Assembly: GCA_945787105.1 (NCBI GenBank)
Contig: CALZGZ010000058.1
Coordinates: forward strand, 1 to 32,738
Origin: an uncultured Gammaproteobacteria bacterium
GTDB lineage: Bacteria > Pseudomonadota > Gammaproteobacteria > Arenicellales > JAANXG01
Direction of reading: 5' to 3'
Length of the DNA: 32,738 bases
The notes beneath the pieces were generated by a model. The model was not told the origin of the DNA, did no database searches, and saw nothing but the letters and a program-made list of their open reading frames with translations. The position numbers were made by a program, and so were the translations under genes. Shown in pieces: positions 1-32,738 of this stretch; position 1 is the stretch's first letter, and every line of letters starts with the position of its first letter.

Positions 1-97
1 AGATTAGCGGTTGCGGGTCCGGCGCCGGTCAACGACACAACTACTGCTACGAACAAACTTGATAACCCCGTCAAGTCATGTCCTTAGCAAACCACGA
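1..97. other. window edge, no gene recognised
   Basis: This stretch lies downstream of the peroxiredoxin-like gene, which ends at 98 on the minus strand. I see no coding region, no convincing terminator hairpin and no RNA gene in it. Confidence 0.4.
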
Positions 98-667
98 TTA
101 GACGGCGGTTGAAATAGTGTGGTGATCCAGAACTTCACCGCGTGCCGGGTAATCGTTCTTGGGGACAAAATCCAGCGCCATCACGATTTCACTGAAGTTT
201 GGGCGTGCGAAGGGCATGGTCTGAACCGTCGCGCAATATAGGGTGCGGTCCGGGCGCACCAAAAACAATCCCGGTTCTGTAAATAGTGCGGGCTCTTCCA
301 CGCCGACGGAGGTCTTTCCCCTACCGGTGGAGATATAGAGTCCCCACTGACGGGCAACGTCCAAATCCAAGCCATAGCCGATGGTCAGATTCTCGAGCCG
401 CCACTTGCTCTTGGACTGCGCCGCTCTCTCGAGTTCATCACTACTGATTGCAATCGTCTCGACACCGCGTTGCGTAAAATCGCTGAGCTTACCGTCCAGA
501 TCTGCGAGATACTTCGTGCAGATCGGGCAGTGAAAACCTCTGTAAAACACAATCATCGTGAAATTCTGTGGATTTTGATCAGCGAGATTCCAGGTGTCGC
601 CACCGACGACGGGCACTGCGACTTCAGGCACCAACTGGCGTGGATACAACGGGGTTAACTGAGACAT
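98..667 (-). CDS. peroxiredoxin-like (AhpC/TSA family) protein
   Basis: The product is about 189 aa with a thioredoxin fold of the AhpC/TSA type. After an N-terminal strand region comes FYRGFHCPICTKYL, with a Cys-Pro-Ile-Cys pair at residues 47 and 50 where the peroxidatic or redox-active cysteine of this family sits. It probably reduces peroxides or acts as a thiol redox protein in the cytoplasm; the electron donor cannot be told from the sequence. An in-frame extension upstream to 718 exists, but it would overlap the hemerythrin gene heavily and adds a non-conserved basic peptide, so the ATG at 667 is preferred. The hemerythrin gene ends at 669, one base before this start, so the two are probably cotranscribed. 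A CXXC pair rather than a lone cysteine suggests disulfide chemistry within one subunit. Confidence 0.85.
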   Translation of the reverse strand: MSQLTPLYPRQLVPEVAVPVVGGDTWNLADQNPQNFTMIVFYRGFHCPICTKYLADLDGKLSDFTQRGVETIAISSDELERAAQSKSKWRLENLTIGYGLDLDVARQWGLYISTGRGKTSVGVEEPALFTEPGLFLVRPDRTLYCATVQTMPFARPNFSEIVMALDFVPKNDYPARGEVLDHHTISTAV

Positions 668-668
668 G

Positions 669-1079
669 TTATGGCGCCTTCGAGTTTTTGTTGGGCAGAT
701 TATGTAATCGTGCGTCATGGACTTGAGAATGGTTGACCAGCCAATGGCTCAACCATAGCGACATCCCGCCATCCTCGTTTGGCACGTCGTCCTGAGACGC
801 ACCCATGAGTTCGCCCAATCTTTCGAGGAACCGCTCATGTTCAGCCTTGTGGTCCTCGTAACCCTGGTAATCCTGCTCGAGCATGATTTCTTCCTCGCGA
901 ATGAAGTGCTCGCGGGACTCGGCATAGACCGCGGTCAGAAAATCCATGACGGTTAATTCATCACCACCAGATCCAAGTTGCTGGTAGAGGCCATTTATGT
1001 CTTCGATCAGCTCTTGATGATCCTTATCCACCTCGGGAATCCCGACCGCGAAGTCCTCACTCCAGTCAATTAACACCAT
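669..1079 (-). CDS. bacteriohemerythrin
   Basis: This 136-aa protein carries all seven ligands of the diiron O2-binding hemerythrin site, with the usual spacing: H21, H58, E62, H77, H81, H117 and D122 (HxxxE, HxxxH and HxxxxD motifs). The length is typical of single-domain bacterial hemerythrins. It should bind O2 reversibly in the cytoplasm, for O2 delivery, buffering or sensing. There is no signal peptide and no fused signalling domain. The gene is directly followed by the peroxiredoxin-like gene with no real gap, which suggests paired handling of oxygen and peroxide. The start at 1079 places the N-terminal IDWSEDFAVGIPEVDKDH block, conserved in the family, right at the beginning. Confidence 0.93.
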   Translation of the reverse strand: MVLIDWSEDFAVGIPEVDKDHQELIEDINGLYQQLGSGGDELTVMDFLTAVYAESREHFIREEEIMLEQDYQGYEDHKAEHERFLERLGELMGASQDDVPNEDGGMSLWLSHWLVNHSQVHDARLHNLPNKNSKAP

Positions 1080-1349
1080 CGATACGAACCTGGGTAACTA
1101 TCGTAAATCAATCGAGCCATTTAGCCGACTGACAATGATCACGGTGTCAAGCCGTGTGGACATGAACTATCGCAGGGTAGTCGGCGCTAAAAATGATATA
1201 AAGACATTATGCATCACGGTAAAATGAAACGATAATATATTGCTATGGGGATCGGGCTACCGGAAAGCACGTGTTTGTGAGTGCACGACTGTCGGTTTTG
1301 CCGGCTTCAGTTGACCCGAAAAGATTACACAAATCATGGGGAATCGAGT
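1080..1349. promoter_or_regulatory. divergent intergenic region between hemerythrin and usp genes
   Basis: This roughly 270-base region must carry the promoters of both the minus-strand hemerythrin operon and the plus-strand usp gene. An AT-rich run near 1226-1245 (gataatatattgctatgg) could hold the -10 element of usp. I could not assign a convincing -35 or operator. Confidence 0.3.
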
Positions 1350-1814
1350 ATGAACAAGATTTTAGTGGCTGTCGATGACACCAAGGGCTCAATCAAAGCC
1401 GCAGAGACGCTTGCTGAATGGGCTGCCATGGTGCAACCCAAAACCATCATCCTACTCCATGTAGAACAAATGCTGGGGCGATCGTTGATCGGCGAGAGCC
1501 TGGAAAGCGACATGGATATAGAGGAAATACGCGATGCCTTGGAAGGCACCGCTTACAAGGAAAAGCTCGACAAAAGGGCCGGCAAGATTCTTGCTTACCA
1601 TACGCAGATTTTAGTGAGCGCCGGCTTTTCAGGCATCAAACCGATGATCAAACCGGGGCATCCCGCCGAGCAAATACTCGCAACGGCCAACGAGGAAAAC
1701 GTTGACCTCATCGTCGTGGGTTCTCGTGGCAAGCGTCGCCATGACTTTTTGATCGGTAGCGTCAGCCGCGAGGTCGCTAACAGCGCGAAGGTCCCGGTTT
1801 TGTTGGTACACTAG
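1350..1814 (+). CDS. universal stress protein, UspA family
   Basis: This is a single Usp domain of 154 aa. The N-terminus MNKILVAVDDTKGS is the usual beta1/Asp start, and the C-terminus has the ATP-binding signature VGSRGKRRHDFLIGS followed by VPVLLVH, matching the G-2x-G-(8-9)x-G-S pattern. It is therefore probably an ATP-binding, UspFG-type protein rather than UspA sensu stricto. An upstream in-frame start at 1281 would add 23 residues unlike the family, so the ATG at 1350 was chosen. Role: cytoplasmic stress or energy-state adaptation; the precise function is unknown. It is transcribed divergently from the hemerythrin operon. Confidence 0.92.
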   Translation: MNKILVAVDDTKGSIKAAETLAEWAAMVQPKTIILLHVEQMLGRSLIGESLESDMDIEEIRDALEGTAYKEKLDKRAGKILAYHTQILVSAGFSGIKPMIKPGHPAEQILATANEENVDLIVVGSRGKRRHDFLIGSVSREVANSAKVPVLLVH

Positions 1815-1844
1815 CCGCTATCATATCCGTTGGATTACGCCGTG

Positions 1845-2219
1845 ATGATTAATAAACCGCATAGTTTTCTCTTAATCTCGATTCTAATGTTTGCACCGGC
1901 ACACCATGCTCTTGGTCAAGCCGGGTGGCGTCAGTCCTTACCTACTCTAGAGGACAGCGACATTGAGCAAATCAAAACGGTGGCGCGTAAGGAGATGGGC
2001 GGTAAACCGGTCGGAACCAAGCTCGAATGGCATAACGCCAAGACCGGCAACCACGGGACAGTCCAACTGGTGGATCTCTTTGACCGTGACCAACGGGAAT
2101 GCCGTACCCTTGAGCATCTGGTCAATATCCAAACCCAGGGTAGATGGCGAAACACCGTCACCCTATGCCAAACGCCGGACGGACAGGATTGGAAGTGGAC
2201 ACACCCTCGCAGTCGCTGA
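1845..2219 (+). CDS. small secreted protein, surface-antigen-like (RT0821/Lpp0805-type)
   Basis: The product is about 124 aa with an N-terminal signal peptide: a Lys near the start, a hydrophobic stretch LLISILMFAPA and a likely cleavage near ALGQA. The mature part has alternating strands with GNHGTVQLVDLF, a Cys in QRECRTLE and a second Cys in VTLCQTPDGQDWKW. This is the pattern of the C-terminal domain in 17-kDa surface-antigen / RT0821-Lpp0805-like proteins, including the terminal DG-x-W. The two cysteines could form a periplasmic disulfide. A TTG start at 1830 is also in frame, but the ATG at 1845 gives a cleaner signal peptide. It follows usp by 30 bases and may be cotranscribed with it. 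Function unknown. Confidence 0.7.
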   Translation: MINKPHSFLLISILMFAPAHHALGQAGWRQSLPTLEDSDIEQIKTVARKEMGGKPVGTKLEWHNAKTGNHGTVQLVDLFDRDQRECRTLEHLVNIQTQGRWRNTVTLCQTPDGQDWKWTHPRSR

Positions 2220-2306
2220 TCGCGCACCGGCACACCAAGGTAAGGGCTCTACTGGGTAAAGATTGGGCTTTACCACCGACCCCGCGTCATGTTGACGAAC
2301 TATCGA

Positions 2307-3218
2307 TCAATCCAAAACATTACTCATGCTGCTCACTTGGCCGATTTCGTGTTGCGCCAACATCTCCAGCGCGCGCACCATGGCGGAATGATCCCAACCG
2401 CTCCCGTGATGCGCTGCACAGGCGTTGAACAACTCCTGACACGTTGCGGTGTTCGGCAGACTGATATTCAAGGCGCGCGCACCGCTCAACGCTAAGTTGA
2501 GATCCTTTTGATGCAGCTCGATACGAAAACCGGGATCGAAGGTGCGCTTGACCATCCGCTCGCCATGGATCTCCAGAATCTTGGAGGAGGCAAATCCACC
2601 CATCAGCGCCGCACGCACCTTACCCGGGTCGGCACCGGCTTTCGATGCAAATAATAAGGCCTCGCCGACCGCTTCAATGGTTAAGGCCACGATGATCTGG
2701 TTGGCAACCTTGCAGGTTTGGCCGTCACCGTTACCACCGACCAGGGTAATGTTCTTGCCCATCAAATCGAACAGCGGTTTGATCTTGTTGAACGTCTCCT
2801 CCTTGCCGCCGACCATGATCGTTAGAGTTGCGCCTTTCGCCCCCACTTCACCGCCGGAAACCGGGGCATCGAGATACTCGCAGTCGAGCTGGTTAATCTT
2901 CGCCGCGAACTGCTTGGTGTCGATGGGCGAGATGGAACTCATGTCGACAACAATCTTGCCCGCCGTCAGGCCATCCGCCACACCATTCTCGCCGAACAAT
3001 ACCGCCTCAACGTGGGGTGTGTCGGGCACCATGACAATAACGATGTCGCTCTTTTCCGCTACGTCCCGACTGGATTCACATGCCGTTGCGCCTTTGCCCA
3101 GTAAGTCTTGGGGCAGCGGGGTGATGTCGTACAGGTAGAGCTCGTGCCCGCCCTCTTGCAAGTGACCCGCCATGGGGCGGCCCATAATACCCAAACCGAT
3201 GAAACCCACTTTACTCAT
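2307..3218 (-). CDS. glxR: 2-hydroxy-3-oxopropionate (tartronate semialdehyde) reductase
   Basis: This 303-aa beta-hydroxyacid dehydrogenase converts tartronate semialdehyde to D-glycerate with NAD(P)H. The N-terminal Rossmann motif is GFIGLGIMGRPMA. The substrate-binding motif DAPVSGGEVGAKGATL is intact, and the catalytic lysine lies in GDGQTCKVANQ. The length is normal for the family. It is the last gene of the gcl-hyi-glxR cluster, 62 bases after hyi, with its own ribosome-binding site (AGGA before the ATG). The same fold includes 3-hydroxyisobutyrate dehydrogenase, but the gcl/hyi context makes tartronate semialdehyde the likely substrate. Confidence 0.92.
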   Translation of the reverse strand: MSKVGFIGLGIMGRPMAGHLQEGGHELYLYDITPLPQDLLGKGATACESSRDVAEKSDIVIVMVPDTPHVEAVLFGENGVADGLTAGKIVVDMSSISPIDTKQFAAKINQLDCEYLDAPVSGGEVGAKGATLTIMVGGKEETFNKIKPLFDLMGKNITLVGGNGDGQTCKVANQIIVALTIEAVGEALLFASKAGADPGKVRAALMGGFASSKILEIHGERMVKRTFDPGFRIELHQKDLNLALSGARALNISLPNTATCQELFNACAAHHGSGWDHSAMVRALEMLAQHEIGQVSSMSNVLD

Positions 3219-3280
3219 TTTTCCTAATCCTCGATTCTGAATGTTTAAACTTCGCGTTCGCTACAGCGCGAGCCCGGCAT

Positions 3281-4063
3281 TCATTCGCCGGTGTGTTCGC
3301 GCAGCCAGCTCAGCCCGGCTACGGTTTCGTCTTTAGGTTTGTATTCACAACCTATCCAACCGTCGTAACCGAGTTGATCAATGAACTCGAATAAAAAGTT
3401 GTAATTAATCTCGCCCGTACCCGGCTCATGGCGCCCGGGATTATCCGCGAGTTGCATATGTGCGATGCGATCCAGATGCTTTTCGATCGTAGGCGCCAAA
3501 TCGCCCTCCATGATCTGCATGTGATAGATATCATACTGAAGAAACAGGTTATCCGATCCCGCCTCATCAAAAAGCCCCAGCGCCTGCCCGGTGTGATGCA
3601 GGTAAAAACCGGGAATATCGCGCGTGTTGATCGGCTCCGCCAGTAGTTTGATCCCCGCTGCCTGCAGTTTTTTGGCAGCGAATTGCAGATTGGATACGAA
3701 AGTCTGACGCAGCTTATCGGCGTCGACGCCGTCCGGGCTGATTCCCGCCAGGCAGTTGACCTGAGCGCATCCAAGCGCGGTAGCATATTCGATCGCTTGA
3801 CCCACACCGTCCTGGAATTCACCAACGCGGTCCGGGAGGCAGGCGATGCCGCGCTCGCCGGCTTCCCAATCACCGGCCGGCAGGTTGTGCAACACCTGAA
3901 CCAGACTATTCTCGGCGAGTTGTTCGGACAGCTGCTGCTTCGGATAGGCATATGGGAACAGATATTCCACGCCCTTGAAACCGGCTTGGGACGCCGCCGT
4001 GAAGCGATCGAGAAAATCGACCTCGTTAAACAGCATGGTCAGATTGGCAGCAAACTTGGGCAT
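3281..4063 (-). CDS. hyi: hydroxypyruvate isomerase
   Basis: The 260-aa protein is a xylose-isomerase-like TIM barrel of the hydroxypyruvate isomerase family, starting MPKFAANLTMLFNEVDFLDRF. Typical Hyi features are the LLAEPINTRDIPGFYL block with a metal-binding Glu, LQYDIYHMQIMEGD with Asp and His ligands, and GCEYKPK near the C-terminus with another Glu. It interconverts tartronate semialdehyde and hydroxypyruvate in the cytoplasm. It sits 17 bases downstream of gcl with a good AAGGAG Shine-Dalgarno 8 bases before the ATG, so it is cotranscribed with gcl. Confidence 0.93.
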   Translation of the reverse strand: MPKFAANLTMLFNEVDFLDRFTAASQAGFKGVEYLFPYAYPKQQLSEQLAENSLVQVLHNLPAGDWEAGERGIACLPDRVGEFQDGVGQAIEYATALGCAQVNCLAGISPDGVDADKLRQTFVSNLQFAAKKLQAAGIKLLAEPINTRDIPGFYLHHTGQALGLFDEAGSDNLFLQYDIYHMQIMEGDLAPTIEKHLDRIAHMQLADNPGRHEPGTGEINYNFLFEFIDQLGYDGWIGCEYKPKDETVAGLSWLREHTGE

Positions 4064-4080
4064 GAGTTTTTCTCCTTCGG

Positions 4081-5847
4081 TTACGCTACTTTGTCCGTGA
4101 TCTCGGCTTTCGGGGCAACGTCAATGATCTCCTCGAACTCCGTTATCTGATCGATCTCCGGGCCCATTGCGATATCGGTCTTACGTTCGGTAATGACCTC
4201 AACGACCACCGGCAACCGCAGCTCTTCCGCCAATACTCGAGCCTCTTCGAGCTTCGGTGCGATACCGTCCGGCTCGAACACCCGAAAACACTTACCGCCG
4301 AGCGCCTCCACGGCGCGCACGTGATCGACGCCGTATTCCCCGATCTCCTCGCAATTGACGTTCTCAAAACTCAACTGCACCTCAAAGTCCATCTTATAGC
4401 CCTTTTGCGCCTGACGAATGAGCCCAAGATAGCTGTTGTTAATTAAAACCATGACAAACGGAACGCGGTGCTGTGCCGCCACCGCGATTTCTTCGATCAG
4501 AAACTGGAACGAGTAGTCGCCGACCACCCCGACCACCTCGCTTTCAGGCACCGCAAGCTTGGCACCGATACAGGCGGAAATCTCCCAACCCAAGGGGCCT
4601 GCCTGACCACAAATGATGTAATTACGGGGCTTGAATACCTGCTGGAACTGGCCCGAAGCGATCTGATACAGGCCAATGGCAGTAACGAACCGGGTGTCGC
4701 GCCCGAATACATTATTGATTTCCTGGAACACCCGTTGGGGTTTAATCGGGACGTCGTCGAAGTCCGTGCGGCGCAGCATGGTGGACTTGCGATGCAGGCA
4801 CTCAGCAACCCACCGGGAACGGTCCCGGAGTTGGCCCGCCTGCTTGCGCTTGCGGGCTTCTTGCACCAATGCCTCCAATGCGACCTTGGCGTCGGACACA
4901 ATACCCAGATCCGGACCAAACACGCGCCCGATCTGATTGGGCTCGATATCGATGTGCACAAATTTGCGCCCCGCCGTGTAGCGTTCGGGGCTACCGGTGT
5001 GACGGTTGGCCCAGCGGTTGCCGATGCCGATCACGAAGTCACTTTGCAGGAACGTGGCATTGCCGTAGCGGTGCTGGGTCTGTAACCCGACTTGCCCTGC
5101 TTGCAACGGATGATCATCGGGAATAACGCCCCAACCCATGAGCGTCGGCACCACCGGCGTATTGATCAGCTCCGCGAACTCGACCAGCAGCTCGCTGGCC
5201 TCGGCATTGATCACCCCGCCCCCGGCAACGACTAGCGGGGTCTCGGCCTCGTTCAGCATATCGAAGACCTTGCTAATCTGCTTGGGATGCGGACGCGGTT
5301 TGAAGATCTCCAACGGTACGTCGGATTCGGCATCGTATTCGATGATCTCTTTTTGCACGTCCAATGGCAGGTCAATTAACACCGGCCCGGGGCGACCGGA
5401 CTTCATGATTTGGAACGCGTAGCGAAACGCCCACGGGACTTGCGCCCCTTCCATGACCGTGACCGACCACTTAGTCACGGGCTTGGCAATCGCTGCGATG
5501 TCAATGGCCTGAAAATCCTCTTTGTGCAGCTTAGTTGTGGGCGCCTGACCGGTGATGCAGAGTATCGGGATACTGTCGGCGATCGCCGAGTACAGCCCAG
5601 TGATCATGTTGGTGCCGGCCGGGCCGGAGGTGCCGATATTTACGCCGACCTTGCCGCCGGCTCTGGCGTACCCCTCCGCTGAGTGCGAACCACCTTCTTC
5701 ATGGCGCACCAACACATGCTTGATCGAGCTCCCCTTGAGTCCCTCGTAAAAGGGTAAGATGGCGGCGCCGGGAACTCCAAACGCAACGTCCACGCCCTCG
5801 CTTTCAAGGACTTTTACTGCGGCTTCCGCCGCTGTCATTTTAGGCAT
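4081..5847 (-). CDS. gcl: glyoxylate carboligase (tartronate-semialdehyde synthase)
   Basis: This 588-aa thiamine-diphosphate enzyme condenses two glyoxylates into tartronate semialdehyde and CO2. The three-domain layout is complete: an N-terminal Pyr domain ([21 protein letters not shown]), a middle domain, and a C-terminal PP domain with the ThDP motif GDYSFQF ending at an Asn pair (VLINNSYLG). The C-terminal [14 protein letters not shown] block is typical of Gcl. The ATG at 5847 follows GAGGAG by 7 bases; the reading frame stays open upstream to 6099, but that extension is not Gcl-like. Odd point: residue 50 is Glu (RHEEGGSH) at the place where E. coli Gcl has Val51, the family's known substitution. 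Other possibilities in the superfamily are acetolactate synthase or Xsc, but the operon and C-terminus favour Gcl. Confidence 0.92.
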
Positions 5848-6337
5848 TTTTTGACTCCTCTGGTATGAAAATAGCTTGGATTTTTTGGTTATTTTTGTAG
5901 CTATATACCCGTAATACAAGACCAATAGCAAATGTATTCGCGGTCGGCGGACACGATCGTGGTGTGTACCCTCCATGTATAGCGGACCCGGCATCCCATC
6001 CACGCGCGGACCGTGCCGAAAGTTGCTCAAATAACGCCCCCGCCACCGGCCCATCAGGCGTGGCATACCATCACCCACGGTGATCCTGTGGAACCACAAT
6101 TGCCGCCGTTGGCAGTGATTACCCGCTCGTGTGGCGTGAAAAGCCGACGGTTGTTTCGTGGCGGACAGGAAGCGGACAACGCGTCATGCCGATCAGCGCC
6201 CTTGAGTCAACGAAAAAGAACATAGATGATGGTATAACTAGTTTCTATAGCGATTACTTGTTGGCAGTTATGCAGAACATTGCGTCTCGTGCGCGGTTTT
6301 AAGTATTGAGATCATTCCGCTTCCGACGATAACCACG
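5848..6337. other. divergent intergenic region, gcl operon / glycosyltransferase
   Basis: About 490 bases without a credible gene. It must hold the gcl operon promoter (minus) and the promoter of the glycosyltransferase (plus). The part next to gcl (about 5850-5935) is AT-rich and contains the GAGGAG ribosome-binding site at about 5855-5860. The reading frame running back from gcl to 6099 has no family-like sequence. No repeat or terminator stands out. Confidence 0.4.
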
Positions 6338-7408
6338 ATGACGCGATCGTTACAATCGATAATCAGGCAATTCAAGCAATTGTTGTGGCGGCTGATCTTC
6401 GACCACAAAAAAACCAGTACGCTTAGCCTGGATCGACCGGCAAAGATCCTTTTCGATCAAAAAGAAAATCTAATCGGAGACATGGTCGTCAATACCGTGG
6501 CCTTCCGGGCGATAAAAAAAGCCCACCCGGATTGGACCATCCACGTACTGGCAGGCCCGGTTAATCGCGATGTCATCAGCAGCAATCCCTACGTTGACAA
6601 GATACACCCATTTTCTGGACTGTGGCCGGCAATAAAGAGTCTCAGGCAAGAGCGGTTTGACATTTATTACTTTCACAAGAACAGATTGGCGCTGCGTGAC
6701 TTCATTCTGTTGAAATACGTCGGTTCGAAAGTCAACGTAGGCCGCAATAAGAACGGCTTTCGGCTGTTCGATTACTCAATCGATGCACCGAGTGAGACTG
6801 AACTCGACAGATTCGCACGGTTTCTCGAACTGTTAGGCGTGGATACCATTGATCGCCGGTATGAAATTCACCTTACCCGTGAAGAGCTTTCGCAGGGGGA
6901 ATCATACCTATCCAACCTAGCCAGAAGGCCGGTGATAGCATTTAACCGCTATGGGCACCGCCGCGGGAAGCTGTTCAGCCGCTCCCGAGCGATACAACTG
7001 ATCCGGGAAATCGATCGTGTGTACAAGGAAGCGGCAATTGTTTTGCTGTGTTCCCCGGCAACGAAACAGGAAACCATCCGGATGCAACAAGAGTTGGCGT
7101 TGGGAAATGTCTATACCGCCACATCGATTCGGACCATCAGAGATTCCGCCGCGATTCTCCAGCATGCCGATCTAGTCGTGACACCGGATACGTCGATCGT
7201 TCACATTGCCTGTGCCTTTGATAAACCACAGATATGCGTATACCGGGACCGAACCGAGTTGAAACTCTGGAGGCCCATGTCGGACAAGGCGATCGTACTG
7301 CTGCCCCAATCGCCGAGCCGCCACGTTGATGACGTGAGCCTGGCGGAGTTTTCCAAGGCTCTGGAGACGGCAAGGGCATGGTTGCCATCTCATCCGGTAG
7401 AACAATAA
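6338..7408 (+). CDS. glycosyltransferase family 9 (heptosyltransferase-like)
   Basis: The 356-aa product has the GT9 / ADP-heptose:LPS heptosyltransferase layout. An N-terminal domain starts at KILFDQKENLIGDMVVNTVAF, the usual substrate-binding strand-loop with a Gly-Asp pair. A C-terminal nucleotide-sugar domain ends with the signature DLVVTPDTSIVHIACAFDKP. It probably adds a heptose-like sugar to the LPS core or another surface glycan at the inner face of the membrane. A basic, amphipathic leader (RQFKQLLWRLIF) precedes the domain. No good Shine-Dalgarno is visible before the ATG, so the exact start is less certain. It is convergent with a second GT9 gene. Confidence 0.83.
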   Translation: MTRSLQSIIRQFKQLLWRLIFDHKKTSTLSLDRPAKILFDQKENLIGDMVVNTVAFRAIKKAHPDWTIHVLAGPVNRDVISSNPYVDKIHPFSGLWPAIKSLRQERFDIYYFHKNRLALRDFILLKYVGSKVNVGRNKNGFRLFDYSIDAPSETELDRFARFLELLGVDTIDRRYEIHLTREELSQGESYLSNLARRPVIAFNRYGHRRGKLFSRSRAIQLIREIDRVYKEAAIVLLCSPATKQETIRMQQELALGNVYTATSIRTIRDSAAILQHADLVVTPDTSIVHIACAFDKPQICVYRDRTELKLWRPMSDKAIVLLPQSPSRHVDDVSLAEFSKALETARAWLPSHPVEQ

Positions 7409-7496
7409 ATAACCCGCACACTGCAGGCTCGTCACCCACCGATACAATGTCTCTGCACCGCGGCGCGATATTCGAGCTAACGCAATCGCGTGGATT

Positions 7497-8549
7497 TTAG
7501 TTGGCAACGAAATCGTTCAACATCGGCTGCAGTTTGCGAATTACCAACTCTGGAGTGATCTTTCTGTAGTAACGGTCCCCGTGACTGCGAAAGTCATGTG
7601 CGCGCTCGTACCAGGTCTGCTTGTCGATATCCAGCGCGTCGCACATGTCTACGCCGCGGTGCCGGTCACCCATGTGAGGAAGCCAGGCGAACTTACCGGT
7701 GAAAGGCGCAAAGATCGTGAATGTGGGTATCCCAACGGCTTCTGCAACATGCCTGGGCCCACTGTCGTTGCCAATAAACATAACGCAATTCTTTGATAAC
7801 GCCGCCAGTTCTCGTAGATTCGTAGTCTCGATCGTTGCGAACACACGGTCTTGATTTTTCACTTGCTGGACCAGACGTTGCACGTCTTCGCGTTCACCAG
7901 GCCCCCAAATCATAACCGCCTGGGCATCAAATCGACTCACACAATAATCGAGCACTGACACAAAGTAGTCTGCCGGCCACGTTTTTGAACCAAGGCGGCT
8001 GATCGGGGAGAAAAGCAAGATGGGTTTGCGCAAGTCCATACCGGCACCGGCCATGCGCTTGCGCATCGCGGACACCTCGTGCGGAGTAAGTACAACATCG
8101 AAGTTCCTGTCAATCTCCACATCGAACGGCAAGCCCTTTAAAATCGCCAATTTAGCGTCAAGACTGCCACTCTTATTCGGGTGCGGCACCGGGGTGTTGT
8201 ATAACCGCGAGCGCCATTTTCCCTTGTCGAAACCAATCTGCCACTTGGCGCCCGAAAGGCGCGTCATCAACACCGTCACCGGCACCGTAATCAGATCGAT
8301 GACCATGTCATAGCGCGCCCGTCTGATGGCCAGCATCTTTTGGAAATATTTCCATTTGCGGCGCCGTTCTTCAGGCGTGATCACCAGCAGATGATCGATA
8401 GCGGGGTGGTGCTCAAACAGCGGCGCAATATGCTCGTACAACAGATAATCAATCTGCGCATCCGGAAACGTCTTTTTCAGGCTCTTGCACACGGGAAGCG
8501 AAATCAACGCATCGCCGATCTGCTTCAATCTGATTACAAGAATTTTCAT
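7497..8549 (-). CDS. glycosyltransferase family 9 (ADP-heptose:LPS heptosyltransferase-like)
   Basis: This 350-aa protein starts MKILVIRLKQIGDALISLPV, the canonical GT9 N-terminus with the conserved Asp of the acceptor site. The donor-binding signature FIGNDSGPRHVAEAVGIPT lies in the C-terminal half, followed by a FAPFTGKFAWLPH-type loop. It should transfer a heptose-like sugar during LPS core or related surface glycan assembly, on the cytoplasmic face of the inner membrane. It faces the other GT9 gene with an 88-base gap. The two proteins share the fold but are clearly different in sequence, so this is not a recent duplication. Confidence 0.87.
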   Translation of the reverse strand: MKILVIRLKQIGDALISLPVCKSLKKTFPDAQIDYLLYEHIAPLFEHHPAIDHLLVITPEERRRKWKYFQKMLAIRRARYDMVIDLITVPVTVLMTRLSGAKWQIGFDKGKWRSRLYNTPVPHPNKSGSLDAKLAILKGLPFDVEIDRNFDVVLTPHEVSAMRKRMAGAGMDLRKPILLFSPISRLGSKTWPADYFVSVLDYCVSRFDAQAVMIWGPGEREDVQRLVQQVKNQDRVFATIETTNLRELAALSKNCVMFIGNDSGPRHVAEAVGIPTFTIFAPFTGKFAWLPHMGDRHRGVDMCDALDIDKQTWYERAHDFRSHGDRYYRKITPELVIRKLQPMLNDFVAN

Positions 8550-8602
8550 TTATGAACACACACCGTAAGCGTGATCGTTTACGCGGCATTACAGGAATGG
8601 GG

Positions 8603-10072
8603 TTATACAGGCTGCAACTCGGAAAGCATAATTGTGAATCGCCGGCTTGTGTCCAACGCCGAACTGATCTTGATACTCAAAATGTCCGCCAACGCCTTCA
8701 CCAGCGACAAGCCAAGCCCGGCGTGACGCCCGCCGGCGCGGGCCTCGTCTTTGCGCCAGAAACGCTCGAACATCAGCGGCAGATCCTGTTCGGCTAGGTC
8801 AACCGTCGGGTTAGACACGGCAAGCTGCGCGCCGACCGTATTCTCCTCCACCGCCACCACAATCACCGAATGGTCAGGGCTGTAGGACACCGCGTTGGAA
8901 AACAGATTCGTCAAAATGAGCGTCAGCTTGTCCTCATCGCTGCGCACCTTCAGGTCGTCTCGGACCCGATTGTCCAGCTGCACTTGCTTGCCGTTTGCCT
9001 GGGAGGTCAGACGTCGCCAGGTCTTGTCGATCAACTGAGAAAGGCCGATCGGCGCCATCGCCGCGCGCTGTGTGCCGGCCTCCAGCTGACTGAGCATCAT
9101 CAGGTTGGTGACGGTCCTCTCCATGTCATCGGCCAGGTGCACCAGTTCGCCAAAGAAACCCTCGACCATATCCCGGTCGGCCGGCCACTCCTTACCTACT
9201 TCCGCCAGGCTGCGCAGTTCGGCAATCGGTGTGCGCAACTCGTGCGCGACATTGCCTGAAAAACGCTTTTCGCGTTGGAACGCGGCCTCCAGACGTTCGA
9301 GCAGCTCATTGAGCTGTCTCGTAATCGGTGCCAACTCGTCGCTGCCGGGCGTGTCCGGCAGCCGGGTGTTCAGGTTGTCCGCATCCAAGTTGCGGACCTC
9401 GCCGGCGATTTTGTTCAGCGGCTTCAGGCCGCGGTCGACGGACAGACGAACCAGCAGTGCCGTGGCGCCCATCAGCAGTGCAAAAATCACCGCCAGCGTG
9501 GCGCGCACGGTCGCGATCAAATGGTCGAGGTCTTCCGTCCCGCGCGCGACCGCGATGTCCGCTCGGAGGTCGGAGGCCGATGTCCCGGCCTCACCATCAT
9601 CCGGCTGTCTGCCTGGGTCAGCCTGCGCGCCCGCTTGCTTCTCGTCGTCATCCGGACCATCGTGGTACGGGACAAACCGGACTGCGACCAGCCTGCCGAC
9701 ACGTCCATCGGGCAGTGTCAGGTCGGTAAAGTGAGGTGTATCCAGGGGTGGGTTCGACCGCGGCAGGTCCGCCTCGCCCAGGGAACCCGACCGCTCAATA
9801 AGCGTGCCATCCGCCAGCCACAACTGGAAGTATTCCGGACGCTCGTCCGCCGCGAACTCGGGCATGAACCGGTCGACAAAATCAAACTCGACTTCGCCCT
9901 CATCCTGCTCGCTCAGGGTCACCAGGCTCATCGCCTTGGACAGCAGGTTGCGATCGAACTCTGTCTTCAGCTGCTCGCGCAACAGGTAATCGATCGTCAC
10001 GCCGGCAATAATCAACAGCATCGCCATCCCGGCGATGATCAAGAATGCCAATCTGGTTCGAATTGAGCTCAT
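8603..10072 (-). CDS. membrane sensor histidine kinase, PmrB/QseC-like
   Basis: The 489-aa kinase has TM1 at about residues 8-28, a periplasmic sensor at 30-190, TM2 at 191-212, HAMP at 213-265, a HisKA domain with HELRTP (phospho-acceptor H277), and a HATPase with N-box NLFSNAVSYS (N393) and G-box AGLGLSLVKAL. The sensor holds a very acidic, low-complexity insert around residues 137-165 (DGPDDDEKQ and following). A TTG at 10084, immediately after the response-regulator stop, would add four residues; the ATG at 10072 is preferred. In either case translation is probably coupled to the upstream regulator gene. A decayed relative of this gene lies at 27193-27570. Confidence 0.9.
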   Translation of the reverse strand: MSSIRTRLAFLIIAGMAMLLIIAGVTIDYLLREQLKTEFDRNLLSKAMSLVTLSEQDEGEVEFDFVDRFMPEFAADERPEYFQLWLADGTLIERSGSLGEADLPRSNPPLDTPHFTDLTLPDGRVGRLVAVRFVPYHDGPDDDEKQAGAQADPGRQPDDGEAGTSASDLRADIAVARGTEDLDHLIATVRATLAVIFALLMGATALLVRLSVDRGLKPLNKIAGEVRNLDADNLNTRLPDTPGSDELAPITRQLNELLERLEAAFQREKRFSGNVAHELRTPIAELRSLAEVGKEWPADRDMVEGFFGELVHLADDMERTVTNLMMLSQLEAGTQRAAMAPIGLSQLIDKTWRRLTSQANGKQVQLDNRVRDDLKVRSDEDKLTLILTNLFSNAVSYSPDHSVIVVAVEENTVGAQLAVSNPTVDLAEQDLPLMFERFWRKDEARAGGRHAGLGLSLVKALADILSIKISSALDTSRRFTIMLSELQPV

Positions 10073-10084
10073 GAGCGTGCGCAA

Positions 10085-10750
10085 TCAGTCGATATAATAC
10101 CCGAATCCGCGTTTGGTCTTGATGACCGTATCTGAATTGACGCTGCTGATCTTTTTGCGCAGATTGCTCACCAATACCTCGATGACATTACTCACCGCCT
10201 CCGAGTCGGCGTTTGAAAGCCAGTCTTGCAGCTGGGATTTGGAAATGACGCAACCCCGCCTCAGCGCAAGGTACACAAGTAAATTGTATTCGGCAGGGGT
10301 CAAAGACAAAGAATGGCCATTGACCCTGGCCTGGCGCTTGGACGTATCGATGATTAACTCGCCGATCTCAATATCGGGGCTCTTCTGTTCGTATCGACGC
10401 CGGCCCAGGGACTTGATCCGTGCGAGAAGCTCCTCGAATGCAAACGGCTTGACCAGATAGTCGTCCGCGCCCAACTCCAATCCCCTAACTCGGTCCTCGA
10501 CCTGGTCTTTCGCGGAAAGAATCAGCACCTGAGCGGGGCTGCGCCGCCGGCGGAGATTCGTGAGCAGCGTGAGGCCATCCAATCCCGGCAACATCAGGTC
10601 CAGCACGATAACATCGTAGTCCGTGGCGTTGGCAAACTTCAGGCCCTCGACTCCGTCCGCGGTCAGATCCACAACGAAACCGGAATGGCGTAACCCTTCC
10701 CCCAATGCCCGCCGCAACCGATGAGAGTCTTCAACAACGAGTATCTTCAT
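10085..10750 (-). CDS. OmpR-type response regulator, PmrA/QseB-like
   Basis: The 221-aa regulator begins MKILVVEDSHRLRRAL. The receiver has the acidic pair ED, the phospho-acceptor Asp in VIVLDLMLPGLDG, and LSAKD and KPFAFEEL. The C-terminal winged helix has LSLTPAEYNLL and EVLVSNLRKKI, with TKRGFGYYID at the end. The EAVSNVIEVLVSNLRKKI recognition helix resembles PmrA/QseB/ColR. The longer frame to 10813 is not family-like, so the ATG at 10750 is used. It is the first gene of the two-gene operon with the kinase. A PmrA-type box and a TATACT -10 lie just upstream, suggesting autoregulation. Confidence 0.93.
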   Translation of the reverse strand: MKILVVEDSHRLRRALGEGLRHSGFVVDLTADGVEGLKFANATDYDVIVLDLMLPGLDGLTLLTNLRRRRSPAQVLILSAKDQVEDRVRGLELGADDYLVKPFAFEELLARIKSLGRRRYEQKSPDIEIGELIIDTSKRQARVNGHSLSLTPAEYNLLVYLALRRGCVISKSQLQDWLSNADSEAVSNVIEVLVSNLRKKISSVNSDTVIKTKRGFGYYID

Positions 10751-10803
10751 GCTCGCTCCATGGAGCACTGAACGTCTATGCACACATAAAAAATCAACGA
10801 CGC

Positions 10804-10809
10804 AGTATA
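10804..10809 (-). promoter_or_regulatory. probable -10 element of the response-regulator operon
   Basis: On the minus strand this reads TATACT, 54 bases before the regulator start at 10750. The expected -35 position (about 10827-10832) reads AGGAAC, unlike consensus, and is overlapped by a PmrA-like box. That is the arrangement of an activator-dependent promoter. Confidence 0.45.
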
Positions 10810-10819
10810 ACAAACAAAG

Positions 10820-10836
10820 ATTAATAGTTCCTTAAC
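10820..10836 (+). promoter_or_regulatory. PmrA/QseB-type operator (direct repeat, 11-base period)
   Basis: The sequence ATTAAT-AGTTC-CTTAAC has two TTAA half-sites spaced 11 bases apart, close to the PmrA consensus HTTAAD-N5-HTTAAD (one mismatch at the last base). It sits 10 bases upstream of the TATACT -10 of the regulator operon and within the divergent region shared with the secreted-protein gene at 11036. It is a good candidate for the binding site of the neighbouring regulator. Confidence 0.5.
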
Positions 10837-11035
10837 ACGAATCGGTGTGCACAAAGCATTGGTTCCACGCGTCGTTCGAAAATCTTTTCCGGCGAAAAAA
10901 GATAACGCGAGTTCAGCAGACATTAAGTTTCCTGGGTCACGCTTGCATGCGTGCGTGTTGCTAGACGCATTGTGTACGCGAAATCGTCACAAGACAACGT
11001 AAGTGAAAAACCCTCAACGAACAGGAGACAACATA

Positions 11036-11815
11036 ATGACACACAAACCGATGATCGCCGGCGCGCTGGCGCTGGCCTTTGCACCGGCGGCGGCCATGGC
11101 CGAAGAGCCCTTCTCGGTTGCGAACATCTTCTTCGAGCTCAACAACACCGATGGAGACCTGGGTATTCATGCACTCATCGACGGAAAACCCTGGAAGAGG
11201 CTTGAGATCGAGGACGCCAAAGAACGCGAGCTACTCAACATCCGTCTCAGGGGACGTTTGCGGCGGCAGGGCCTGACGGAGTTGTTTTTCGAGAGCGCCG
11301 AGCCGCCTTTTGAGAGTGACGACCCCGACGAGATCACCTTAACGCCCGAAGAATTTTTCGCGCGCTTCCCGCAAGGGAAATATGAAATTGAGGGGAGGAC
11401 GATCGAAGGCGACGAGCTGGAGAGCATCGCGATGGTCACCCACTTGATGCCGGCCCCACCTGTAATCTTCATGTCCGATGGCGACTTTGGGCCCGAGCTT
11501 GTGTCGGAAGCTTGTGATGAGGACCCTGGACCAACTGTCGGTGACCCGATCACCGTCAGCTGGGATGACGTCACCCGCTCGCATCCTGAGATCGGTCGCA
11601 TGGACGAACCAATTACAGTTAAGAACTATGAGCTCGTCGTGGAGCAAGTCGCCCCACTCCCGCCGGTGAAGTTCACCGCCATCCTCCCCTCCAACGTGAC
11701 CAGCGTGCAGCTGCCGCCAGGATTGCTGGTCGCGGGCGACGCCAAGGTCGAGGTACTGGTGCGCGAGGACAGTGATAACCAGACGGCGAACGAAAGCTGC
11801 TTTCAAGTCAAGTGA
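11036..11815 (+). CDS. secreted protein with Fn3-like C-terminal domain, function unknown
   Basis: The 259-aa protein has a clear signal peptide (MTHKPMIAGALALAFAPAAAMAEE, cleavage after AMA). An AGGAG site lies 8 bases before the ATG at 11036; the frame upstream to 11003 is discarded. The mature N-terminal half is charged and includes FFELNNTDGDLGIHALIDGKPWK, seen in some exported proteins near metal or phosphate genes, but I cannot name a family with confidence. Residues from about 165 onward, with ITVSWDDV, KNYELVVEQ, TSVQLPPGLL and KVEVLVRE, have the strand pattern of a fibronectin type III domain. Two cysteines, in SEACDED and NESCFQVK, could form a disulfide. It is divergent from the PmrA-like regulator and may be its target. 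Confidence 0.75.
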   Translation: MTHKPMIAGALALAFAPAAAMAEEPFSVANIFFELNNTDGDLGIHALIDGKPWKRLEIEDAKERELLNIRLRGRLRRQGLTELFFESAEPPFESDDPDEITLTPEEFFARFPQGKYEIEGRTIEGDELESIAMVTHLMPAPPVIFMSDGDFGPELVSEACDEDPGPTVGDPITVSWDDVTRSHPEIGRMDEPITVKNYELVVEQVAPLPPVKFTAILPSNVTSVQLPPGLLVAGDAKVEVLVREDSDNQTANESCFQVK

Positions 11816-11847
11816 CGCCCTGAACCGGCGCACAGTTCCAAAATTGG

Positions 11848-11898
11848 GGGCGCCATTCGCACTCGCATGGTAGCAGTAGCGAAGGCGAATGGCGTCCC
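11848..11898. repeat. inverted repeat, hairpin after the secreted-protein gene
   Basis: GGGCGCCATTCGC (11848-11860) pairs with GCGAATGGCGTCCC (11885-11898) apart from one bulged base, with a 24-base loop. It begins 32 bases after the stop of the preceding gene. No T-run follows, so it is not a classical intrinsic terminator. It may be an mRNA-stabilising hairpin or a remnant of a repeat element. Confidence 0.55.
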
Positions 11899-12091
11899 AC
11901 CTTCTGTATATCTTGCTATGCCCAGCGACTTGCTCATCGCTAGAAGAAATGAAGAAAACGCCACTGTTGACCTGCGGGAATTAAACGCGCGCCGAACGAA
12001 GGGCACAACGATGTTACGTTGGAAATCAACCGGCTCGCGGTTCATTAGGCAACAGCGCATGGCCGGACTTGATCATAACAAAGGAGAGATA

Positions 12092-13282
12092 ATGTGTAAC
12101 TTGGATAGCGCAACATCGCGAGCCGTCGACGGCGAACGAAAACTTCATACCAGCGATGGCAAACACAACCTTTTGAAGCAGCATTCGCAGCAACAACAGG
12201 GCTCCCTCGCTAGCCGTTGGTTCCTACGACGCACCGCTGTGCTCGCTTGGCTCATTGCAAGCCTGATACTGCTCGTCACTCTGGTCGAAGCACAGGATGC
12301 CCTCGATGGCGCACAGTCGATGACTCGGCTCTCACCGAGTTATCTACACGTAGAGATCAAGAATGACAGGGTGACGCTCAAGGCGCGTGACGTGAGCATT
12401 TTAGATCTGGTGACGGAAATTGCTCGCCGAACTGAGCTTACCTTGGTCTTGTATCGCCCTCTTGACGAACGCGTCACCATGGAGATCAATGAGCTCTTCT
12501 TGCCCGAGGCCTTGGCGCGTATCTTGCAACACAAGAGTTTCGCCTTGCGATATGCGCGACCTTTATCCAGCCACAGGGACTCTGGCCGGAAGCGCGCCAA
12601 TAGGCTGTGGGTCTTGCCGGCTAGACTGGGGGATTATCCACCGCTTGACAAGCTTGTGCAGCAATTCTCGCCGGACGATATTTCCGATTTCGAAGTACCG
12701 CAAGCGGGGATGACAAATACGGGCACCCGGCTCACGCGACCGTCCGTCGACGTCTTGAGTGAGTTCGACGTGGATGAGGCGACTCTTAGCCGCGCCTTGG
12801 GCGACGAAGATGCGAACGTGCGAGTTAAGGCAATTCACGCGCTGGCGGACATTGGGGGCGATCAGGCGGTGGCGGCGTTGGTCGGGGCTTTGGGTGACGA
12901 CAATGCGCGGATTCGAGTCGAAGCCACTCATGCGTTGGGTGAGATTGGTAGCGATACTGCTATTGAAATCCTCGAGCAGCCTTCCCATGATGCCGACACC
13001 CACGTGCGCCAAGCAGCCATCGATGCGCTCACCGACATCGGTGGGGACGACGCGGCCGGGGTGCTGGCCACTGCTCTGCGTGACGAACATGTATCTTTAA
13101 GAACAGATGCCGTGTACGCCCTCGGTGAAATCGGTGGTGAGACCGCGATCGGACTATTGCAGCGGGCCCTAGCAGATCACGCACCGTCGATCCGGGAGCT
13201 CGCCGCTGAAATCCTGGACGACCTATCGGGCCAGCGGCATCGATCCCGGGGAGCATGTGTATCAAACCCGTGCCCGAATTAG
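12092..13282 (+). CDS. membrane-anchored STN-like plus HEAT-repeat protein
   Basis: The 396-aa product starts at an ATG preceded by AAGGAGA, which decides the start; the frame upstream to 11867 is not used. A hydrophobic segment at about residues 46-66 (AVLAWLIASLILLVTLVEA) serves as membrane anchor or uncleaved signal. Residues about 93-160 (VTLKARDVSILDLVTEIARRT, then LPEALARIL and FALRY) look like the STN domain found at the N-termini of secretins and TonB receptors. Residues about 226-383 hold about five HEAT repeats of the PBS-lyase type (VRVKAIHALADIGGDQAVAAL and variants). The tail is Cys-containing. It probably scaffolds protein contacts in the periplasm. The partner is unknown; the LbtU-like barrel downstream is a candidate. 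Confidence 0.8.
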   Translation: MCNLDSATSRAVDGERKLHTSDGKHNLLKQHSQQQQGSLASRWFLRRTAVLAWLIASLILLVTLVEAQDALDGAQSMTRLSPSYLHVEIKNDRVTLKARDVSILDLVTEIARRTELTLVLYRPLDERVTMEINELFLPEALARILQHKSFALRYARPLSSHRDSGRKRANRLWVLPARLGDYPPLDKLVQQFSPDDISDFEVPQAGMTNTGTRLTRPSVDVLSEFDVDEATLSRALGDEDANVRVKAIHALADIGGDQAVAALVGALGDDNARIRVEATHALGEIGSDTAIEILEQPSHDADTHVRQAAIDALTDIGGDDAAGVLATALRDEHVSLRTDAVYALGEIGGETAIGLLQRALADHAPSIRELAAEILDDLSGQRHRSRGACVSNPCPN

Positions 13283-13539
13283 TAATCGTTGGCAGGTATG
13301 TGGTGGCAAACATCGGCTGATCGTTGGCGTCACGCGACTGGTGGTGCCGGCCACTATTCAGGTGATTGGGAACGCATCAATGACGCGACTGCGTGTGGCG
13401 GCATGCTTGAGTTTGGGGTCGCGGACCACCTTGCGGAAGTTGTTACCGACGCCGGCACGACTGCATACGTGGTGTGCATCTGATTTACCGATATTTCATT
13501 CTCACAAAAAAACTGACCGGTTGTTGCTATATTGCGTGT
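13283..13539. other. intergenic region before the outer-membrane barrel gene
   Basis: About 257 bases. Short open frames cross it (for example a 64-codon frame at 13289-13483 with a TTG start) but none has recognisable features. An extended -10-like TGCTATATT lies at 13524-13532, just before the barrel gene. Confidence 0.35.
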
Positions 13540-14694
13540 ATGGTGGCCAGAACAGTTAATAACCCATCCATCAACCATAAACGGACACACGCGATAACAC
13601 CCCTCCTAAGTGTGATCCACAATGCGTGGTGGTTCCGGATCCTAAGCGTCGTATTGATCAGCGCCGTGTCCATACCCCCTTCGTTGGCCGAGAGCGTTGA
13701 CGATGAGTCGGTGCGCCTATACCGCACGCGAGCTGAAAAACGTGAAGCCGGTTTGCATCGGCAGTTGACACCCTGGCTCACACTCTCCGGACTGGTCGAA
13801 TTGGAATGGAACAAGGATCGTTTCTCCGTTGCTCGCAATGCCGATGTCATCCGTCAAGAGGAGCAAGCAATGACGGTGCAACTGGGATTGATTGCGACCC
13901 CCCTGGAGAGTGTCAAGGCTGAGTTGATCCTCGAATACGATACCGACACCGATCGAGTCAAAACCGAGGAATTCACCATCGCCCTAGAATCAGATCCATG
14001 GGAACTTATCGTCGGCAAGCAGTATCTGCCGTTTGGGGAATATTTCAGCCGCTTCGTCACTGGCCCGCTGATCGAGTTTGGTGAGACCCGTGAAACGGCC
14101 GCGACGCTGACTTATGATTTCGCCGACCGGCTGGATCTATCGATGGCTATCTATCATGGCGCAGCCGGTGAGCGGGAGCGCAACAATCGCGGTTTGGATT
14201 GGACACTGTCGATGGAGGCGTGGCCACAGGAAAATCTTGCGCTGGGTTTTAGCTATCTGACCGATCTGGCCGATGCCGACAGCCGTTTGCTGGTCGATAA
14301 TGACAACCGCTTTGTCCGCAAGGTGCCGGGTTTGAGCGGCTACATCTTATGGATCAATGACAACTTCGAACTGACCTTTGAGGCGTTAGGGGCGACGCGG
14401 TCGTTTATCGAATTGGAGGCCGATCGCGACCAGCCCTGGGCCTGGAACCTGGAGCTCGGGCTATTTCCACATCGTCACTTCGACTTGGCGCTGCGTATCG
14501 AAGGCAGCCGGGAGCTGGAAGACGAACCGTACCTTCAGTACGGCGCCGCCGTCACATTCCTCGTGCACCGCTACGTGACCGTGACAATGGAGTACCTGCA
14601 CGGCCGCTTTCGTGGCGATCTCGCTACCGACGTCGACGACAACCCGCTCGATGACGTCAATCGTTTTAGCGCACAATTATCCGTTGCCTTTTAG
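13540..14694 (+). CDS. LbtU-like outer-membrane beta-barrel protein
   Basis: From the ATG at 13540 the product is 384 aa. After a long basic n-region comes a signal-peptide core (FRILSVVLISAVSIPPSLAES). The rest is alternating amphipathic strands with frequent aromatic girdle residues, ending in the classic outer-membrane C-terminus FSAQLSVAF (terminal Phe). Motifs such as LTLSGLVELEWN, VGKQYLPFGEYFSRFVTGPL and TLTYDF are typical of LbtU-family barrels; LbtU itself is a Legionella siderophore receptor that works without TonB. The substrate here is unknown. The true start may lie further downstream, because a -10-like TATATT sits only 8 bases before this ATG. It may form a unit with the STN/HEAT gene upstream. 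Confidence 0.8.
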   Translation: MVARTVNNPSINHKRTHAITPLLSVIHNAWWFRILSVVLISAVSIPPSLAESVDDESVRLYRTRAEKREAGLHRQLTPWLTLSGLVELEWNKDRFSVARNADVIRQEEQAMTVQLGLIATPLESVKAELILEYDTDTDRVKTEEFTIALESDPWELIVGKQYLPFGEYFSRFVTGPLIEFGETRETAATLTYDFADRLDLSMAIYHGAAGERERNNRGLDWTLSMEAWPQENLALGFSYLTDLADADSRLLVDNDNRFVRKVPGLSGYILWINDNFELTFEALGATRSFIELEADRDQPWAWNLELGLFPHRHFDLALRIEGSRELEDEPYLQYGAAVTFLVHRYVTVTMEYLHGRFRGDLATDVDDNPLDDVNRFSAQLSVAF

Positions 14695-15000
14695 CGCCAA
14701 TGTTGTGCCCCTAGCGCGGGTGATGGCGGCGCCGTCTTGGCTTGCGAATTCAACGCCGCGCATCGACGCCTGGATTGCGCCGCATGCACCGCATCGCACG
14801 GGTGTTATTGTGAGACGTCGAGGGGTTTGTTGTGTTTTGTATGACTTGAGTCAATGCGCGGCCGATTGAGACCTGACAAGTTGTTAATTATATTGAGGAT
14901 TTATATGATCTCGTCGACGACGACGACGTGGGGGAATCTACAGCGCGACAACAAGTTCCTTGCTATTCTTTATCAAAGTTGACACGCAATAAAACAGCCC
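14695..15000. other. intergenic region before the heme-sensor kinase
   Basis: About 306 bases with no gene. The distal half is AT-rich (ttaattatattgagg near 14884) and probably contains the promoter of the kinase/NtrC operon. No sigma-54 -24/-12 match was found here, and no strong ribosome-binding site precedes 15001. Confidence 0.35.
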
Positions 15001-16638
15001 ATGGGTCCGAAAACCCTGAAGTTGAAAGTCGGTCTTTACTTGGCGATTGCCCTGACGGTGGCCATGGTGACATTCATCGTCCTGGTGGTAAAGCATCACC
15101 GCGCGCACCTGCTCGATGCGGCAATCAGTCACGTCACGCAGCTTTCCGAAGTGGTCACCAAGAGCACACGTTTCGCCATGCTGCAGAATCAGCCGTCTTA
15201 CGTGCACCGGATCATCGAGGATGTCGGCAGTCAAGACGGAATCGTCAAGATCAGGATAATGAGCAAAGACGGGACGATCATACATTCCAGCTTCCCTGAC
15301 GAATTCGGTCTTCAAGTGGACAAAAATGCGGAGGGATGCTTCCACTGCCACGAGAGCGAGACGCCTCTGGCCCAGATCCCCAGGTACAAGCGGGCGCGGA
15401 TTTTTAAATCTGTGCAGGGGGGCAGATTGCTGGGCAGCATGGAGGTGATCCGCAATGAACCGTCCTGTTACACCGCGAGTTGCCACGTGCACCGCAAGGA
15501 TCAATCGGTGCTTGGCGTTTTGGATATTGTCTATTCCCTCGATGGGATCGACCGCAAGGCATACGTCGACACGCTCACTATCGCCAGTTTTGCCGTCGGA
15601 TTCACCATCATCGCCTCCCTGTTCGTGAGTTTTTTCGTGCATCGTATGGTGTATGTACCGTTACGGGACCTGGAGGCCGGCGCCGACCGGCTGTCATCGG
15701 GAAATCTGCAACAGTCCATCCCGGTGCGCAGCCAGGACGAGTTTGGTCAGCTGGCAGTCTCTTTTAACGCCATGACCGAGGCGCTCAGCAAGTCCCAGAA
15801 GGAATTGCAGGAGTGGGGCCACACCCTGGAACAAAAGGTGCAAGAGAAGACCAAGGAGTTGCAGGCCGCCCAGGCCGAATCCGCGCATCGGGAAAAACTT
15901 GCTTCCGTCGGACTGCTCGCGGCCGGCATCGCGCATGAGCTGAACAACCCCTTGACCGGGGTGCTTACCTTCTCGACCCTGGTCCGCGAGAAGATGGCGG
16001 AGGGAAGCCCGGAGGCGGAAGACCTGGACCTGGTGATCCGCGAAACCAATAGATGCGCCACCATCATTCGAAGACTTCTCGATTTCGCGCGTGAAAAAAC
16101 CCCGGAGAAAAAATTTGCCGATCTCAACAAGATCATCGAGGATACGGAGCAGTTGATAAAACGGCCGGCGTATCTGGATGACATTGAGGTCAACATGGAC
16201 CTCGACCACGACCTGCCGCAGATCTGGCTCGACGAGGATTTAATCAAGCAGGTCATCATGAACATTCTCGTCAACGCGCAACAGGCCATCGAGGGCACCG
16301 GCCGCATTACAATACGCAGCCGTCTGGTGCCGCAGGCGGACAGTCCCGAGGCGGGCCCCGGAACCATGGTGGAGATATCGATCACCGATACCGGATGTGG
16401 AATCTCGGAGCAAGACCGGCAACGGATTTTCGATCCGTTCTTCACCTCGAAGGGGGTGGGGCAAGGAACAGGGCTGGGATTGTCCGTCAGCCATGGTATC
16501 GTCCGGGCGCATGGTGGGACAATCCAGGTGGACAGCAAGGTCGGGGAGGGAGCTACGTTCCGGATCTACCTGCCGGTAGAGGCGCAAGACACCGAAGTAG
16601 CGAGCATTGACTATGAGCGGCAAGATACTGGTAGTTGA
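15001..16638 (+). CDS. membrane histidine kinase with c-type heme motifs in the sensor domain
   Basis: The 545-aa kinase has TM1 at about residues 8-30, a periplasmic sensor at 32-195, TM2 at about 197-217, HAMP at 218-270, a coiled coil, a HisKA domain of NtrB type (HELNNPLTG, H312) and a HATPase (N-box NILVNAQQA, then DTGCGIS and GTGLGLSVSHGI). The sensor contains CFHCH at residues 113-117 (CXXCH) and CYTASCH at 156-162 (CX4CH), both possible covalent heme c sites facing the periplasm. It probably senses redox state or a gaseous ligand through heme and phosphorylates the NtrC-type regulator, whose start lies 26 bases inside this gene. Facing multiheme cytochrome genes fit that role. Confidence 0.9.
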   Translation: MGPKTLKLKVGLYLAIALTVAMVTFIVLVVKHHRAHLLDAAISHVTQLSEVVTKSTRFAMLQNQPSYVHRIIEDVGSQDGIVKIRIMSKDGTIIHSSFPDEFGLQVDKNAEGCFHCHESETPLAQIPRYKRARIFKSVQGGRLLGSMEVIRNEPSCYTASCHVHRKDQSVLGVLDIVYSLDGIDRKAYVDTLTIASFAVGFTIIASLFVSFFVHRMVYVPLRDLEAGADRLSSGNLQQSIPVRSQDEFGQLAVSFNAMTEALSKSQKELQEWGHTLEQKVQEKTKELQAAQAESAHREKLASVGLLAAGIAHELNNPLTGVLTFSTLVREKMAEGSPEAEDLDLVIRETNRCATIIRRLLDFAREKTPEKKFADLNKIIEDTEQLIKRPAYLDDIEVNMDLDHDLPQIWLDEDLIKQVIMNILVNAQQAIEGTGRITIRSRLVPQADSPEAGPGTMVEISITDTGCGISEQDRQRIFDPFFTSKGVGQGTGLGLSVSHGIVRAHGGTIQVDSKVGEGATFRIYLPVEAQDTEVASIDYERQDTGS

Positions 16639-18028
16639 CGACGAGGAGATCGTCGTAAAAAGTTGCCTGCGCATTCTCGGCGAGACCGATTACGCGGTCG
16701 ACGCGGTGCGAAGCGGCATGGAGGCCCTGCAAAAATTGGATGAGACGCACTACGACGTGCTCGTCTTGGACATCATGATGCCGAAGATGGACGGCCTGGA
16801 AGTGCTACAGAGGGTTAAAGAATCCCACCCCGACATCGATGTCATCATGGTCACCGGATTGTCGGAAATCGAGACCGCGGTTCATTCCATGAAGCTGGGG
16901 GCCTTTGACTACCTGCCTAAACCTTTCGATCCGGAAGCACTCAAGCTCTTGGTGGGGCGGGCTTTCGAGAAGCGGCGTCTACAGCAGGAAAATCTCAACC
17001 TCAAAAATGAGGTCAGTTCCAAGTACCGTTTCGAAAACATTATTGGCTCCAGCACCCAGATGCAGAGCGTATATCGTCTTATTGCAAAGTGCGCACCCAC
17101 CAACAGCACGGTACTGCTCAGGGGGGAGAGCGGGACCGGCAAAGAGTTGGTAGCCCGCGCCATCCACTACAACAGCCTACGCAAAGACAGAGCCTTTGTC
17201 CCGGTCGACTGTGGTTCACTGAGTGAACAGCTACTTGAGAGCGAGTTGTTCGGCCACGTCAAGGGCTCGTTTACCGGTGCGGTGGCAAACAAGCGAGGGT
17301 TATTCGAAATCGCAGAGGGCGGAACGCTGTTTCTGGATGAAATAGGAAATATTTCCTTGTCCACCCAGGCAAAGCTTCTGCGTATTATCCAGGAACGGGA
17401 ATTCAAGGCGGTGGGGGACACGCGGACGCAGGCTGCCAATATCAGGCTGATCAGCGCCACCAATAAAGACCTCAAGGCGATGGTCGCCGACGGAACATTC
17501 CGCGAAGATCTTTACTATCGCCTTAATATCTTTCCCATCGAGATACCACCGTTGCGGGAACGCCGCGAAGACATCCCCGCCCTCGCATTTCATTTTCTCA
17601 AGCTGTTCGGCGAGGAACTGGGGAAAGAAATGACTGAGTTCTCCGTGGAGGCGATGAACATGCTGGTGAACTACAATTGGCCGGGGAATGTAAGGGAACT
17701 GGAAAATACGATACACCGTGCCGTAATCCTTGCCACCGAAAAGGTCATCCGCCAGGGTCACCTGGTGACGATTCTCGACATGGGCGCGGCGCTCGATTCC
17801 AACGTGCCGAAGACAAGCGATGAGCTCAAGCGCTTCAAGAAGCTGGCTCGTGAGAAGTCGGTGAAAAATATCGAGAAGCTGTTCATCCTCGAAGCGTTGA
17901 AAAGAAACGACTGGAACGTCACCAAGAGTGCCGAGGACACCGGTATGCAGCGCACTAACTTCCAGGCGCTGATGAAAAAGTACGATATCCGGATACGGGG
18001 AGCGGAGCAGGAATCCGCCGGTTCCTAA
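16613..18028 (+). CDS. NtrC-family sigma-54-dependent response regulator
   Basis: The 471-aa regulator starts MSGKILVVDDEEIV; the ATG at 16613 is chosen over a TTG six bases earlier. It has a receiver (acidic pair DD, phospho-acceptor D53 in VLDIMMPKMDG, KPFDPEAL), an AAA+ domain with Walker A GESGTGKE near residue 171, a sigma-54 contact loop GSFTGA (near 218, one change from GAFTGA), Walker B GGTLFLDEIG and R-finger region FREDLYYRLN. A C-terminal Fis-type helix-turn-helix follows (ALKRNDWNVTKSAEDTGM). It activates sigma-54 RNA polymerase when phosphorylated, most likely by the overlapping kinase. A consensus -24/-12 promoter at 21406-21421 in the same cluster is the obvious target. Confidence 0.95.
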   Translation: MSGKILVVDDEEIVVKSCLRILGETDYAVDAVRSGMEALQKLDETHYDVLVLDIMMPKMDGLEVLQRVKESHPDIDVIMVTGLSEIETAVHSMKLGAFDYLPKPFDPEALKLLVGRAFEKRRLQQENLNLKNEVSSKYRFENIIGSSTQMQSVYRLIAKCAPTNSTVLLRGESGTGKELVARAIHYNSLRKDRAFVPVDCGSLSEQLLESELFGHVKGSFTGAVANKRGLFEIAEGGTLFLDEIGNISLSTQAKLLRIIQEREFKAVGDTRTQAANIRLISATNKDLKAMVADGTFREDLYYRLNIFPIEIPPLRERREDIPALAFHFLKLFGEELGKEMTEFSVEAMNMLVNYNWPGNVRELENTIHRAVILATEKVIRQGHLVTILDMGAALDSNVPKTSDELKRFKKLAREKSVKNIEKLFILEALKRNDWNVTKSAEDTGMQRTNFQALMKKYDIRIRGAEQESAGS

Positions 18029-18101
18029 TCAAGGATCGCGGAAGCCGGACGGTTGCTCCTGGGCGTCTGTCCAGCGCCCCGGAGATGTGAACAAGGATTT
18101 T

Positions 18102-18827
18102 TTAGTGAATTTGCAGCGGAGACGGTGGCCTGGTGATATGCATCCGTATCTGTTGTTTGTCTTTGTCCTCGTCGTGCCGCTTGTCCTTGTTTGCATCCAT
18201 CGACTTTTCGTCCTCTATTTCTTCATATCCAGTAAACATCGCCTTGATGTGCGCCGTAGCCGTGTGACCAAGGGTCGCAAGATAGACATGAATGAATAGA
18301 AAAAACGCGAAGAAGATGAGTATCAAAACGTGCACGGTATCCACGACCCGCACCCCACCGAGCAACGTCACGATTCCCGAAAAGCGTTCCACGTCCCAAA
18401 GCAGGATCCCGGTGATGATCTGCAAGGGAATGACGAGGAGCATAATGATCTGGTAAGACACCCGCTGCAATGGATTGAACTTGTTGTAGGGAGTCATGTG
18501 GTGCGGATTCGGCGCACCTCTGAAAATACCCCAGCCGTAATAACGGGCCTGACGGATGCTGTCACGGTAGTATTTTTTCGGATTCAATTCAGGGTGATAG
18601 ATCCTGATCTTGTCCGAAAACAAATAAAACGACAGCCAGATAAAGAAATTACCGATAAGCAAAAACCCGATCCAGTTGTGCACGGTGACCGTGAGCTGCA
18701 AGGACATGACGTTGACCAACCCGACATATCTGATCTGCAGGCCGGTGAGGATTAGCGCGATAACGCTACTCGCATTGATCCAATGCCAGATTCTGATTGG
18801 AAGTGGATGAATGTATATTTTTTTCAT
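18102..18827 (-). CDS. FdnI/HydC-type diheme cytochrome b membrane subunit
   Basis: The 241-aa integral membrane protein has four main hydrophobic segments. Its four histidines at FdnI-like positions, H15 (IRIWHWINA), H50 (VHNWIGF), H166 (DTVHVLIL) and H180 (FIHVYLA), would ligate two b hemes across the membrane. The ATG at 18827 follows GAGG by 10 bases; the longer frame to 18899 overlaps the upstream gene and is rejected. It lies 13 bases after the nine-heme cytochrome, so it is cotranscribed. It probably oxidises quinol (or reduces quinone) and exchanges electrons with that cytochrome. The highly charged tail (about 200-241) is unusual. No catalytic dehydrogenase subunit is encoded nearby. 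Confidence 0.9.
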   Translation of the reverse strand: MKKIYIHPLPIRIWHWINASSVIALILTGLQIRYVGLVNVMSLQLTVTVHNWIGFLLIGNFFIWLSFYLFSDKIRIYHPELNPKKYYRDSIRQARYYGWGIFRGAPNPHHMTPYNKFNPLQRVSYQIIMLLVIPLQIITGILLWDVERFSGIVTLLGGVRVVDTVHVLILIFFAFFLFIHVYLATLGHTATAHIKAMFTGYEEIEDEKSMDANKDKRHDEDKDKQQIRMHITRPPSPLQIH

Positions 18828-18840
18828 CTTGCGTCCCTCT

Positions 18841-20178
18841 TTATTTGCCTTTCCTGAGTAATTTGCGCATCGCCAGGTGCACGATCGGCACCGAGGCACC
18901 GCCGGCCACCGCGAGAAGCAGGAGAATATCCAGCAGTTTTACCCTTGTGCCTCCCAAAGCGTAAAACCCACCCACAGAATTCATCGAAAGCGCGGAGCTC
19001 AACACCTCTTTTTCAGCGTCGTAACTCACCCGTTTGCCGTCGGCACGGATTAGAGAGACGGTGACGTTCTGGAACGGTTCGGCGCCATCGCTATGACAGC
19101 TCTCGCAGTTCCTGAGCGCTTTTTCTTTCCAAGCCAATTGATGCGCCTGTTCCCCGGTGACGACTTCCATGCGGCCCCGTAGGGTCACTTCGGCCGCGGT
19201 CCCGTCGCGATTAATTCCCCGCACCAGATTCCACAATTCTTTTGCATCCAGACCGTCTTTGCTCGACTCCCTCGGACCGGGCAGATTACCCAACCGCGGC
19301 GAGACTTCGTTTTCGGAAATCGGCCGCTGGGCCACGCTGTCAAATAGCATGAGATCAACCCGTCGTCGCGCCGCCGGCGCATGGCAAGCGGCGCAGGATA
19401 CTGCTTGAAGATGTAGCCCGGCGTTTGGCAACCATTTCTTGTGGGCACCCTTTGCACCCTCATGGCAACCGAGACATGCCTCTTTCAACCGGTCCTCGAC
19501 CGATGCCGCATTGACGTCATGCGCGCGATGGCAGTCGGAGCAAACGGGCGCCTCGATATGCCCCAGTTTGCTGCGGGCCTGCCCATGCATACTCTTGAGA
19601 TAAACATCGAAGATGTTTGCATGACAATTCTTGCATGGACCACCGGTTAATGTTTCGTACGCCGCTTTGGGTTTCACAGTATGAGATCCATGGCAGTCCG
19701 TGCACACCGGCGCCGCAAAGTTGCCAGATTCGACCAGTGAGGCATGAATGCTTCCCTCGTACTGATGGGATTTGTCCTCATGGCACTCATAGCAGATCTT
19801 GGCCAGTGCGATGGATCGCTCACGCTTGTTGGCGTAAGTCTTTTTGTTCTTGCTCAGCGAGTGCGTGTTCAGATTGATGTCCCGATGGCAGCTAGCGCAT
19901 CCGATCCAGTTATGCACCGACTTTGCAAACACCTCGCCCGGCACATGCAGGGAGAGCTTTTCGCCGTCTCCCAGAGTCGTTGAGAGCCGCTCGAAGGAAT
20001 GGCATTTGAGGCACTTCCCATCCTCTGCCGATAGCGAATCGTCTGGAATACTTGCCAGCGCAGTGGACGTGAGCCATGAAAAAGAACACAGAACAAGAAA
20101 CATTACCCCTGCCAGCTTACGAAGATCGGTGGGTAATCTGCCCATTGTCATCTTGTCTTTTCTGTTGGAAATTGTCAT
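18841..20178 (-). CDS. nine-heme membrane-anchored cytochrome c
   Basis: The 445-aa protein has a hydrophobic signal (about residues 22-42, cut near ALAS) and nine CXXCH motifs: CLKCH (56), CASCH (94), CYECH (129), CTDCH (159), CKNCH (182), CSDCH (213), CLGCH (235), CAACH (262) and CESCH (358). A C-terminal TM segment (about 414-436) is followed by a basic tail, so it is held on the periplasmic face. The gap of almost 100 residues between hemes 8 and 9 suggests an extra non-heme subdomain. With the cytochrome b gene directly downstream it forms a quinol:multiheme-cytochrome pair. Nine c-type motifs plus an FdnI-type b domain is also the composition of the fused Geobacter CbcL. Inner-membrane electron transfer is the inferred role. 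Confidence 0.93.
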   Translation of the reverse strand: MTISNRKDKMTMGRLPTDLRKLAGVMFLVLCSFSWLTSTALASIPDDSLSAEDGKCLKCHSFERLSTTLGDGEKLSLHVPGEVFAKSVHNWIGCASCHRDINLNTHSLSKNKKTYANKRERSIALAKICYECHEDKSHQYEGSIHASLVESGNFAAPVCTDCHGSHTVKPKAAYETLTGGPCKNCHANIFDVYLKSMHGQARSKLGHIEAPVCSDCHRAHDVNAASVEDRLKEACLGCHEGAKGAHKKWLPNAGLHLQAVSCAACHAPAARRRVDLMLFDSVAQRPISENEVSPRLGNLPGPRESSKDGLDAKELWNLVRGINRDGTAAEVTLRGRMEVVTGEQAHQLAWKEKALRNCESCHSDGAEPFQNVTVSLIRADGKRVSYDAEKEVLSSALSMNSVGGFYALGGTRVKLLDILLLLAVAGGASVPIVHLAMRKLLRKGK

Positions 20179-20212
20179 GGCTGCTTCCGCCGTTGCTTGC
20201 TCTCCCGCCTAA

Positions 20213-20236
20213 CCGGGAGGCTGTTTTGCCTCCCGG
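20213..20236. other. strong hairpin upstream of the cytochrome c gene
   Basis: CCGGGAGGC (20213-20221) and GCCTCCCGG (20228-20236) form a perfect 9-bp stem with a 6-base loop. No U-run follows on the minus strand, so it is more likely an mRNA 5' stabiliser or partial attenuator between the receiver gene and the cytochromes than a full terminator. On the minus strand it lies between the -24/-12-like site and the cytochrome start. Confidence 0.55.
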
Positions 20237-20273
20237 GGATTGGCCCTATCAACGTTCGCGACACCCGCTTGTC

Positions 20274-20289
20274 ATCAAACATCTTGCCA
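20274..20289 (-). promoter_or_regulatory. possible sigma-54 promoter of the cytochrome genes
   Basis: The minus strand reads TGGCAAG-ATGT-TTGAT against consensus TGGCACG-N4-TTGCW. The -24 GG is intact; the -12 GC is GA, which weakens the call. It would start transcription about 85-90 bases upstream of the nine-heme cytochrome gene, just beyond the end of the upstream receiver gene. Confidence 0.4.
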
Positions 20290-20297
20290 GGGCTGCG

Positions 20298-20870
20298 CTA
20301 CTTCTGTGACGCGGATCGTCCGGTCAACGCCTGGATGCCATACCACACCAGCATGCCGAGGCCGATGAACGGAAAAGCGATGAAGTACGCCAGGCCGATG
20401 AAGGGTGCTGCAAAGAACAGGCCGATATTCTTCAACATGCGGCCGACGCGCTTCGATGCGCTTGCTTCCTCCGCGACTTCGGGCACCTTTTCCTCGATAA
20501 TTGTTTTGCGGGTGATCCTTTCCATCACCTCCTCGATTACTTCCGGTAACAGAGGTTTGTGTAGAAAGTCGGCGACTCCCACCGCTGCTGCCGCAGCCTC
20601 GTTGGCAGGTGTGCCGTAGCCAGTCACCACTACCACCGGCGTCCACGGACTCGCTGCCTTGATGCGCTGCGCAACCTCGATACCGTCCATACCCGGCATC
20701 TTCATATCGGTAAAGACGACATCGTGTTTTTCGCCGGCGAATTTGTTGAGCGCTTCGTTGCCGTTCATAGCGGTGCTTACGGCATAACCCTTTTCCGAGA
20801 GCACCCGGTCGAAACTCTTGCCGACTACTGCGTCATCGTCTACTACTAGAACTTTTGCTAAGGCTTGCAT
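20298..20870 (-). CDS. receiver-domain protein with hydrophobic C-terminal tail
   Basis: Residues 1-120 of this 190-aa protein are a complete CheY-like receiver: DDD near residue 11, phospho-acceptor D55 in VFTDMKMPGMDG, VVVTGYG and HKPLLPEV. After a charged linker, residues about 150-183 are strongly hydrophobic (IGLFFAAPFIGLAYFIAFP and following), long enough for one membrane-spanning or two re-entrant segments. No DNA-binding or enzymatic output domain is present. A GGAGG site precedes the ATG. It sits between a stand-alone receiver and the cytochrome genes, so it may bring phospho-signalling to the membrane complex. A receiver ending in a membrane tail is uncommon. Confidence 0.88.
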   Translation of the reverse strand: MQALAKVLVVDDDAVVGKSFDRVLSEKGYAVSTAMNGNEALNKFAGEKHDVVFTDMKMPGMDGIEVAQRIKAASPWTPVVVVTGYGTPANEAAAAAVGVADFLHKPLLPEVIEEVMERITRKTIIEEKVPEVAEEASASKRVGRMLKNIGLFFAAPFIGLAYFIAFPFIGLGMLVWYGIQALTGRSASQK

Positions 20871-20902
20871 GACTACCTCCTAGCCTCTGTCAACGGGGCT
20901 AA

Positions 20903-21349
20903 TTAGTTTTCCCAAGGATATCGATACTTAAAGCTTTCGCCGCTGTCGTGGTCTGCTTCACAAGTTTGCAGAGTCCACTTTTTTTGCAGCATGGCTGCGT
21001 TCGCGGCCTTGATGACATCATCCGGACCCACCGGCTTGGCAAGGTAATCGTAAGCACCGAGCCGCACCGCCTCTTTGGCGGTTTCAATGGACGGGTAACC
21101 GGTGATGATGACCACCTGGCATTCGGGCCATCTCTCCTTAATGATCTTGAGCACCGACATGCCGTCTAAATCCGGCATGCGCAGATCGAGCAGTATCACG
21201 TCAAACGGATGGCGCTCCATTGCACGCAACGCCTCTTGCCCATTCCAGGCCTCTTCCACGTGGCAGTGCAGGCCTTCCAGGGTTCTGAGATGACTCATGC
21301 GTACCACTTCTTCGTCATCAACAATGAGGATGTTCGTTGTTTCGTACAT
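20903..21349 (-). CDS. stand-alone response-regulator receiver
   Basis: The 148-aa protein is a single receiver domain: ILIVDDEEVVR, phospho-acceptor D55 in ILLDLRMPDLDG, VVIITGYPS, and KPVGPDDVI with the conserved Lys. A short tail after residue 120 has no output domain. The AGGAGG site before the ATG is very strong. It is the first gene after the consensus sigma-54 promoter and lies 32 bases before the next receiver gene. It could be a phosphate sink or phosphorelay partner of the heme-sensor kinase, or an adaptor for an unlinked kinase. Confidence 0.9.
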   Translation of the reverse strand: MYETTNILIVDDEEVVRMSHLRTLEGLHCHVEEAWNGQEALRAMERHPFDVILLDLRMPDLDGMSVLKIIKERWPECQVVIITGYPSIETAKEAVRLGAYDYLAKPVGPDDVIKAANAAMLQKKWTLQTCEADHDSGESFKYRYPWEN

Positions 21350-21405
21350 GCAGACCTCCTAACCTATGCCCAATCTAGTTATGTCCACTCTTGGTTAATC
21401 TAGTT

Positions 21406-21421
21406 TGCAACTACCGTGCCA
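21406..21421 (-). promoter_or_regulatory. sigma-54 (-24/-12) promoter
   Basis: The minus strand reads TGGCACG-GTAG-TTGCA, an exact match to the RpoN consensus TGGCACG-N4-TTGCW, including the invariant GG and GC ten bases apart. It ends 56 bases upstream of the receiver gene start (21349), leaving room for a short leader with the AGGAGG site. The NtrC-type activator at 16613-18028 is the natural regulator. Confidence 0.85.
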
Positions 21422-21940
21422 GAGTCGAATGCGGTGCCGAGAATTCGTTATTTTTCTAACTTTATTAATAACTTAGGGCGTGGGCGGGAACACGGTGGCA
21501 GACCCTGCGGCGCTGCGCGGGAGGCGTCGAAGAACATTATTTTTATACACCTAGATCAGGATATCTCGGCAGTTCGTATAGTTTTCAATTAGTTAAGCCA
21601 TCGGACCGTCTGTATGTAATGTTTATACATCCTTGTAAGATATGATGAATTACCCATTAGAAACATCGGCTTAGGCTGGCCGCCGTGGATTGACCGCGGA
21701 CCCGCAACCGACCGTAGCGGCGCGCGGCGGCCGCTCAGCGGAACGCCTCACCTGATTGCGATTGATTTCGGTAGCCCCCGCCGCATCAGACATCGCCGGT
21801 CATGGCGCGTGATTGTGCGCGCTGCCATGGCACCCGCGCAGCTCGATCAATCCGTTAGCGCCAGCTCCAATCGCCGCGCGAACCTGTGGATGCTCCGAAC
21901 CGAAACCGGACCCTAGCCAGGGGAAGCGCGCCGGCTGCTG
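21422..21940. other. intergenic region between sigma-54 promoter and MFS transporter end
   Basis: About 520 bases without a credible gene. The first part (21440-21660) is AT-rich and would be the place for activator-binding upstream sites of the sigma-54 promoter; GTTATT and AATAAC form a small inverted repeat at about 21448-21473. The second half is GC-rich with no feature I can name. Confidence 0.35.
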
Positions 21941-23302
21941 CTAATCCATCGCGGTCGCCAGTTTCGCGTGGCTGACCTCGTCCGCCGGTCGTTCATTGCG
22001 CGCGGACGGGTTGTACGGCATTAACGCCATTAACACTGAGCCCACCAGGCAGGCAGTGCCGGCGATGATGAAGGGCGTCATCCACATACTCGGATCAGTA
22101 GCGCCGGCGGCCGCGTCCTTGAATACACCGGCGAGCAGCGGCCCGACAATACCAGCGACACCATAGGCAGTGAACAACCAGCCGTAATTGGTACCCACGT
22201 TCTTGTTGCCGAATAGGTCCGCCGTGGCCGCTGGGAATAGCGCAAAGTTGCCGCCAAAGTTGAAGCCAATCAAGGCTGCCGCAAGGATGAAGCCATGCAC
22301 CGCTCCGACGTGAATGAATCCATGATAAATAAGGAGCATGACCAGCCCCTGACAGCCGGTCATCAGCACAATCGCGGTTTTGCGGCCGAGGTGGTCCGAA
22401 AGCCCACCCCATAGGATGCGCCCGAGTCCATTGAAGACGGCATACCAGGCCATGGCGGTGCCGGTGACAGCGCCAATCCCAACAACGCCGCGGCCACTGA
22501 GGATGTCGATACCGAACAATTTGATGCAGTAAATCACCATCAAACCGGCCAACGCGGAGCACACGAATACCGTCCATAGCAGGTAAAACTGGGGACATCG
22601 CAACATCTGTCGCGGTGCATAGTCGAGTCCGCCGTTAGCGGCGGCGGTGGCCTGTTCAGCTGGCGTCCATCCCGCGGGCACGTAGTCCTCGGGTGGGTTA
22701 ACCATGACCAGGCTGCCGAGCACGACCAACGCGAGGAACGCGATACCGTATACGATGAACACACTCTGCACGCCGGGGAGACCGAGGATGCTGACGGTAT
22801 CCAGGAGTCCTCCGAACCAGGAGCCGGCCAGTTTCACCCAGATTACCGCCCCGAACCCAAATCCGGCGACCGCGAGACCGGTGATCAGCCCCTTCTTGTC
22901 AGGGAACCATCTGACGCCGACAGCGATAGGTACGACGTAGGCCAAGCCGACACCGGCCCCTCCCATAACGCCGATGAACACAAACTGGGCCCAGAAGGTG
23001 TTGCCGAAGATACCGCCCAGGATATATCCAAGGCCCAGCGTGACGCCTCCCGCCAAGGCGACGGTAGTGGGGCCTAGTTTGGCCTGCAACTTTCCGGCCA
23101 CTATCATCACCACCGCAAACGTCGCTAGGCCTGCTGAGAAGATCCAAGCCGTTTGGCTGGCGGAAAACCCGTACACCCCATTCGGATCGGTAAGCGCCCC
23201 GGTGAACACCGACCAGGCGTAGATCGCACCCAGTGCGAGCTGAATCAGAACTGCGCCCACGACTACCCACCAGCGACTGAATGTCCGTCTCGTTGCCGTC
23301 AT
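21941..23302 (-). CDS. MFS transporter, OFA (oxalate/formate antiporter) family
   Basis: The 453-aa protein has the 12-TM major facilitator layout. The start RWWVVVGAVLIQLALGAIYAWSVF and the GAGVGLAYVVPIAVGVRWFPDKKGLITGLAVAGFG region are hallmarks of the OFA subfamily (OxlT, lactate/formate/oxalate-type carriers). Cytoplasmic-loop motifs GKLQAKLGP and GGLSDHLGRK are intact. It moves a small carboxylate across the inner membrane; which one cannot be read from sequence. The gcl operon in the same window makes a C2 acid such as glycolate, glyoxylate or oxalate attractive, but the genes are about 16 kb apart. The ATG follows GGGGG by 5 bases. Confidence 0.9.
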   Translation of the reverse strand: MTATRRTFSRWWVVVGAVLIQLALGAIYAWSVFTGALTDPNGVYGFSASQTAWIFSAGLATFAVVMIVAGKLQAKLGPTTVALAGGVTLGLGYILGGIFGNTFWAQFVFIGVMGGAGVGLAYVVPIAVGVRWFPDKKGLITGLAVAGFGFGAVIWVKLAGSWFGGLLDTVSILGLPGVQSVFIVYGIAFLALVVLGSLVMVNPPEDYVPAGWTPAEQATAAANGGLDYAPRQMLRCPQFYLLWTVFVCSALAGLMVIYCIKLFGIDILSGRGVVGIGAVTGTAMAWYAVFNGLGRILWGGLSDHLGRKTAIVLMTGCQGLVMLLIYHGFIHVGAVHGFILAAALIGFNFGGNFALFPAATADLFGNKNVGTNYGWLFTAYGVAGIVGPLLAGVFKDAAAGATDPSMWMTPFIIAGTACLVGSVLMALMPYNPSARNERPADEVSHAKLATAMD

Positions 23303-23910
23303 CTATACCCCCAATTTGTATCGGCTCATTAATGTAACTTGGCGATGGGGTCCGCGGGACGCCCGTCGCGCTCATGGTCCACGCCTGATGCTTCAGGCAT
23401 GGATGGCCAAGAACGAGTTTGTGTTACCCCCCGGTAGCTATCGACGCGCGTGCAAATAGCCTTGCTTACAAGATAAGCATAGACCAAAAACTTTCAGAAC
23501 GCCGCTGGTATCGGCCCGTGGACGGGCCGTCTCATCAACGCGAACTGCTCGGTCTGCTGTGTTCCATCATCACCCGGCCGTGAATCGTCCGAACACGGTG
23601 AGACATTGATTTTCTATGTAGGCCTATGTCGGATGCACCACCCTTCCTGGATTGCCGGTCAGCGTCTCGCCTTGTCCATTGCTTGTCGTCGTGATCAAAC
23701 CAACTCTCGAGCATGATGCGTGGGAGGGAGCCACATTGACCGTGGTGCCACTGTCGACGATATACACTCACTCGGCGGTTGTGTTGAAGACCGTTATCGC
23801 GGCGGCGGACAAGGTGCGTCAGACAATCCCGTCACACTCCCGCGCTGATCGTAATCAAACAGAGCGCCGCGTAACGACTTTACAATGCTGCTATGAACGC
23901 ATAGCACTGG
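23303..23910. other. gene-poor region between transporter and Gly/Cys-tailed protein
   Basis: About 600 bases. Open frames on both strands here (for example plus-strand 23652-24101) lack family-like sequence and are judged spurious. A perfect hairpin lies at 23512-23529; otherwise nothing was recognised. Confidence 0.4.
23512..23529. other. GC-rich hairpin
   Basis: CGGCCCG (23512-23518), a 4-base loop and CGGGCCG (23523-23529) form a perfect 7-bp stem. It is not followed by a T-run on either strand, so its role as a terminator is doubtful. Confidence 0.4.
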
Positions 23911-24432
23911 CTAGAATTTGCAGCCGCAGCCACCTCCACCAGCAACACTGCCGACAATGCAAAGCGCCCTCTCAGCAGACGTACATTCGCGCCGGTCTTC
24001 CCTGTCGGAGAGATAAACCAATACCCCTAGGGCACCGCCGGCGGCCAAAATACGTCCAAAATTGTTCCCGGCCGAATCCTGCGTGGGTTCATCTTTCGTA
24101 GTAGGCGCAACATCGGAAGGTCGGTTTGTCGGATCTTCTAGGGCGAGGGGTATCGGCCGAGGCCGCAGTGTACGATACAACGTCCACACGTTGTGATCCG
24201 TCGAATACAGCGGAATTCTGATCAAGCTATTTTCGCTGAAGTCGTCCGCATCCAAAACAAGCCGAGACTGCGAACCGACGTAGAAGCTGCTGGCGGGATG
24301 TTTGCCGCCGAATCCGACCTCGACCTGGAACACGTAAATGCTGTTATCAGCGCGTGCAGTAACCCCGAGGAACGAAACTAGAACCGCTACGATGGCCCGG
24401 GCTGTGACTTGTTCGTATCGTGAGATTGTCAT
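23911..24432 (-). CDS. small secreted protein with Gly/Cys-rich C-terminus, unknown
   Basis: The 173-aa protein has a signal peptide (hydrophobic AIVAVLVSFLGVTARA, cleavage near ARADN). The mature part is beta-rich (IYVFQVEVGFGGK, SRLVLDADDF). A short hydrophobic stretch, ILAAGGALGVLVYL, lies near residues 128-141. It ends CTSAERALCIVGSVAGGGG-C-G-C-KF, with four cysteines in the last 26 residues. An AGGAGG site is placed well before the ATG at 24432. It is divergent from the PDZ-AAA+ gene, with a 234-base shared upstream region. I do not recognise a family; the terminal Cys-Gly-Cys cluster could bind metal or form disulfides. Confidence 0.65.
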   Translation of the reverse strand: MTISRYEQVTARAIVAVLVSFLGVTARADNSIYVFQVEVGFGGKHPASSFYVGSQSRLVLDADDFSENSLIRIPLYSTDHNVWTLYRTLRPRPIPLALEDPTNRPSDVAPTTKDEPTQDSAGNNFGRILAAGGALGVLVYLSDREDRRECTSAERALCIVGSVAGGGGCGCKF

Positions 24433-24600
24433 GATCTTTATCCTCCTGCATGATAAATACTTACTCCGGCAGTGAGTTTTTACCGCCGCTCACCCAGTCT
24501 GTTTCAAGTTGCGTGCCAACCTAGAGGGCGTGGTGACCGCCAGCAAAAGATTGCTACTTATCAATACGCTGAAAGAACCCGGTGGTTGATCGTGTGAATT

Positions 24601-24609
24601 TGTTATAGT
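24601..24609 (+). promoter_or_regulatory. possible extended -10 promoter of the PDZ-AAA+ gene
   Basis: TGTTATAGT matches an extended -10 (TGN-TATAAT-like). If used, transcription would begin near 24616, after the ATG at 24613, which supports the ATG at 24667 as the real start. No clear -35 was found. Confidence 0.35.
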
Positions 24610-24666
24610 GAGATGGGTGTGAAACGTGTGGGGATACGGTGTGGGGCACACAGAGGGGCTTTCTCC

Positions 24667-27192
24667 ATGGCAAGATTCGGCAAAACGGGCACGCTCATAC
24701 TAGGCCCAATCTCCGCCGTATTCTTTTTGTTGGTGTTTATCCCGATAACCCACAACACCTACCTCATCGGGTTCCACGGTAAATGGCAGGACGAACGATT
24801 CGTCATCACGTTGATCGAGCCCGACAGTCCGGCGCAGCTGGCTGGGTTTCGCGTCGGTGATGTCGTGTCGCGGCAAGGGACCACGCCAACCTCCCAATGG
24901 CACCAATGGTACCGTTCTGATTTAAGCTCCTATCTAAAAGCCCGATACCAACTTCGGGACAAAAACATTTCCTACGACATCGATCGGGATACTGGGTCGG
25001 TAATCCTCAATCTCACACCACGACCACTGAGCGGCAGGGAAACATGGACTTTTTATGGGTTCCGCACGGTGTTGATGCTGTTCCTGATGGGGCTGGCGGT
25101 CTATATCGTCATTTCCAAATCCAGGGAACGGTACGCGAATATGATTTCTATGTGTTTCTGTTTTGCGGTGATGTGGCTCGCCAGCGATGAACCCTACTGG
25201 GAGTTGTTCTACTCTCCGTTGGTTCGGGGAGCCATATTCCCACTGATCAATATCGTCGACCTGCTCGAAATCCTGTTCTTGCAATTGGTCATGAGCATCC
25301 TTGTGCATATCAGCTTGGTATTTCCCGAGCGTCGCCAGATCATACGGCGATATCCGTGGATACCGATGTCTCTCTATATCCTGTCAATCACCGTACCTTT
25401 CGTAGCGATACTCTTTCCGGAAGGTGGCCTACTCAACAAGATTTCAGCGACTTACCCGATCCGGCTGTCGCTCAATACCGGGTTGCTGGTGTTGGCTACG
25501 TGGTTAATGCTCGTCGGTTATCGACAGTGCCGGTCTCCGGGCCAGCGTGAACGGACGCGCTGGATCATTGTCTCGATGGCGATTGTTGCCTTCGCACATA
25601 TTGTGCTCTGGAATCTCCCAATCCTGTTTGTTGGCGAACCACTGATACACCGCTACGACTGGCTTTTAGTGCCGGTATCTTTGATCCCCCTCTCTATGAC
25701 CCTATCCATTACCAACCATGAGTTGTTTGGGGTGCGGGGTATTATCCGCGGCCGCATCAAGCTGCTCGGAACGCGATTGGCAAGAGAGAAGTCGGCGGTG
25801 ATGCGGCGCGACCAGCGGATTCGTGAGATGACCCAGGAACTCGATCAGTTGACCGTGGAGCTCGAGCAGTACGCGCTAACGGAACGGGCGGGCGATGAAC
25901 CGGCCGGCACAACCTCCAAGTTGAGCAAGCTGGAGAAGCGGTTTCCACAACTTCGGCAGATTCGAGAGGAGACGTTGATCGGTGCAAGTCCGCTCTGGGA
26001 GGATGTATTCGAACAAGCCGCCGTGGCGGCGCGCGGCAGCGCACCGGTGATGATCGTCGGCGAGTCGGGAACCGGCAAAACGCATATCGCACAGGCGGTC
26101 CACCTGCTGAGCGATCGCAGCGAGCGGATCTGCAAAGAGATCAGCTGCGCCCAGTTCGAGCATGCCGATCCCGCCTTCGCGCTCGGCAAACTGTTCGGAG
26201 TGGGGACCGGGCACGGCCTGCCCAACGTGCCCAAAGAAGGTCACAGTGGTCTGCTGGAAGAAAGCGATGGCGGCACGCTGTTTCTCGACGACTTCGACCG
26301 ATTGCCCCTCAACGTGCAGGACCTGCTGCTATACCCCCTCGAGGGAAAACCGTTCGAGCCCGGGATTGGTCGCGGGGAACCGCGCACCGTATCGGTCAAA
26401 TTTATCTTTGCCACCAATCGCGATCCCGCCCAGCTGGTATCAGAAGGAAAATTTCAAGCGGATGTTTTGGCGCGAATCGGGACACGAGTCGATGTACCGC
26501 CGCTGCGCGAACGGCCCGAGGACATCCCGTTGCTGGTGGAGCATTTCACCAGGCAAATCGGCCAACAGCTCAAGCATGAAATTACCGTGGTCTCGCCTAA
26601 GACCATTCATTTATTCAGTAATTATCGTTATGCAGGCGGGAACGCCCGCGAACTCATGTCCGAAATTCACAAGGCGATCGGCAGGGCGATGCTGGAAGAT
26701 GATAATGTCTTGCGCGCCGGATATTTGTCCGAAACACTGCAAGCCGCGACGACTGCACAGCGTGAATCGGCGGGCCCGATTTCAACCGAACCTGCCGCAC
26801 CGAGCAGCGCCGCGCATGAGATTGCCGCGACCACACAGGCGACAGAGTTGGCCGCCCTGAGAAGACACCGGTTTCAAATCAAACCCGCCGAAGAAGAGCT
26901 GGGGCTCAGCCATAAATCGCGCACATTATCCAACCACTTGAGAGGACTGTGCATTAAGACTTTGAGCGAAAACGACTGGGATCTTGGGCGCGCCGCCCGG
27001 TCGCTTTCTGCATCGGATGATTCCAAGATTGTGACTCGAATCGAAGGAAAGATGCGGCGGTATCTGAAAAACATAGAAGATAACGTGGGTAATCAGTCCG
27101 AGAGCAAGTTGTACAACAATCTACCCGCGGCATATCACGAGCCCTTAGCAAGAGCGATACGCTGGGTTCGAACCGCGTGTGACGCACCTTGA
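24667..27192 (+). CDS. membrane PDZ-like/AAA+ protein related to sigma-54 activators, GAFTGA absent
   Basis: The 841-aa product has a first TM at about residues 8-25, then a PDZ-like periplasmic domain (about 30-115; SPAQLAGFRVGDVVSRQG). Seven or so further TM segments follow to about 385, then a coiled coil (about 395-445) and an AAA+ domain with Walker A GESGTGKT (465) and Walker B GGTLFLDD (535). Where NtrC-type proteins have GAFTGA, this one reads LFGVGTGHGLPN, so contact with sigma-54 is unlikely. The C-terminus (SENDWDLGRAARSLS) resembles a degraded Fis helix. A GAGG site before 24667 and a -10 at 24604 favour that ATG over 24613. It may be a membrane-tethered sensor ATPase rather than a transcription activator. 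Confidence 0.85.
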   Translation: MARFGKTGTLILGPISAVFFLLVFIPITHNTYLIGFHGKWQDERFVITLIEPDSPAQLAGFRVGDVVSRQGTTPTSQWHQWYRSDLSSYLKARYQLRDKNISYDIDRDTGSVILNLTPRPLSGRETWTFYGFRTVLMLFLMGLAVYIVISKSRERYANMISMCFCFAVMWLASDEPYWELFYSPLVRGAIFPLINIVDLLEILFLQLVMSILVHISLVFPERRQIIRRYPWIPMSLYILSITVPFVAILFPEGGLLNKISATYPIRLSLNTGLLVLATWLMLVGYRQCRSPGQRERTRWIIVSMAIVAFAHIVLWNLPILFVGEPLIHRYDWLLVPVSLIPLSMTLSITNHELFGVRGIIRGRIKLLGTRLAREKSAVMRRDQRIREMTQELDQLTVELEQYALTERAGDEPAGTTSKLSKLEKRFPQLRQIREETLIGASPLWEDVFEQAAVAARGSAPVMIVGESGTGKTHIAQAVHLLSDRSERICKEISCAQFEHADPAFALGKLFGVGTGHGLPNVPKEGHSGLLEESDGGTLFLDDFDRLPLNVQDLLLYPLEGKPFEPGIGRGEPRTVSVKFIFATNRDPAQLVSEGKFQADVLARIGTRVDVPPLRERPEDIPLLVEHFTRQIGQQLKHEITVVSPKTIHLFSNYRYAGGNARELMSEIHKAIGRAMLEDDNVLRAGYLSETLQAATTAQRESAGPISTEPAAPSSAAHEIAATTQATELAALRRHRFQIKPAEEELGLSHKSRTLSNHLRGLCIKTLSENDWDLGRAARSLSASDDSKIVTRIEGKMRRYLKNIEDNVGNQSESKLYNNLPAAYHEPLARAIRWVRTACDAP

Positions 27193-27570
27193 AATCAGAA
27201 TCTTGTCTCTAAAGTCCGCACACTCATTACGCTAACGACCTAACGCGAGGCAGAGGTGACGCTGGATTTTGCGCACGAGTTCATGCCGGAGTTTGAGGCG
27301 CCGCAACGCCCCGAGTATTGCGAACTCTGGTTAGCAGATAGCACGCTCAATGAACGATTGCGTTGTTTGGGCGAGTCGGATCTGCCGCCGGAAGGCGCGC
27401 CTATAGGTCAGCCCAATTGCAGAGATCTGGCTCTGCCTGACGGGCGAGCCGGACTTCTGGTGTTGGCATTGATATGCGAGCAATTTTGGCGCAAAGATCA
27501 GGCTCATTCGCGAACTCAGCATGTCGGACTTGGCCTCGTCCTAGTCATCCCTTCGACCAAAGAATCGGCG
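27193..27570 (+). pseudogene. relic of a PmrB/QseC-like sensor histidine kinase, internally deleted
   Basis: Reading the frame through 27199-27540 gives NLVSK, then a stop (TAA at 27241), then EVTLDFAHEFMPEF, RPEYCELWLAD, LPDGRAG and CEQFWRKDQA followed by HVGLGL. These match the kinase at 8603-10072 in order: NLLSK, EVEFDFVDRFMPEF, RPEYFQLWLAD, LPDGRVG, then FERFWRKDEA and HAGLGL. The sensor portion (residues 41 to about 130) is joined directly to the G-box region (about 436-458). About 300 residues with TM2, HAMP, the phospho-acceptor His and the N-box are missing. The relic starts directly after the stop of the AAA+ gene. A GTG-initiated open frame (27256-27699) could still be translated but would have no kinase function. 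Confidence 0.8.
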
Positions 27571-27734
27571 CCGCCTCGCGCATTAAGTCATGGTAACAAG
27601 TCGATTGTTGCTGCGTCGAAGTCGAACTCGTGCCCCCGGCCGGCCTCGCCCAGCCTCGCGATGTGCGTCATACTCTGGCTGAAACGGAAGCTCACTTGAA
27701 TTAAAACGAGACCCATACGTCGCCAGCACCGCAC

Positions 27735-28661
27735 ATGTCAGCATTGATCCGCGTCTCCAATCTTTCCAAGACTTTCGCCGGCGGATTTACAGCACTCGAC
27801 CACATCGATCTGGATATCGAGCGCGGCGAGATACTCGCCCTGTTGGGTCCGAACGGCGCCGGTAAGACCACCCTGATTAGCATCATCTGCGGGATCATCA
27901 ATCCAACCACCGGCACCGTCACCGTGGACGGTTACGACATCATTGCGGATTATCGGAAAACCCGCGCCTTGATCGGGTTGGTTCCGCAGGAACTAGCGAC
28001 GGAAACCTTCGAGAATGTCCTGGCAACTGTCACGTTCAGCCGCGGCCTGTTCGGCAAAACGCCCAATCCGGAACACGTGGAAAAAGTCCTGACAGATTTG
28101 TCCTTGTGGGGAAAACGACACGCGCGAATCAAGGAACTGTCGGGCGGCATGAAACGACGTGTGATGATCGCGAAAGCCTTGTCCCATGAACCCCGGATTC
28201 TGTTCCTCGATGAGCCCACCGCAGGCGTCGACGTAGAGCTGCGCAAGGACATGTGGCAACTCGTTCGCATCCTGCGCGAGTCGGGCGTGACCATCATCTT
28301 GACTACGCACTATATCGAAGAGGCGGAAGCGATCGCCGACCGCATCGGCATCATCAACCATGGTCGAATCATTCTCGTCGAGCACAAAGCCGAGCTCATG
28401 CGCAAGTTGGGTAAGAAAGAACTCGTTCTCGACCTGCGACACAGCCTGGCTGCCATCCCCACGGCACTTGCCGCCTACAATATCGAACTCTCGGCAGATG
28501 GCCGCCAGATAACCTACACCTTCGACAGTAACCAGGATCGCGCGGCGATCACCCACTTTCTCGACAACCTAACGGCGGCCGGCGTTCAGTTCAAGGATCT
28601 CAAAACTGAGCAGAGTTCGCTGGAGGATATATTTGTGAGCCTGGTCAACGAAGCGGAATGA
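27735..28661 (+). CDS. yadG: ABC transporter ATP-binding protein, YadG-like
   Basis: The 308-aa ATPase has Walker [11 protein letters not shown]-loop LVPQE, signature LSGGMKRR, Walker B ILFLDEP, D-loop AGVD and H-switch TTHYIEEAE. The overall sequence, including DLWGKR-type spacing before the signature and a C-terminal ending in [11 protein letters not shown], closely resembles E. coli YadG, which is also 308 aa. It overlaps the permease gene by four bases (ATGA), so the two are translated together and form an ABC-2 type exporter. The substrate is unknown. No clear Shine-Dalgarno precedes the ATG. Confidence 0.92.
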
Positions 28662-29419
28662 ACACACCCGGCGTCAAGGCGATATATCGGTTCGAAATGG
28701 CGCGAACCCGGCGCACCTTGCTCCAGAGCATTATCTCACCGGTCATTTCGACGTCTTTGTACTTCGTCGTCTTCGGCTCGGCTATCGGTTCGCGCATCAC
28801 ACAAATCGACGGTGTCAGCTACGGTTCTTTTATCGTGCCCGGCTTGATCATGCTGTCACTACTCACGCAGAGTATCTCCAACGCATCGTTCGGCATCTTC
28901 TTTCCGAAGTTCACCGGGACGATCTACGAATTGCTGTCCGCCCCGGTGTCGTATTTCGAGATCATTCTGGGTTATGTGGGCGCGGCCGCGACAAAATCGA
29001 TCTTCCTCGCTTCGATCATCCTGGCAACGGCGAGCCTGTTCGTGCCGTTGCACATCGCCCACCCCGTGTGGATGGTGGTGTTTCTGGCGATGACGGCGGT
29101 GACGTTCAGTCTGTTCGGCTTCATCATCGGTATTTGGGCCGAAAATTTCGAGAAACTGCAGCTGATCCCACTCCTGATCGTCACCCCCCTGGTCTTCCTC
29201 GGCGGCAGTTTTTACTCCATCAATATGTTGCCGCCGTTCTGGCAGACGGTGACGCTGTTCAACCCGGTGCTATATCTGATTAGCGGTTTTCGCTGGAGTT
29301 TCTACGAGATCGCCGACGTCAGCGTAAGTACCAGCCTGATCATGATCTCCGTGTTTCTCGGCCTGTGTATCGCCATCATCTGTTGGATATTCAAGACCGG
29401 TTATCAGCTGAAGGATTGA
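28658..29419 (+). CDS. yadH: ABC-2 type transporter permease, YadH-like
   Basis: The 253-aa membrane protein has six TM segments and the ABC-2 signature region ([52 protein letters not shown]). It begins with a charged cytoplasmic helix ([21 protein letters not shown]) as in YadH-type permeases and ends with the short basic tail FKTGYQLKD. The ATG overlaps the stop of the ATPase gene. It forms the membrane half of the exporter. YadG/YadH transport has no firmly known substrate, so none is proposed. Confidence 0.92.
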
Positions 29420-29525
29420 ATTACGAGTCACTGCCCTTGGTGGCCGGCCTAGGTTACAGCGATATGAGTGACCGACGGACATAAGCAGATCTTACGTAAG
29501 CGCTTCGCGCCTCGGCAGTCGGGCA

Positions 29526-29611
29526 GTTCCGCAGTTCCGGGGACAGTTTACTTATCTGTGGATATGTTGTTCCGCAGTTCCGGGGACAGTTTACTTATCT
29601 GTGGATATGTT
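29526..29611. repeat. exact tandem 43-base direct repeat
   Basis: Two identical copies (29526-29568 and 29569-29611) start gttccgcagttccggggac and continue with agtttacttatctgtg. Together with the inverted copy at 29686-29717 they bracket about 190 bases just upstream of the GST gene, as in a small non-autonomous (MITE- or REP-type) element. Confidence 0.9.
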
Positions 29612-29685
29612 GGATAGTTGATTGACTGAACTGATCGTTGCCGGTGTCGTCGGTGAAACGTGAGTAGTCGGTCGGCGAATTTATG

Positions 29686-29717
29686 CACAGACAAGTAAAC
29701 TGTCCCCGGAACCGCAG
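29686..29717. repeat. inverted copy of the 43-base repeat core
   Basis: Read on the minus strand this is ctgcggttccggggacagtt followed by tacttgtctgtg, matching the core of the direct repeats at 29526-29611 with three mismatches over 32 bases. It ends nine bases before the GST start codon. Confidence 0.85.
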
Positions 29718-29725
29718 CCGCTATT

Positions 29726-30349
29726 ATGAACAAGATTAAGCTGACGTATTTTGATATTGACGGTGGACGCGCCGAGCCCACAAGGATCGCCATGTCGATT
29801 GGCGGCATTGACTTTGAAGATCACCGCATATCTTTTTCTGAGTTTGGCCGGATGCGAGCAAGTACACCATTGAATGCGGTTCCAACCCTGGAAATTGATG
29901 GCACTGTATATACCCAGTCAAATGCAATGAATCGATATTTTGGGAAACAAGCTGGATTGTACCCCGACGACCCGTGGCAGGCTTTTAGATGTGATGAAGT
30001 TATGGAGGCTCTTGAAGATGTAATGCATTTCACTGTCCGGACTTTTGGCCTGCAGGGTGAGGAGCTCAAGGCTGCTCGACAGAAGCTAGCTGATGAAACA
30101 TTTACCAAGTGTATTAAATTCCTAGATGTCCGACTTGAGTCTGCAGGTGGTAAGTATTTCGCAGATGGCCGTCTTACGGTAGCCGATCTCAAATCGTTCG
30201 TCTGGATTCGAAGCCTGAAGTCAGGTGTGTTGGACCACATTCCTTCCGATCTGCCGGACAGGGTTGCGCCTAGGTTGGTACAACATATGGAACGTATCGC
30301 CGCAGAACCCGGGGTAGCCGCATACTATGCAGCAATAAACGCGAATTGA
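29726..30349 (+). CDS. glutathione S-transferase (sigma-like)
   Basis: The 207-aa protein has an N-terminal thioredoxin-like domain (KLTYFDIDGGRAEPTRIAMSIGGIDFED; cis-Pro in NAVPTLEIDG; glutathione-contact QSNAMNRYFG) and an all-helical C-terminal domain with the N-capping motif LTVADLKSFVWI. The catalytic Tyr of the sigma class fits Y9 in LTYFD. It conjugates or peroxidatically uses glutathione in the cytoplasm. Base composition is visibly more AT-rich than the neighbours, and it sits against the inverted repeat at 29686-29717 with no ribosome-binding site visible, so lateral acquisition is plausible. Confidence 0.9.
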   Translation: MNKIKLTYFDIDGGRAEPTRIAMSIGGIDFEDHRISFSEFGRMRASTPLNAVPTLEIDGTVYTQSNAMNRYFGKQAGLYPDDPWQAFRCDEVMEALEDVMHFTVRTFGLQGEELKAARQKLADETFTKCIKFLDVRLESAGGKYFADGRLTVADLKSFVWIRSLKSGVLDHIPSDLPDRVAPRLVQHMERIAAEPGVAAYYAAINAN

Positions 30350-31004
30350 TCTCAATAATTATTGTTAATCAAAAAAAGATGCTCGCATTGAGCGTTAAAC
30401 GGTAGTTTCCCAAGATCTTGAAATGGCCGCTTATTCCGTTTAACCGCGAAGTGGAAATCGATCCGAATTTTCGGGAATGAAAATTCTACTTAGTCTGTAG
30501 CCGACCCAGGCTGTGTCAAAACGCGAAATAAAAAAACAAAGTGGTAAATTTACGTTTTGTTCTTTGATATTTATGCTTTCATATGGGAGATCAAGTCTAA
30601 CCCAGGATCACTTCTCACCTGATGTAGTGCGTTGTCCCATCGAGTAGGACTTTTTACGCAAGCTGGCCCCCTTGCCGCCATCTGAACCTCAACAACCTGG
30701 GCGTCCGGTATTCACTCGAGTGCGGCCATTGCAAGGAGCGGCTACTACCTATCAAATGGATAACTTTAATAGTTTTGCAGAAGTCTTCCCTTTTCAAGAG
30801 CGCGGTATCTGCGCGTTCTTCCAAACGAATTCGCACATCGACCGACGCTTCAACCTCAATGGTGACCGGGGCACGGATGCCCATGGGATTTTGTACAGTG
30901 CACCAGCCAATTATTTCTACCGGTCTACTTGGACGTCATAACCGATTAAGTGAGCCCCGCGGAGTTTTGGTCATTATTTTACGTCGGATACCACATCAGA
31001 ACGA
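30350..31004. other. gene-poor AT-rich region after GST
   Basis: About 650 bases. Open frames at 30672-31020 (plus) and 30654-30884 (minus) lack any recognisable domain and overlap each other. A 9-bp inverted repeat, GTTAAACGG/CCGTTTAAC, lies at 30394-30402 and 30436-30444. Nothing else is supported. Confidence 0.4.
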
Positions 31005-31028
31005 AAAGGGGCCAACCTGAGTTGGCCC
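31004..31028 (-). terminator. rho-independent terminator of the CHKG-motif gene
   Basis: GGGCCAAC (31009-31016), loop CTGA and GTTGGCCC (31021-31028) form a perfect 8-bp stem. On the minus strand the stem is followed by C then UUUU. It lies about 30 bases after the stop of the minus-strand gene at 31057. Confidence 0.75.
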
Positions 31029-31056
31029 TTTCTGACATCTCCTTACGGAGGTCTGC

Positions 31057-31554
31057 TCAAGTCGGTCGATTACCTTGATTCCCGTTGTTCCCCTGGCCCT
31101 TACCCTTACCTTTACCCTTGCTTGTCTGATTGTCGCCGGCGAGCCCATCTTGGGAGTCAGGTGTGGGCTCTTCGGCAACGGTTGGACATGCGCCGAGTGT
31201 ATCGCCGTGCATCGTGTGCGCAGTCCCTGCCGGCCTGCCCACGGAAATAGTCATCCTGCCCTTGTGGCAAACCAAGTCCTTGTGTGCGTGGTTCGGGTCC
31301 TGAACATCAACGATGTCGTCCGCAGCGTCCTCCACGGTCACGCTAACTAGCGTGACCTCACTTGCTGAGCCCGTGATTATCACGATCTGATCTCCTCCCA
31401 AGAGCACCGGCGCGGGCACACAATTTGGATCGTCTGGGCTTTGTCGCACCGCGTTGATACACACATCATATGTCCCCGGCGGCAACGGGATATACGCAAT
31501 ACCATCGATGATCGTAGCGACAGTTGGTTCATCGTTATAGAGTGGCGGGCCCAA
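31057..31554 (-). pseudogene. truncated gene with a CHKG...HGDTLG.C motif
   Basis: The 165-codon frame begins only at a TTG (31554) shortly after an in-frame TGA, has no signal peptide and no ribosome-binding site, so the N-terminal part of the gene is missing or out of frame. It contains a domain with LPPGTYDVCI followed by paired cysteines (VCINAVRQSPDDPNC), then VCHKGRMTISVGRP and AHTMHGDTLGAC. The latter is a short Cys/His motif common near the C-termini of secreted bacterial proteins. A low-complexity tail of KG repeats and Asn/Gly ends the frame. An intact terminator follows at 31004-31028. An alternative is a gene with a longer start that suffered a frameshift near 31560. Confidence 0.55.
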
Positions 31555-31957
31555 TGGGACTCGTGCGTTTCACAAATGGTGGCGATTTGTCCGTCACGTT
31601 AACCCGCCTGTAACAGTGCTACCGCCTTGTGCGCCGCATTGGTACGCTCAACAAGCGGCAATGACCGCGAGAAGAACCCCGCTCCGGCGGGGATTTGCTA
31701 TCGTGACAAGCCCGCCCTCAACCGACCTTACCCAACACTGCACGTACAACCCAAGCAGGGAGGGGTCGACGACTCGCTCCGCTCTTGCTTATTAAGCTGG
31801 GTGGCATGTCTGGAACACTTCCGGCAGCGGACGTTTGAAATCATGTTTTTTCAGGTGCCCTAATGCCCGGTCATGGCCGGTGGACTAAACCGCTCGCGCG
31901 GTAGCTGGGGGTGCGTTGGGGGAAGTGCTGTAAGGTTGGATTAGATCAAGGAGGGAT
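31555..31957. other. intergenic region before the recombinase
   Basis: About 400 bases. A 78-codon frame at 31627-31863 shows no domain and spans the hairpin at 31677-31692, so it is not reported as a gene. This region probably contains the end of the element carrying the recombinase, but no terminal signature could be recognised. Confidence 0.35.
31677..31692. terminator. possible terminator hairpin
   Basis: CCCCGC (31677-31682) and GCGGGG (31687-31692) form a 6-bp GC stem with a 4-base loop, the common AACCCCGC...GCGGGGATTT arrangement. The following T-run is weak on both strands. Confidence 0.4.
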
Positions 31958-32022
31958 GGGTCTGTCCTGTGTTGAAGTTGTAGTGCCTTAAACAACAACT
32001 TCAACACCGAAGGAGCAGACCC
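31958..32022 (+). promoter_or_regulatory. long hairpin that buries the recombinase ribosome-binding site
   Basis: GGGTCTG (31958-31964) pairs with CAGACCC (32016-32022), TCCT (31965-31968) with AGGA of the Shine-Dalgarno (32011-32014), and GTGTTGAAGTTGT (31969-31981) with ACAACTTCAACAC (31995-32007). Only one bulged G and one 3-base bulge occur, with a 13-base loop. The start codon follows directly at 32023. In an mRNA that includes the whole stem, the ribosome site would be closed. Confidence 0.8.
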
Positions 32023-32738
32023 ATGACAGAGTCTAACAAACCTATCAGTCCGTTACGCCAACGTATGATCGACGACATGACGTTGCGCAAGCTCTCGTCC
32101 AAGACACAGATCGCCTATATCCGGGCGGTCAAGAACTTCACGCGGTTTTATAAGCGTTCTCCGGACACCGCTGATGCAGAGGGTTTACGGCGGTATCAAT
32201 TACACCTCGTGGAACAGGGCATCTCACGGGTCAGTCTGAACGCCCAAATCACAGGCTTGAAATTCTTCTTCGAGGTGACGGTAGATCGCCCCGAGGCGAT
32301 GAAGAAGATGCGCCACGTGTATGAGCCGCGCAAGTTGCCCGAAGTATTGAGCGTGGAAGAAGTGACGCGACTGCTGCAATCCGCCGGGAGTCGCAAGTAC
32401 CAAGCCGCATTGGGCGTGGCGTATGGGGCCGGCCTGCGCGCCAGCGAGGTCGTTCACCTCAAGGTACCCGACATCGACAACGAACGCATGGTGCTGCACG
32501 TCGAACAGGGCAAAGGCAAAAAAGACCGCTACGCCATGCTCTCCCCGGCGCTGCTGCAGCTGATGCGCGCCTGGTGGCGCCAGGGCCGGGCGCAGCACAA
32601 ACTGCTCCCCGGGGGCTGGCTGTTTCCGGGCCAGAATCCGGTGAACCCGATGTCCACCCGGCAACTCAACCGTGCGTTTCACCTGGCGCGCCGCGCCGCC
32701 GAGATCGACAAGCGCGTGTCGCTCCATAGTTTAAGGCA
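32023..32738 (+). CDS. tyrosine recombinase (IS91-associated type), 3' end beyond the window
   Basis: The frame is open from the ATG at 32023 (AGGAG 7 bases upstream) to the window edge, about 238 codons. The N-terminal core-binding domain is SAM-like (MTLRKLSSKTQIAYIRAVKNF; YQLHLVEQGIS). The catalytic domain starts LPEVLSVEEVTRLL. It has the first catalytic Arg in YGAGLRASEVVHL, the beta-hairpin Lys in GKGKKDRYAML, and reaches the HSLR of the second motif (His-x-x-Arg) where the window ends; the nucleophile Tyr would lie beyond. The sequence resembles the XerC/D-like recombinases commonly found next to IS91-type transposases rather than phage or integron integrases. The sequence from the edge is needed to see whether a transposase follows. 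Confidence 0.9.
   Translation, partial: MTESNKPISPLRQRMIDDMTLRKLSSKTQIAYIRAVKNFTRFYKRSPDTADAEGLRRYQLHLVEQGISRVSLNAQITGLKFFFEVTVDRPEAMKKMRHVYEPRKLPEVLSVEEVTRLLQSAGSRKYQAALGVAYGAGLRASEVVHLKVPDIDNERMVLHVEQGKGKKDRYAMLSPALLQLMRAWWRQGRAQHKLLPGGWLFPGQNPVNPMSTRQLNRAFHLARRAAEIDKRVSLHSLR

Follow-up and report, generated by a model that had tools for sequence, protein, structure and literature searches.

A six-gene locus that pairs a putative quinone:multiheme cytochrome c gate with a heme-motif kinase and a sigma-54 promoter in a gammaproteobacterial lineage

What does a nine-heme cytochrome c do when its gene lies next to that of an FdnI-type cytochrome b, and what decides when the two are made? The question is raised by a 32,738-nucleotide stretch of DNA from an uncultured gammaproteobacterium (contig CALZGZ010000058.1), and the whole of this stretch is called the window here. 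An earlier note, made from the sequence alone, had described a cytochrome c with nine CXXCH motifs and a C-terminal anchor, followed 13 bases downstream by a four-histidine cytochrome b with a charged tail as an extra feature, and had read the pair as a split CbcL-like module of what looked like a gammaproteobacterium. The exact coordinates, the motif count, the anchor, the spacing, the tail and the host were all borne out, and the two genes were found to belong to a locus that also encodes two receiver proteins and a facing kinase/activator pair (Table 1). The most interesting aspect of the locus is its putative heme-sensor/sigma-54 circuit, more than its heme count.

Table 1. Features of the locus, with positions counted from the first letter of the window
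Feature	Position	Strand	Details
Histidine kinase	15001..16638	+	HAMP/HisKA/HATPase; membrane segments 12-30, 194-212
NtrC-type sigma-54 activator/response regulator	16607..18028	+	PF00072 + PF00158; convergent with the operon; conserved in 7 genomes
b subunit: four-helix diheme cytochrome b (PF01292)	18102..18827	-	241 aa; charged C-terminal tail
c subunit: nine-heme c-type cytochrome	18841..20178	-	445 aa; signal peptide; one C-terminal membrane helix
RRtm: response-regulator receiver domain with C-terminal hydrophobic membrane segment	20298..20870	-	PF00072; segment 157-175; operon member
RR2: stand-alone receiver protein, first gene of the operon	20903..21349	-	PF00072; conserved in 7 genomes
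Sigma-54 (-24/-12) promoter TGGCACGGTAGTTGCA	21406..21421	-	56 bases 5' of RR2

The heme count of the c subunit (hydrophobic segments: signal peptide 24-42 and anchor 415-433) is well beyond what composition would give, as CXXCH motifs averaged 0.04 and never exceeded 2 in 20,000 composition-preserving shuffles. The count is nine in all seven orthologues, and every one of the nine motifs is invariant in eight homologues with identity down to 40%. The same eight homologues share nine invariant histidines outside the motifs and outside the membrane helix (89, 106, 145, 166, 198, 220, 246, 256 and 346), which is the number expected for nine bis-His hemes, and a tenth invariant histidine, H434, lies in or adjoins the C-terminal helix. 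Residues 126-377 match a 7-heme "Cytochrome c" in the PDB (28pb_A, E 6e-15), whose seven CXXCH align with hemes 3-9, including the insert region, and which has two N-terminal hemes fewer than the c subunit. An AlphaFold model of the c subunit from seven close homologues was of low confidence (mean pLDDT 37.5).

The b subunit matches PF01292 with E 7e-27. Its start was placed at the ATG at 18827, in agreement with the homologues, rather than at the earlier GTG of the mechanical list of open reading frames. It shares with FdnI/HydC-type diheme cytochromes b the four helices, seen here as four hydrophobic segments, and four conserved heme-ligand histidines, two of them spaced by 14 residues within the last helix; here H15, H50, H166 and H180 are invariant in seven orthologues, and H166 and H180 have the FdnI-type spacing. 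The charged tail, spanning about 204-241, is variable in length but in 7/7 ends in H. FdnI of formate dehydrogenase-N and HyaC have an Fe-S subunit as electron partner, whereas the partner of the cytochrome b here is very probably a multiheme c protein.

Is the pair a chance arrangement of one assembly, or is it kept? The c subunit was present in 7 of 100 related genomes (69-88% identical to the window protein), six of which, the window's own included, belong to one genus, and the seventh (G017) to another family. The order RR2-RRtm-cytochrome c-cytochrome b and the facing NtrC/kinase pair are kept in all seven, so that the gene pair which the earlier note wished to see sought in related genomes indeed recurs, together with both receivers. 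The flanks are less constant: in G017 and G002 the OFA transporter, the porin and other flanking genes are absent or altered, and G017 has an additional open reading frame between the cytochrome b gene and the activator gene. As the note had stated for the window, the surroundings of the pair showed no dehydrogenase or Fe-S gene, either in the window or in the 13-20 kb around the pair in six related genomes, and linkage to a dedicated enzyme was seen in none of the seven. Beyond these relatives, two samples of Pseudomonadota (369 and 398 genomes) yielded only G233 besides the window's own genome, a genome-collection scan matched a contig of G004 and one distant locus of an Acidobacteriota bacterium, and a search of plasmids gave no match.

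The distant gammaproteobacterium G233 is informative, as it carries c and b in one protein of 650 aa (L023 8770-10722), with 39-40% identity to the window in the c part and 46% in the b part. The fusion shares with the window pair the nine hemes, the insert, the anchor and the b domain; it differs in being a single polypeptide without the charged tail and in lying downstream of a NapC/NirT-like multiheme gene (PF03264, six CXXCH, L023 7347-8699), the end of which overlaps the start of the fusion, an ImcH-like arrangement. This natural fusion is strong evidence that the cytochrome c and the cytochrome b very likely work as one unit, and it supports the earlier reading of b and c as a single quinone:multiheme-c module. 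An AlphaFold model of the fusion (29-row alignment) had a mean pLDDT of 72.4, a pTM of 0.40 and a linker pLDDT below 50. Its b domain has the fold of FdnI (1kqf_C: Z 13.7, rmsd 3.1, 184 aligned) and also resembles the cytochrome b of hydrogenase-1 (HyaC: Z 12.3), while the c part gave weak matches (Z about 5-6) to octaheme hydroxylamine oxidoreductases and MtrA, which may reflect merely a common arrangement. The modelled placement of c against b is unreliable at this pTM and gives no usable orientation; thus, the model yields no heme-to-heme distances.

One part of the earlier reading had to be given up, namely that the pair is a split CbcL. The window's own genome encodes a separate fused CbcL-like protein of multiheme c and cytochrome b (673 aa, L021 on contig C67, 2377-4398), and the b domain of this protein and the b subunit are only distantly alike (BLAST E 0.13; both match PF01292). 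CbcL-like proteins also lack a stretch of about 90 residues that is inserted ahead of the last heme in both the c subunit and the G233 fusion. All six genomes of the genus and G007 have the fused protein, but it was not found in G017. The CbcL/MtrH/MtoC family does share the composition of nine CXXCH and a HydC/FdnI-like b domain, and the nine motifs here fall within its range of 3-23 CXXCH in the c region; however, its members are one chain with six helices, whereas the module here consists of two proteins with 4+1 helices, encoded as two open reading frames in 7/7 genomes.

A better analogue is CbcBA of Geobacter, which is already split: CbcB (GSU0593, cytochrome b, PF01292) and CbcA (GSU0594, heptaheme c, PF09699) are encoded by two genes (PMC7726332), and CbcBA of Geobacter sulfurreducens serves low-potential quinol oxidation in extracellular electron transfer (PMC12307469). 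The likeness, drawn from published descriptions of CbcA and CbcB, is that adjacent genes encode a cytochrome b of PF01292 and a multiheme c protein (PF09699) anchored in the membrane, as is the case here. The differences are that CbcA has seven c hemes against nine here, and that the module here is gammaproteobacterial and has a linked heme-motif kinase and a membrane-anchored receiver. The split two-gene form is therefore not new, being preceded by Geobacter CbcB/CbcA and by pairs of a split nine-heme c and a PF01292 protein in Acidobacteriota. Three loci of Acidobacteriota (L056, L061 and L063) have tandem membrane-anchored multiheme c genes near PF01292 cytochrome b genes, which suggests repeated duplication of such modules.

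We propose, at somewhat better than an even chance, that the module is the inner-membrane quinone:multiheme-c gate of an extracellular electron transfer pathway. By analogy with FdnI, the b subunit would provide a quinone site and two b hemes spanning the membrane; the c subunit, tethered by its C-terminal helix, would follow in this heme order and extend the chain of hemes into the periplasm. The next carriers would be c7-type triheme proteins and then a porin-cytochrome conduit, the genes of which lie elsewhere in the genome. A candidate for the conduit is a conduit-like cluster on contig C44, separate from the contig of the module (L034 6456-19898 and L086 343-1113), which has similarities to OetABI (PMC10553843) and other porin-cytochrome conduits. 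It encodes three c7-type trihemes (TIGR04257), a further triheme protein, an 11-CXXCH cytochrome and a 4-heme protein, together with a beta-barrel-looking protein of 666 aa (no family match), a PpiC isomerase and three NHL propellers. The earlier note had also recommended a search of relatives for outer-membrane cytochromes or porins, and triheme "nanowire" cytochromes did turn out to co-occur with the module: TIGR04257 genes are present in 7/7 module genomes and in 2/93 others (Fisher 2e-9, uncorrected for shared ancestry), a co-occurrence that amounts to about two independent lineages rather than seven, because six of the seven genomes share a genus. The triheme marker exceeded its cut-off in nine genomes, and eight of these have the module, a CbcL-like protein or both, while G006 has neither. 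An MtrAB-type conduit was rejected, as no MtrB/PioB match rose above the cut-off in the six genus genomes. Two further genes of the window's own genome deserve mention, a 961-aa protein with 12 CXXCH, neighboured by an NHL-like protein and by genes for ResB/CcsA-like cytochrome c maturation proteins (L035 on contig C167, 886-9077), and, in the window at 13474-14694, an LbtU-family outer-membrane porin-like protein that adjoins the heme-motif kinase and is found by the module in 5/7 genomes.

In which direction would electrons pass through such a gate? We slightly favour outward flow, that is, quinol oxidation, with inward flow nearly as likely. In the inward reading, which taken as a whole we hold at less than an even chance, the same gate would run in an autotroph from an extracellular or periplasmic donor over the trihemes and the nine-heme subunit to the quinone. 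RuBisCO was found in 6/6 genus genomes, in the window's own as a form I large subunit whose gene lies among CbbQ-like, CbbO-like, LysR and aldolase genes (L085 on contig C188, 5288-6739), and the genus is probably autotrophic; the presence of RuBisCO throughout the genus weakens the case for the outward direction. The quinone site of FdnI is on the cytoplasmic side, and a site of this type would make inward flow energy-conserving and outward flow energetically costly. In Candidatus Tenderia electrophaga, a gammaproteobacterial biocathode autotroph with proposed electron uptake, three trihemes that are paralogues of one another are expressed at a high level, as is an undecaheme cytochrome (PMC5371394), and the C44 cluster likewise holds trihemes and an 11-CXXCH protein. 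Moreover, reverse operation has been proposed for the CbcBA of Seep-SRB2 (PMC10553843). Against this, G017 has the module and the trihemes with no RuBisCO match, and the G233 fusion is paired with a NapC/NirT-type protein, of which the ImcH-like ones have so far been tied to quinol oxidation (PMC6295460). CbcL in Geobacter also oxidises quinol (PMC9129911). Proteins of the CbcL/MtoC type have been assigned to both directions, with no sequence feature separating the two (PMC6295460), and the CbcL/MtrH/MtoC family occurs in Fe(III) reducers as well as Fe(II) oxidisers (PMC6295460, PMC9129911).

The gate, whichever way it runs, appears to be under dedicated control. Both marks of a sigma-54-regulated operon, a -24/-12 promoter and a linked NtrC-type activator, are found here. 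The promoter in front of RR2 is the sole exact sigma-54 promoter match within the window, is exact in 6/7 genomes and deviates at a single base in the remaining one, and no sigma-70-like promoter was found in the operon region. A second good sigma-54 promoter-like site, with one mismatch, is seen at 24503-24518 (minus strand), with a PDZ/sigma-54-activator-domain protein (24613-27192) on one side and a small gene of divergent orientation on the other. The ATG at 16613 is a possible alternative start of the activator. The periplasmic sensor of the kinase holds a CXXCH (CFHCH) and a CX4CH (CYTASCH), both conserved in 7/7 genomes, and the kinase probably senses redox state or a gas through c-type heme. 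Elsewhere in the window, a short open reading frame at 27256-27699 is like part of another histidine kinase at 8603-10084 and is apparently a decayed partial copy of it. From gene order, the conserved promoter and domain content, we infer a circuit in which the sigma-54 promoter and the linked activator would drive expression of the operon, and the heme-motif kinase would control the activator by periplasmic redox state or NO. Induction of cbcBA likewise requires a regulator, BccR.

The nature of the signal bears on a further reading, which we regard as improbable, that the module feeds a soluble periplasmic reductase (octaheme, c554-like or nitrogen-oxide) rather than an outer-membrane conduit, and that the kinase senses NO. 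The window's own genome does encode a secreted protein with 8 CXXCH and an octaheme cytochrome of the tetrathionate-reductase family, though the latter has its own cytochrome b. This octaheme protein (551 aa with a C-terminal hydrophobic stretch, L006 on contig C116, 634-2886) has a second PF01292 cytochrome b immediately downstream and so makes another c-b pair. Heme-c Cache kinases (PF11845) are able to bind NO (PMC12889525), but the kinase here, its CXXCH notwithstanding, had no match to PF11845 (sCache_heme) even at E 10, and an sCache_heme NO sensor was rejected on this ground; the match to PF21563 was weak (E 0.009, under the cut-off of that family), and the sensor part had no match in the PDB beyond chance level. 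In addition, no reductase gene is linked to the module in the seven genomes, and the conduit markers track the module. That the b subunit is an orphan left from a hydrogenase, a formate dehydrogenase or a thiosulfate reductase and a chance neighbour of an unrelated multiheme protein is very improbable and was rejected. Its best NCBIfam matches are indeed PhsC-like, HydC and FdnI models, all under cut-off, but the pair is adjacent in 7/7 genomes and fused in G233, with no such enzyme nearby.

Returning to the quinone:multiheme-c gate, the membrane-anchored receiver of the operon may hint at a second layer of control. RRtm combines a receiver with a C-terminal membrane segment, an architecture unusual among response regulators, and its phosphorylation-site residues and tail are conserved in the 7 genomes. 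We speculate, as a long shot, that the kinase takes its signal from the redox state of the cytochromes that the gate feeds and that RRtm docks on the charged cytoplasmic tail of the cytochrome b, its phosphorylation opening or closing electron flow; the contact between RRtm and the tail is a guess. If this were true, control of respiration would act on the protein itself in addition to the sigma-54 promoter.

In bacteria with extracellular respiration, the redox potential determines which of the inner-membrane quinone gates is in use, and how this potential is sensed is poorly understood. Here, a putative gate has been kept together with a kinase bearing c-heme motifs, a sigma-54 activator and a matching promoter across seven genomes of two families. 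Because gate, heme-motif kinase, activator and promoter lie in one small locus, the question of sensing becomes directly testable. With this locus, a probably autotrophic gammaproteobacterial lineage, in which the direction of electron flow is open to testing, joins the candidates for extracellular electron exchange.

Follow-up and report, generated by a model that had tools for sequence, protein, structure and literature searches.

A GAFTGA-less, membrane-embedded relative of sigma-54 activators is associated with GTGTGR arrays and -24/-12 promoters of exported-protein genes

What does a sigma-54-activator-type ATPase do when it is joined to a membrane sensor and lacks the GAFTGA loop? The question is raised by one open reading frame in the window, the whole stretch of 32,738 nucleotides that was analysed. 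The GAFTGA loop counts as the contact that defines a sigma-54 activator, and homologues that lack it have been written off as sigma-70 regulators; in the parts of PMC3162934 and PMC7057263 consulted, sigma-54 contact is said to require it. Our best reading, which we consider reasonably probable, is that the frame encodes a membrane-embedded one-component regulator, derived from bacterial enhancer-binding proteins (bEBPs), that would control exported-protein genes from sigma-54-type promoters. Features are collected in Table 1; loci (L), genomes (G) and contigs (C) are cited by our own numbers.

Table 1. Features of the regulator locus in the window, in order of position.
Feature	Position	Strand	Basis
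Divergent 173-aa exported protein, hydrophobic segment, Cys tail (...GGGGCGCKF)	23911..24432	-	ORF, homologues, profile
-24/-12 (sigma-54-type) promoter TTGGCACGCAACTTGA of the secreted gene, 71 nt before its start codon	24504..24519	-	Consensus scoring, conservation
GTGTGR repeat 1 (GTGTGA), putative upstream activating array	24592..24597	+	Sequence, cross-locus conservation
GTGTGR repeat 2 (GTGTGA), 25 bp after repeat 1	24617..24622	+	Sequence, cross-locus conservation
GTGTGR repeat 3 (GTGTGG), 9 bp after repeat 2	24626..24631	+	Sequence, cross-locus conservation
GTGTGR repeat 4 (GTGTGG), 13 bp after repeat 3	24639..24644	+	Sequence, cross-locus conservation
Membrane-embedded bEBP-like regulator, 841 aa, whole ORF	24667..27192	+	ORF, Pfam, family alignment, AlphaFold2
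TM1 and periplasmic PDZ (residues 3-116)	24673..25014	+	AlphaFold2, Pfam PDZ_6, A3 profile
Seven-helix membrane bundle (residues 123-353)	25033..25725	+	AlphaFold2, hydropathy
Coiled-coil linker (residues 355-409)	25729..25893	+	Single helix in AlphaFold2 model
AAA+ sigma-54-activator-type ATPase domain (residues 437-605)	25975..26481	+	Pfam PF00158; VIA-align Z 26.7 LuxO, 26.3 NtrC1
Walker A GESGTGK (residues 465-471)	26059..26079	+	Motif intact
L1 loop G-VGT-GHGLPN-VPKEG replacing GAFTGA	26197..26241	+	9-member alignment; contrast with 87 bEBPs
Walker B GTLFLDD, D for catalytic E	26272..26292	+	Comparison with 87 bEBPs
AAA+ lid (residues 614-701) with sensor-II arginine R661	26506..26769	+	Pfam PF25601; alignment
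C-terminal helical domain (residues 725-841), possible helix-turn-helix 773-808	26839..27189	+	9-way conservation, AlphaFold2, weak Fis-type HTH match

The regulator frame is open throughout, and its longest ATG version begins at 24613. Pfam recognised Sigma54_activat (PF00158, E 6e-32) and AAA_lid_14 (PF25601, E 8e-14) in the ATPase part. The PDZ_6 match of the window protein was weak (residues 46-67) and below the Pfam cut-off; PDZ_6 appeared at E <= 5 in 8/9 family members, with a best E of 6e-7. For the TM1-PDZ part, the A3 profile also matches RseP/DegP-type PDZ ORFs, whose identity was judged by eye. AlphaFold2, run on the full length with nine sequences (mean pLDDT 64; AAA+ part poor, C-terminal helical domain confident), placed TM1 at residues 3-29 and the PDZ domain at 31-116, followed by seven more long helices and the coiled coil. 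Hydrophobic stretches in a Kyte-Doolittle scan agreed with the model in outline, with some helices unresolved, and the predicted topology puts the ATPase on the cytoplasmic side. No kinase domain was found among the Pfam matches of family members, and no receiver domain in the regulator, for which NCBIfam TIGR02915 reached 116.7 bits against a cut-off of 502.6. Pfam and AlphaFold2 thus confirmed the layout put forward in the original prediction, a PDZ domain and multiple membrane segments joined to a sigma-54-activator-type AAA+ domain. Its comparison of the N-terminus with sensors of the ComP kind also stands: the AlphaFold2 model and PDZ_6 matches give the TM1-PDZ-multi-TM order that ComP-type sensors have in the portion of PMC9620489 consulted. 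By that same portion, the regulator differs from ComP in its output, a bEBP-type ATPase and not a histidine kinase, and in its helix count, 8 predicted where the ComP model has 10. In a search with the full-length model the membrane bundle matched class C GPCRs (Z about 12); no relationship is claimed, because this value falls within the caveat for helical bundles.

Residues 405-841 were remodelled with 79 aligned sequences, giving a mean pLDDT of 90.8. The AAA+ model superposed on the solved bEBP ATPases LuxO (Z 26.7, rmsd 2.0, 252 aligned) and NtrC1 (Z 26.3), and the best non-bEBP AAA+ protein among the structure matches listed had Z 16.5; these values reflect the AAA+ part, the C-terminal domain being hardly covered. 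The predicted exchange of GAFTGA for GHGLPN was borne out and is shared by the family, since GAFTGA is absent from all nine full-length members. Its position reads G-H-G-L-x-N in every one of them, with G-x before and V after, within a strongly conserved stretch (G511, G513, G515, H516, G517, L518, N520, V521 and G525 invariant in 9/9). The F, T, G and A of GAFTGA, replaced here, are conserved at 94, 94, 95 and 98% in 87 ordinary bEBPs. Both Walker motifs had been described as intact. This was right for Walker A and wrong for Walker B, whose catalytic Glu, present in 100% of the 87 bEBPs, is Asp in 9/9 family members. The first arginine-finger position (597) is R in 99% of those bEBPs and Q in five of the nine members, and the second arginine finger R603 and sensor-II R661 are kept in all nine. 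PspF N64 is the partner of the 'glutamate switch' according to the part of PMC7057263 consulted; the stretch around its equivalent reads QFEH in 9/9 members and is rebuilt relative to bEBPs. By reading of the alignment, E498 occupies the N64 position and the stretch before the L1 loop is three residues longer than in bEBPs. Because the defining features fail (GAFTGA loop, Walker B Glu), we class the regulator, judging from its sequence, as bEBP-derived and not as a canonical bEBP.

Could the altered loop simply mark a decayed copy? The nine full-length members, 86 to 43% identical to the window regulator across the family, share the domain order, the replaced loop, the Walker B E-to-D change and the C-terminal domain (9/9), and a decayed-copy reading was rejected because the loop replacement is common to all of them. 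No full-length homologue of the same architecture that retains GAFTGA was found. Among 13 genomes of the same taxonomic family, the N-terminal part matched in 7, and six carry full-length proteins besides that of the window. Ten of 109 same-order genomes matched, nine of them with the full-length protein (window included); the tenth match (G023) and a second place in G002 were weak and partial. A class sample of 369 genomes gave 2 matches, the window's own genome and G432, the latter cut by contig ends. No plasmid record covers 80% of the regulator query. A contig scan for patterns containing Walker A listed at least 80 loci, of which only L031, on the same contig as L028, belongs to the family; the rest were used as ordinary bEBP controls.

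The C-terminus had been taken for a degraded Fis-type domain. Instead, a domain of about 115 residues is conserved in 9/9 members, all-helical and modelled with high confidence (helices 753-768, 773-781 and 786-808). Its profile matched the HTH of 68 bEBPs weakly (hhalign E 0.0014, probability 17.8%, 28 columns). Pfam gave no HTH match in member 1 of the family, and the A2 profile found only chance alpha-repeat matches among PDB sequences.

The DNA around the regulator gene was then considered. A GTGTGR array lies just upstream of the regulator start codon; going from it towards the secreted gene, the -24/-12 promoter follows, on that gene's strand. Arrays with at least three GTGTGR repeats occur at the regulator start in 7/10 loci (window, L017, L018, L020, L021, L022 and L027); L019 keeps two exact repeats there, and L028 and L030 have no array at that place, L030 (G432, from another order) having none anywhere in its 3.3-kb contig. 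Compared with L021, the window is identical at 22/24 repeat positions, 11/12 promoter positions and 74/198 other intergenic positions; with L027 the counts are 17/24, 11/12 and 51/198. The array and promoter therefore stay conserved while the remaining intergenic DNA diverges. Promoters were scored to a maximum of 23.5 with a general -24/-12 consensus and preset, not fitted, weights. Among 896 control stretches of 350 bp, true sites included, the best score reached 21 in 1.45% and 20 in 3.6%. No -24/-12 site for the regulator gene itself was found downstream of the array, where the best score was 16.0/23.5.

The same arrangement recurs away from this locus. The array-only pattern GTGTGRN{1,5}GTGTGRN{3,16}GTGTGR, run over the 109 genomes, matched 16 of them. 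At all 11 array sites in regulator-bearing genomes a -24/-12 site reads away from the array, with scores of 19.5-23.5 of 23.5; the eleventh is the promoter at the regulator gene of L018, whose score of 20.0 comes from a separate scoring run, the neighbouring array being shown in the main one. In other genomes one of 10 tested array sites (in G009) has a -24/-12 site, five overlapping matches in a single G013 tandem repeat being left out of the tested set. Three of the 11 sites lie on contigs other than that of the regulator, before a lipoprotein gene (G000:C208), a second P0002-family protein gene (G002:C19) and another lipoprotein gene (G048:C605). Near the regulator, arrays precede a GDSL lipase in L017, L018 and L019 (PF00657, E 5e-21), a P0002 homologue in L027 and a CDP-alcohol phosphatidyltransferase in L028 (PF01066, E 1e-17). 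In 15/15 listed sites the repeats begin 65-125 bp upstream of -24, at set distances, with the exception of a single additional CCACAC next to the L161 promoter.

A combined pattern for array and promoter, CACACN{1,5}YCACACN{73,99}TGGCACR, matched 7/9 regulator-bearing and 3/100 other genomes (Fisher p 1.4e-7, a value that overstates the case because the pattern was drawn from the sites of these genomes and the genomes are related); a reversed-pattern control gave 3 matches in all. The regulator-bearing genomes missed were G003, whose array is one repeat short, and G011, where the contig begins next to the gene. Matches in G013 (two) and G066 (one) fall inside ORFs and lack the -12 TTG. The match in G009 is intergenic, before a secreted endonuclease/exonuclease/phosphatase-like gene (L163, G009:C144:16905-17020). 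Since array and promoter are present there and the regulator gene is absent from G009, it counts as a real exception, which gene loss, a gap in the assembly or a different binding protein could explain. At 3 mismatches, array sites did no better than the reversed-pattern control and were dropped; a 1-mismatch site, G000:C1:4516, is probably chance, its flanking genes both lying on the minus strand with no array-promoter layout.

Two side observations concern the genes behind these sites. L249 (G002:C138) and L173/L246 (G000:C208), in two related genomes, share an array and promoter, TTGGCACGGTTTGTGGA, before different lipoprotein genes, the regulatory DNA having been kept and the gene changed. 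The secreted GDSL lipase under this type of array and promoter is found at L017:11672-12682, L018:1913-2899, L019:11358-12317 and L020:5434-6426, in L020 48 bp behind a P0002-family gene, and is missing from the window locus (window 23302-23911).

Does the divergent secreted protein belong with the regulator, as the original prediction proposed in calling it a candidate ligand or partner? The conserved array and -24/-12 promoter between the two genes support a functional link. The co-occurrence proposed for the pair was found in part. The secreted ORF is present in 5/9 assessable loci, with solid homology in three, and strong matches of its family profile came from 5/109 genomes, all regulator-bearing; L019 and L028 have no such divergent ORF. 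BLAST-level homologues lie opposite the regulator in L017 and L020. In L021 and L027 a small ORF in the same place has a signal peptide and Cys tail, at 23 and 20% identity too diverged for statistics. L018 holds a broken remnant of the secreted gene, the L022 contig ends at this place, and L030 has a different divergent gene. Distant relatives in G004, which has no regulator, and in a second copy in G005 are accompanied by neither array nor -24/-12 site, so the secreted-protein family is not tied to the regulator system. These relatives (L199, G004:C17; L204, G005:C4) are 146 aa long and belong to a wider small exported family without a Pfam model. The secreted protein looks first of all like a regulated gene, and it may also act as a ligand or in feedback. 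The C-termini of the three close secreted proteins are CGCKF, CGCKL and CDCKL (window 23911-24432; L017:10468-10989; L020:4865-5386). Many PDZ domains bind a hydrophobic C-terminal residue. Because the tail ends in such a residue, it could be a PDZ ligand.

If GAFTGA is replaced, is the sigma factor changed as well? rpoN is present once in 9/9 regulator-bearing genomes and in 78/100 others. A second or unusual RpoN was rejected, with one PF04552 match in each of 87/109 genomes and two in none, and RpoN region I looked ordinary in the sequences extracted (13/18 loci tried). As rpoN is single in all nine and region I ordinary where read, the sequences do not point to a special sigma factor that would match the regulator. 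The -12 element among the 15 listed promoter sites reads TTGA in place of TTGC in 9 and TTGT in one, and lacks TTG in one. A link between altered loop and altered -12 element was also rejected, because L027 and L179 keep TTGC despite the same altered loop.

How, then, might the regulator work? The periplasmic PDZ domain and eight-helix membrane part would sense an envelope or extracellular signal, to be passed through the coiled coil to the AAA+ ring, while the C-terminal domain would hold the regulator on the GTGTGR repeats as its upstream activating site. bEBP upstream sites lie about as far upstream of -24/-12 promoters as these repeats do. The regulon would include the divergent Cys-tailed protein, the GDSL lipase, lipoproteins and, in one genome, the CDP-alcohol phosphatidyltransferase. 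With an array just before its start codon the regulator gene is probably autoregulated; it is usual for a divergent bEBP gene to overlap the upstream site, as with XylR/Ps. We infer that the array is bound by the regulator itself, that sigma-54 serves the promoters, that control is by activation and that the ATPase is active. Promoter opening without GAFTGA could depend on a new contact loop or a GAFTGA-bearing partner, or the regulator could act by antagonism. Counted against the best reading are the absent GAFTGA, the Walker B Asp, the rebuilt PspF N64 region, the -12 variants, the weak HTH match, G009, and L028 and L030. We offer only tentatively, with more doubt than belief, the fuller proposal of a natural sigma-54 activator that is controlled by its PDZ domain, uses G-x-GHGL-x-NV as contact loop in place of GAFTGA with a rebuilt glutamate switch, and receives feedback from the Cys-tailed protein as PDZ ligand.

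Other explanations assign promoter opening elsewhere. The regulator might bind the array in a mixed ring with an ordinary GAFTGA bEBP, or antagonise such a bEBP bound there, the partner opening the promoter. The loop and Walker B changes in all members suggest weak or altered ATPase coupling, the AAA+ part matches 13 other places in the same genome, G009 has a site without the regulator, and HrpR/HrpS form a hetero-hexamer according to the part of PMC7057263 consulted. However, no second bEBP lies beside the regulator in other loci, among the matches listed, and the regulator gene and array recur together across genera, so that we hold this explanation to be unlikely. It is decidedly improbable that the regulator gene is merely a regulon member, controlled with the secreted genes by another bEBP that binds GTGTGR. 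The G009 site and the lack of a -24/-12 site for the regulator gene downstream of its array would fit such a role, whereas a bEBP-type ATPase with a conserved domain in the place of the DNA-binding domain, and arrays that track regulator presence across the genomes, speak against it.

More distant from the best reading are two explanations that dispense with sigma-54. The named GAFTGA-less bEBP homologues (TyrR, DhaR, HupR, VpsR, and the NtrC of Caulobacter and R. capsulatus) act at sigma-70 promoters, as far as the consulted parts of PMC3162934 and PMC10274813 go, and the regulator shares with them a bEBP-type ATPase without a working GAFTGA. That it belongs with TyrR, VpsR or Caulobacter NtrC as a sigma-70-type regulator, with -24/-12 sites there by coincidence, is nevertheless very improbable in view of such sites, conserved above background, at all 11 array sites in regulator-bearing genomes. 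Its loop, unlike theirs, is replaced by a conserved motif and not deleted. The original prediction raised the possibility of an ATPase moved from transcription to another job at the membrane, such as remodelling a partner; it is taken here as an ATPase that remodels a membrane or periplasmic partner and has no role in transcription. The replaced GAFTGA, altered glutamate switch and membrane location are compatible with this, but the arrays and promoters conserved here and far from the locus point to transcription, the C-terminal domain is conserved, and the ATPase is predicted to lie on the cytoplasmic side; we give the idea almost no credence.

Under the best reading, a membrane-embedded one-component regulator, likenesses to known systems can be set out. 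With bEBPs (NtrC, PspF, ZraR, LuxO; PF00158) the regulator shares the AAA+ fold and lid, Walker A, second arginine finger and sensor-II Arg, the place of the C-terminal domain and, at sequence level, the layout of upstream array and -24/-12 promoter. It differs from them by the missing GAFTGA, the Walker B D for E, the longer pre-L1 stretch, the membrane PDZ sensor and a non-standard C-terminal domain. The PEP-CTERM/PrsK-PrsR regulon likewise combines exported-protein genes, a -24/-12 promoter and a common upstream motif; in the part of PMC1569441 consulted, PrsR is a two-component response regulator and the motif is TTTACA, not GTGTGR. In searches of open-access papers, neither a bEBP with a PDZ/multi-TM part nor a sigma-54 activator lacking GAFTGA was listed. 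The regulator suggests that one protein could link the periplasm to sigma-54 promoters with no relay through a kinase, and a conserved GAFTGA-less family tied by layout to -24/-12 promoters offers a test of another opening loop against mixed rings.

The neighbourhood holds further genes of interest. The stretch directly downstream of the regulator, 27193-27546, is a decayed copy of the histidine kinase encoded at 8603-10084 (-): residues 44-133 of that kinase are fused in frame to its residues 435-462, and the copy carries an internal deletion and a stop. At 15001-18028 a sensor kinase, whose periplasmic part has a CFHCH heme-binding-type motif (residue 113), adjoins an ordinary bEBP response regulator with GSFTGA; the pair lies near a multi-CXXCH cytochrome and a b-type cytochrome ORF at 18102-20178.
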